Shown piece after piece: positions 1-38,573 of a DNA stretch of 38,573 bases; position 1 is the stretch's first letter, and each line of letters begins with the position of its first letter. This DNA comes from Candidatus Aenigmatarchaeota archaeon (lineage in GTDB: Archaea; Aenigmatarchaeota; Aenigmatarchaeia; JACPZZ01), in contig JACPZZ010000027.1 of assembly GCA_016195275.1 (NCBI GenBank), positions 1 to 38,573 of the forward strand, read 5' to 3'. The notes beneath the pieces were generated by a model. The model saw only the letters and a program-made list of their open reading frames with translations, had not been told where the DNA came from and ran no database searches. The translations under genes were made by a program, and so were the position numbers.

Positions 1-468
1 AACGCAGAACGTAGCGAACCATTTACCTGAAGATTCTTTCTTCAAGGTTAGGGTTTTTACCTTGCCTTCTATCTCACGGTGTTTCTTGATTGAAATTTCC
101 CCGAACGGGGTGACCTTCAGCTTCCTGCCAAGCTTGAATCCCGTTTGAGGATAATTCAAGCTCTTCATTCGGTCTATATTTTTGAAGCGCGGGTATCCGC
201 ATTCTTTGCCCTGCTTTCTCATTTTGACCATGCGCCATAACGATTTCTGAAGTCTGTGAGAAAGCGTCTGGGCTACTTGTGAATACAAACCGCTGTTCTT
301 TACCATTGTTTGCATCTCGCTTTTTGTGAGGAATTTCTTTGTTTCGTCATATTTTTTCTTGTTAGCTTCAAGAAGTTTGTTCCACAGGTTCTTCTCTATC
401 CAGAGATGTTCTTTCATTTGTACTTCTTGTTTCTTTGATGGATAAATTCTGAATTTATAGGTTCTCAT
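1..468 (-). CDS. tnpB: IS200/IS605-family TnpB, N-terminal part (runs off window)
   Basis: This reading frame starts at an ATG at 468 and is open for 156 codons to the left edge, so only the N-terminal part is visible. The protein begins MRTYKFRIYPSKKQE, the usual opening of OrfB/TnpB proteins, followed by a basic helical segment rich in K, N and W and then a GYPRFKN motif typical of the TnpB N-terminal region. TnpB is an RNA-guided DNA nuclease carried by IS605/IS1341-type elements. The catalytic RuvC residues and zinc finger lie outside the window, so activity cannot be judged. No TnpA is seen next to it. Family assignment is secure; completeness is unknown. Confidence 0.85.
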   Translation of the reverse strand, partial: MRTYKFRIYPSKKQEVQMKEHLWIEKNLWNKLLEANKKKYDETKKFLTKSEMQTMVKNSGLYSQVAQTLSHRLQKSLWRMVKMRKQGKECGYPRFKNIDRMKSLNYPQTGFKLGRKLKVTPFGEISIKKHREIEGKVKTLTLKKESSGKWFATFCV

Positions 469-545
469 TACATCCCCTTCTGTTGAGTATGACACGCCCC
501 GTATTTATGCGTTTTGTTTGCGGCGTTCCGATATGGTTCGCATTC

Positions 546-570
546 ATCCCACCTCTGAAGAGTGTGGGAT
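546..570. repeat. Hairpin upstream of tnpB, possible IS subterminal palindrome
   Basis: Perfect 7-bp inverted repeat ATCCCAC / GTGGGAT around an 11-nt loop that can itself pair (CTC/GAG). IS200/IS605 elements carry such hairpins close to their ends, and this one lies about 80 bp before the tnpB start, between it and the lipid gene. It may mark the element's end, but no second end is visible and the boundary cannot be fixed. Confidence 0.5.
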
Positions 571-622
571 TTCCCGCTCACTTAGTTAAAGAAGTCCGGG
601 TATAATTATCTTTGGTGCTAAA

Positions 623-1471
623 GTGGCGCGTGACCTGCTGAAAGGGCTTTTTTCATTGATACGGCCGTTGAACTGTGCCATGTCCGCCATTGCGGTGCCT
701 GTCGCCTTCTTGTTTTTGGCAGGCCCTTCCGAATTAACCAATTTCCAGAAGGAGATGTTTCTTGGTCCTCTGGTTGTATTTTTCATGTGCGCGGGCGGCA
801 ACGCGCTCAACGATGTCGTCGATCTGAAGGTAGACAGGGTGAACAAACCTTCAAGGCCCATACCGTCAGGTATGATAACAAAAAAACAGGCCCTGATTTT
901 CTCCCTGTTGATGTTTGCAGCGTGCATTTTTGCAGCCAGCAGGGTTTCCAGGACGGTTTTAGTCGCCGCTGCAGCCGGCGCGCTGGTACTCGGGTTTTAC
1001 GACATATTTTCAAAATCGCTGGGCGTTTTAGGAAATATCATGGTGTCTTTGGTAATAGGATCCCCGTTCATGGTAATCGGCATGATCACTGCGGAAACGC
1101 ACAAAGCCGTTTACCTTGCTATCGCCGCAGCTACAATAACCTTCGGCCGCGAGCTTGTGAAAAGCGTTGAAGACGTCAAAGGAGACTCGGTTGTCGGCAG
1201 GTTTTCACTGCCCGCAAGATACGGAAAAAGGAAGACGATGTTTTTGGCCTCTGCGTCAATACTCGTCGGATCAGCTTCGCTAATTTACCTGCGGGCATTT
1301 TACGGCAGTGTCTATCCGCTCATACTGTTGTTTGCATTGTACAAATTTTCCGGCGCGGTGTTGCAGCCGGTACGTATGAACGCGTCTAAAGCCGGAAAAC
1401 TTTCAAAAGAAATCAAGGCAGGCAGTGCGGTAACAATAATCGCGCTCGCGGCGGGAAGTTTGTTGGGTTGA
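623..1471 (+). CDS. Digeranylgeranylglyceryl phosphate synthase (UbiA family)
   Basis: Integral membrane prenyltransferase that would add the second geranylgeranyl chain to GGGP in archaeal ether-lipid synthesis (family knowledge, EC 2.5.1.42). The first Asp-rich motif is clear around residues 62-82: NALNDVVDLKVDRVNKPSRP, followed by IPSG. The second Asp-rich motif appears as SVEDVKGD near residue 186. Several hydrophobic helices are spread over the 282 residues, a normal family length. The start used is GTG at 623, giving MARDLLKG; a TATA-like TATAATTAT lies at 601-609, so any leader is short. The gene faces the GGGP synthase gene tail to tail with 29 bases between stops. UbiA paralogs make other prenylated products, but the NxPSRPIPSG sequence and the neighbour favour the lipid role. 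Confidence 0.88.
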   Translation: MARDLLKGLFSLIRPLNCAMSAIAVPVAFLFLAGPSELTNFQKEMFLGPLVVFFMCAGGNALNDVVDLKVDRVNKPSRPIPSGMITKKQALIFSLLMFAACIFAASRVSRTVLVAAAAGALVLGFYDIFSKSLGVLGNIMVSLVIGSPFMVIGMITAETHKAVYLAIAAATITFGRELVKSVEDVKGDSVVGRFSLPARYGKRKTMFLASASILVGSASLIYLRAFYGSVYPLILLFALYKFSGAVLQPVRMNASKAGKLSKEIKAGSAVTIIALAAGSLLG

Positions 1472-1500
1472 AAATTAAGATTTTTAAGAACAAGGCGAAA

Positions 1501-2265
1501 CTAGACTTTCTCTTTTCCGGCCAGTTTTATTGCTTCTGCCATTCTTTTTATTTTGTCGGAATTGCCGTTTAATTCAAACGCGGTCCCGATGTGTATGCCG
1601 TCCGCCCCGGCCTTTATTATTTCAGTGGCCTGCTCCGGCTGGCGCACGCCGCCCGCATAAAAGTATGGTATCGTTAACACACTGCTGACAGCTTTCACCA
1701 GTTGCGTGGGTGCAGGTTCCGGCGCGCCGGATCCCGAATCGGTTATCATAAGTCTCGCGCCCATGTACTCGCCTGCCAGCGCTGAGGCGGCAGCCAGATC
1801 CGGCCTTGATCTGGGCACAAGGTTTGCGTTTGTTAGCCAGCCTACGGCCATGCCCGGCTCCAAAACAACGTAAGCCGTAGGTATGCATTCGATCCCTGCC
1901 TTTTTCGCAACAGGCGCGCCCTGTATCTGCGCTGTCGAGCTCCAGTAATTGTCCCGCGAGTTAATAAGGTACATGAAGTAAAGGGCGTCGGCGTATTCGG
2001 TTATCGTTCCTACATTGCCGGGAAAGAGCACAACCGGTATGGAAACGTTTTCCTTTATCATTTTCACAGTGTTGTCCAGTATCTCACCCTGCGCTCCGAT
2101 CGTGCCGCCCACAAGTATTATGTCAGCGCCCGACTCTTCAGAGATCCCCGCGATTTTATCAGGCTTTTCAGGAACGCTCTTGTCCGGATCGATCAGGGTA
2201 AGAAGTAAAGCCCCTTCCTTCTCGATCTTGTCGCTGATGTAATTTTCGACTTTACCCGGTTTCAT
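1501..2265 (-). CDS. Geranylgeranylglyceryl phosphate synthase
   Basis: Cytosolic TIM-barrel enzyme of the PcrB/GGGPS family that would join sn-glycerol-1-phosphate to geranylgeranyl diphosphate, the first committed step of archaeal lipids (EC 2.5.1.41). It has 254 residues and begins MKPGKVENYISDKIEKEGAL, then LIDPDK, ILVGGT, VLFPGN and the phosphate-binding region TDSGSGAP, with YFYAGGVR and GADGIHIGTAFE toward the end. These match the long archaeal group of the family. Its stop is TAG, which shows that TAG is used as an ordinary stop in this genome. It converges with the UbiA gene that would perform the next reaction. Confidence 0.92.
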   Translation of the reverse strand: MKPGKVENYISDKIEKEGALLLTLIDPDKSVPEKPDKIAGISEESGADIILVGGTIGAQGEILDNTVKMIKENVSIPVVLFPGNVGTITEYADALYFMYLINSRDNYWSSTAQIQGAPVAKKAGIECIPTAYVVLEPGMAVGWLTNANLVPRSRPDLAAASALAGEYMGARLMITDSGSGAPEPAPTQLVKAVSSVLTIPYFYAGGVRQPEQATEIIKAGADGIHIGTAFELNGNSDKIKRMAEAIKLAGKEKV

Positions 2266-2357
2266 ATTATCACAGCAAATACTTCGTCAATGTTAAAAAA
2301 ACATACGTAGCGTAACCATTAATAAATGGCCAAAGTTATGTATTTTTTGATATTGCC

Positions 2358-2597
2358 ATGACAGACGAACAAAAGGCCGTTTTTCTGGCCCTGGCTGCCG
2401 GAGTTATAGCTGGTGTCTTGTCCAAATACGCCGGCAACAGTTTTGGTCTGGTAGCCGGCATAGCCATAGGTTATGCCCTCAATGCGCTGCAAAAAAGGAT
2501 GTTCGGCGAAAAGAAGCAAGGCTGGCCAACAGGCAATGTAACGATGCCTTACATTTTTACGTGGATAATAGCGTGGGTATTCCTGGTAAATGTTTGA
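2358..2597 (+). CDS. Small membrane protein, EMC6/DUF5379-like
   Basis: A 79-residue protein with three hydrophobic stretches: residues 7-21, a glycine-rich stretch (SFGLVAGIAIGYALNAL) near 28-45, and a C-terminal PYIFTWIIAWVFLVNV. The topology and the closing P-(F/Y)-x-x-x-W segment resemble archaeal EMC6-like small proteins, but the resemblance is from memory of the pattern and is not decisive. It ends 12 bases before the aspS start on the same strand, so the two are probably co-transcribed. Function in membrane protein insertion would be inference. Confidence 0.55.
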   Translation: MTDEQKAVFLALAAGVIAGVLSKYAGNSFGLVAGIAIGYALNALQKRMFGEKKQGWPTGNVTMPYIFTWIIAWVFLVNV

Positions 2598-2609
2598 AAG
2601 GGATTTGGT

Positions 2610-3923
2610 ATGGAACGGCATTACGTATCTGAAATAAGCCCGTCAATGGACGGTAATACAGTCAATGTTTACGGCTGGGTTGAATCTATCCGCGATCTTG
2701 GAAGCTTAAAGTTCATCGTTTTGCGCGACATGACAGGCACGATACAAATGGTTGTGAAGAAAGGAGCGATAGACGCCGGAACATCCAAGATTATAGATTC
2801 TGTGTCGCGCGAATTTGTAGTGAAAGTGCGCTGCCTAGTCAAGAAGAACGAGAAGGCGCCTGGTGGGCGTGAACTCCTTCCAAAGGACATTGAAATCGTT
2901 TCTGTTTCAGAAACGAATTTTCCAACAGACATAACCGACAGGACAAAATCGCATTTGGACACAAGATTGGACTGGCGTCCTTTGGACTTGAGGAACACTA
3001 AAAACGCCGCGATATTCCGCCTGCAGTCGAAAATAGTCAGCGCTTTCCACGAGTTTTTTCAGGGCAACGGTTTCGTCCATACGTTCACGCCTTCGATAAT
3101 GGGCAATCCTGCCGAAAGCGGGTCCGAGGTTTTTCCGGTAGTCTATTTCAACAAACAGGCCTTTTTGCGCCAGGATCCCCAATTGCATCGCCAGTTAACG
3201 GTAGCCGGCGGCCTGGACAAAGTTTACGAAATAGGTCCGAGCTGGCGCGCAGAATTAAGCCATACTGTGAAGCATTTATGCGAGCATCGCACATGCGCCG
3301 CGGAAATAGGTTTTATAGAGGACGAATACGACGTGATAAAACTCGAAGAATCGATGATAGTTAATATTTTCAAAAAACTGTCCGAGAACGCCAAAAACGG
3401 GCTGGAAACTCTGGGCGTTAGGATCAGTGCCCCGAAAGCGCCTTTCCCGATACTGGAGTTCCCGGAGATATACGGCATCCTTGAATCCATGGGCAAAAAA
3501 TTGAAGCGCGGCAGCGACCTTGATACAGAATCCGAAAAATTGCTGGCCAAATACGTGATGGAAAAATACGGCTCGGAATTTTTCTTTGTCAACAAGATCC
3601 CGTTTTCGATAAAACCGTTTTACGTGATGCGCGATGATGAAACCGAATACGCGCGCAGCGTCGACCTTTATTTCCGCGAGATCGAGATGTCTTCGGGCGG
3701 GCAGCGAGAGCACAGATACGACAACCTGATGAAAAACATAAAGGAAAAGAAGCTTGATGCTGCGGGTTTGGAGTGGTTTACTAAATTTTTCAAATTGGGA
3801 GGGATACCGCCCCACGGAGGTTTTTCAATAGGCATAGAAAGATTGACGAAGCAGATAGCTAATATTGAAAACGTCAGAGAGGCCGTATTGTTCCCCAGAG
3901 ACCCTGAGAGACTGGTTCCGTAA
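2610..3923 (+). CDS. aspS: Aspartyl-tRNA synthetase, archaeal type
   Basis: Class IIb aminoacyl-tRNA synthetase of 437 residues, the usual archaeal length, charging tRNA with aspartate. An N-terminal OB-fold anticodon-binding domain (residues 1-100, with IRDLGSLKFIVLRDMTG) is followed by the catalytic core: motif 1 region FVHTFTPSIMG, the Asp-site loop FLRQDPQLHRQ, motif 2 YEIGPSWRAE, and motif 3 GIERLTKQ with the ending LFPRDPERLVP. The SGGQREHRYD block is typical of AspRS, not AsnRS. Deviations from the form I know are QDPQLHRQ (usually QSPQLYKQ), CAAEIGF (usually an acidic residue two before E) and GGFSIGIER (usually GGxGLGxER). Whether it also charges tRNA-Asn cannot be told. A GAAAGGGA ribosome site precedes the ATG. 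Confidence 0.93.
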   Translation: MERHYVSEISPSMDGNTVNVYGWVESIRDLGSLKFIVLRDMTGTIQMVVKKGAIDAGTSKIIDSVSREFVVKVRCLVKKNEKAPGGRELLPKDIEIVSVSETNFPTDITDRTKSHLDTRLDWRPLDLRNTKNAAIFRLQSKIVSAFHEFFQGNGFVHTFTPSIMGNPAESGSEVFPVVYFNKQAFLRQDPQLHRQLTVAGGLDKVYEIGPSWRAELSHTVKHLCEHRTCAAEIGFIEDEYDVIKLEESMIVNIFKKLSENAKNGLETLGVRISAPKAPFPILEFPEIYGILESMGKKLKRGSDLDTESEKLLAKYVMEKYGSEFFFVNKIPFSIKPFYVMRDDETEYARSVDLYFREIEMSSGGQREHRYDNLMKNIKEKKLDAAGLEWFTKFFKLGGIPPHGGFSIGIERLTKQIANIENVREAVLFPRDPERLVP

Positions 3924-3928
3924 TTATT

Positions 3929-4095
3929 TTATTTTTTCAGAAGCTTGAAAAAAGCTTCTCTAGTCAAACCGGCTTGTCTAAGTATGCTGACAGAATGCCT
4001 TTTGCTATCTCTGGGTGATTGGGCACTGCAATTCTTATATCATTGGTCAAGATACTATGTAAATGCCGTCCTCGTCTTTCGATAAAGCTGTCTTG
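3929..4095 (-). pseudogene. hicA: HicA toxin remnant, truncated and frameshifted
   Basis: Reading leftward, one frame gives SFIERRGRHLHS and IAVPNHPEIAKGIL. Then a one-base shift near 3988-3996 is needed to continue as SILRQAGLTREAFFKLLKK before a TAA at 3929-3931. This is the C-terminal half of a HicA mRNA interferase; the same VPNHPE...SILxQAGLTREA block recurs in the second hicA at 21402-21628. The N-terminus is missing because the frame runs into the end of purQ, and no hicB lies nearby. It fills the gap between the convergent aspS and purQ genes and is best read as a decayed toxin gene. Confidence 0.8.
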
Positions 4096-4102
4096 AATTG
4101 CA

Positions 4103-4891
4103 TCATGCAAAATACGCGACCATGTTCTTGAATAACTTTATCCCGTCCGGCTCCATATCATCAACGCCGGCGCCCATTTCTCTCTTCATTCTTGTGTAAT
4201 GCGGGTGGTTTGTCATGTGGTTGAACGCTTCGAAATGCGGCATTGTCCCGAATATCCTGCCGGTCTTGTCGCATATGCCTGCTATCGCATCGACAGACCC
4301 GTTCGGGTTTTCCGGGAATTGGGCAGCAACATCCCCGTGGCGGTTGACATATTGCATGACAACCTGGCCGTTTGCATGCAATCTTTGCAACGCTTCCGGG
4401 CTGGCGGTCACAAATTTTCCTTCTCCATGCCTGACCGGAAGGTAAAGGCCGTCCAAACCTTTTGTGAAAACGCATCTTGAATTAGGGTTTACTTTTAAAC
4501 GGACCCAGTTGTCATAGAAAAATCCCGCGTCGTTGCTGGTCAATGTTGCGTCTATTTGTGAATCTTCGTTGTTGAATACGCCCAACTTGGCTGCTATCTG
4601 AAAGCCGTTGCAGACATCGTAGATTAGTGTGTCTCTCGCATAGAATTCATGCAATTCTTCATCCAATTTGCCAAGCCTTTTTGCAGTCGCGACGCCCGCT
4701 CCAAGATCGTCGCCGTCAGAAAACCCGCCGCATATCGCAAGTATCTGGCAGTCCCTGAGGGTAACATCGCGGTCTAACAGCTCGTAGATCGTGGCTATTC
4801 TTGTGCGCGCCCCTGATTTACGTAATGAATAGTCAAGTTCTTTTTCCGTGTTCAACCCGTTGCCTGTTAATATCAAAGCTTTCGGTTCCAT
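4103..4891 (-). CDS. purQ: Phosphoribosylformylglycinamidine synthase, glutaminase subunit PurQ
   Basis: Class I glutamine amidotransferase subunit supplying ammonia to PurL in the fourth step of purine synthesis. The start is the ATG at 4891 (MEPKALILTGNGLN), overlapping the purL TGA by one base as TGATG, a sign of coupled translation; an upstream in-frame start would add nine residues inside purL. Visible motifs are CGGFSDGDD in the N-terminal part, the nucleophile elbow YDVCNGFQ, and MPHFEAFNH where the catalytic His is expected (more usual is PHPER). About 262 residues, a little longer than small bacterial PurQ (~225) and like forms that pair with PurSL. Confidence 0.92.
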   Translation of the reverse strand: MEPKALILTGNGLNTEKELDYSLRKSGARTRIATIYELLDRDVTLRDCQILAICGGFSDGDDLGAGVATAKRLGKLDEELHEFYARDTLIYDVCNGFQIAAKLGVFNNEDSQIDATLTSNDAGFFYDNWVRLKVNPNSRCVFTKGLDGLYLPVRHGEGKFVTASPEALQRLHANGQVVMQYVNRHGDVAAQFPENPNGSVDAIAGICDKTGRIFGTMPHFEAFNHMTNHPHYTRMKREMGAGVDDMEPDGIKLFKNMVAYFA

Positions 4892-7875
4892 CAGTTCCAC
4901 CCAAACCTGCTTTGCCACGCATCCTTTAGCCCGTAAATGCTTGCGGTTATGACTGTGCGCCCGTCCAAACCGCGCACGTAGAAACTGTCGCCGGCTCTAA
5001 CATTTCCGACACGTGCATATTGTACGGAACCCATCGTTTTTTCAAATTCGTCAGCTTTCGCAGGGTCCACAGTAACGACAAACCTGCTTGCGGATTCGGA
5101 GAACAGCGCCTTGTAATTTTTATCAACGTCTTGAGTGGGAAGTTTTGAAAGGTTCACATCCATGCCGTAACCGCCGGCAAATGCCGTTTCAGCAAGTGCA
5201 ACACCCAAACCGCCTTGTGAAGCATCGTGTATCGATGCGGCCAGACCGTGTTTTGTTGCTTCAGCCAAAGATTTGTACAAAACTTTCGCAGACTTGGCGT
5301 CAACAACAGGAACGCTGTCCCCGACTGCTCCGCGAGACGTGTAAAATTCAGAACCGCCCATTTCGTCTTTTGTAACGCCCAAAACATATACGATATCACC
5401 GGGCATTTTAGCATCCATTGAAACAAAATTCCTGGCATCGTCCATTTTGGCCATCGCAGACATCATAACCGTTGGCAATCCAGATACCTTTTGCTTGTTG
5501 CCTTCCTGATCTGTGTATTCGGTATCTATGGTCATGCTGTCCTTTCCGGAAATGCAGGGCGTTTCATATTCGAGGCAATAATTGCGCAAAGCCATGTTCG
5601 CCCGAACCAGTTGGGCCATCTTATGTTTGTCTTCGAGCGGGGAGGGCCAGCAAAAATTGTCATTGAAAACAATCCGTTCCATATCGCCGCCGACTGCTAT
5701 AACACCTCTGATAGCCTCGTCAATTGCGTTTGCGGTCATGTGGTATGTGTCTATTTGTCCATATAACGGGTTTATCCCGTGCGAAAGTATTATGCCTTCG
5801 TTTGAATCCAGGAACGGTCTTAGTACCGCAGCATCCGCAGGCCCATCATTTTGCGCGCCGACAAACGGTTTGCCTGCGCTACCGCCCTGCACTTCGTGAT
5901 CAAATCGCCTTACCATCTTTTCCTTGCTAGCTATATTCGGCCTTGCCAGTATTCTGGTCAATTCTGCTGTAAGGTCTGAATCATCTGCAATTATCGGATC
6001 GTCGTTGTGTAATATTCTTTGCCATTCAGCTTCCAGTTCCATTTTAGGGACGCCGTTATGCAGGAATTCCATGTCCAAATGGGCAACCACATCGCTGCCG
6101 TAAGTAGCATGTAATTTTCCGCTGTCCGTAAATTTACCGACAACCGATGATTCTACGCGGTATTTTCTTGAAAGCTCTTCAAACTCCGTTATTTTTTCCG
6201 GCTTGACAGCAGCGGTCATCCTTTCCTGGGACTCTGAAATTAAAATTTCCCATGGCTGCATGCCTGCGTATTTCAACGGAACGCGGTCAAGGTATATTTC
6301 GCAGCCGCCAGAGATCTGCGCAAGCTCGCCTATCGACGACGACAAACCGCCTGCGCCATTGTCTGTTATCGCTTCGATTAAGCCAAGATCCCGCGCCCTG
6401 ATCAAAAAATCGTACGCGCGTTTCTGCACAATCGGGTCGCCTATCTGAACTGCCGAAGAAGGCGATTTTTCATGCAGCGTTCCTGAGGAAAATGTAGCTC
6501 CGTGTATGCCATCTTTTCCAACGCGCCCGCCGACCATGACAGCAAGATAACCCGGTTCGATGACTTTTTCTTCTGTTTTTCTGCCGTTGATTTCAGCTGG
6601 CATCACGCCTACGGATCCGCAAAAAACAAGCGGCTTTCCCAAAAAACTGTCGTGGAAAAACACTGAACCGTTTACAGTAGGTATTCCTGTTTTGTTTCCC
6701 GCATGTTCTATGCCTTTGAAAACGCCTTTTCTCACGCGGTCCGGATGCAATATTGTTGACGGTAAATAACCTGCGTAATCCGGATCAGCAAAGCACAATA
6801 CATCAGTAGACGCAATTAATTCCGCTCCGACGCCCGCGCCCATAATATCGCGATGGCAGCCATTGACCCCGGTCAAAGCGCCGCCGTACGGATCCTTCGC
6901 GCTCGGGCTGTTGTGCGTTTCGACCTTCATCAGCATGTTCCACATGTTGTTGAACTTGACGATACCGGCGTTGTCCTTGAATACGGAAACTAGTTTGTCT
7001 TTCCATTTATCAGTTTTTGCAAGCTCCTCTGTTGCGTCTTTAATGAAAGTTTTGAAAAGGCTGTCAATATCAATAGTTAGACCCGTCTCCCTGTCCACAT
7101 AGTGCACGGCCGCATTGAAAATCTTGTGTTTGCAGTGTTCGCTCCATGTTTGCGCCAACACTTCCAATTCCACGTCAGTAGGCATCGGACCAAGGCCGAA
7201 CGTTTCCCTTTCCTGTACAAAGCTAGGCCTTTGGTACTCGCTGCCTATGGTCCGCATTTCCCGAAGGTTTAACGAAAGCTCGCCCTTTCCGCTTATTTCC
7301 ATAAGCGCGTTATCATCGACACCCAGATTAACATATCCTGCTCTCAACCCGTTGCCTGCAACCATTTTTGGTACAGTGTGCAGTCCTGTTCTCCTGTCCC
7401 ACGTGCGGTAATCATAGACCCGCATATCCTCAATGAGCGGGTTGGCAAGCATTGCAACAGCCGCTTTTTTTAATTCTTCTTCTGTCCCGCCCTTGACAAA
7501 ATATTGCGCTGATGTGTAGGCGCTTCCTTCCCCCACGCCTCTGTCTAGAATTGTTTCTGCAATTTCTTTTGCAGTCCGGCCCTGCGGGTCGGCGACGCCC
7601 GGTTTTTTTGAAACTTCGACCATGAAATCAAAATCGCCGGGGCTGATTTGTTCGTTTATCGCAGAAAATTCTGTTACAGGGTCTGTAAGTTCGGTTTCTA
7701 ATCGTTTTATGTCGTCCTCGGACAAAGGAAAATCAAAAGTTATTTTTCTGGCGGTGCGCACGTTTTGTGTTTTTATCCCGCGTTCGGTGAAATCCTGTTT
7801 TACAGCAGCGGCCGAAGCGTCCGGGAACTCCGGTTTGACGGCAACCTGTAACGTGTTCGGTTTAGTATCAGCCAT
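4891..7875 (-). CDS. purL: Phosphoribosylformylglycinamidine synthase PurSL (PurS-like regions fused to PurL)
   Basis: Synthetase subunit that makes FGAM from FGAR, ATP and PurQ-derived ammonia. About 994 residues from the ATG at 7875; a TTG three codons upstream is also in frame. The first ~170 residues hold two PurS-like segments (LQVAVKPEF..., then FDFMVEVSKKPGVADPQGRTAKEI...). The PurL core follows: LAQTWSEHCKHK, KVETHNSPS, GGALTGVNG, ITDNGAGGLSSSIGEL, ISESQERM, and in the second half GGDMERIVFNDNF, CISGKDSM and SIHDASQGGLGVALAE. Separate purS is therefore unnecessary, while PurQ is still encoded next door. The promoter would lie in the 7876-7942 gap, which it shares with the divergent purN fragment. 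Confidence 0.93.
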   Translation of the reverse strand: MADTKPNTLQVAVKPEFPDASAAAVKQDFTERGIKTQNVRTARKITFDFPLSEDDIKRLETELTDPVTEFSAINEQISPGDFDFMVEVSKKPGVADPQGRTAKEIAETILDRGVGEGSAYTSAQYFVKGGTEEELKKAAVAMLANPLIEDMRVYDYRTWDRRTGLHTVPKMVAGNGLRAGYVNLGVDDNALMEISGKGELSLNLREMRTIGSEYQRPSFVQERETFGLGPMPTDVELEVLAQTWSEHCKHKIFNAAVHYVDRETGLTIDIDSLFKTFIKDATEELAKTDKWKDKLVSVFKDNAGIVKFNNMWNMLMKVETHNSPSAKDPYGGALTGVNGCHRDIMGAGVGAELIASTDVLCFADPDYAGYLPSTILHPDRVRKGVFKGIEHAGNKTGIPTVNGSVFFHDSFLGKPLVFCGSVGVMPAEINGRKTEEKVIEPGYLAVMVGGRVGKDGIHGATFSSGTLHEKSPSSAVQIGDPIVQKRAYDFLIRARDLGLIEAITDNGAGGLSSSIGELAQISGGCEIYLDRVPLKYAGMQPWEILISESQERMTAAVKPEKITEFEELSRKYRVESSVVGKFTDSGKLHATYGSDVVAHLDMEFLHNGVPKMELEAEWQRILHNDDPIIADDSDLTAELTRILARPNIASKEKMVRRFDHEVQGGSAGKPFVGAQNDGPADAAVLRPFLDSNEGIILSHGINPLYGQIDTYHMTANAIDEAIRGVIAVGGDMERIVFNDNFCWPSPLEDKHKMAQLVRANMALRNYCLEYETPCISGKDSMTIDTEYTDQEGNKQKVSGLPTVMMSAMAKMDDARNFVSMDAKMPGDIVYVLGVTKDEMGGSEFYTSRGAVGDSVPVVDAKSAKVLYKSLAEATKHGLAASIHDASQGGLGVALAETAFAGGYGMDVNLSKLPTQDVDKNYKALFSESASRFVVTVDPAKADEFEKTMGSVQYARVGNVRAGDSFYVRGLDGRTVITASIYGLKDAWQSRFGWN

Positions 7876-7942
7876 GAAGCTCAACTATAATAAATTTGTA
7901 AGCAATTTAAGCCTTAACAGCTTATTTCTTTTACGTGCAAGC

Positions 7943-8164
7943 ATGGCATACCAGCGTTCCCAATTGCATAAGTTGTACGATCCCGGCATTGAACAAAGGC
8001 CTATGCGCGTCGCTGATCTTATGTCTGGCTCTGGAACCAATGTTGTAAAAACTATAGAGCACCAGAAAGGACTTGCGGAAGAAAGAGGAAAAGCGCCGTA
8101 TGAAGTTGTCGTTATATGCAGCAAGGCGGTTGTAAAATGGGCAAAAAAAAGACTGAAAAAATAA
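7943..8164 (+). pseudogene. purN: Truncated phosphoribosylglycinamide formyltransferase (PurN) N-terminus
   Basis: From the ATG at 7943 the first 58 residues read like the beginning of a PurN-type GAR transformylase: a short lead, then MRVADLMSGSGTNVVKTIEH and a PYEVVVI strand. In intact enzymes the GxGxN loop binds substrate, and about 130 more residues with the N-H-D catalytic set follow. Here similarity stops near 8116 and the frame ends after CSKAVVKWAKKRLKK at 8164, so none of the catalytic part is present. It is divergent from purL and upstream of purC, a natural place for purN. I infer deletion of the 3' part and joining to unrelated DNA. Confidence 0.72.
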
Positions 8165-8453
8165 GGAAAGAAGTGGAAAGGTTCGAAAATGCCATCAAAA
8201 AAAATTTTTTGTAGATAAAATTATAATCTTTGGTTCTGCTGCACGGGGAGAAATGACAAGGGGAAAAGCGGTTACAGAACAGGGGATGCTGAACTGGGCA
8301 GCGGAACTTGACATAGATGACGAAACGAGGATGCGATTAACATCGTTGGACATCATGGATTTCGGAGAAGCCGAACGCGTCGCTGACATGGCATTGGATT
8401 CTTCCAGAATAGCGATAAACAGGATAAAAAAGAAAATACAACAAGCAGCTTAA
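8137..8453 (+). pseudogene. Nucleotidyltransferase-like debris joined to an unknown C-terminal piece
   Basis: An ATG at 8137 opens MGKKKTEKIRKEVERFENAI and stops at TAG 8212-8214. If one base is slipped in the A8T6 run at 8197-8210, the frame continues VDKIIIFGSAARGEMTRGK. FGSAARGE is the start of the minimal nucleotidyltransferase motif (GSxxRGxxxxxSDxD), but the SDxD part is absent. The rest, to 8453, is an acidic and basic helical tail (ELDIDDETRMRLTSLDIMDF...) that I do not recognise. The region 7943-8453 thus holds at least two gene fragments and no evident intact gene. It ends 24 bases before the purC start. Confidence 0.55.
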
Positions 8454-8477
8454 ATATTTGGAAAGGATATTAAAATT

Positions 8478-9362
8478 ATGAACGGTCTGCCTCTGGTCAA
8501 ACAGGGAAAAGTGCGCAATGTCTACGACGCGGGCGACGGCAAACTTGTTTTGGAATCTACGGACAGACTGTCCGCTTTCGATATAGTTCTCGCAGATACG
8601 ATCCCGTACAAAGGCGAAGTTCTTAATGGTTTGTCGGCGCACCATCTGCAAATGACACAAACAGGCGGAATTCATACACACTACATAAGAAAATCCGACG
8701 ACAGGGGCATGCTCGTTTACAAATTGGACATGATACCTGTTGAAATTATAGTGCGCAGTTATTTGTACGGTTCTGCGTGGGACAGATACGGGAGAGGCGA
8801 GTTTGACCTTCCCAAAGGTACAGAACCGCGAAAAGGTGCGAAATTTCCTTACACTGTAGTTGAATTTACTACAAAACTGGAAGCAAGCGACAGGCCGATA
8901 GATACGGACGAAATCCTGCGCAATGGCTGGATGACGCGTGCTGAATTGGGTCACGTAATAGAAATTGCAAAGTATGTGCATGATATTGTAGCCGAAGGCG
9001 CGGCCAGAGACGGCATATTACTTGCGGATGAAAAAATGGAATTCGGAAGAAATCCCGAATTGGCCAATGTGCCGATTCTGGGAGACGAACTCGGAACTCC
9101 GGATTCGGCAAGATTTTGGGACGCACTTCTGTACGCAGAAAATTTTGAAGCGGGCAGGGACCAGCCAAGTTACGACAAGCAGTTTGTGCGCGATCATCTT
9201 TTGCACGAGCGCGGCTGGGACAAACAACGACCCGCACCAGGGACACGCCTGACTGAACCTCTGCTAACGCGTGAAGTTGTTGCAAAAACATCGGAAAAAT
9301 ACCTCGAGGCAAGGGAAAGGATAATTGGCGGGTACAATTCGATTGGTGCAGTGCTCCGATAG
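8478..9362 (+). CDS. purC: SAICAR synthetase
   Basis: Phosphoribosylaminoimidazole-succinocarboxamide synthase, which joins CAIR and aspartate using ATP. It has 294 residues, close to the longer bacterial/eukaryote-like form. The N-terminus LVKQGKVRNVYDAGDGKL holds the ATP-binding loop; STDRLSAFD, VEIIVRSYLYGSAWDRY and LADEKMEFG with ILGDELGTPDSARFW are the classic PurC motifs, with YDKQFVRDHL near the end. The start ATG is preceded by GGAAAGGA. It is followed 20 bases later by purE in the same direction, so the two steps are probably one transcript. The stop is TAG. Confidence 0.95.
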   Translation: MNGLPLVKQGKVRNVYDAGDGKLVLESTDRLSAFDIVLADTIPYKGEVLNGLSAHHLQMTQTGGIHTHYIRKSDDRGMLVYKLDMIPVEIIVRSYLYGSAWDRYGRGEFDLPKGTEPRKGAKFPYTVVEFTTKLEASDRPIDTDEILRNGWMTRAELGHVIEIAKYVHDIVAEGAARDGILLADEKMEFGRNPELANVPILGDELGTPDSARFWDALLYAENFEAGRDQPSYDKQFVRDHLLHERGWDKQRPAPGTRLTEPLLTREVVAKTSEKYLEARERIIGGYNSIGAVLR

Positions 9363-9382
9363 TTTTACGGGAGGATGTTTTC

Positions 9383-9907
9383 ATGAGTTCCATGGCAATG
9401 CTGATAATGGGTTCGGAATCGGACCTGGAAGAAGCCTTCAGGATCGAGGAAAGGCTGGTGGGTTTTCATGTTGATGTGAAGCGGCATATACTATCCGCGC
9501 ACAGAAACACAATTGAGGTCTTGGACACTGTTTTTGCCGCAGACAAAGAGCACTCGCCTTTAGTTTACGTGGCGTGTGCGGGCAAGAAACCGGATCTTGG
9601 CCCTGTGATTGCAGGTAATACAGACAACCCTGTTGTTGCTTATGTCAAAAAGACTGATCCCGATGCTTTCTATACGCATCACCTGCTTTCCTCTTTGGAT
9701 ACTCCACCCGGGATTTCTCTTGCAGTTTTCACCGATCCCGCCAATACTGCATTGTACGTTGCCAAGATCATAGGAACGTGGGACGCTGGCGTGAGGGAAG
9801 CCTCCCAGGCGTACCGTATTAGCAGGGCCATGTCTAATATAATCTCAAACACGACGTACGGTAGAATGACTACTGGTGAATTGGGGGGTCAATTGGGAAA
9901 ACGCTGA
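9383..9907 (+). CDS. purE: Class II PurE (AIR carboxylase)
   Basis: Phosphoribosylaminoimidazole carboxylase of 174 residues, directly after purC with a GGGAGG ribosome site 8 bases before the ATG. The N-terminal MGSESDLEE and the ILSAHRNT substrate loop are standard PurE. The central segment VACAGKKPDLGPVIAGNT lacks the GGAAHLPGM sequence of bacterial class I PurE and resembles the animal-type VAGRSNGLGPVMSGNT. Class II enzymes carboxylate AIR directly with CO2 and need no PurK, and no purK is seen in the window. The class call rests on this loop and is fairly strong. Confidence 0.88.
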   Translation: MSSMAMLIMGSESDLEEAFRIEERLVGFHVDVKRHILSAHRNTIEVLDTVFAADKEHSPLVYVACAGKKPDLGPVIAGNTDNPVVAYVKKTDPDAFYTHHLLSSLDTPPGISLAVFTDPANTALYVAKIIGTWDAGVREASQAYRISRAMSNIISNTTYGRMTTGELGGQLGKR

Positions 9908-9929
9908 TGAAAACCTGTATTTCAGGGAG

Positions 9930-10154
9930 CTATTTCAAAACAGTCTGGCCTTTCGCCAGTTCTATAACCTTTTTCACATCACCGGAAAACACTTTGCTCG
10001 CCCACAGCACCTCCAGCCCTGTGATTCTTCCGTCTTTTGATACGTCTATGATTATGCCGTTTGGCAACTCAACGCTTTTCCAGTAATGCCCCTTTGTTAT
10101 TCTTACGCCTAAAACATCTTCTTCGTCATCATACCAGATCGTTTTCTCTTTCAT
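9930..10154 (-). CDS. DUF2283 family small protein
   Basis: A 74-residue protein from the ATG at 10154 (MKEKTIWYDDEEDVLGVRI), with the YDxExDxLxVR opening and NGIIIDVSKDGRITGLEVL core of the DUF2283 family, whose function is unknown. It lies tail to tail with purE and reads in the same direction as purA. Its last seven residues, KGQTVLK, and the matching DNA are the same as the end of PurA, through a 24-base direct repeat. The usual family does not need such a tail, so the C-terminus was probably acquired by copying or insertion at the purA end. Confidence 0.8.
   Translation of the reverse strand: MKEKTIWYDDEEDVLGVRITKGHYWKSVELPNGIIIDVSKDGRITGLEVLWASKVFSGDVKKVIELAKGQTVLK
9931..9954 (-). repeat. 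Direct repeat copy A: duplicated purA 3' tail
   Basis: A 24-base sequence beginning TATTTCAAAACAG and ending GGCCTTTC is identical to 10278-10301. Read on the minus strand it encodes GQTVLK plus most of the stop. Here it forms the end of the DUF2283 gene. Confidence 0.9.
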
Positions 10155-10276
10155 GCTAATCAAGCCAAAATGCTGTGATTATTTTTACTTTCCCGATATT
10201 CTTTTTGTGTTTTCCAGTGTTTGGAATAAATTAACTCCACAGACTCTATTCATCCTTGATATTTTTAAAACAAGCT

Positions 10277-11698
10277 TTATTTCAAAACAGTCTGGCCTTT
10301 CCACGGCCCGATGCTGACAGCTGAAATTTCGAAGTCCGGGACGCCTGACAAATCTCTTAACAAAGTTTCTACGCTTTCAATATAAGCTCTGGCGTTTGGT
10401 GGTAAAGCGTTAAAACCGTTTTTTCTTCCGGAGTTCACGATGTCACGCCTGTTCATCCTTTCAATACGCCCGGCAGGTTCTAACACTGGTATTGCCCGCT
10501 CCAAAACCCTGGCGTCTGTGGGAAATTGTGTGGTTCTTTTACCGTCTATTTCGTATGCGACGCAAATCATCGGTTTTTTAACAGCGCTTAAAACATCCAT
10601 CTTTGTGAGATATCCTTTCAATATTTCACCGTTTATGATCGCGTAAGCAGTTGCAACAGCGTCAAACCAGCCCGTCCTTCTCGCACGCCCGGTGGTTGTG
10701 CCGAACTCGAGACCTTTTTGTCTCAGAAGTTCGCCGGTGCTATTTTTCAGTTCTGTAGGGAAAGGCCCTCCGCCCACCCGTGTTGTGTAAGCCTTAATCA
10801 CGCCCCAGAATCCGTTTTCCCTGTCCGCATATCTTGAAAGGCCTGCGTCTGCAAGCGTGGCGCCTGCCGTTGTCCTCGAAGACGTAACGTATGGAACCGT
10901 TCCTACATCCCGGTCTAAAAGAACGCCTTGCGCACCTTCGACTAAAATTCTTTTTCCGCTTCTGGCAAATTGTTGCAGCATGATCGATGTATCACCCGCT
11001 ATGTGGGGCGCTAATTTTTGCCCCGCACCGAAAAGCTCCTCAACTATGGAATCGCAATATTCGTCAATCCCGTTTGCGGGCGAAAGAATTTCAATCGGTG
11101 CCAGCTCGCGTCTTGCACGCTCCTCCGCAGTCTTTTTTTCTATCTCACCCATCTCCAATAATTGCGCCTGGTGCACATGCACGTAATTTGCAACCTTTTC
11201 CGCAAGAGTTTGCCTGTCCAAAAGGTCGCGGACAGTGATCAGTTCTCTCCTGTTGGCCTTACTCTCATAAGCTGGTCCCATCCCCTGTCTTGTTGTTCCG
11301 ATAGCAGTCCCGTTTGTTTCCCCGTAGCCGTCCAGGGCGCGGTGAGCCCTTGTTATGACAGCGATTCGTGAATCGATTAAAACGACAGAAGGGTCATCAA
11401 CCTGCTGCATTTCATCGTATAATAAATTCGGATTAACAACCATTCCCGCAGTCATCACAGAAGGTTTTCTGAACGCTGCTCCGGACGGAACTTGGTGAAA
11501 CGCATATTTTTTGCCGTTGACCATTACAGTATGTCCGGAATTGGGTCCGCCCTGAGACCTGACGAAAATATCGTTGTATTGTGCGAGATCGCTGACAAAT
11601 TTTCCTTTTCCTTCGTCGCCCCACTGCGAGCCTACAACAACGCCTACGCCTTTCCAGATGTATCTTACCCATAAAGAATCCAAATCGTTTTTAGGCAA
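10277..11698 (-). CDS. purA: Adenylosuccinate synthetase
   Basis: GTP-dependent ligase that joins IMP and aspartate, the first step to AMP. The P-loop GSQWGDEGKGK and the GGPNSGHT motif are near the N-terminus; IGTTRQGMGPAY, EGAQGVLLD, TTGRARRTGWFD and SIGPWKGQT follow. It has 473 residues, somewhat longer than the common 340-430, with extra residues in the middle. No ATG lies in frame before the P-loop. The start taken is TTG at 11698, which sits about 24 bases after a TTTATTTA box, the spacing expected of a leaderless archaeal transcript; a TTG a few codons later is also possible. An out-of-frame ATG lies inside this stretch. Confidence 0.93.
   Translation of the reverse strand: MPKNDLDSLWVRYIWKGVGVVVGSQWGDEGKGKFVSDLAQYNDIFVRSQGGPNSGHTVMVNGKKYAFHQVPSGAAFRKPSVMTAGMVVNPNLLYDEMQQVDDPSVVLIDSRIAVITRAHRALDGYGETNGTAIGTTRQGMGPAYESKANRRELITVRDLLDRQTLAEKVANYVHVHQAQLLEMGEIEKKTAEERARRELAPIEILSPANGIDEYCDSIVEELFGAGQKLAPHIAGDTSIMLQQFARSGKRILVEGAQGVLLDRDVGTVPYVTSSRTTAGATLADAGLSRYADRENGFWGVIKAYTTRVGGGPFPTELKNSTGELLRQKGLEFGTTTGRARRTGWFDAVATAYAIINGEILKGYLTKMDVLSAVKKPMICVAYEIDGKRTTQFPTDARVLERAIPVLEPAGRIERMNRRDIVNSGRKNGFNALPPNARAYIESVETLLRDLSGVPDFEISAVSIGPWKGQTVLK
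10278..10301 (-). repeat. Direct repeat copy B: purA 3' tail
   Basis: Second copy of the 24-base repeat, at the natural end of purA. PurA proteins typically close with a GP-x-x-x-QT-like sequence, so this copy is likely the original and 9931-9954 the derived one. The 323 bases between them hold the DUF2283 gene and its upstream region. Confidence 0.9.
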
Positions 11699-11754
11699 TA
11701 AGTTTTCCCACGCTAAATAAAGCTGTTCAGGGATTTAAGTGTTTGGTCAAGCCT

Positions 11755-13266
11755 TCAGTCTGGTGTTACGTCGTGCACGCCGCCTTCTTTTATGGATCCG
11801 GCAGAAAGTATTTGCAAAACCGATTTGTCGTGCAGTTCTTTTATAGTCGCGCATCCGGCCTTTCTCATCCCGTCCTTTATCATCGCTTTCGCCTGCGCAA
11901 GGTGATTTTTCAATGTTCCTGCGTACGCTACCCACGCCTCAACGCCTTCCGGGAAATCGTTTTGGCCGTACCGGCCTGCGATCATCCACTCCTTAGCCTT
12001 GTCCGACCCTTCGCCCCAGTATGGTTTTTCGCGCACTTCGACAGCTTTTCCATCCACAATCCTTGCTATTGTCCTTACCTTTGTCGGTGTTTCATCGCAA
12101 CCGGCAAGATATTTTCCTGCCATCACAGCATCAGCACCCAACGCCCATGCCACGGTTATGTCCTTCGCAACCCGTATGCCGCCGTCAGCGATAACAGGAA
12201 CGTAAACGCCGGTTTTCTTGTAATAATCGTCCCGTGCATTTGCAACTTCTATGATGGATGTGCCTTGTCCCCTTCCAACGCCGATCTGCTCCTGAGTTAT
12301 GCATATGCTTCCAGGCCCCATGCCTATCTTGACCGCATCCGCGCCGTTCTCGGCCAAAAAGTCAAAACCTTCTTTGGTAACAATGTTTCCTCCAACAATT
12401 GGGATATTTGGAAATTCCTTTTTTACAAACTGCAGGGTTTCCTTTACATAATCTGTATGGCCCTGCGAAGTGTCTATGAAAAGTATGTCCGCACCAGCCT
12501 CAATCATAGCCTTTGTCCTCTCCCTGTAATCCGAGGTGTTGATGGCCGCGCCAACAAGGTATCTTTTGTCCGAGTCCAAAGCCGCCAAAGGTTTGTCGAT
12601 GTGGTGGTCTACGTCCTTCTTGAACACTATATGTTTCAATTTTCCGTCCCGCGTTATTATCGGCAGCGAGCCATGATGGCCCTCGACAAGCTTTTCGTAC
12701 GCAGCCGCAAGATTGTCCTTAATCTCGTCGTCATAAGCAACAGCAATTTTTTCTATCGGAAGCATGCGGTCTTTGACCGTCAGGCCCGCGTGCCTTTTCC
12801 TGTCAAAGTCGTTTTTTGTTATATAACCAAGCAAAACGCCGCCGCTGTCGACGACAGGAAACGTCGAATAGCTGCGCTCATTGGCAAGCGCTATCACCTC
12901 GCTTATAGGCGCATCAGGCGAAACAGTATGCGGTATCACAAACCCCGCGCGGTAGCGCTTTACCTCTTTGATCATTTTTGCCTGCTTTTCAATGGGTTGG
13001 CTGCAGAAAATGACGCCCAACCCGCCTTCCTGCGCCATGCTTATAGCCATTTCCGAGCCTGTAACGGATTGCATGGCCGCGCTTAACAGCGCAAAATTTA
13101 ATTTTATTTTTGGATGCTGGCCTGCAGAGAATTTTGTAAGTTGTGATGAGAAATCGGTATTGCCTGAAGTCATTTCTTTTGTTTTATATCCAGGAAGCAT
13201 TATCAGCTGTTGCAGTTCAAATTCTGATAAAGCATGAGAAGGAGATTCTATGATCTCTTTTGCCAT
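11755..13266 (-). CDS. guaB: Inosine-5'-monophosphate dehydrogenase
   Basis: NAD-dependent oxidation of IMP to XMP, the committed step to GMP. It has 503 residues. The catalytic barrel is interrupted by two CBS domains (about residues 95-225, with VIPHTVSPDAPISEVIALA and the second repeat after KDRMLPIEK). The active loop GMGPGSICITQEQIGVG holds the catalytic Cys, preceded by FIDTSQGH and followed by VPVIADGGIRVAKDI. The flap keeps the Arg-Tyr pair (AGRYGQ), which favours IMP dehydrogenase over GMP reductase. It reads in the same direction as purA with 56 bases between them. Confidence 0.94.
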   Translation of the reverse strand: MAKEIIESPSHALSEFELQQLIMLPGYKTKEMTSGNTDFSSQLTKFSAGQHPKIKLNFALLSAAMQSVTGSEMAISMAQEGGLGVIFCSQPIEKQAKMIKEVKRYRAGFVIPHTVSPDAPISEVIALANERSYSTFPVVDSGGVLLGYITKNDFDRKRHAGLTVKDRMLPIEKIAVAYDDEIKDNLAAAYEKLVEGHHGSLPIITRDGKLKHIVFKKDVDHHIDKPLAALDSDKRYLVGAAINTSDYRERTKAMIEAGADILFIDTSQGHTDYVKETLQFVKKEFPNIPIVGGNIVTKEGFDFLAENGADAVKIGMGPGSICITQEQIGVGRGQGTSIIEVANARDDYYKKTGVYVPVIADGGIRVAKDITVAWALGADAVMAGKYLAGCDETPTKVRTIARIVDGKAVEVREKPYWGEGSDKAKEWMIAGRYGQNDFPEGVEAWVAYAGTLKNHLAQAKAMIKDGMRKAGCATIKELHDKSVLQILSAGSIKEGGVHDVTPD

Positions 13267-13316
13267 TTTAAAATTAGAGATCTAAGGTTTAAATCTTTAG
13301 GCGGTTTCTAAATTTT

Positions 13317-13397
13317 ATGGCTTATACAGGCAGGCACGTTGCAGTCGGCTTGACATCGGATTACGAACCTGTTCTATTAGTGAAAAACAAAGGCTGA
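13317..13397 (+). pseudogene. Possible N-terminal remnant of IMP cyclohydrolase PurO
   Basis: A 26-codon frame, MAYTGRHVAVGLTSDYEPVL..., divergent from guaB and ending just before the VOC gene. The YxGRxxAVG pattern resembles the first strands of archaeal PurO (Y-x-G-R-x-L-x-V-G-x-T). Only this opening is left; the SSRSFPNR active-site block of PurO is absent. At this length similarity could be chance, but the location inside a purine block next to guaB makes a decayed purO reasonable. Confidence 0.35.
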
Positions 13398-13398
13398 T

Positions 13399-13848
13399 CT
13401 AATTTTTAGGGTGGGATGCAGACTTTTCCATATCCAGAGGCTCCGAAATGCCTTTCCAGAATTTTCTTACATGCCGTGTATCGATATAGACTTCAATTCC
13501 GTTCCCGTCAGGGTCTGAAAAATAAATCACCTTGCTTATGCCATGGTCAATAGGCGTCATTGGCACACTGGCGTCTTTGAGCTTCTTGTATATTTCTGCA
13601 AGCCCCTTCGAACTGTCAAGCTCTATGGCAAAATGATAAAGGCCTACGGAATTACCAGGCTGTTTTATTGCGTCATCAACCTGCTGCAGCGCAACGTCAT
13701 GGTGTTTTTCGCCGAATGTAAGGAAAACATACTTGCCGTGCACGCGCTCTGTAACTTTTAACCCCAATGTTTCTGCGTAAAACTTTTCAGCCTTCTTCAA
13801 ATCGGATACTTTTATGTGTACATGGCCTATGCATGCAGTTTTAGCCAT
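13399..13848 (-). CDS. VOC superfamily protein (glyoxalase / extradiol dioxygenase-like)
   Basis: A 149-residue protein with two babbabbb-type modules of the vicinal oxygen chelate fold. Probable metal ligands are His in IGHVHIKV (residue 9 or 11), His in LYHFAIEL and Glu in GIEVYID, matching single-metal VOC enzymes. The FSDPDGNGIEVY block is typical of glyoxalase/bleomycin-resistance and catechol dioxygenase relatives. The substrate cannot be told from the sequence. The start ATG at 13848 is the only good one. Its neighbours (guaB, VapBC) give no clue to its role. Confidence 0.82.
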   Translation of the reverse strand: MAKTACIGHVHIKVSDLKKAEKFYAETLGLKVTERVHGKYVFLTFGEKHHDVALQQVDDAIKQPGNSVGLYHFAIELDSSKGLAEIYKKLKDASVPMTPIDHGISKVIYFSDPDGNGIEVYIDTRHVRKFWKGISEPLDMEKSASHPKN

Positions 13849-13932
13849 TTTACCATTTAATATCTGTGGCTGCAGTTAAATTAACCCCTGCCAAATCATT
13901 AAACTTATAAATTATAAATTACATATATTTGC

Positions 13933-14142
13933 ATGAAAAACCTCGTAATGATAGGCGTTGAACGGGAAACGCTTGATAGGCTGAAGAAGCTGAAAGAGGA
14001 AGAGAACGCGAAAAACATGGACGAGATAATAAGGAAGCTGATAGAAAAAGGGACCATGAAATCCATGTTCGGCGTAGACAGGGGGATAAAGAAACTGACG
14101 CAAAAGGAGCACGAAGAAATGACGAGAGATGCGCATGGATGA
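13933..14142 (+). CDS. vapB: VapB-type antitoxin
   Basis: A 69-residue basic/acidic protein with an N-terminal beta strand (NLVMIGVERETLDRLKKLKEEE) and two helices (MDEIIRKLIEKG), the plan of a ribbon-helix-helix DNA-binding antitoxin. It overlaps the next gene, a PIN toxin, by 14 bases. A/T-rich repeats TTATAAATTATAAATT just upstream contain the likely TATA box and possibly the operator for autoregulation. The C-terminal part would wrap the toxin. Confidence 0.75.
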   Translation: MKNLVMIGVERETLDRLKKLKEEENAKNMDEIIRKLIEKGTMKSMFGVDRGIKKLTQKEHEEMTRDAHG

Positions 14143-14527
14143 CCCGAAAGCCGTCCTCGATTCTTTCGCGTGGTTTGAGTATTTCTGCGGCTCCGGAAAG
14201 GGCATGTCGATAAAGGAAACAGTGGAATCAGGCGGTTCTGTCACGCCTTCTATAGTTGTCGCAGAACTGACTGAAAAGTACAGGAGAATCGGGAAAGACT
14301 TTGCCAAGAACCTGGCCTTCATCAGACTGAAAAGCAATATCATTGCGCTTGATGAGGAAATAGCAAGAGCAGCTGGCGAGATAAATTTTGAGAGGAAGAA
14401 GAAAGTCCGGAATTGGGGGATGGCTGATTCAATAATACTCGCCACTGCAAGGTCTGTAAATGGCATCGTAATAACAGGCGACGAGCATTTTAAGGATCTG
14501 AAAAGCGAGGTAAGGATGTTGAAATGA
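14129..14527 (+). CDS. vapC: VapC-type PIN-domain toxin
   Basis: PIN-domain ribonuclease of about 130-132 residues. The acidic residues expected in the active site are visible: D in AVLDSFAWFEYF (the opening Asp), E in VVAELTEKY, D in WGMADSIILATA and D in VITGDEHF. The start can be ATG 14129 or ATG 14135; both overlap vapB. These enzymes cut tRNA or rRNA when the antitoxin is lost. The pair lies directly upstream of smc with 68 bases between. Confidence 0.85.
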   Translation: MRMDDPKAVLDSFAWFEYFCGSGKGMSIKETVESGGSVTPSIVVAELTEKYRRIGKDFAKNLAFIRLKSNIIALDEEIARAAGEINFERKKKVRNWGMADSIILATARSVNGIVITGDEHFKDLKSEVRMLK

Positions 14528-14595
14528 TAATATGACATATATACAGCCCTTTTACAGTGAAGTCAGTGTAAAAGCGCTGGCGGAAAAGTGACGGT

Positions 14596-17500
14596 ATGAC
14601 TTACATACAACGCCTCGTTATGCAGGGCTTCAAGAGCTTTAACAAAAAAATAGCCATACCTTTCTCCCAGACGTTCAGCGTCGTATGCGGCCCGAACGGA
14701 TCGGGGAAATGCCTCCACCCACACTCTAAAGTCGTTTTGGCTAACGGTAAGCTAGTGGAAATAGGCCCGTTCGTGGAAGAAGAGTTGGAAAAGTCCGCCT
14801 ATGTAAAGAAGCTGGATGATGGGTTTATTTGCCCCAACTATAGTGGAATCGAAGTTTTTACCATAAGATCCGACATGAAGTTGGAAAAGACCAGGCCGTC
14901 CGCCTTCATAAAAAGAAAATCTCCCAGAAAATTATTGAGAATAAAAACCCAAAGCGGTAGAGAAGTTGTTGCGACAAAATACCATCCGTTGTTTACTTTC
15001 TCGAATGGTAGGATGAACAGCCTCAAAGCGGAAGAACTGAAAGTGGGCCTAAAGATAGCGACCCCTAGGGTATTGGACACAAAACCGAACAACAATCTCG
15101 ATTTGTCGAGTTTCACCGAAAGTGATGAGGTTCGGGCGTCAATAACACCGGAACTCGACGAAGAGGTTAGATGGATAATTCATTCCTCCGGCCTCACCCA
15201 CGCGGAGTTCGGCGAAAGGTATGGAGTACCATACAATTCAATAAAAGGGTTTTTGGAAGGCCAACCTATGAAAATGGGTGAGATGGCAAGAACCTTGGCC
15301 GCAGGCTGCTCTGAGACGCCTGTTCGCGCAACATATTCTCATCAGAGGTTAATGAAAATACCCACTGTAATCAGCGAAGGAATATCCAGGTTCTTGGGTT
15401 ACATAATATCCGAGGGCAGTTCCACCTCTGCAAATCATGTTCGGTTCGTCAATGAGGACAATGGGATGGCCATAGATTTCTGCGATATATCGAAAATGGA
15501 ATTCGGGTTGGATGCAAACGTTTTCAATTATAAACCTCACGCTAAGGATGTAATTGTGTTTTCAAAACCGCTCCAAGTCTATCTTGAAAAAGTATTCCAA
15601 TTTAAACGCGGTTCCAAATCCGCGGAAAAGGTTGTTCCGTCAGCGGTCATGACAGCCGAAAACGGAATAGTGGCGAGTTTCCTTGGAGGATTGTTCGACG
15701 GCGATGGATATCTGCATGCATGTAAAATGAAAAATAAAAACCACGTTTATTTCGAATACGCGACTGCGAGCAAAGAGCTAGCGAAAGGAGTTCAAACGCT
15801 GCTTCTCAGATTGGGGATAATCTCTACGATAAAAGAAAAACTGAAAAAAGCCACCAATTCCGAAATGCAGAAAAAAAGATATTATTCGTTGTATGTGTAC
15901 GGTGGAATGACCAAAAAATTAGTCGAAAAAATAGCTTTCAGAAACAAGAAAAAAATCGAAACAAGCCGCAAGATCATGAATTTGAATTTGCCCACAAACC
16001 CCAATATGGATTTGATACCCGGTTTGAACGGGGTAGTAAAAGAATTCCTTAAGTCGGCTGGGATCAGCATAAAAAAGATAAGGAAAGAGTACCCGAAAGT
16101 CGCTGCGTATTACGAGAACAGGTGCGAATGCAGTGCGGGAGGCCTACAAGAAGTGCTGGAAGTTGTGAAAAAATATGGAAATCCGGATTATGACAAGATT
16201 CTCGGCGACGTACTACAGCAAGCATCGTCTTCTGACATATTTTGGGACAAGATAATTGAATTGGAGGAGATGGATTCCGATACAGAATGGGTATATGATC
16301 TTTCTGTGGAGGGAACACATAATTTTGTAGCCGAAAATATAGTTGTTCACAACAGCAACATCAACGACGCCATCTGTTTCGTTCTAGGCCGCACCTCGGC
16401 CAAGTCGATGCGCGCAGAGCGTTTGCACGAACTAATATTCCATGGCGGAAAGGGCAAAGAACCTGCGGAAATAGCATCTGTTACACTATATTTGGATAAT
16501 TCGAAAAAGGAATTTCCCTTCGAGCAGGACTTTATCACCGTGACGAGAAAAGTTAACAAAAACGGGGCGACCGTTTACAAGCTCAACGATGAAACGGTGA
16601 CGCGCCAGCAGGTTTTGGACACATTGGCCGCAGCCAGAATCTTCCCGGACGGCTACAACATCGTTCTTCAGGGGGATGTAACGCAAATCATAGAGATGGA
16701 CCCGCTTGAAAGGCGCGCCGTTATCGATGAAATAGCCGGCATAAAGGAGTACGATGAAAAGAAGGCGAAATCTGAAAAGGAGTTTGAAAAGGTTGAGCAG
16801 AAATTAAAAGAGGTCGGCGTTGTTCTGAAAGAGCGCGACGAAACATACAAAAAACTGCAGGAAGAGCGCGACGCTGCGCTGAAATACCAGAGTATGACAA
16901 ACGAACTGAAAAAGCTGCGCGCATCCATTGCAAACAAAAGATTAACGCAATCGGAGCAATCGTTCTCATCGTTAACAAGCGAGGTTGAGGCAAAGGAAAA
17001 AGCTGCCGAGGAGATGAGCGCGAAGCTCACAGAACTGGACACAGACATAGATAAAAAGGAGCAGGAACTTGAGCTTTTAATGAAAACTCTCTTCGAACGT
17101 TCCAAAAAAATCAAGATCGTGCGTGATGTCGAAGAACTTCGTGCAAAAATCCTGCGGATCAATGATAAGATTGAATACGACAAACGCGAACTTTCGCGTT
17201 TAGACATGATAATATCCCGCCTTGAAGGCATAAGCGGAGATCAGGAATCGCGTTCTGTTACCGAAGTGCTGAAACTGGGCAAGCCGGGCGTTTATGGAAC
17301 AATCGCTTCTTTATTGCGCGTCCAACCCCAATACCAGACAGCCATTGAGGTTGCCGCAGGCCCGCATATCAACGACCTTATTGTTGATAACGAAGCCACG
17401 GCCATCGAGTGCGTTAATTTTCTTAAGAACAACAAAATCGGCCGCGCAACATTCCTGCCGCTGAATAAAATACAGGATCGCCTGACTTCGTTGTCGCACT

Positions 17501-18723
17501 CTGACACGGCCAAAGCGGTGGGCTGGGCAAACGATCTTATCGAATACGACCGTAAGTATGAGATTGCTTTCAAATTCGTTTTCGGCAGCACGCTGGTCGT
17601 CAAGGACATAGAAACCTCGCGCTCAATCGGGATAGGCAAAACGCGCATGGTCACGCTCGACGGCGATTTAGTTGAAAGGTCAGGCGCGATCATCGGCGGT
17701 TTTTACCGCAAAAAACAGAAGGCCATGTTTGACACAAAGGACATCGAAGAATACAAGTCTACTATGGAGGCTTTGCGTACAGAAATCGAAACGCTTACAA
17801 AGCAGTCAAAGGAATTGGGCAAGGATCTGGAAGCGAAAACGGAACTGGAACGTTCAGAGGCGTCGGATTTCGTGGAAAGCGAGAAAAAAAGAAATTCTTT
17901 GCAGCGCGAATCCGAGGCTTTAAAGCGCCAGAGAAAAACCGTTTTCCAGGAGCGTGTCAACCTTCAATCCGAATTGAACAAGATCAAGCTGCAGCGCGCC
18001 CGCATAGAAGTAGAGCGCGACAACACAAAATCCGAATTTTCGCAGTACGCAACCGAAAAGGAGTTTTATGACCTGCCGTTGGAGGAGATGGAATCCAAGG
18101 TGCGTTTGTTTGTGCGTGAGATAGATTCGTTGGGACCTGTCAATATGAAGGCGATAGACGAGTTTGAAAACTTCCGTGACGAGTTTGAGCAGCTTAGAAC
18201 GCGCTATGAAGAGGTCATAAAGGAGCGCGATTCGATCATGGCAATGATCGAACAGATAGAATCAAGGAAAAAAGACACTTTCACCAAGACATTCGAAGCC
18301 ATCGCTGCCAATTTCAAGCTTATTTTCAAGGAGATGGCCCACGGGGACGGGGAAATATCACTGGAAGAAAACGACAACATTTACTCCGGTTTGGTAATAC
18401 GCGCATCGCCGCACGGGAAAAAATTATTGAGCATTGATTCGATGTCCGGTGGGGAGAAAACGCTGACAGCAATGGCGTTTTTGTTCGCTATACAAAATTA
18501 CAAGCCCGCGCCTTTTTACATATTCGATGAGATCGACGCAGCGCTGGATAAGGCCAATTCGAAGAAAATAGGAGAAATGATGCAGCGTTTTTCCAAAAAC
18601 GCGCAGTTTATCCTGATAACGCACAACGACACAACGATACGGATGGCCGACCAGGTTTACGGCGTTTCGATGGACCAGGGAGAATCCAAGATAATCTCGG
18701 TCAGCCTTCCGCCGGAGGAATAA
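14596..18723 (+). CDS. smc: Chromosome partition protein SMC, with intein in the P-loop and short arms
   Basis: Condensin ATPase of 1375 codons, of which 548 belong to an intein inserted after GPNGSGK. The spliced product would have 827 residues. N-terminal head: QGFKSFNKK, P-loop GPNGSGK-SN, Q-loop NIVLQGDVTQI. The hinge lies around codons 896-1030 (PGVYGTIASLLRV, VDNEATAIECVNFL, GAIIGGFY). C-terminal head: MSGGEKTLTAMAFLFAI signature, YIFDEIDAALD Walker B, ILITHN. Each coiled-coil arm is only about 180-220 residues, against roughly 330 in the SMCs I know (total about 1170-1190). Both arms are shortened by a similar amount, so this looks like a real short-armed form and not a one-sided deletion. 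scpA follows 49 bases downstream. Confidence 0.94.
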   Translation: MTYIQRLVMQGFKSFNKKIAIPFSQTFSVVCGPNGSGKCLHPHSKVVLANGKLVEIGPFVEEELEKSAYVKKLDDGFICPNYSGIEVFTIRSDMKLEKTRPSAFIKRKSPRKLLRIKTQSGREVVATKYHPLFTFSNGRMNSLKAEELKVGLKIATPRVLDTKPNNNLDLSSFTESDEVRASITPELDEEVRWIIHSSGLTHAEFGERYGVPYNSIKGFLEGQPMKMGEMARTLAAGCSETPVRATYSHQRLMKIPTVISEGISRFLGYIISEGSSTSANHVRFVNEDNGMAIDFCDISKMEFGLDANVFNYKPHAKDVIVFSKPLQVYLEKVFQFKRGSKSAEKVVPSAVMTAENGIVASFLGGLFDGDGYLHACKMKNKNHVYFEYATASKELAKGVQTLLLRLGIISTIKEKLKKATNSEMQKKRYYSLYVYGGMTKKLVEKIAFRNKKKIETSRKIMNLNLPTNPNMDLIPGLNGVVKEFLKSAGISIKKIRKEYPKVAAYYENRCECSAGGLQEVLEVVKKYGNPDYDKILGDVLQQASSSDIFWDKIIELEEMDSDTEWVYDLSVEGTHNFVAENIVVHNSNINDAICFVLGRTSAKSMRAERLHELIFHGGKGKEPAEIASVTLYLDNSKKEFPFEQDFITVTRKVNKNGATVYKLNDETVTRQQVLDTLAAARIFPDGYNIVLQGDVTQIIEMDPLERRAVIDEIAGIKEYDEKKAKSEKEFEKVEQKLKEVGVVLKERDETYKKLQEERDAALKYQSMTNELKKLRASIANKRLTQSEQSFSSLTSEVEAKEKAAEEMSAKLTELDTDIDKKEQELELLMKTLFERSKKIKIVRDVEELRAKILRINDKIEYDKRELSRLDMIISRLEGISGDQESRSVTEVLKLGKPGVYGTIASLLRVQPQYQTAIEVAAGPHINDLIVDNEATAIECVNFLKNNKIGRATFLPLNKIQDRLTSLSHSDTAKAVGWANDLIEYDRKYEIAFKFVFGSTLVVKDIETSRSIGIGKTRMVTLDGDLVERSGAIIGGFYRKKQKAMFDTKDIEEYKSTMEALRTEIETLTKQSKELGKDLEAKTELERSEASDFVESEKKRNSLQRESEALKRQRKTVFQERVNLQSELNKIKLQRARIEVERDNTKSEFSQYATEKEFYDLPLEEMESKVRLFVREIDSLGPVNMKAIDEFENFRDEFEQLRTRYEEVIKERDSIMAMIEQIESRKKDTFTKTFEAIAANFKLIFKEMAHGDGEISLEENDNIYSGLVIRASPHGKKLLSIDSMSGGEKTLTAMAFLFAIQNYKPAPFYIFDEIDAALDKANSKKIGEMMQRFSKNAQFILITHNDTTIRMADQVYGVSMDQGESKIISVSLPPEE
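14710..16353 (+). mobile_element. Intein with LAGLIDADG homing endonuclease, in the SMC Walker A motif
   Basis: A 548-residue insertion that starts with Cys (CLHPHSKVVLANGKL, block A) exactly after GPNGSGK and ends VHN before Ser-Asn of the SMC P-loop (block G: His-Asn, then Ser as the downstream nucleophile). Block B is ATKYHPLFT with the TxxH pattern at about intein residue 89-92. Block F is YDLSVEGTHNFVAENIV. Two LAGLIDADG-type motifs, FLGYIISEG (codon ~266) and FLGGLFDGDG (codon ~362), are 96 residues apart, so the DOD endonuclease appears complete. A GERYGVPYNSIKGFLEG segment may be a helix-turn-helix. Splicing is needed to rebuild the ATP-binding loop. Confidence 0.93.
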
Positions 18724-18772
18724 GAAATTAGTTTTGGGGTTCTCAAAGACCTTTTGTTAAAAGGGATTTGAT

Positions 18773-19480
18773 ATGGAAATGCAAACTGAAGAAAAGATTT
18801 TGAACCTGGTTGTCCGCGACCATTCGTGGGAGCAGATAATTTTTCATCTTATCGAATCTGAAAATCTTGATCCGAATGACGTGGATCTGGAAAGACTTGC
18901 CAACGCTTTCGTTGACTACATTAACAAGCTGGAAGAGCTGGATTTCCACATACCCGCAAAAATGATAATCATCGCAGCCGTCCTGTTGCGGATGAAATCG
19001 GACAAGCTTGGATTTGAAAAGGAGCTGGTCATGCCGGAAGTTGCGGAAAAACCCGCGCCGATAGACAAAATAGATACGCTGCCGTTAAATGTGCCATTGA
19101 AACGGCAACCGAAAAGAAAAGTTTCTGTTCAGGAACTTATCGAAGCATTGCGACGTATGGTGGAAACAAAGGAAAAGAAAGAACGCAGATTTTTGCGAAT
19201 GCAGGAAAGGATAGAAATAACCGAGGACGACATAACCGAGAAGATCGACAAGCTGTATTCCAAGATCGCTTGGGTTCTGGACCGGTTGTACGGGGAACCG
19301 CTGCCGTTCACAAAACTGGTCGGGGAATGGAAGCGAAAGAACGTGGTCAGAAACTTCGTGCCGTTGCTTCAGCTTGCGCACCAGGGCAAACTGGACATAG
19401 AGCAGGAAGACTGGTTCAAGGAAATACTGATTAGCAGGCGAACTAAGAGATTTGATGATACGGACGAGGAAACCTCTTAA
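18773..19480 (+). CDS. scpA: Segregation and condensation protein A
   Basis: The kleisin subunit that bridges SMC heads. It has 235 residues. The N-terminal WEQIIFHLIESENLDPNDVDLE helix-turn region and the helical IPAKMIIIAAVLLRMKSDKL segment bind the SMC neck; a charged linker (KRQPKRKVSVQELIEAL) follows; the C-terminal winged-helix end closes with FVPLLQLAHQGKLDIEQEDW and FKEILISRR. It is co-directional with smc at short distance. The last 25 codons and a stretch past the stop are repeated, in diverged form, at 21284-21383. No scpB is seen in the window. Confidence 0.92.
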   Translation: MEMQTEEKILNLVVRDHSWEQIIFHLIESENLDPNDVDLERLANAFVDYINKLEELDFHIPAKMIIIAAVLLRMKSDKLGFEKELVMPEVAEKPAPIDKIDTLPLNVPLKRQPKRKVSVQELIEALRRMVETKEKKERRFLRMQERIEITEDDITEKIDKLYSKIAWVLDRLYGEPLPFTKLVGEWKRKNVVRNFVPLLQLAHQGKLDIEQEDWFKEILISRRTKRFDDTDEETS

Positions 19481-19504
19481 AACAGGGGTTAGGGTTTTGA
19501 AAAA
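19406..19504 (+). repeat. scpA tail, copy 1 (in the intact gene)
   Basis: The end of scpA, encoding ED-W-FKEILISRR and an acidic tail, plus a 13-base flank GGGTTTTGAAAAA at 19492-19504. The same arrangement recurs at 21284-21383. Confidence 0.85.
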
Positions 19505-19558
19505 CTATAAAACATTTGTGGCAAACATTTATAAGTCAGACCAGAAGAGATAAATAAT

Positions 19559-19753
19559 ATGACAAACGAAACCATGATTTTGAAGAAATTGGAAGATATG
19601 GAAAAGGACATCAAAGAGATAAAAAGGAAAATGGTTGACAAGGATAGCGTTATGACAGAAGATGATTATTCAGCGTTACTGGAGTACAGGAAAGAAAAGG
19701 GAAGCGGAAAGCTTTTTCCCCATGAACATGTCAAAAAAGAGCTAGGTTTATGA
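19559..19753 (+). CDS. Small antitoxin of a RelE-type pair
   Basis: A 64-residue charged protein starting MTNETMILKKLEDMEKDIKEIKRKM, a coiled-coil-like helix, with a C-terminal FPHEHVKKELGL. The ending (helix closing in K-x-E/L-G-L) is common in archaeal RelB-like antitoxins. Its stop overlaps the toxin start by four bases (ATGA), so the pair is translationally coupled. Confidence 0.7.
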   Translation: MTNETMILKKLEDMEKDIKEIKRKMVDKDSVMTEDDYSALLEYRKEKGSGKLFPHEHVKKELGL

Positions 19754-20010
19754 TTTTTGTAGCGGAGTATTCCAACCAAGCTTTGAAATTATTGAAGCAG
19801 GCTGACAAAATTTTAGCAAAGAGGGTGATCGCTAAAGTGGAGTTGTTGCTCAAAGAGCCGGTTGGACATGATGCAAAAATAATGGAAGGTTACAAGGAAA
19901 AACTGTATCGCGTAAGAGTAGGGGATTACAGGATTCTGTACGAGGTGGACTACGGGAATAAAAAGATCGGCGTTGTTAAAATTGATCATAGATCTAAGGT
20001 TTATCGATGA
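19750..20010 (+). CDS. relE: RelE/ParE-family toxin
   Basis: An 86-residue protein with the family pattern: an N-terminal MIFVAEYSNQALKLLKQADK helix pair, the KIMEGYKEKLYRVRVGDYRILYEV strand core with the Arg residues that contact RNA in RelE toxins, and a C-terminal VVKIDHRSKVYR. It is complete and normal in length. RelE toxins cut mRNA in the ribosome A site. It is coupled to the antitoxin gene just upstream and is one of several toxin genes between the scpA tail copies. Confidence 0.88.
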   Translation: MIFVAEYSNQALKLLKQADKILAKRVIAKVELLLKEPVGHDAKIMEGYKEKLYRVRVGDYRILYEVDYGNKKIGVVKIDHRSKVYR

Positions 20011-20089
20011 CGATTGGTTTCATTTTCGATGTTTTCTGGCCTAAAACATAATAAGGTATAGCCCAAACTTGCCGCGATGGTGAAATGAA

Positions 20090-20323
20090 ATGAAAAAATC
20101 CAAAACGATTGAGGAAGAAGAAAACAGCTTATGGTCGGCTGGGGAATTTGCCGAGACCATGAGTTCGTCCGACATGGAAGAAAAGATGAAAACATTCCAT
20201 AAGAAGCATGACGAGAATGTGGATTTCAATTGCAAAAAATGCAACGCAAAAATATCCGCTCACAACAAAGATTGGCATGGCGGGATGTGCGACGATTGCT
20301 TCAACAAGGAAAATACATTGTAG
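20090..20323 (+). CDS. Small zinc-ribbon-like protein
   Basis: A 77-residue protein. The N-terminal half is charged and helical (EEEENSLWSAGEFAETMSS). The C-terminal half carries CKKCNAKIS and CDDCFNKE, two CxxC pairs 20 residues apart around an HNKDWHGGMC loop, a likely zinc knuckle. I know no specific family. It follows the RelE toxin on the same strand and has an ATG shortly after GGTGAAATGA. Function unknown; nucleic acid binding is a guess. Confidence 0.6.
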   Translation: MKKSKTIEEEENSLWSAGEFAETMSSSDMEEKMKTFHKKHDENVDFNCKKCNAKISAHNKDWHGGMCDDCFNKENTL

Positions 20324-20362
20324 GCATCTGGCTACTTGAGTAGAGTCGGCTTATTACTGGTG

Positions 20363-20602
20363 ATGAAAACCAAAAAATACGACAGGGAGTTAAGGCATGA
20401 ATTCATCAAAAAGTTGAATAAGCTCAGGAGGAACGCAAGATATTACGTTTTCTCATGTGCTACAAAGAGGGGCAAATGCGAAAAATCAGGACAAAAAATA
20501 TTCGTATGTTTTGATTGTCACGTGAATAATTGCAAGCAATGGTATAGGTTCGGCCATAAGGACGGCTTTAGCAGGGCGAAAAATAAATTCTACAAAGCAT
20601 AA
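20363..20602 (+). CDS. Small basic Cys-containing protein, unknown
   Basis: From the ATG at 20363 (an upstream TTG at 20336 is also in frame) it encodes 79 residues: MKTKKYDRELRHEFIKKLNK, then VFSCATKRGKCEKSGQKIFVCFDCHVNNCKQWYRFGH. Five or six Cys with CFDCHVNNC suggest a metal site. It is strongly basic. I do not recognise it. It lies between the zinc-ribbon gene and the convergent PIN toxin inside the toxin-antitoxin island, and may be cargo of that island. Confidence 0.5.
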   Translation: MKTKKYDRELRHEFIKKLNKLRRNARYYVFSCATKRGKCEKSGQKIFVCFDCHVNNCKQWYRFGHKDGFSRAKNKFYKA

Positions 20603-20605
20603 AAC

Positions 20606-21016
20606 TCACAACAATTTGAGCACGTCTCTGGTTTTCAGGATCTTTATTCTGTTCTGCTTTTCAAAGTCCTTATCTTCTGACCAGATCATACAATTATCAA
20701 TAGTCAATGCCGCCGCCAGGAACACCACATCATCCGGGTCTACGCGGGCAAATTCCATTTCAGCATCCTTTAATTTTGGTCTAATCTGTTCATCCGTAAT
20801 CAGCGTTACATATTTCAACAGCCGATTGAATAATTCATCATACTCAACTTCGCTTATTCCGGATTTATCAAGGATCAGCGCCTTATAATTTCTTATCTCG
20901 TGCAAGGACGTTTCCGGGTAATAGAATTTACAATCAGACTCAATTATGATTTTTCTGGTCGTGGAATTCCTGATTAAGGCGGAAATAAGAACGTTGGTGT
21001 CTACGACGATGTTCAT
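20606..21016 (-). CDS. vapC: PIN-domain toxin (PIN_3 / putative VapC)
   Basis: A 136-residue PIN ribonuclease starting MNIVVDTNVLISALI at the ATG at 21016, which overlaps the antitoxin stop as ATGA. The longer frame beginning upstream is only the antitoxin region in another phase. The acidic set is visible: D6 in VVDTNV, E in SLHEIRNY, DPDD in RVDPDDVVFLAAAL and D in SEDKDF. The RxDPDD...SEDKDF form is the group of PIN proteins often annotated as putative toxin of the PIN_3 type. Confidence 0.87.
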   Translation of the reverse strand: MNIVVDTNVLISALIRNSTTRKIIIESDCKFYYPETSLHEIRNYKALILDKSGISEVEYDELFNRLLKYVTLITDEQIRPKLKDAEMEFARVDPDDVVFLAAALTIDNCMIWSEDKDFEKQNRIKILKTRDVLKLL

Positions 21017-21237
21017 TTCAGACCCAATTTTCTGGCAACATTGCTGTTTACTTTCTTGGTAATCTCGTCCGCATCCTTTTGCGTGAGCCTGCTTTTTGCC
21101 GCTATCCTGTCCATGGTTTCCAAGTCTTCCATCTTCTGCGATATGGCTTTCCTTGCAACCTCGCTCCATCTTATCTCGGAGTGCTTCTTCATTTTCTCAT
21201 GCAACTCTTCCGGAACTGCCAGAGTGATGTTAGGCAT
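21013..21237 (-). CDS. vapB: Ribbon-helix-helix antitoxin paired with the PIN toxin
   Basis: A 74-residue protein: strand MPNITLAVPEELHEKMKKH, helix IRWSEVARKAISQKME and a charged tail ending VNSNVARKLGLK. This is the standard RHH (Arc/CopG-like) VapB of archaea, with a RWSEVAR DNA/dimer helix. It overlaps the toxin by four bases. A palindrome next to its TATA box is the likely autoregulatory operator. Confidence 0.85.
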   Translation of the reverse strand: MPNITLAVPEELHEKMKKHSEIRWSEVARKAISQKMEDLETMDRIAAKSRLTQKDADEITKKVNSNVARKLGLK

Positions 21238-21256
21238 GTTATCACCTATGTGAATA

Positions 21257-21276
21257 ATGTGATTTCACATATATAA
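21257..21276 (-). promoter_or_regulatory. Promoter and operator of the vapBC pair
   Basis: Palindrome ATGTGATTTCACAT (21257-21270; arms ATGTGA/TCACAT) abuts a TATA box read on the minus strand (CTTATATAT, 21268-21276). Another TGTGA half-site lies closer to the start (about 21249-21253). This is the layout expected of repression by the RHH antitoxin. Confidence 0.6.
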
Positions 21277-21283
21277 GCTTTGC

Positions 21284-21383
21284 GAAGACATGTTCAAGGA
21301 AATTCTAATTTCTAGGCGAGTGAAGAGATTAAACGAATCAGACGAAAATAACGACGAAAACTGATGTTTTGGGTTTTGAAAAA
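21284..21383 (+). repeat. scpA tail, copy 2 (displaced 3' end)
   Basis: In the same strand as scpA the DNA encodes ED-M-FKEILISRR, then VKRLNESDE and a stop at 21362-21364, against FKEILISRRTKRFDD in the real ScpA. The differences are partly synonymous, as between diverged homologs. The 13-base flank GGGTTTTGAAAAA is again present, at 21371-21383. No start precedes it, so it is an orphan 3' end. Confidence 0.8.
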
Positions 21384-21401
21384 ATAAACCATCGAAGCGG
21401 C

Positions 21402-21628
21402 TTATTTCTTCAGCAGCTTGAACAGCGCTTCTCTTGTTAATCCCGCCTGCTTGAGAATGGAATTTAATGTACCTATTGCAAGTTCTGGGTGATTCGGCAC
21501 GTTATTCGCATATACGGGTATACGACTCTTCTCAAGATCATATGACTACCGGTCATGTGGTCAATTTCAAAACCAACCTTAATAAGAACTTTTACAAGCT
21601 CCCTGCCTGCGATTATCGGGAGTCTCAT
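21402..21628 (-). pseudogene. hicA: HicA toxin with a one-base frameshift
   Basis: The frame starts at ATG 21628, overlapping the hicB stop as ATGA, and reads MRLPIIAGRELVKVLIKVGF...HMTGSHMILRR, the normal HicA double-stranded RNA-binding-like fold with the GSH catalytic His. Near 21515-21527 the frame must shift by one base to continue RIPVYANNVPNHPELAIG, then SILKQAGLTREALFKLLKK and TAA at 21402-21404. Without the shift the protein goes off family after codon ~35. So the toxin is broken, or the shift is a sequence error. Confidence 0.78.
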
Positions 21629-21837
21629 ACGCTTATCTCGGATATTTGTAAAACATCCTTTACAGGTATCTCTTCATTGTGTTTCTTGAGACTTTTCAAA
21701 TAACCGTTTATTGCGTCTCTGATATTTTTCATCGCCTCTGCTTCTGTTTTACCTTGAGAAATGCAGCCCGGCAAATTCACACATTCCACTACATAAAATC
21801 CGCTCTCATCCTTGGATACAATTATCTTGAATTTCAT
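21625..21837 (-). CDS. hicB: HicB antitoxin
   Basis: A 70-residue intact HicB: MKFKIIVSKDESGFYVVECV, the LPGCISQGKTEAEAMKNIRDAI core and a short C-terminal tail, without a separate DNA-binding domain. HicB binds and inhibits HicA. It overlaps the frameshifted hicA by four bases and precedes it, an order seen in part of the family. Confidence 0.9.
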   Translation of the reverse strand: MKFKIIVSKDESGFYVVECVNLPGCISQGKTEAEAMKNIRDAINGYLKSLKKHNEEIPVKDVLQISEISV

Positions 21838-21873
21838 ATTTTTATTTGATGCCTCCTTTTCATAGCCAAGAAT

Positions 21874-21993
21874 GTGAAAAAGCAGCCTGAACTAAGCAAG
21901 GAAGCTGTAAACGCCATTGAGAAAGCGAGGGAAAGGATAAGAAAAGGCAACTTTTTAACAGAAGCGGAAGCGAAAAAGAAACTGGGCCTTTAG
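21874..21993 (+). pseudogene. RelB-like antitoxin fragment
   Basis: A short plus-strand frame, from a GTG near 21874, reads VKKQPELSKEAVNAIEKAR and ends NFLTEAEAKKKLGL with a TAG at 21991-21993. The ELSKEAVxAIEKARERI...KKxLGL pattern is that of small archaeal RelB antitoxins. It may lack part of its N-terminus, since the frame is stopped just upstream. It is followed by a truncated relE. Confidence 0.55.
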
Positions 21994-22015
21994 CAAATCA
22001 TTTTGAAGTGGTTTG

Positions 22016-22147
22016 ATGTACGATGTCGTTTTTGATCCACTTGCAATAGATTTTTTGAACAGCCTTGAAAAAGAAGTCAAAGAATCAAAACGGGGAGGAA
22101 TAACCCTACCTGCGATAGACATTGTCGTGGTGGTCGAAATCTTCTAA
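22016..22147 (+). pseudogene. relE: RelE toxin, N-terminal fragment
   Basis: From ATG 22016: MYDVVFDPLAIDFLNSLEKE, the first strand and helix of a RelE toxin, then VKES followed by unrelated residues to a TAA at 22147. The Arg-rich core is missing. It converges with the next, complete relE, and its end overlaps that gene's end, as if a rearrangement replaced the rest. Confidence 0.6.
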
Positions 22148-22372
22148 AACAACCGTCTTATTTTGTTCGTCTATGGAATAAACCAGCACGAAATTCCTGT
22201 CGATATGAACCCTCCTAAGACCTTTCATAATATTGCTTAGGGGCTTGAACCTGTACGGGTCTTCCAAAATTTCTTCCAGCTTATTTGAAATCATTTCAAG
22301 TTGTGTGGGGTTCTTTTTGGCCAGCTTCTTGAATATTTGATCCAATTTTGGCCTTCTGCTTACAAGGTACAT
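22106..22372 (-). CDS. relE: RelE/YoeB-family toxin
   Basis: An 88-residue toxin of the RelE superfamily: LDQIFKKLAKKNPTQLEMISNKL, then KPLSNIMKGLRRVHIDRNFVLVYSID with the RNA-contact basic residues, and the ending EDFDHHDNVYRR typical of Txe/YoeB-like archaeal forms. It is complete and lies one base after the stop of the antitoxin gene. Confidence 0.85.
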   Translation of the reverse strand: MYLVSRRPKLDQIFKKLAKKNPTQLEMISNKLEEILEDPYRFKPLSNIMKGLRRVHIDRNFVLVYSIDEQNKTVVLEDFDHHDNVYRR

Positions 22373-22373
22373 T

Positions 22374-22616
22374 CTATCCTAACCCGTACGTTCTGCGGAA
22401 ATCTTTTATGTTCCCAGCCGGTAAGGCTTTCTGTTTTTGGATTTTTCTCAATTTTTTGATGTATTCGGGTTTTACATCCTCATCCATGGAAAATTCCTCG
22501 AATTTTTCAACGACCTTGTCTATGGCTTGGGATTTGTCCTTCAGCCCGTATTCCGCCTTTACTATGTTCAGAACCCTATTGGTTTTTTCCCTTATGTCAA
22601 CAATCGCTTTTACCAT
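22374..22616 (-). CDS. DUF2683-like antitoxin
   Basis: An 80-residue protein starting MVKAIVDIREKTNRVLNIVK, then AEYGLKDKSQAIDKVV: a beta strand with two helices as in RHH regulators and matching the archaeal DUF2683 pattern I know. The basic C-terminus ends RRTYGLG. It is directly upstream of relE and has a 26-bp near-perfect palindrome two bases before its ATG. Confidence 0.75.
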   Translation of the reverse strand: MVKAIVDIREKTNRVLNIVKAEYGLKDKSQAIDKVVEKFEEFSMDEDVKPEYIKKLRKIQKQKALPAGNIKDFRRTYGLG

Positions 22617-22617
22617 G

Positions 22618-22643
22618 TTAATATCACATTAATATGATATTAA
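22618..22643 (-). promoter_or_regulatory. 26-bp palindromic operator at the start of the DUF2683-relE pair
   Basis: Arms TTAATATCA and TGATATTAA are exact inverse complements, and the 8-base centre CATTAATA is itself a palindrome but for one pair. The element lies directly before the antitoxin ATG (22616) and covers its likely promoter. Autorepression by the antitoxin is the simplest reading. Confidence 0.65.
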
Positions 22644-22714
22644 TTCTTATTTATAAGCATATTCGCATCGATCTGCCGTCTTTAGCTACGAGTATTTAGT
22701 TAGAGTTCTAAAAA

Positions 22715-22771
22715 TTTTTCAAGGAGATGCTGATAAAAAAGAAAACTCAAAATTCGCAGGACGAAGATTAA
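22715..22771 (+). repeat. Possible scpA tail, copy 3
   Basis: Plus-strand DNA encodes FKEMLIKKK followed by a short polar, acidic tail and TAA at 22769-22771, resembling the ScpA end FKEILISRR plus acidic tail. A stop lies two codons before the start of this similarity, so nothing else of scpA remains. Similarity is shorter and weaker than for copy 2, and the 13-base flank is absent. Confidence 0.4.
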
Positions 22772-23743
22772 TCATCCTTTGCAGAAATCCGTCGGCGGCG
22801 CGCCGTCGCCGGTCTTGCTCACGAAAAGGCTGTAATAAAATTCTTTTTTGCCGCCTGTAAAGTAATCGTAAGGGCAAACGGCCCTGGTATCCATTTCCTC
22901 ATAACCAGCCTTCCCGGCCAGATGGTTTGATTTGACTTTGCTGTAAACTCCGAAATCCCAGTTTTTAGCGGCCGGCGTACCTGTTGTATATCCGATCAGG
23001 TCGCCGGCCTTGAATTGCGTTGCAGGCAGGTAATCTGTTCTGGTGTCTTCAATTTTCGGCGGGTTCGGAAACATGTCCCCGATGAGTTTTATGGGCTCCT
23101 CCAAATGGTCAAATTTAATCTCAATCTCGCAGCTAACATCAAAAAAGAAAAGGTAATTCAATTCGCCCCCTTCCATGTATTTTGTGCCCGCGACAAGTTT
23201 CGCACCAACCGGCACATAAACAGGGACTTTTTTATTGTCTTTGATCCATACGTGCGAATGCGTTTTTTCGTTTCTCGGGGGCGTGACAGCTTTGATCTTG
23301 TTTGTGTCTGTCACGTCAGCAGTGAAAATAGGATTCGTATTTGAAACGCAATCGGGTTTTGTTTGCGTCCCGCCCGCTTTTCTGGGAGCCAGTGTGTCAA
23401 GCTTTCGTTTCAGTTCCGTTAATTCTGAGTCTTGAATGAAACCTGTTAATGAAAAAAGGTCTGCGTTCATTTTCTGATAACGCTCATCACTTACACCCTA
23501 TTCAGGATTCTGCTGGTACAGGGCTTCTACCTCGCGCTTTAGCGAATTGTAAAGGCTTTGTTTTTCATTTTTCACGCTGCCCGGAACGTACGTGGTTGTA
23601 GTCTGTGCAGTTTGGTCCGCCGCACTTCTATTTTGGCCGTCGCCCGAATCTGGCACATTCGCCCCCTGGCTGCCATAATTGTTCTGCACGCATCCGCTGA
23701 CACGCAGAACGGCAGCCAGCAAAAGAATCGGATCGGATTTCAT
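22772..23743 (-). pseudogene. Lipoprotein gene interrupted by an in-frame TAG
   Basis: Two frames, 23498-23743 and 22772-23470, are in the same phase and separated by one TAG (23498-23500) and nine sense codons. The first part starts MKSDPILLLAAVLRVSGCVQ, a signal peptide with lipobox VSGC, then a Thr/Gln linker and a coiled helix (SLYNSLKREVEALYQQNPE). The helix continues across the TAG. The second part has HVWIKDNKKVPVYVPVGAKL and NYLFFFDVSCEIEIKFDHLEEP with NWDFGVY, a beta-rich fold reminiscent of M23-like or other surface modules, not firmly recognised. TAG ends normal genes here, so this is a nonsense mutation, sequencing error or readthrough. If only the second part is made it has no export signal. 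Confidence 0.65.
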
Positions 23744-23772
23744 TGATAATAATTTGTGACAAATTAATTAAA

Positions 23773-24219
23773 TTACCATAGGAATTTGTTTGCCAGTGCC
23801 ACCATCAGAAGCCCGGTAAAAACCCCGAGCACGCTGCCCGCGACAACATCATTCTCTGTATGAGCCCTGATCAGTACCCTGCTTGCCGATACGAAACTGG
23901 CGGCCAGGAAAAACGGAGCCGCGAGCGATGGCACATAGTGTGCGTATATGGCAGCGGTCGTGAAAATCACGTGCGAATGTCCTGATGGAAATCCGTATTT
24001 TATTATCCTGTATTTGTTATGTTGCGGCCGCCCTTTCCTGAAAAGAAGTTTAAGCGCGAGGCTCAGGAGGGATGCGGCAACAGATCCGACAAGGGACAAT
24101 ATTGTCAGGTAATTGGGATCGCCTATGCCTGACAGATTCAGGAGTATCAGTACAACAACAAAAAGATGGAACGGCTTTTTGTCTATCAAATCGGATATGC
24201 TATAGATCAGGATTTTCAT
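23773..24219 (-). CDS. PAP2-family membrane phosphatase
   Basis: A small integral membrane phosphatase of about 148 residues from the ATG at 24219. The three signature motifs are present in order: KLLFRKGRP (K-x6-RP), FPSGHSH (PSGH) and SRVLIRAHTENDV (SR-x5-H-x3-D). Hydrophobic helices surround them. Family members remove phosphate from lipid phosphates or isoprenoid diphosphates on the outer face of the membrane; an isoprenoid diphosphate or phosphatidate-like substrate would fit an archaeon. It lies after purF on the same strand, with 33 bases between. Confidence 0.88.
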   Translation of the reverse strand: MKILIYSISDLIDKKPFHLFVVVLILLNLSGIGDPNYLTILSLVGSVAASLLSLALKLLFRKGRPQHNKYRIIKYGFPSGHSHVIFTTAAIYAHYVPSLAAPFFLAASFVSASRVLIRAHTENDVVAGSVLGVFTGLLMVALANKFLW

Positions 24220-24252
24220 CAAAAACAAGTTTGTTGCGGGCGGTTATAAAGG

Positions 24253-25689
24253 TTAAGCGTGGCTTGTAATTGGAAAAGGGTAAGAGCCTGTGAAACAGGC
24301 GAAACAATGGCCGCCGTTGTCGCGTAAAAGTTCTTTGTAGTCTGTTAACGGCAAATAACGCAACGAGGTCAATCTGGGGTCTAAACTTTTCCTTACCTGT
24401 TCTTCTATGTCTTCCAGTCGCGTGCTTTTTGCAAGCACAACTGCCTGTGCTGCCCGCAATTTGCTTTTGTCGGAATGGTTGAAGCCCATGTGGCAAGGAG
24501 ATATTATCGGCGGCGACCCGATTCGCACATGGACTTCTCTGGCACCTGCCCTAAAAAGGTCGTCCACCCTGCCAGGAAGCGTTCCTCCTCTGACAATGGA
24601 ATCATCTGGTACGATAACACGCTTTCCTTCGACGACCCTCTTGATCGCCATGTTTTTCAAAAACGCCAACTCTTGGGACGTCAGACCCACGTCTGCCAAT
24701 TTATCCTCAACCATGTAAGTCCTGCCCAGTTCAGGGTTATATGCGAACCCTCTTTTCATAGGGATACCGCTGCGTTGTGAATAGCCGACCGCATAGGGTT
24801 CGCCAGAGTTTCTAAGTTGGACAACAATAGACGCGCTGTCGTCAGGAAAATGATCTCTTTCAGCCAGCCTTTCTCCGGTACGCGTCCTGAAATCCCACGA
24901 AAACTCACCATCGTATGACGCATCCGGACTCATGAAATAGGTTTTTTCAAAAGGGCAGAATGCTTTTTTGGTGTGAGGAGGCCTGATGATTTTTTTCTCC
25001 CGATACGATCCGTTGACAGCCCACAATTCACCTCTTTCCATTTGCTCTATTTCATTGTCGTCTAAACGCAATGCGCTTAACGCAGTAGTCTCGGATGCAA
25101 AATATGTGGAACCATCTTTCACGCCTTTGAACAAAGGATGAAATCCCCACGGGTCCCTGTACGCCCAAACCGTTCCCTCGTTGTCCATGATAACAAGATT
25201 GAATGCACCGAGGGCTTCTTCTGCCACAAACCTAATGCCATCCTCAACATTTCTTGCCCGTCTTATCATCTGGGCTATAACTTTTGTATCGGAATCATGG
25301 TCTTCCATAGCCAACGAATAAAGCTGTGCCAATTTTCCTGCGTTAAAGACATTACCGTTGTGAGAAAACGTAAGGTCATCAAATTCAATAGGCTGCAGAT
25401 TGTCAGAATTAACGTCGCCAGTCGTTCTGTATCTGTTGTTGAAAATTCCGTTTCTTGCTCTTACCTTTGAAGCTTGCGAATTATCCGGAAAAACGTTTAA
25501 CACCTTTCCGGGTCCTCTGTAAGTTCTTGTTTTTCCCGTGTCGGTGTCAAGAATAGAAAATCCGCAACCATCGTAGCCTCTGTGCTGTAAACTAATAGCC
25601 ATTCCCAACATATCAGAATAGAGGGTTTCAGTGTTTACAGCCGCCCCTATGCCGCATTTATGCTCAGGTGCGTACAGTTGCACAGCCAC
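24253..25689 (-). CDS. purF: Amidophosphoribosyltransferase
   Basis: First committed purine enzyme: PRPP plus glutamine to phosphoribosylamine. It has 478 residues from a GTG start at 25689, about 25 bases after a TATA box (minus strand TATATAAATT), so the mRNA is probably leaderless. Eleven residues precede CGIGAAVNTE; they would be removed to expose the catalytic Cys. The glutaminase domain shows SLQHRGYDG and SHNGNVFNA; the transferase domain has the PRPP loop VPDDSIVRGGT and RIGSPPI. Cys residues in AFCPFEKTYF, SPCHMGF and HCFACFTGSYP match the four ligands of the Fe4S4 cluster of Bacillus-type PurF. It is separated from the main purine block. Confidence 0.94.
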   Translation of the reverse strand: MAVQLYAPEHKCGIGAAVNTETLYSDMLGMAISLQHRGYDGCGFSILDTDTGKTRTYRGPGKVLNVFPDNSQASKVRARNGIFNNRYRTTGDVNSDNLQPIEFDDLTFSHNGNVFNAGKLAQLYSLAMEDHDSDTKVIAQMIRRARNVEDGIRFVAEEALGAFNLVIMDNEGTVWAYRDPWGFHPLFKGVKDGSTYFASETTALSALRLDDNEIEQMERGELWAVNGSYREKKIIRPPHTKKAFCPFEKTYFMSPDASYDGEFSWDFRTRTGERLAERDHFPDDSASIVVQLRNSGEPYAVGYSQRSGIPMKRGFAYNPELGRTYMVEDKLADVGLTSQELAFLKNMAIKRVVEGKRVIVPDDSIVRGGTLPGRVDDLFRAGAREVHVRIGSPPIISPCHMGFNHSDKSKLRAAQAVVLAKSTRLEDIEEQVRKSLDPRLTSLRYLPLTDYKELLRDNGGHCFACFTGSYPFPITSHA

Positions 25690-25748
25690 GCTTACTATTG
25701 ATGATTTAGTAATTTATATATCAGCCCGCAGAATTAATTTTGGGTTTT

Positions 25749-26051
25749 ATGGCCAGGATAAAAATCGCTTCGGCGGGCGAATTGCGCCCTGGCCAGTCAA
25801 AAGTCGTTGAAACAGACGCAGGCGCCGTGGCGTTATTCAACGTAGGCGGCAGTTTTTTCGCAACGTCCAACACATGCCTGCACAAGGGCGGGCCGCTGGG
25901 TGAAGGTTCGTTGGACAACTCGGTAGTTACGTGCCCGTGGCACGGCTGGCAATACGACATTACTACGGGCGAGAATTTAACAAACCCGTCACAGCCTGTA
26001 AGAACGCACAAGGTTGTTGTCGAAAACGGCAGCGTGTTTCTGGAAATTTAG
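25749..26051 (+). CDS. Rieske-type [2Fe-2S] ferredoxin
   Basis: A 100-residue soluble Rieske protein starting MARIKIASAGEL at ATG 25749. The cluster motifs are complete: CLHKGGPL (C-x-H) and CPWHGWQYD (C-x2-H), 17-18 residues apart, with TGENLTNPSQPVRTHKV following, as in NirD/BphF-like ferredoxins. It has no membrane anchor. It is divergent from purF, and no oxygenase partner is visible, so its electron acceptor is unknown. Confidence 0.92.
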   Translation: MARIKIASAGELRPGQSKVVETDAGAVALFNVGGSFFATSNTCLHKGGPLGEGSLDNSVVTCPWHGWQYDITTGENLTNPSQPVRTHKVVVENGSVFLEI

Positions 26052-26091
26052 GTCGTAAAAGCTTTTTGTTCTGCGGGCTGTTCTAATAAGT

Positions 26092-26499
26092 ATGAAAGGC
26101 ATCACGCCGGTAATAGCGCTGACAATGCTTGTGTTAATAGCAACCGGGCTGACAGGCGTTGCTTATATCTGGTTTTCCGGCTTGTTGACCGGCTCGTCGG
26201 AAAAAGTCATATCCATTCCGACCGGCGGCGTTTATTGCAACGGGCCTCCTGCCAGCATGGCGATTATTGCTACAATACTGAATGCGGGTGCGTCCTCCTC
26301 GATTGTTGCATCGGATATCAAAGTGTTCCAGGTCGACGGAACATCTGTGGCCCCGTCCATCGCAGCGCCGATAAAACCCGGTGAGGCCAAAACGGTAACA
26401 ACAAGTTACACATGCGGCGGCACATGCGCGGGCGCAGGGCACGACATCCGAATAGGCACGGCTTCAAACGTTGTCCAAACCCGCGTAATCTGCAAATAA
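26092..26499 (+). CDS. Archaeal type IV pilin-like protein
   Basis: A 135-residue protein starting MKGITPVIALTMLVLIATGLTGVAYIW: a short basic lead, the KG-ITP prepilin-peptidase-like site and a hydrophobic helix, as in archaeal pilins and archaellin-related proteins. The rest is small-residue-rich and contains four Cys in the second half (YTCGGTCAGAG and VICK), possibly disulfides. It is followed 31 bases later by the large surface protein. No pilus ATPase or membrane platform gene is in the window. Confidence 0.75.
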   Translation: MKGITPVIALTMLVLIATGLTGVAYIWFSGLLTGSSEKVISIPTGGVYCNGPPASMAIIATILNAGASSSIVASDIKVFQVDGTSVAPSIAAPIKPGEAKTVTTSYTCGGTCAGAGHDIRIGTASNVVQTRVICK

Positions 26500-26530
26500 T
26501 GCTTAAATCTATTTTACGTGAATACAGGAT

Positions 26531-28690
26531 ATGCGGGCGTTTATAACTTTCTTGGCATTTGTTCTGGTGTTGCTGTCAGCAGATTCCGCAGCCTACGAAG
26601 AATCTGGTGTAGATCATTATTGCAACCTGGATCCGGTCCAACCTAGCGGGCTGAGAAACCTTACGTGCGTAAACGGGTCAGACATGTCGATCATCAGCAG
26701 CTCTTTCGAATTCTGGCGGCCCGCTTACATGGTCATACCCGGGAATTACAGCGGCACTGTTGTTGATTTGTGGGTTTATGTCGGAATAAGGCATGGCTGT
26801 GCCGGAGAGGTGGACGTTGATCTGATGTCGCCTAATAATACGAGGGTTAGAATTAGCAAGAAAAATTTCACAGATCAATTCTATTGTCCAACAGAACAAT
26901 TTGCCCAGGATCCTGTGTATGGTGCGCCTTATACGCCGATATGGATTGATAACCAGACTAATGTAGTTTCTGCCGGCGCTAACAATGATTTTCCTGGTAC
27001 GTTAGACTCATTTATCGGCGACAGGGTTAGTGGTACGTGGTTACTGAATACGTCTGACCAGTCTGGATCTGGCGATTTTGGTACCGGCAACGTGAGCTTT
27101 TGGGTCATAACAATGACCATAAACACTTCCATCGATACTGTGCCGCCGCTTTACCATGACAACATAAGCAGCGTTGTTAGTAACTATAATCCAAATTCAC
27201 TGAGCAACTTTTCAATAAGATGGAACGATACGAACAGCTCGATAAGCACAATGCTTATGGAAAATAATTTCACAGGCGCTTTGCGCAACGAAACACCCGC
27301 CGGAATCGAGTTAAGCGTTAACAATTTCATCTATTATTACAACCTCACACTGCCGGCAGGCATTTTCCAGTACAGGTATTACGCCAAAGACGCATCGGAA
27401 AACTGGAACATAACGGATATTTATTACGCTTATGTGAACAAAAGCAATGCAAGCTATTTTATAAATGTCAACACAGAAATACCGTCCAATCCTGTTACCT
27501 TTGTGTACGGCAGCCTGCCCAATGTAACCATATTCAAAACTAGCGGCGAAGGCAACATTTCGTTGTATCTTGATGAGCAGTTTGTAAGTAGTAATGCAAC
27601 ATCAATAACTCAGATAACAAAGCTGCCTTCAGGAACAAACACGCACCGATTTGTTTACAACGAAACGCAAAATTATTCTCACAACGAGACAACGCTACAA
27701 ATTATAATATTGAAAAATTCTACCCTCCTAAACACCACGCTGGATGGCAATGAAGCAAATATAACAATATCCCGATGTCATGGTTTGAACGTTACTGCGT
27801 GGGTTAATACAAACGAAGGGCAAATAACTATTTACAAACAAAATAGCACGCATAACATAGGCCTTGTCAGCGGATCTAAAAATGCTACGTACATAATAGC
27901 TAACTGCGAAACCCCAGGATCGGAGTTGAACTTCACCGCATTTTACCCTGAAAACCAGAATTATACGTCAGCCAAAAAAACATACTTTGCCACAATAGTG
28001 GCAGATTCTATCGCACCCAGATTTTCTGGCAATCGCAGCGAAATACAGAGTTCTGCATCAGAGGATAATTTTAGCGCGAATTTCACCATAAACTGGGAAG
28101 ACGACGTAAATATCAGTATCGCGTTTTTCGAGCACAATTTATCTGGCAATTTTTCTAATATAACAATGAACGGTTTCGGATTTTTCTACTATAATAGTTC
28201 TGTAATTTCCGGCTTGTATGCTTACAGGTTTTTGGCCAACGACACAACGGATTTGTGGAATTATACCGAATACTTTTCATTTTCAATTTCGTTTTCACAA
28301 CCTTCCAACCCGCCGCCCGGCGGCGGAGGCGGTTCGGGTGGTGGAGGCGGTTCAGGCGGTGGAACGACAACCACTACGATTACGACCACAACAACGACAA
28401 CTACCACGACTGCGACTATAAAAATAATACCTTTAAAACCTGTTGATAACAAAGACGGGCGTTCCAGCCAGATTTCAGGCGATATTCAGCCAAACGCAAC
28501 CACAAACGAAATTGTTTCGAACCTGATAACAGGCGCGGCATTCGCAGCCAGAAATCCGCTGGCAGCAGCTGTTTCATTGGCCGTGTTTGGCGTGATAGCT
28601 GTAAATTATTTGGTTGGGTACGAAAAGCTTGGCAGGATATCGAAAAAAGCTGTTAAATCTGTATTGAAGATGGTACGCAGGCTGGTTTAA
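26531..28690 (+). CDS. Large exported surface protein with P-domain and Ig-like repeats
   Basis: A 719-residue protein. Signal peptide MRAFITFLAFVLVLLSADSAA. Residues ~30-195 look like a proprotein-convertase P-domain / subtilisin-like tail domain (VDLWVYVGIRHGCAGEVDVDLMSPNNTRV and VSGTWLLNTSDQSGSGDFGTGNV). Then several beta-sandwich-like segments, some of the form VPPLYHDNISS...FSIRWND with matching RYYAKDASENWN and RFLANDTTDLWN blocks. Very many N-x-S/T sequons suggest heavy glycosylation. A proline/glycine run (PPPGGGGGSGGGGGSG) and a poly-Thr linker precede a C-terminal hydrophobic helix (PLAAAVSLAVFGVIAVNYLV) and a basic tail. No protease domain is present, so it is a surface scaffold or adhesin-like protein. 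Confidence 0.8.
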   Translation: MRAFITFLAFVLVLLSADSAAYEESGVDHYCNLDPVQPSGLRNLTCVNGSDMSIISSSFEFWRPAYMVIPGNYSGTVVDLWVYVGIRHGCAGEVDVDLMSPNNTRVRISKKNFTDQFYCPTEQFAQDPVYGAPYTPIWIDNQTNVVSAGANNDFPGTLDSFIGDRVSGTWLLNTSDQSGSGDFGTGNVSFWVITMTINTSIDTVPPLYHDNISSVVSNYNPNSLSNFSIRWNDTNSSISTMLMENNFTGALRNETPAGIELSVNNFIYYYNLTLPAGIFQYRYYAKDASENWNITDIYYAYVNKSNASYFINVNTEIPSNPVTFVYGSLPNVTIFKTSGEGNISLYLDEQFVSSNATSITQITKLPSGTNTHRFVYNETQNYSHNETTLQIIILKNSTLLNTTLDGNEANITISRCHGLNVTAWVNTNEGQITIYKQNSTHNIGLVSGSKNATYIIANCETPGSELNFTAFYPENQNYTSAKKTYFATIVADSIAPRFSGNRSEIQSSASEDNFSANFTINWEDDVNISIAFFEHNLSGNFSNITMNGFGFFYYNSSVISGLYAYRFLANDTTDLWNYTEYFSFSISFSQPSNPPPGGGGGSGGGGGSGGGTTTTTITTTTTTTTTTATIKIIPLKPVDNKDGRSSQISGDIQPNATTNEIVSNLITGAAFAARNPLAAAVSLAVFGVIAVNYLVGYEKLGRISKKAVKSVLKMVRRLV

Positions 28691-28715
28691 ATTGTTTAGA
28701 TGTTAATGAATTTTG

Positions 28716-30053
28716 ATGCCCAGACAAACAGGTAAAAGGAGCAGTTGGCCCCTCTATATTGCGATTATTCTGCTTTTTCTGGCGATAGGGTTGGAAATAT
28801 CCCTGTTGTATAAGGAACGGGCGAAAGCTGTCGTTATCGATACGCCCAACAGGCAGGCAATATTGTCGGGTGTAAGCAATCCGGGAAGGCTGATCGTATA
28901 CAGTTTTAACGGCCATGGTTATGACAGGGACATTATCGAAACTGGCTACACGCTGGTCCATACTGTCATCGAAGGCGATGCAAGAAACGACGGCAAAGAC
29001 CGGATCTATGTCGGAGTTTCGAACAGCTATTTCCGGCAACCATACGGTTGTGAAGTTATCGAATATGAAAAAGCTGATGGTGAATGGGTAAAATCCGTGG
29101 TTGAGCGCGTTGGAGATGTCCGCTGCAAGGATTTGACCATTGGCGATGCCGACAATGACAAAAAGAACGAATTGATACTGGGAACGCATGGGGAAGGCCT
29201 GGTAAATGTTTACAAATGGGACAGCAAGGGCAACAAATGGATCGCACAGAACATAGGGCGCAACTGGATAGGCAAAATAGATGCCGAAAGAGGCACAAAC
29301 CACAGGATAGCAAGAGAGAATCTTACATACGATGCCATAGACCAGACTGCAGTGCACAAAGTCAAGGTTGGCGATGCGGACAATGACGGCAAAAACGAGC
29401 TGATAGCCACGGAATCGTCTTCGCTGGCTTATGTCTCTGGCCCGCAGATAAGTTTTGTGAATGTGTACAAATGGAACGGCACAGGATGGCTTGTCCAGAC
29501 TATAAGGGAGGATAAAGGGTTCCAGCACAGGAGCATACTAATCGAGGATGTTGATGAGGACGGAAAGAATGACGTGGTCATAGGCACTTCCAATGGAAAA
29601 CTAATCATGATTAAGAAATCTGGCGATTCGTGGAATGAAAGCCTGATAGACAACGAAACGCTTGAAAAGAATATGAAAGGCGTGGATTACGGCTATTTGT
29701 ATAATACCGCAAATAAATCAATACTGCTCGCTACAGGATTCCCGCACGCCATGGTTTACTCATTTGACTGGAATGGACAGGCGTTTGAGAAAAAAATAAT
29801 TGCCAATATATCCAGCATTATGAGCAATGTGGTTTTGGACCTAAGCTACAACGCCATGGAGGCGATGCTCGGCGACGTGAACGCGGACGGGAAAAATGAA
29901 ATAGTTGTCGCCGGGTTTGGCCAGACCAGCACGATGGGATGGGAGGCGACGCCTTTTGGCTTTCTTTTGGTGTACAGCCCTGAGGATGCGGAATGGAAGC
30001 CTGTCCTGCTTGACACGTATTCTGTTTTGGGGATGGATTTGGGAAACGTCTAA
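28716..30053 (+). CDS. Membrane-anchored FG-GAP / VCBS repeat protein
   Basis: About 445 residues from the ATG at 28716 (a TTG just before is in frame). A signal anchor (WPLYIAIILLFLAIGLEISLLY) is followed by a probable beta-propeller of FG-GAP/VCBS repeats. Calcium-loop sequences recur: GDADNDKKNELILGT, GDADNDGKNELIATE, EDVDEDGKNDVVIGT and GDVNADGKNEIVVAG, and the first at GDARNDGKDRIYVG. These loops are those of integrin-like and rhamnogalacturonan-lyase-like propellers. A role in binding glycans or partners outside the cell is probable. It ends one base before the start of the sulfatase-like gene, so they are probably expressed together. Confidence 0.85.
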   Translation: MPRQTGKRSSWPLYIAIILLFLAIGLEISLLYKERAKAVVIDTPNRQAILSGVSNPGRLIVYSFNGHGYDRDIIETGYTLVHTVIEGDARNDGKDRIYVGVSNSYFRQPYGCEVIEYEKADGEWVKSVVERVGDVRCKDLTIGDADNDKKNELILGTHGEGLVNVYKWDSKGNKWIAQNIGRNWIGKIDAERGTNHRIARENLTYDAIDQTAVHKVKVGDADNDGKNELIATESSSLAYVSGPQISFVNVYKWNGTGWLVQTIREDKGFQHRSILIEDVDEDGKNDVVIGTSNGKLIMIKKSGDSWNESLIDNETLEKNMKGVDYGYLYNTANKSILLATGFPHAMVYSFDWNGQAFEKKIIANISSIMSNVVLDLSYNAMEAMLGDVNADGKNEIVVAGFGQTSTMGWEATPFGFLLVYSPEDAEWKPVLLDTYSVLGMDLGNV

Positions 30054-30054
30054 A

Positions 30055-31506
30055 TTGAGCCTTATTAATGGTATTAAGTTATGTACCATAGGTGTCTGTA
30101 CGAAGAAAAAGCAAAAAAATATTAAATTTGTGATAGCTTTTTTAATTATTGTTTTTTCATCGGCACTTTTTATACTGGAAAATAAAGGTTACAATGTTGT
30201 TTTGGTGTCTATAGACACCCTGAGGGCGGATCATCTGGGCGTGTACGGCTACCATAGAAATACATCGCCAAACATAGACGCGTTGGCGAAAGAGTCCATC
30301 GTATTTGAAAACGCAATTTCCCAGGCGTCGTGGACACTACCCTCTCATATTTCGTTATTTACTTCCAAATACCCACCGGAGATATACCCTTACAATCTCA
30401 GCATAAACGTGTCGGATAATGATTATATAGTTTCTATGGCAAGGAAAGAATTTACAGCGCATCCAAATATAGCGACTATACTGAAAAACAACGGTTATTC
30501 CACTGCGGCGTTTGTCAGCGGCGGATATGTGGCAGGAAAGTGGGGTTTCGAGAACGGGTTCGACGTATATGACGACAGCTACATGCGAATTAAAAATCCG
30601 GCCCCGCAGATAACTTCGCGGGTCGTTGAATGGCTGGAAACCAATCGTACAAACAAATTCTTCCTTTTTTTGCACTATTTAGATGTGCATTGTCCCTACG
30701 AGCCGTTGCCCGAGTTTCAAAATTTTTATCTGAAGTATCATAGCGAATTGAATTTGTCGATCCTCTGCGCAGAAGAAGTCGCCAACAGCAACGACATAAA
30801 CAAGATCATCGGCGGCTATGACGACAGCATAACGCAGGTTGATTATTATTTGGGTGAACTCATCGATAAATTGAAGAGTTATGGGATATACAATAAGACT
30901 ATCATAGTGGTCCTCTCGGATCACGGGGAAGCGCTTTACGATCATACGGGTTCCGAATATTTTTCGGATGACTTCCCCACCAGATACATAGGTCACAGGT
31001 ATTCGTTGTTCAACGAGGTTTTGCGGGTGCCGTTGATAATCAAATACCCAGGCTCCGGCCATCGGATTGTACAGGAAAGAGTCAGAATTATAGATGTACT
31101 GCCCACCATTTTGGGCATACTTAAACTGGGCGCGCCGTTTAACTTCAGCGGGGAAAATGCGTTAAACGTTGGCCAGGACAGAAACCTTATGGCCGTCGGC
31201 GGTCCCACAAAAGACCTTCCATACGGAGCCTATGCCATTTTCAACGATAGCTACAAAATGATATTTAAGGTGAAAAAGGACGACACTAATGTCACGTTAC
31301 TTTACGACCTGGAAATTGATAAGCGCGAAGCTTCCGATCTTAGTTCCATGAATGCGGATATTTCAGAAAAATTGAAAAAACAGTTATTTTACATGCTGAA
31401 CATCATGGTTCAAAGTGTGGCTGTCAAGAACCATGGAGACATGGCGCACACGAGGATTGTAAACGTAAAGAATATAATGCAAAACTTGGCTCGGCAGGGT
31501 TATTAA
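30055..31506 (+). CDS. Membrane-anchored sulfatase / alkaline phosphatase superfamily enzyme
   Basis: About 483 residues from a TTG at 30055; no ATG lies between the upstream gene and the anchor, and a longer frame upstream only overlaps the FG-GAP gene. A basic start and a helix (KFVIAFLIIVFSSALFIL) anchor the catalytic domain outside. The N-terminal VSIDTLRADHLGVYGYHRNTSPNID binds metal. The nucleophile region is WTLPSHISLFTS, so Thr stands where sulfatases have the formylglycine Cys/Ser (C/S-x-P-S-R), as in phosphoethanolamine or glycerophosphate transferases. VVLSDHGEALYDH gives further metal ligands, and YLDVHCPYEP is also typical. A phosphotransferase or phosphodiesterase role is as likely as a sulfatase. 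Confidence 0.8.
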   Translation: MSLINGIKLCTIGVCTKKKQKNIKFVIAFLIIVFSSALFILENKGYNVVLVSIDTLRADHLGVYGYHRNTSPNIDALAKESIVFENAISQASWTLPSHISLFTSKYPPEIYPYNLSINVSDNDYIVSMARKEFTAHPNIATILKNNGYSTAAFVSGGYVAGKWGFENGFDVYDDSYMRIKNPAPQITSRVVEWLETNRTNKFFLFLHYLDVHCPYEPLPEFQNFYLKYHSELNLSILCAEEVANSNDINKIIGGYDDSITQVDYYLGELIDKLKSYGIYNKTIIVVLSDHGEALYDHTGSEYFSDDFPTRYIGHRYSLFNEVLRVPLIIKYPGSGHRIVQERVRIIDVLPTILGILKLGAPFNFSGENALNVGQDRNLMAVGGPTKDLPYGAYAIFNDSYKMIFKVKKDDTNVTLLYDLEIDKREASDLSSMNADISEKLKKQLFYMLNIMVQSVAVKNHGDMAHTRIVNVKNIMQNLARQGY

Positions 31507-31556
31507 CAAAATTTTACGGTGTAGTATTTTTTAGTAATGTGGTGGCAGGTAATTTG

Positions 31557-31658
31557 ATGTATAAGTTGTCTGTGCTTGTGACAGGTGCCAGCGGTTTCGT
31601 GGGCAGACGCCTGTTAAAAAAACTTTCGGAAAACAATTACATGTATATGAACTGCTAA
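31557..31658 (+). pseudogene. NAD-dependent epimerase/dehydratase, N-terminal fragment
   Basis: A 33-residue frame: MYKLSVLVTGASGFVGRRLLKKL and a short unrelated end. TGASGFVGRRL is the NAD-binding GxxGxxG turn of nucleotide-sugar epimerases. The remaining ~270 residues, including the YxxxK site, are missing. It lies 50 bases after the sulfatase-like gene. Confidence 0.75.
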
Positions 31659-31836
31659 ATATTGCGAGGCTGTACGAGAAAGTGAAAAAAGACTTTTACC
31701 AAATTGTTATGATAGCTTATTTAACTCTAGGTTCGGAAGGCTATACGCAGGATTAAATACAAATAACGAGGAGGTCAAAAAAATCTTGTCTGAGATAGAA
31801 AATCTACGTGTTAAATCTAGTGCTTATATTATTTAA
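31651..31836 (+). other. Unidentified coding debris without a start
   Basis: Between the epimerase fragment and the next gene there is a 61-codon open stretch reading AKYCEAVRESEKRLLPNCYD and ending SEIENLRVKSSAYII. Its helical, charged composition looks coding, but it has no start codon of its own and opens right after a TGA. I do not recognise it. The remainder up to 31904 shows nothing further. Confidence 0.35.
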
Positions 31837-31904
31837 TAGGATTATCAATAGGCCGGTTGAACTGGTAGTGCATGCAAATATATTAAAGGCTGCAATATTT
31901 AAGT

Positions 31905-32612
31905 ATGTACCTGCAGCCGATAACGATTGGCAATTACATTGTAAATTCGGCGGCATTGATTTCGGCGCTCGTAGTCATAACAATAGCCGGCGCTGTAATA
32001 CTAATAATATCTAGTAATACACCAACAACTTCCAGCGAAACCACAACGATCCAGTCACCAATAGGCGCAACATTTACAGAAGATTTTTGTATGAAAAAGT
32101 TGCAATTATCTGCTGATTTTCTGGAACAAGCAGTATACGAAGAAAAATTGTTGAATTACAACATTGACAGATCTTACTCTGATAAAGAAGTTATATGGAA
32201 AGTTTATTCCGTGGGAGAACCTTCTGATATAAATTATATTGCTGGTTTGAATCTGGATACAAATACCCGAGGCAAAGGAGCGCCTCCTCTTGACCAGAGA
32301 AAAGAAAAACTGTTATACTTTGTTTTTTCTGATATTTTTCAAGGTTGCGGTAAAATCAATCGTAATGCATCGTTGAATATTTTGCCTACCAAAACCATGA
32401 TTTGTGAAGGTCGTCCGACTGAGGACACAAGAGGCATTACGGTATCTTTTACCGAAGAAATAACAGATCAATACTTCCATAGATACACTTTTTTTGATTA
32501 TGATGGCATTGCCACAGATTGGGAGGAAACTTTTTATGTTGCAAAGCCGTTCCAACAACGCATCATAGACCTCATGAATTACATAGTCTATGTACGGCTT
32601 GGATGTAATTAA
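31905..32612 (+). CDS. Membrane-anchored extracytoplasmic protein, unknown
   Basis: A 235-residue protein: short lead, one transmembrane helix (AALISALVVITIAGAVILIIS), a Thr/Ser linker (TPTTSSETTTIQSP) and then a ~180-residue outer domain with four Cys (EDFCMKKL, FQGCGKI, MICEGRP and the terminal GCN). The domain reads as mixed alpha/beta with WKVYSVGEPSD and FHRYTFFDYDGIATDWEE. I do not recognise a family. It opens the AT-rich run of exported genes and is followed by a Cys/His-rich protein. Confidence 0.6.
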   Translation: MYLQPITIGNYIVNSAALISALVVITIAGAVILIISSNTPTTSSETTTIQSPIGATFTEDFCMKKLQLSADFLEQAVYEEKLLNYNIDRSYSDKEVIWKVYSVGEPSDINYIAGLNLDTNTRGKGAPPLDQRKEKLLYFVFSDIFQGCGKINRNASLNILPTKTMICEGRPTEDTRGITVSFTEEITDQYFHRYTFFDYDGIATDWEETFYVAKPFQQRIIDLMNYIVYVRLGCN

Positions 32613-32693
32613 TTATTAGTATCCAATAGCTGATATAGAGCGCCTTGGAGTTTATATGATGAATTAATATTATCGTTATGCAAATGTTAAATC

Positions 32694-33824
32694 ATGGCAA
32701 AAAACCATTATGAGCCGGTTTTGATTATGCATCTTTTTATAGCTTTTACCCTCATTATTATCCTTGCTACAATTACTTTTACCAGGCCAGACATTAAATT
32801 AGCAGACGCAATGCAGAAATGCAATAAAGAAGATCTGCATACTAGGGTAGGATGTTATAAATATATATTGGAACGTGAATTAAAAAACAACAATAACTTT
32901 ACCTATGTTTATAAAAAATTAATTCCCTATACGTCCTCATTAAATGAGAATCTGACAGATCTAAGCTTTCATGGAACCAACTGCCATGTTTTTACCCATT
33001 CTGCGGGCAAAGTGTTGGCCTCAATGTATAGGGACAGGCCAATAGAGGGCATCTCCCTTTGTGCAGATAATTGTTTCCAAGGTTGCGCAACTGGTTTTGT
33101 AGATTATATCCTATATCTGCAAAATTACAGCGAGGAAGAAACAAATAAAATGTTGGACTTGTGCCCATCAAAATTTAGTTTTGGATGTGCGCATGGAGCA
33201 GGGCATTCTTACTTTGATAAATATGTTTACAATGTTAATTTGGTGGAAGATTTATTGGAAAATAAAGATAATAATTATTTATCTCATGTGTACCGGTCTC
33301 CAGAAATCGGAAATTTAGATCTGGCATTTAAAGGTTGTGATAAACTTATGAAGGAAGACCAAGTAAAAAGCTGTTATGATGGTGTAACTCATAGGATATA
33401 TATTGTTACTCACCTCACGGATCACAATTTAACAACAGGCATGGAATGGTGCAACCAGTCTGTAGATTACAAAGAAAAATGTATTGAACGTTATGCATCT
33501 GTGATAGGTATTATGCAAGCTGGGCAGTATATTTTTAGTGGGAATGAAAAAGCTTTCAATGATTTTTGCATGGATTTAATTCGAACTCTTGGGCATGGAA
33601 TAGGTAAAAAATGCTTTAAAGGCGCGGGCATTATGATAATGATGGTCCTAAATTCCATGCGGGTAGACCCAAGTTTCACTGATTCTGGAAATAATCCAGT
33701 AATAACCTCAACTATCAAGCATTTTATGTCGCTGTGTAAACAGGCAAAAGAATATTCAGAGGAATGTTACGAAGGCATGAAACAGTACGATTCCACTAAA
33801 TTATTGGAGCGGTATCTTAAATGA
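32694..33824 (+). CDS. Exported Cys/His-rich helical protein, uncharacterised family
   Basis: A 376-residue protein with an N-terminal anchor helix (MHLFIAFTLIIILATITF). The rest holds many Cys and His in a repeating pattern: NCHVFTHSAGK (C-H-x3-H-x2-G), NCFQGCATGF, FGCAHGAGHSYF (C-x-H-G-x-G-H), SCYDGVTHRI and LGHGIGKKCF. I have seen similar CH-x3-H and C-x-H-G-x-G-H motifs in unannotated exported proteins of small-genome microbes, but know no function. The His would suit a metal centre, as in heme-binding or metalloenzyme helical bundles, while Cys pairs may be disulfides. Its stop overlaps the next start (ATGA), so the two are translated together. Confidence 0.6.
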   Translation: MAKNHYEPVLIMHLFIAFTLIIILATITFTRPDIKLADAMQKCNKEDLHTRVGCYKYILERELKNNNNFTYVYKKLIPYTSSLNENLTDLSFHGTNCHVFTHSAGKVLASMYRDRPIEGISLCADNCFQGCATGFVDYILYLQNYSEEETNKMLDLCPSKFSFGCAHGAGHSYFDKYVYNVNLVEDLLENKDNNYLSHVYRSPEIGNLDLAFKGCDKLMKEDQVKSCYDGVTHRIYIVTHLTDHNLTTGMEWCNQSVDYKEKCIERYASVIGIMQAGQYIFSGNEKAFNDFCMDLIRTLGHGIGKKCFKGAGIMIMMVLNSMRVDPSFTDSGNNPVITSTIKHFMSLCKQAKEYSEECYEGMKQYDSTKLLERYLK

Positions 33825-34912
33825 CTTCGACATCAAGAGTTAATAAATTTATCATTGTTGCAATAACCATTGTATTTTTGTTCGTATATATACTTCCATA
33901 CACCTTTACATATTCCAATCCATATACAAAAAAAGTGAAAGATTCTATTATTCGTGGAATTGATTTCCTCGAGTCTGAACAAACATCATCAGGAGGCTTT
34001 TATATGCATGCATTAGGTATTAATGGGACTGCAACCGGTATTGATCATGTGAGCCCTTTGGCGGTTGCCTATGTATTGTATTCGATCAAAGATATACCTG
34101 CCAGATATCTCTCCCCACAAATGATTAATAAAAGTCTTCAGTTTTTAATAGCGAGACAAGAAAATGGAAAGTGGAGATATTTTGATTTGAAAACGATACA
34201 GAATAAAAACGTGGTTTATTTGCCTCCTGACTTGGATGTGAGTTCTGCTTCACTTATCGCTTACTACACATATGGTTTACCCTTCAACGCTTCTTCTGCG
34301 CGTAATTTGTTGGAGCATAAAGATGCATCCGGGTTGATTTATACTTATCTGGGGCACGAAGATGCAAAAGTTTATGAAAACACTGATTGCGTTATTAATT
34401 TGAATGCGATTTATTTATTTTCTCTTCTTGGCCAAGAGGATGCGGTCAAAGATTCATGCAACACAATTGTGAGGTATGGACTGAATACAACATGCTCGAT
34501 GTACTATAAACAGGATGAGTATGTTTATTATTATCTTATGTCCAGGGTGCTTGGAAGCGGGAAAGCTGCATGTATGGAACCTATGCGCAAGCCTATTGAG
34601 AATGAACTCATCAAAACTCAAAAATCAGATGGGAGCTGGGGGAAAAACGTCTTTGACACCTGTCTTTCTGTGAATTCACTGTATAATCTGAGAAAAATCG
34701 ACAGCAAAGAGATTGAAAGGAGTTTATTATTTGTATTGAATATGCAAAATGAGGACGGAAGCTGGCCTGTTGGCCAACTTGGCGAATCTGGAAGTTATAA
34801 CCCTGCAGACCGGCACGATATCCCCACTTTTTATTGGGGCTCCAAAGCTGTGACAACAGCCATCTGCTTAGAGGTGTTGGGAAAATACCTGAATTATTAC
34901 GAAAGCGGCTAA
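33821..34912 (+). CDS. Membrane-anchored alpha/alpha-toroid, terpene cyclase/prenyltransferase-like
   Basis: A 363-residue protein with an N-terminal anchor helix (FIIVAITIVFLFVYILPYTF). The body has repeated QW-type elements: SEQTSSGGFYMH, ARQENGKWRYF, TQKSDGSWGKN and MQNEDGSWPVG, spaced as in squalene/hopene cyclase-like, prenyltransferase-beta-like and A-macroglobulin-like toroids. A DLDVSSASLIAYYTYG segment matches the start of a toroid repeat; the DXDD acid motif of class II cyclases is not complete. It overlaps the previous gene by four bases. The role could be lipid cyclisation or binding; whether it is catalytic is uncertain. Confidence 0.65.
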   Translation: MTSTSRVNKFIIVAITIVFLFVYILPYTFTYSNPYTKKVKDSIIRGIDFLESEQTSSGGFYMHALGINGTATGIDHVSPLAVAYVLYSIKDIPARYLSPQMINKSLQFLIARQENGKWRYFDLKTIQNKNVVYLPPDLDVSSASLIAYYTYGLPFNASSARNLLEHKDASGLIYTYLGHEDAKVYENTDCVINLNAIYLFSLLGQEDAVKDSCNTIVRYGLNTTCSMYYKQDEYVYYYLMSRVLGSGKAACMEPMRKPIENELIKTQKSDGSWGKNVFDTCLSVNSLYNLRKIDSKEIERSLLFVLNMQNEDGSWPVGQLGESGSYNPADRHDIPTFYWGSKAVTTAICLEVLGKYLNYYESG

Positions 34913-34976
34913 GATATGATCTTGTTCGAGGAGTGTACAGCATCGGTATTTATAACTTTGAAGAAAAATATAACCT

Positions 34977-35756
34977 ATGAATTTGTTATTGAAACTTAGT
35001 CGTATTAAGGACTGGTTTCATATACTGGGGATACCTATATTAGGGTATTTTATGGTTTCTGGCGCAACTATAGAGCACTTGTCATTTTTAAAGATGTTAA
35101 TCTTTGCCTCGTCCTCGCTGGCCTTTGCTTACATGTTTAATGATTATTCAGACCTAAAATACAGAAGTTCAAGCCTCCTGATTTATTCAGGTGTTTTTGC
35201 AATTGTGTCAATAACAGTAGCATTTTTGATATCCACACAAGCATTATCACTTGCCTTTTTAGGATTATTAACCAGCTTTTTGTACTCGTTCCACCTAGTC
35301 AGACTAAAAAACATCCCGTTTGTGAGCGTTTCATCAAATTCGCTTGCCTTATCTATTTTATTTTTGGTTGGGTCTTCATCTTTCGGAGGCGTGAGCACGG
35401 AAGCATTGTTATTTGTTCCTGTCATATTCATGATAACCGTATCTTTCAACATAATGCATGAAATTGACCATGCGGATATGGATAAAATGTCGGGGACAAG
35501 GACCACCGCAATTGTCATCGGAAGCAATATGTCTTTGATGATGTCCCATGTTTTTATTACATTGCCTTTTTTTTGGCTGTTTGCTGTAAACATATTTTTT
35601 GGCGCTTATGGGCAGATTCTGCCGTTGCATCTTATGCTGTTAATCGTTTATTTTATGCTGGTGTCCAGAGTCAGAGCCATTGGCAAGCTAAGAATGTATA
35701 TGAGATATACAGTAATTGTATACGGGCTAGCAACGTTGTACACTCTTGTAATCTGA
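34977..35756 (+). CDS. UbiA-family prenyltransferase paralog
   Basis: A 259-residue polytopic membrane protein. The first Asp-rich motif reads FNDYSDLKYRS: the N-D-x-x-D part is kept but the third Asp is replaced. The second motif is HEIDHADMDKMSGTRTTAIVIG, which keeps several Asp and the G-T-R-T-T-A typical of UbiA. The MNLLLKLSRIKDWFHILGIPILGYF opening also fits. It differs from the lipid enzyme at 623-1471 and is probably a second prenyltransferase acting on another acceptor (quinone-like, heme-like or a special lipid). It follows the toroid gene by 64 bases on the same strand. Confidence 0.78.
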   Translation: MNLLLKLSRIKDWFHILGIPILGYFMVSGATIEHLSFLKMLIFASSSLAFAYMFNDYSDLKYRSSSLLIYSGVFAIVSITVAFLISTQALSLAFLGLLTSFLYSFHLVRLKNIPFVSVSSNSLALSILFLVGSSSFGGVSTEALLFVPVIFMITVSFNIMHEIDHADMDKMSGTRTTAIVIGSNMSLMMSHVFITLPFFWLFAVNIFFGAYGQILPLHLMLLIVYFMLVSRVRAIGKLRMYMRYTVIVYGLATLYTLVI

Positions 35757-35803
35757 GCAACTTTAAAATCGGATGCCATGTAATTCAGGGTGATTAGCAA
35801 CAA

Positions 35804-36394
35804 TTAATAATTTATTATTTCTACCTTGTCTATCGCGCTCCATTCTCCGTTCCACATGCCGCAAGGACCGCCAGCTTTCCCTTCAATCTTGATAGTTATT
35901 CTTTGGCCTGCAAATTCTGACATGTCCATTGATAATATTATCCAGCCATCTTCGGGTTTTAAAACAAATTCTTCTCTCTTTTCATTACTTTCGCTTTTTG
36001 CGGAAATAACAATCAAAGAATCGTCACATCCACCCGAGATTGCAAATTCTGCTTTGCCTGCTATGTTCGCAGCGACGACCTGTATTGCGTAATTTTTTCC
36101 AGGCAACAAATTTACCGTCCGCTCTATGTATTTGGTTTCTTTTGTTGAAAGTGGGTGAAGTACTATGATGCCTGTTTTGTTGTATATGGGACCTTCTACC
36201 CAACCCCCTTCATTTTCCCGCCATTCATCGCTTCCTTCTACGGTTAAAAAATCATCTGAAAATCGTTCACCGGCCACGCTTATGGGTTTTTGGGCGTTTG
36301 TTATTAATAGGAATATTATGCCGGATGTTACGGTGACTAATAGAAAGGAGGCAATGATTATAGTGTTTATTTTTTGGTTATGAAATTCGGCCAT
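35804..36394 (-). CDS. Membrane-anchored beta-sandwich protein, carbohydrate-binding-like
   Basis: A 196-residue protein with one N-terminal helix (TIIIASFLLVTVTSGIIFLLI), then FSDDFLTVEGSDEWRENEGGWVEG, KYIERTVNLLPGKNYAIQVVAANIAGKAEF and a jelly-roll-like end (WSAIDKVEIINY). This is the look of CBM-like or galactose-binding folds attached to surface proteins; two Cys (GGCDD and GGPCG) may pair. No specific family. It is the only minus-strand gene in this stretch and converges with the UbiA gene. Confidence 0.6.
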   Translation of the reverse strand: MAEFHNQKINTIIIASFLLVTVTSGIIFLLITNAQKPISVAGERFSDDFLTVEGSDEWRENEGGWVEGPIYNKTGIIVLHPLSTKETKYIERTVNLLPGKNYAIQVVAANIAGKAEFAISGGCDDSLIVISAKSESNEKREEFVLKPEDGWIILSMDMSEFAGQRITIKIEGKAGGPCGMWNGEWSAIDKVEIINY

Positions 36395-36495
36395 ATAAGC
36401 ACTTAATATAGTAGTTGTTTTTCCCTTTTTATAGGTTATTGCATGTAGAATATCCGGTTAGGGAAGGTAAATTAATGATTGGTCAATAGCTTATT

Positions 36496-38271
36496 ATGGC
36501 TGGTATAATAGGCATATTTGAATTTTCCAAATTACATAAAATAGATAATAACATAGCCAATGAAATGTTAAAAGCTACCAGTTCGATAGCAGATTGTAGG
36601 CAGTTAAAATTTATCGACGATTATATATTTTTAGGTGAGAAAAGGCAAAATTCTCTTGTAGATGAGAAACACATTTCTCAAAACGAGTATGGCGATATTT
36701 ACGCTGTCATATATGGAATATTGTATAATTGTCCAGAATTGAGGATGTTGTTATCAGAAAAATGTCATATATTTAATTCCGATGATGACGCAGAAACAAT
36801 TGTTCATCTATACGAAGAGTTCGGAGACAGATTTATCGGTAAATTAGAGGGCGAATTTGTTGGTGTGTTATGGGACGCTAAAAAATCAAGGCTCCTTATT
36901 TTTGGCGATCATTGCGGAAGTAAAGCTGTATATTATTCGATCATCGGCGGTGCAATAGTATTCGGTTCCCAGATAAATCCTATTTTAAAATATCCTGGTA
37001 TAAAAACAGCACCCAGTTTGAAATCGGTAATAAGCTATCTTTCGTTGTCATTTGTACCACCGCCCAACACCATGTTTGAGCAAATAAAAACAATGCCTAT
37101 GGGGAAATACCTGAGCGTGAATAAGAACGGTATTAAGACAAACGATCATTATTTGGAAAAAGACAAGGCTGAAATTTACGGAAATTTAAATGTAGAACAT
37201 ACATTCGAGACGTTAATTAAAAATGCTATCAAAAAAGCGGTGTTCAGACTTCCGAAATCCAAATTGTGCATCTTTCTATCTGGTGGGATGGACTCTACAT
37301 ATATAGCAGCGGCTTGCCAAAATCTTGGCATAACACCAACAGCGTACCATGTCAACTTTCCGGAAGATAAATCAGCCGCAAAAGCCGAAGAAATCGCTTC
37401 TACGTTGGGTTTGGAATATGAAAACATAGAGGTGTCCGATGACATTTTATATTCTTACCCGTCCCATATAAAAAAAGTAGGAGTTCCGCCGGAAAATCTG
37501 TTGGCTGACATTTTTGGCGCTTCGTTCCAGGACAAGGTCAAGAAAAGTAAGTTTGCCCTTACAGGACTTTTTGCAGAAGAAACATTATTGTCGTGGAATT
37601 ATGGGATCTATAAGTTTTTTCCATATTTACGGAATAGATTTCTAAGGAGCATAGTAAATTCACATCGCCTTGACATGTTGCCTGATTATGTAGAAAAGTT
37701 CATATTTTTGGCAGGTTCTGAGAGTCTTGCTGAAGCTGTTTTTAGGATAACCTTGAGACCTTATTGGCATGTTAACATTAGTGCATCCAAATTACTTAGA
37801 CCCCTTAACCAAAATCTGGCGGCTGCATACAATGCATCAAGCATTTCAAGACAAATAAACATTTATACTACAGTCCGTTGCATGCAAAATTCAATAACAG
37901 CGAATTCCCATCTATTGTTATGTCCTTATTTAGATTCCCAAGTAATCAACAGTACCGAGAAAATCCTTGTACCAAAATACATCTTTGGCAATAAGCCAAT
38001 TTTAAAAGCATTGTTAAAGAAGAACAAAATTACTAACATGCATAGAGACAGCCCTGAAGCGGTAAAAGCCTTTTATTCCAGAAACAAACAGCTGATAGCA
38101 GAAAGGGCGGAAGGTATAGTAAAAAGAGATTATCCGGATTATATTAAAAAAGCCTTTTTAAAAGCGTATAAGCTGAATAGTCTGAACTCCAAATATGATT
38201 TTTTTAAATTGGAAATACTTGGAAGATTTTTCTCATTAGAAACGTGGAACAAGATACTTTCAGACAACTGA
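36496..38271 (+). CDS. Asparagine-synthetase-like ligase lacking the glutaminase Cys
   Basis: A 591-residue protein with the two AsnB domains. N-terminal Ntn fold: MAGIIGIFEF, where the catalytic Cys2 is Ala, then YGILYNCPELR and FGDHCGSKAVYYS as in AsnB. C-terminal PP-loop ATP pyrophosphatase: LSGGMDSTYIAA (SGGxDS intact) and VNFPEDKSAAKAEEIAS. The acidic block normally GDGADELFGGY reads TGLFAEETLLSWNYG. The glutaminase site is therefore dead and the synthetase site altered. Relatives of this sort form amide bonds with non-ammonia donors (beta-lactam synthetases, lasso-peptide cyclases) or act on glycans. Its neighbours give no substrate. Confidence 0.78.
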   Translation: MAGIIGIFEFSKLHKIDNNIANEMLKATSSIADCRQLKFIDDYIFLGEKRQNSLVDEKHISQNEYGDIYAVIYGILYNCPELRMLLSEKCHIFNSDDDAETIVHLYEEFGDRFIGKLEGEFVGVLWDAKKSRLLIFGDHCGSKAVYYSIIGGAIVFGSQINPILKYPGIKTAPSLKSVISYLSLSFVPPPNTMFEQIKTMPMGKYLSVNKNGIKTNDHYLEKDKAEIYGNLNVEHTFETLIKNAIKKAVFRLPKSKLCIFLSGGMDSTYIAAACQNLGITPTAYHVNFPEDKSAAKAEEIASTLGLEYENIEVSDDILYSYPSHIKKVGVPPENLLADIFGASFQDKVKKSKFALTGLFAEETLLSWNYGIYKFFPYLRNRFLRSIVNSHRLDMLPDYVEKFIFLAGSESLAEAVFRITLRPYWHVNISASKLLRPLNQNLAAAYNASSISRQINIYTTVRCMQNSITANSHLLLCPYLDSQVINSTEKILVPKYIFGNKPILKALLKKNKITNMHRDSPEAVKAFYSRNKQLIAERAEGIVKRDYPDYIKKAFLKAYKLNSLNSKYDFFKLEILGRFFSLETWNKILSDN

Positions 38272-38458
38272 AACGCGTTCAGAATGTTTGCTTAGCTCCA
38301 TATACAATCGGTTTCGGTTTTAGCCGACATATACATTTCAGATAGTCTATAGCATCAAATATCTTTTCGATCATCCTGAATCTATGTTAGATATATAAAA
38401 TGCAATATATATACTTGCCGGTCCTTTACTGGGAGCCTGTCAACTTAAGGCTTGTAGT

Positions 38459-38488
38459 AAGGATATGCCCTAACAAGGACATATCCTT
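38459..38488 (+). promoter_or_regulatory. Hairpin just before the last gene
   Basis: Arms AAGGATATG and CATATCCTT are exact inverse complements with a 12-nt loop that can extend by CC/GG. It ends a few bases before the Shine-Dalgarno-like AGGTGG (38492-38497) of the frame starting at 38501. AT-rich TATA-like sequence (GATATATAAA) lies near 38391-38400. It could be a transcript leader structure or an operator. Confidence 0.45.
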
Positions 38489-38500
38489 AAAAGGTGGTTA

Positions 38501-38573
38501 ATGGAACTACAAGCTATAATGAATAGGATTGTTTCGCTTAAAATATTCAAGCGAAACAAAATACCAGCCGAAA
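38501..38573 (+). CDS. Start of an unknown gene, cut by the window edge
   Basis: An ATG preceded by AGGTGG opens 24 codons, MELQAIMNRIVSLKIFKRNK and on, without stop to the edge. Basic and helical. Too short to identify. Confidence 0.45.
   Translation, partial: MELQAIMNRIVSLKIFKRNKIPAE

Follow-up and report, generated by a model that had tools for sequence, protein, structure and literature searches.

An arm of ~340 residues is typical of prokaryotic Smc, without strictly defining it. The models of the SMC motor disagree on what this length does, namely whether it determines how large a DNA segment is captured, how long the step is, or no more than a permitted coiled-coil phase. Bürmann et al. 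2017 (PMC5344682) described arm modes of 238, 341 and 515 residues among natural prokaryotic Smcs and, as possible minor ones, modes of 163 and 423. In their hands, resized Bacillus subtilis Smc was functional only within length windows that recur every ~91 residues, of which the shortest reported was 253–267. In the main account of that work, the organisms behind the possible 163-residue mode are not named and no clade is described. We found no description of a short-armed Smc in DPANN or Aenigmatarchaeota in the open-access literature, the nearest report being that of hinge-less actinobacterial SMC variants (PMC12153180), which are a different thing.

Here we analysed an smc gene on a stretch of 38,573 nucleotides (the window) from a Candidatus Aenigmatarchaeota genome. 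The arm strands of its product have ~165–177 residues and do not reach the typical ~340. As judged from the sequence evidence presented below, the protein is very probably the ATPase of a working Smc-ScpA(-ScpB) condensin with arms of ~25 nm rather than ~50 nm.

An smc gene interrupted by an intein

The source genome (G000) is a draft of 1.07 Mb, 83% complete and in 34 contigs, of which the window is contig 31; its closest named relatives are groundwater MAGs of Candidatus Aenigmatarchaeota. The smc ORF (14596–18723, plus strand, 1375 aa) contains the Pfam domains SMC_N, SMC_hinge, Intein_splicing and LAGLIDADG, and in silico removal of the 548-aa intein leaves 827 aa, the size given in the original prediction and exactly that of an intein-free, 91% identical ortholog at L036:5887-8367. 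The prediction had located the protein at 16354–18723, which holds for the part downstream of the intein and leaves out residues 1–38 at 14596–14709 (Table 1).

Inserted inside the Walker A loop between GPNGSGK and SN, the intein begins with Cys and ends with HN, and its insertion point is common to L015, L038, L120 and L125. Longer frames in the phylum (up to 1386 aa) start matching at query residue 36–38, as expected with an intein at the same position. Self-splicing of the intein would yield the mature Smc.

Table 1. Features of the smc-scpA locus, in positions of the window; residue numbers refer to the protein after intein removal
Feature	Position	Strand	Evidence
SMC N-extein (residues 1–38), start of N-terminal head through Walker A GPNGSGK	14596..14709	+	motifs, Pfam
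Intein, 548 aa, LAGLIDADG homing-endonuclease type	14710..16353	+	Pfam
Remainder of N-terminal head (residues 39–167), Q-loop LQGD at residues 143–146	16354..16740	+	motifs, Pfam, structure model
N strand of short arm (residues 168–328)	16741..17223	+	predicted 161-residue helix, hydrophobic period
Hinge domain (~residues 349–462 by Pfam; conserved GG at 486–487)	17284..17625	+	Pfam, hinge search, anchors
C strand of short arm (~residues 499–660)	17734..18219	+	anchors, predicted helices, hydrophobic period
C-terminal head (~residues 674–827), signature SGGEK at 736–740, Walker B with DEIDAALD at 763	18259..18720	+	motifs, Pfam
ScpA kleisin, 235 aa	18773..19480	+	Pfam

Head motifs and hinge are all present in the 827-aa protein, as had been predicted. 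Both head halves were identified by motif positions and Pfam SMC_N, the N-terminal one with Walker A and the C-terminal one with signature and Walker B; Walker A, LQGD, SGGEK and DEIDAALD are intact, and the head motifs are invariant among close relatives. The hinge is full (PF06470, E 5.4e-33) and is the single SMC_hinge match of the source genome in a hinge profile search. The best PDB match was a prokaryotic Smc (E 2.5e-116), and the nearest solved chains are prokaryotic Smc heads. Given a length closer to that of Rad50 or ASRP-type proteins, and weak matches to the ASRP, Rad50 and RecN models, the protein might be taken for a specialised SMC-like one with shorter coils (Rad50, RecN, coalescin-type or defence SMC) instead of the chromosomal Smc. 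This assignment is very improbable and was rejected by the family models, since the L036 ortholog passed the NCBI SMC_prok_A equivalog cut-off (764.5 versus 729.4 bits) while ASRP, Rad50 and RecN stayed well under theirs; the presence and uniqueness of the SMC hinge, a separate Rad50-like gene (G000:C12) and the location of scpA directly downstream of smc speak against it as well.

Both strands of the arm are shortened to a similar extent

Arm length was determined between conserved anchors on 138 Smc ORFs, a number that includes some genes more than once. The N strand was taken to run from the Q-loop QGD as far as the start of the hinge, and the C strand from the GG that ends the hinge as far as GPVN. 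The anchor distances were 209 and 145 residues in this Smc, versus 386 and 317 in a full-length Clostridia Smc and 347–392 and 283–328 in 48 long Smcs, i.e. deficits of 177 (N) and 172 (C) residues against the Clostridia Smc and of 169 and 163 against the median of the long Smcs. Both hinge (134 versus a median of 133.5 residues in long Smcs) and joint, from GPVN to SGGE (104 versus 104–110), have kept a normal length, which leaves the arm segment from joint to hinge as the only part that was shortened. This agrees with the earlier proposal that the shortening lies in the coils and is similar on both sides. The missing block could be placed no finer than between joint and hinge, because the coils match one another promiscuously and the short-to-long profile matches overlap ambiguously within them.

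A hydrophobic period of 3.45 residues in the N strand and 3.5 in the C strand, absent in head and hinge, was observed, and proline is missing from the N strand. AlphaFold, in a weak model (pLDDT 66.7, pTM 0.36, six sequences), predicted helices at residues 168–328 (161 aa, with two short breaks) and 499 to ~660 (~161 aa), the latter comprising a helix at 499–601, a break with GPVN at 632–635 in the joint, and a helix from 638. By this weak model the strands are better matched (161 versus ~161 aa) than in the original prediction of ~180 residues out and ~200–220 back, whose return strand is too long, as it runs into the joint and neck. With 0.15 nm per residue, ~161 residues correspond to an arm of ~24–25 nm. 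The deficits, periodicity and predicted helices, together with the length covariation described below, conform to antiparallel coiled-coil arms with matched strands, which would pair along the arm.

Short arms are fixed across the phylum, with an empty gap to the long ones

Because the source genome is an incomplete draft in many contigs, the short Smc might be an artefact of this contig, produced by misassembly, by an internal deletion or by decay of the gene. A phylum survey of 156 Candidatus Aenigmatarchaeota genomes, of which 143 yielded an Smc match, led us to reject this explanation, which is now scarcely credible. All intact intein-free frames in the survey, of a kind that the original prediction had suggested, are short (773–911 aa). 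It had also named full-length arms in close relatives at the same locus as the observation that would speak against it; the Smcs of four same-genus genomes are equally short at 88–91% identity, and those of ~30 further families of the phylum at 37–50% identity. Both the Smc motifs and the flanking ScpA are intact, also at odds with an artefact.

For the remaining archaea, we searched 391 genomes for the hinge, then took frame lengths for 77 of them and the sequences of 80. Since these sequences were picked by frame length, with every short-looking one seen plus a sample of the long ones, it is the gap between the two classes that carries meaning, and not their proportions: the family medians of mean strand length were either 160.8–182.5 or 315–358, with nothing in between. 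The short class comprises 33 group labels, including 11 families outside the phylum, and the long class 40, of which 39 are archaeal families. Across families, the lengths of the two strands vary together (rho 0.63 in the short and 0.81 in the long class, kinship ignored), as an antiparallel coil requires. Several ORFs of intermediate length turned out to be contig-end cuts or two split frames whose remaining arm spans are long (G201, 987; G326, 921; G244, 751; G396, 724; G355, 840; G170, 1089), and three others (G192, 935; G301, 899; G395, 954) are short-armed with merely longer open frames. At the level of sequence, the short arm is thereby confirmed as a real form fixed across Aenigmatarchaeota and found in 11 other archaeal families.

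The majority of short-arm genomes are of 0.5–1.4 Mb, raising the idea that genome reduction in small cells shortened the arm as a side effect, with no mechanical tuning behind it. We regard this as unlikely, though less so than an artefact or a different SMC-like family, given that many genomes of 0.6–1.2 Mb (e.g. f130, f112, f116, f37 and f96) encode full-length arms and that two larger genomes, of 1.6 and 1.9 Mb (G190 and G395), have short ones.

Genes for ScpA and ScpB accompany the short-armed Smc

The scpA gene starts 49 bp downstream of smc, and its product carries an N-terminal SMC_ScpA domain (Pfam, 2e-12) and a C-terminal winged helix of the Rad21/Rec8 type (Rad21_Rec8). A scpB gene was found on another contig (G000:C1:44500-44937, E 2e-32). 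Among 54 short-arm genomes, all had a ScpB match and 51 a ScpA match, and scpA and scpB directly adjoin smc in several of them (e.g. G005, G012, G024, G103 and G171), which argues for a complex of the Smc-ScpAB type. The several archaeal ScpA/ScpB pairs tested by Jeon et al. 2020 showed no binding (PMC7055376), so ScpB may stand outside the complex here. The proposal that this locus encodes a working short-armed condensin is thus supported by the arm symmetry, by conservation in the phylum and 11 further families, and by the ScpA and ScpB genes.

Did the arms shorten once or several times?

In trees of head plus hinge, Aenigmatarchaeota and seven other short families formed one supported clade of 61 rows (SH-aLRT 99 in a quick tree; 97/98 in a reduced careful tree), with f42 and f58 as a second short group and f46 and f127 as a third, far off. 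Searches with archaeal AmoA and MCR did not identify the f46/f127 group, the sole MCR match being in G470, whose listed contamination is 6%. That the bacterial outgroup and most archaea have long arms suggests, short of proof, that the short arm is the derived state.

Three changes of arm class fit best, and none of 200 bootstrap trees needs only one. An AU test did not reject a single clade of all short rows (p 0.42), and f46 and f127 are divergent rows, so convergence is possible and not demonstrated. The arms may have shortened more than once and each time reached the same length, one of the discrete steps that the coiled-coil superhelix permits in the model of Bürmann et al.; this reading is compatible with a working condensin, and we hold it tentatively, with more doubt than belief. 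In its favour, beside the three groups, all short arms are of 161–183 aa with intermediates absent, and the length windows in which Bacillus Smc functions are spaced ~91 aa apart (PMC5344682). Against it, the deficit of 166–175 aa equals 1.8–1.9 × 91 or 1.7–1.8 × 99 and is no clean multiple, and no sampled archaeal Smc lies at the major 238-aa mode. On our anchors the arm is 177 residues (long mode ~343) and, scaled to the 344 of B. subtilis, ~168–170, near both 344 minus two periods (162) and the tentative 163-residue mode, keeping in mind that our anchors differ from the domain boundaries of the authors. The stronger proposition, that archaea evolved half-length arms at least twice and at the same length because the ATP cycle can drive DNA only with arms of discrete lengths, is a shade more speculative still. 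If true, the natural series of ~340 and ~170 would confirm from evolution that SMC arms are quantised, and would carry the functional range below the engineered 253.

A probable half-length condensin compared with known systems

Starting from the observed anatomy, symmetry, conservation, bimodal lengths and gene partners, we propose that two copies of the spliced Smc would dimerise at the hinge and that ScpA would bridge the heads, closing the ring. With ~165–175 residues gone from each strand and heads, joint and hinge kept, a normal ATP cycle may open and close a ring that reaches half as far as usual, its rods measuring ~25 nm. Each cycle may capture or extrude a shorter DNA segment, one of about half the normal size if segment capture scales with arm length. 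The short arm would be ancient and stably maintained in Aenigmatarchaeota and in related lineages of archaea. As no engineered Bacillus Smc with arms below 253 aa is reported to function, an arm of ~170 aa lies outside the tested range, and its function, like the assembly, dimer geometry and activity outlined here, is argued from conservation. A natural and stable half-length Smc with its own ScpA/ScpB and full-length archaeal relatives would make the competing motor models measurable without engineered truncations, and the size of ~827 aa may render structural work on the full-length protein more tractable.

Compared with the canonical Smc of the Smc-ScpAB systems (Bacillus subtilis, Pyrococcus), this protein has the same heads, Q-loop, signature, Walker B, hinge, joint length and adjacent ScpA, the L036 ortholog being 34% identical to the full-length Clostridia Smc, and it differs in that each strand is ~165–175 residues shorter and an intein occupies Walker A. 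Like the engineered Mini-Smc of B. subtilis (PMC5344682), it combines shortened arms with native heads and hinge, whereas the shortest functional engineered arm reported there was of 253 aa, and the natural one is ~80 aa shorter and evolutionarily stable. The arms of eukaryotic Smc5/6 (mode 272 aa, PMC5344682) are also shorter than those of cohesin and condensin, but belong to a heterodimer and are less extremely shortened. By our anchors close in length to the possible 163-residue mode (PMC5344682), the short arm is here assigned to an entire phylum and to 11 further families of archaea, and nothing lies between it and the long arms. Such short lengths had therefore been glimpsed before and the finding was partly foreseen; what is new relative to the main account of that work is which organisms own this form, its fixation throughout a clade, and the absence of intermediate lengths. 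The short-armed Smc is a variant of a known machine and not a new machine.

Inteins at the Walker A site of smc

An intein was found at the identical Walker A position of smc in the window (14710-16353) and in the compared loci L015, L038, L120 and L125, and among the loci compared such inteins were seen in short-armed as well as long-armed archaeal Smcs. Its first residue is Cys in the window and L120, and apparently Ser in L038 and L125. Across the phylum survey, its presence was patchy inside one genus, suggesting that the Walker A intein is mobile. In G002, a genome of the same genus as the window genome, the survey also revealed a second short Smc (G002:C59:147-2540, 42% identical); this gene is probably contamination, 5% being listed for G002.

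A distant second group with short-armed Smc was observed as well, comprising L099, L098 and L083 of families f46 and f127, with genome sizes of 1.1-1.9 Mb; no match to AmoA or MCR was found in these three genomes. In f46, no ScpA was matched by Pfam, and ScpB lies near smc.

Gene neighborhood

By sequence alone, the ORF pair preceding smc appears to encode an antitoxin and, after it, a toxin with a PIN domain (VapC-like), and that following scpA resembles a RelB/RelE-type toxin-antitoxin module. Residues 87-155, in the N-terminal part of the PurL-like ORF, weakly match PurS, so this ORF is a possible PurS-PurL fusion.

Additional ORFs in the window
Feature	Position	Strand
Further ORF adjoining the PurL-like ORF	4103-4918	
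Large PurL-like ORF, 997 aa	4891-7884	-
Two small overlapping ORFs, immediately 5′ of smc	13933-14527	+
Two small overlapping ORFs, 3′ of scpA	19559-20010	+
HicB-like ORF	21625-21837	-

Follow-up and report, generated by a model that had tools for sequence, protein, structure and literature searches.

Downstream of the scpA gene of a Candidatus Aenigmatarchaeota archaeon, copies of that gene's own 3′ end lie scattered among toxin–antitoxin (TA) genes, which raises the question of how a housekeeping gene comes to be followed by displaced versions of its tail and what brought in the genes between them. An initial annotation of the window (the whole 38,573-nucleotide stretch of DNA that was analysed) had suggested that insertions occurred repeatedly at the 3′ end of scpA, with either an integrase or homologous recombination with relatives as the agent. 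We followed this up using metagenome assemblies only; the genome containing the window is designated G000 and the tail types are named t0, t1, t2 and t3. The array and its right flank are laid out as follows:

18773-19480, + strand: intact scpA, 235 aa (Pfam SMC_ScpA, 2e-12; Rad21_Rec8 at residues 182-225)
19415-19480, + strand: working tail t1, from the core TTCAAGGAAATACTGAT to the stop codon
19481-19520, + strand: post-stop flank with GGGTTTTGAAAAACTATAA, common to the displaced t1 of G003 and in part to t2
19559-19753, + strand: small ORF, probable antitoxin of the next toxin by position (no Pfam hit)
19750-20010, + strand: ParE/RelE-type toxin (PF05016, E 5e-11)
20090-20323, + strand: 77-aa CxxC-containing ORF, cargo without assigned function
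20363-20602, + strand: 79-aa ORF, cargo without assigned function
20606-21016, − strand: PIN-domain (VapC-type) toxin (PF10130, E 1.7e-29; start codon inferred from the ORF)
21013-21237, − strand: probable VapB-type antitoxin, by position
21284-21364, + strand: displaced tail t2, with its core at 21293
21365-21386, + strand: t2 flank with GGGTTTTGAAAAA
21390-21628, − strand: HicA-like toxin, assigned by its position beside HicB, with an interrupted frame (ORF 21473-21628, then frame lost)
21625-21837, − strand: HicB-type antitoxin (PF15919, E 1.9e-9)
21857-22084, + strand: remnant of TA pair X (truncated antitoxin, toxin start), with 90-91% DNA identity to the intact G004 pair beside t2
22106-22372, − strand: RelE/ParE-type toxin (PF05016, E 2.6e-8), with 74% amino-acid identity to a G058 toxin beside a displaced scpA tail
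22374-22616, − strand: cognate antitoxin (DUF2683, below cut-off), with 56% identity to the G058 antitoxin
22718-22771, + strand: displaced tail t3
22772-23743, − strand: lipoprotein gene, the right flank outside the array (frame broken here, intact in L033)

ScpA from the window shares 84-88% amino-acid identity with its counterparts in three congeners and ends in EDW-FKEILISRRTKRFDDTDEETS before the stop. The diverged tail copy reported at 21284-21383 proved to be real: it matches the scpA tail at 71% DNA identity (E 6e-7) and is the sole further match to that tail in the whole genome. Its t2 sequence translates as FKEILISRRVKRLNESDENNDEN followed by a stop, retains E-D-M upstream of FKEILISRR and keeps the post-stop flank. 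The weaker copy, t3, which reads FKEMLIKKKTQNSQDED and a stop, was also borne out, in this case by orthology, as the lipoprotein gene that follows it is directly preceded by similar tail fragments in G003 (FKEIMIKKKVENREN..., L033:13614) and in G002 (L192, about 207-265); t3 is probably the oldest tail of the window array. Exactly three copies of the core TTCAAGGARATNCTRAT are present in the window, always on the scpA strand, against 0.00 occurrences expected from 100 dinucleotide shuffles. Chance similarity was rejected, because the core was absent from every window shuffle and the scan score was confined to scpA. Extra core pairs on contigs C1 of G076 and C38 of G068 were discarded, as neither lies at scpA. 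No RNA family or tRNA was found in the region (Rfam gave no match).

In the window, the intervals between tails contain ParE/RelE-, PIN/VapC-, HicB- and DUF2683-type genes, as the initial annotation had noted for TA genes, together with two small unannotated ORFs and the remnant of pair X. TA genes are not the only cargo: a 4.2-kb block occurs as well, and so do an ATP-cone ORF and small membrane ORFs. The RelBE pair of the window shares 71% DNA identity over 505 nt with that of G058, from another family.

Comparison among congeneric species shows the same tail types working in one species and displaced in another. The working t1 of G000 differs from the displaced t1 of G004 at just 2/60 nucleotides, and the displaced t2 of G000 from the working t2 of G004 at 1/60, whereas two tails inside one genome differ at 18-19/60. 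The scpA bodies share 78-80% identity among all four readable species of the genus. Scored in 30-nt bins, identity climbs from 67-83% in the scpA body to 97-100% in the tail, the step falling exactly at the TTCAAGGA core; in a third pair (t0 of G003 and G002) it steps from 67-80% to 87-90%. Such near-identity of tails between species implies that DNA is exchanged across species boundaries. Every displaced tail detected begins to match scpA 0-16 nt ahead of the TTC of FKEI, and the right-hand neighbours of tails sharing this constant boundary are mostly different. Arrays differ in all four readable species, every one of which is occupied, and scpA joined directly to the lipoprotein region, an arrangement that the initial annotation had regarded as favouring insertion, was not seen among them. 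TA pair X has an identical right end, joined at TTTCAAGG, whether the old tail there is t1 (G004) or t3 (G002). The pair follows t0 in G002 and t2 in G004, showing no strict linkage of tail to cargo; its G003 copy sits elsewhere in the genome, without any scpA tail.

Of the 84 scpA loci in the class, 8 carry a displaced tail, and these belong to four families. An identical test was applied to 969 ORFs, taken from 89 genome stretches and not from whole genomes; eight of them reached this score with a displaced 3′ end on the same strand, and all eight are scpA (Fisher, about 2e-9). One locus, in G109, has a perfect 46-bp direct repeat running to the stop codon, with a unit of 1156 bp that contains only a nucleotidyltransferase TA-like pair; judged by these sequences, the insertion is apparently fresh. 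Relatives offered the contrast between empty and occupied sites that had been sought, within a single genus (G040, with scpA-26 bp-scpB, versus the occupied G058, G081 and G052) and within a single family (G110, with scpA-9 bp-scpB, versus the occupied G109). These empty sites are scpA-scpB junctions in families other than that of the window's genus. ScpB adjoins scpA at 35 of the 57 loci that have scpB in reach; about 15 other loci have scpA-scpB gaps of about 0.1-0.8 kb, filled mostly by ordinary small genes, and were not counted as occupied because no displaced tail was recognisable in them.

The view that insertions recur at the 3′ end of scpA, with a replacement tail brought in each time, is thus supported by the tails shared across species, the identity step at the core, the coexistence of empty and occupied sites, the perfect repeat in G109 and the restriction of the effect to scpA. 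We put at roughly 0.6 the probability that, in Aenigmatarchaeota, small, non-autonomous cassettes of genes dock site-specifically at the scpA 3′ end, most likely inserted by a recombinase acting in trans. From the FKEI core onward, the working tail belongs to a type that other species carry as a displaced or a working copy, and the older tails lie downstream of scpA, all pointing the same way and separated by different cargo. We infer that a cassette (0.4-4 kb) would at some stage be a circle, the junction of which consists of the core and a replacement scpA tail, and that a recombinase supplied in trans—conceivably from another element—would join this circle to the core within the last scpA codons. 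The C-terminal strand of ScpA would be kept because the cassette tail re-encodes it, while the tail past that strand would be free to vary. Recombination of the working tail with a displaced one would set the cassette free once more, a loss that TA cargo would penalise. Repeated rounds would yield the order scpA, newest tail, cargo, older tail, cargo, ancestral tail and native neighbour. It is possible, though doubtful, that all this amounts to a dedicated Aenigmatarchaeota cassette system—an integron-like platform on a housekeeping kleisin gene, with the scpA end as docking site and the cassette-borne copies of that end as recombination sites—driven by a not-yet-recognised recombinase.

A search for such an enzyme found no recombinase among the cargo ORFs of the cassettes. 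Tyrosine (PF00589) and serine (PF00239) recombinases were both absent from four of the eight occupied genomes (G003, G004, G076 and G109, all metagenome-assembled genomes 79-91% complete), and the integrase and serine recombinase that G000 encodes lie away from scpA, on contig C24, with purD and a stretch of bacterial appearance nearby. No integrase-bearing element with an scpA tail was found in the genomes of the genus or among viral contigs, nor any free circle or virus with scpA tails (no matches among the viral contigs to two exact patterns and one degenerate pattern). There were no obvious inverted-repeat arms at the core.

The main rival explanation, which we consider rather unlikely, dispenses with a dedicated enzyme: homologous or short-homology recombination with relatives' DNA, arriving as imported fragments or as excised circles of tail plus cargo, would settle at this site because the conserved core and tail offer the best local homology between species. 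The lack of a recombinase common to the occupied genomes fits such a process, as do the near-identical tails and the mosaic combinations of tail and cargo (t0 with pair X in G002, t2 with pair X in G004). However, scpA bodies that are ~79% identical offer other recombinable stretches, yet the switch point lies precisely at the core in each of the three exchanges examined; different new cargoes in several families share the same right boundary; and nothing comparable was seen at the other ORFs among the 969. Between the two agents named in the initial annotation, these constant boundaries, read from the sequences, favour a site-specific process.

It is less probable again, and in our view quite unlikely, that the arrays are the remains of larger plasmids or viruses with their own tyrosine integrase targeting scpA, successive elements having left displaced tails, as at tRNA genes, and lost everything except addictive TA genes. 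The 3′ ends of archaeal protein-coding genes are documented integration targets (PMC6563490), a length of 40-50 bp is typical of att sites in archaea (PMC8371274), which fits the 46-bp repeat of G109, and the window shows partial decay of both pair X and hicA. Against this, the freshest insertion, with its perfect repeats, is just 1156 bp long and lacks an integrase, as does every cassette seen, whatever its age, and the search of the genus genomes and viral contigs turned up no integrase-bearing element with an scpA tail. Insertion of a TA pair with a long target duplication and no imported tail is highly improbable and was rejected for the window's genus: although G109 taken alone would fit and single cases could have arisen in this way, duplication alone would make the tails of one genome each other's nearest relatives, the opposite of what G000 and G004 display.

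If the scpA 3′ end is indeed a docking site for cassettes, then a DPANN phylum with few described mobile elements has a hotspot at which integration recurs, and the arrays illustrate how a condensin gene could acquire new neighbours while staying intact. The displaced tails then form a fossil record, which can be counted and typed to order successive insertions and reveal exchange between species. The recombinase becomes a concrete search target, because the usual recombinase families are absent from four occupied genomes. In the open-access literature, we found no description of scpA used as an insertion target in this way and no report linking 'segregation and condensation protein' with an attachment site and an integrase.

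Several known systems share features with these arrays. Phage 21 and e14, at icd of E. coli, supply a replacement 3′ end to a housekeeping gene; unlike the scpA cassettes, they are a full prophage or a prophage remnant with its own integrase. Restriction-modification genes insert with a long target duplication, leaving an addictive pair flanked by a long direct repeat, whereas scpA tail types are common to other species rather than duplicated in place. Casposons at the 3′ end of elongation factor 2 also occupy the end of an archaeal housekeeping gene and are known to insert in tandem (PMC6563490). We rejected a casposon here: the inserts carry no Cas1, the 46-bp repeat in G109 is too long for their short target duplication and the ends of that insert, read by eye, have no terminal inverted repeat. 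Cas1 is absent from six of the nine occupied genomes, with matches only in G000, G004 and G058, none on the scpA contig.

Integron cassettes and CALIN (attC clusters lacking an integrase) have been reported from archaea, including attC sites in Aenigmatarchaeota (PMC9668308). Like CALIN, for which mobilisation in trans has been proposed, scpA arrays consist of small cassettes at one site, often TA genes, without a local integrase; IntI is optional for CALIN, and no PF00589 protein was found in the incomplete assemblies of G003, G004, G076 and G109. The boundaries differ, being scpA coding sequence rather than known attC hairpins, and each insertion replaces a gene end. Archaeal integrative elements of the tyrosine-recombinase type also enter protein-coding genes at the 3′ end (as 14 of 68 elements in Thaumarchaeota do) and keep the gene whole with element-derived sequence and a new stop, leaving a displaced remnant, with tandem insertion possible and empty sites in relatives (PMC6563490). 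The scpA arrays resemble them in all these respects and in their short constant recombination core; they differ in that the units are 0.4-4 kb and lack an integrase, the target is scpA, and the last conserved strand is replaced together with a tail that is exchanged between species.

The closest named relatives of the genome that holds the window (G000; 1.07 Mb in 34 contigs) are Candidatus Aenigmatarchaeota groundwater MAGs. The scpA gene and the copies of its end lie as follows:

18773-19480, forward strand: scpA, directly after the intein-bearing smc
21284-21383, scpA strand: copy of the scpA end (71% DNA identity, E 6e-7), the sole other match genome-wide
22718-22771, scpA strand: second, weaker copy

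The initial annotation had described such copies downstream of the intact gene, separated by toxin-antitoxin (TA) genes. The copies hold up: a 17-base core, TTCAAGGARATNCTRAT, occurs three times, each on the scpA strand, and not once in 100 shuffles. The intervals do carry ParE, PIN, HicBA and RelBE pairs, together with two small ORFs. ScpA residues 182-225 match Rad21_Rec8 (the kleisin C-terminal conserved region) in Pfam, so that FKEILI marks the end of the domain and the ~14 residues beyond form a variable tail. Directly 5′ of scpA, smc (14596-18723) has an apparent intein within its Walker A motif (GPNGSGK, then C...HN, then S). The lipoprotein gene on the right flank (22772-23743) has a broken frame in the window and is intact in two other fetched stretches (L033, L192); the HicA-like frame adjoining HicB (21390-21628) is also interrupted.

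The scpA region was readable in four species of the window's genus (G000, G002, G003 and G004), whose tails fall into four types (t0 to t3).

Arrays downstream of scpA; the first tail is in use, later ones are displaced, and X is a TA pair
G000: scpA, t1; ParE pair, two small ORFs, PIN pair; t2; HicBA, remnant of X, RelBE pair; t3; lipoprotein
G004: scpA, t2; X; t1; NHL-repeat protein, RuBisCO-like; lipoprotein
G003: scpA, t0; MscS, inositol phosphatase, MscS, glycosyltransferase; t1; Fic; t3; lipoprotein
G002: scpA, t0; X; t3 (separate contig, order inferred over the contig break); lipoprotein

Identity of the scpA body is 77.8-79.5% for every pair of species. Between G000 and G004, 2/60 bases differ in t1 and 1/60 in t2, against 18-19/60 between t1 and t2 inside one genome. 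Per 30-base bin, 20-25 of 30 bases match before the core, rising to 29-30 from its first base. Near-identical tails on diverged bodies, with the step at the core, indicate that species have swapped working scpA ends and that the core is the switch point. As t3 adjoins the same lipoprotein in three species, it is probably the ancestral tail. The right end of X joins t1 (G004) and t3 (G002) through the same few bases, both at TTTCAAGG, which we read as a single cassette with two targets and a single junction. The G003 glycosyltransferase was not found in the other four genomes of the genus. A RuBisCO large-chain family gene adjoins the array in two species (L033:14708-16006, L035:11719-13020); it lies to one side of the lipoprotein gene in the first and to the other side in the second, which suggests that the region was rearranged locally.

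In ~80 genomes of the class, the stretch following each scpA was scanned with that gene's own tail, counting same-strand matches followed by a stop. Displaced tails were detected at 8 of 84 loci (score ratio 0.79-1.00; at most 0.62 in a reverse-strand control), spanning four families: f1 (three loci), f19 (G052, G058, G089), f8 (G076) and f26 (G109). An identical scan of all 969 ORFs ≥150 aa in these stretches, a generous denominator since many are spurious frames, returned the same 8 scpA genes and, scoring just under them, two matches that look like chance (0.78, 0.76). In G089, TTCAAGGAAATATTCATATG (L146:994-1045), between two small ORFs, may be a second displaced tail in degenerate form.

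The G109 locus reads as a fresh insertion: the final 46 bases of scpA, through the stop codon, are repeated perfectly 1156 bases downstream. The insert comprises:

138-aa ORF, no Pfam match: putative HEPN-like partner, by position
nucleotidyltransferase (PF18765, PF01909)

This is the layout of a HEPN-MNT pair. Empty sites, which the initial annotation had proposed seeking in relatives, occur beside occupied kin: scpB starts 9 bp past scpA in G110, of the same family as G109, and 26 bp past it in G040 (genus g29). Within g29, the insert of G081 measures 310 bp, G058 holds two TA pairs, one on each side of a displaced tail, and G052 has different content; just before scpB, both G058 and G081 show bases similar to those of the native scpA-scpB junction in G040. 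Overall, scpB follows within 60 bp in 35 of the 57 loci where it was found.

Recognised cargo is of ParE/RelE, PIN, HicB, Fic and nucleotidyltransferase types; in addition, G052 and G076 carry small membrane ORFs, G089 an ATP-cone ORF and G003 a 4.2-kb block. The window's RelBE pair shares 71% DNA identity across 505 bases with that of G058, from another family, while the two ScpA proteins are ~41% identical. In G003 (L193; G003:C3:53665-54210), X separates a Rieske gene from a pilin-like gene, two genes that sit side by side in the window (26051/26092). The site lacks any scpA tail, which suggests that X can also be mobile in the absence of one.

No recombinase was found among the cargo ORFs. 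PF00589 and PF00239 both occur in G000, G002 and G089, PF00589 only in G052 and G058, and neither in G003, G004, G076 and G109; the MAGs are incomplete. G000:C24 (~46,000-78,000; L126, L170) carries a large serine recombinase, a tyrosine recombinase adjoining purD and bacterial-looking genes; G002:C20 has both recombinase types with ~19 kb between. These stretches are possibly a related integrated element. G089, a mobile-element-rich archaeon, has 13 tyrosine-recombinase matches, several broken, in 1.2 Mb.

The best-supported reading is that small cassettes, each supplying a new tail in place of the old one, insert site-specifically into the core, much as originally proposed; insertion, tail exchange, scpA specificity and a constant boundary are all legible in the sequences. 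The cassettes would move as circles, an enzyme would act in trans, and TA cargo may help retention. In its simplest form this model does not account for X following t0 in G002 but t2 in G004, nor for the tail-less X of G003. Its rivals are short-homology recombination and the decay of larger elements. All genomes compared are MAGs; assembly chimera at the 17-base core is improbable, given that the tail sequences differ and the flanks are locally consistent. Several derive from similar groundwater samples, making G002-G004 geographically non-independent; families other than the window's are separate lineages.

In line with the initial annotation, a search of the open-access literature gave no description of scpA serving as a target. 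Archaeal integration at 3′ ends of protein-coding genes is documented for 14 of 68 thaumarchaeal elements (PMC6563490), att sites in archaea typically span 40-50 bp (PMC8371274), and archaeal cassette clusters with TA cargo but without an integrase have been reported, with attC sites in Aenigmatarchaeota (PMC9668308). In the way it works, the scpA site resembles an integration hotspot and, in part, a cassette array; a search for the defining integrase found none, so that the likeness does not establish membership of either.
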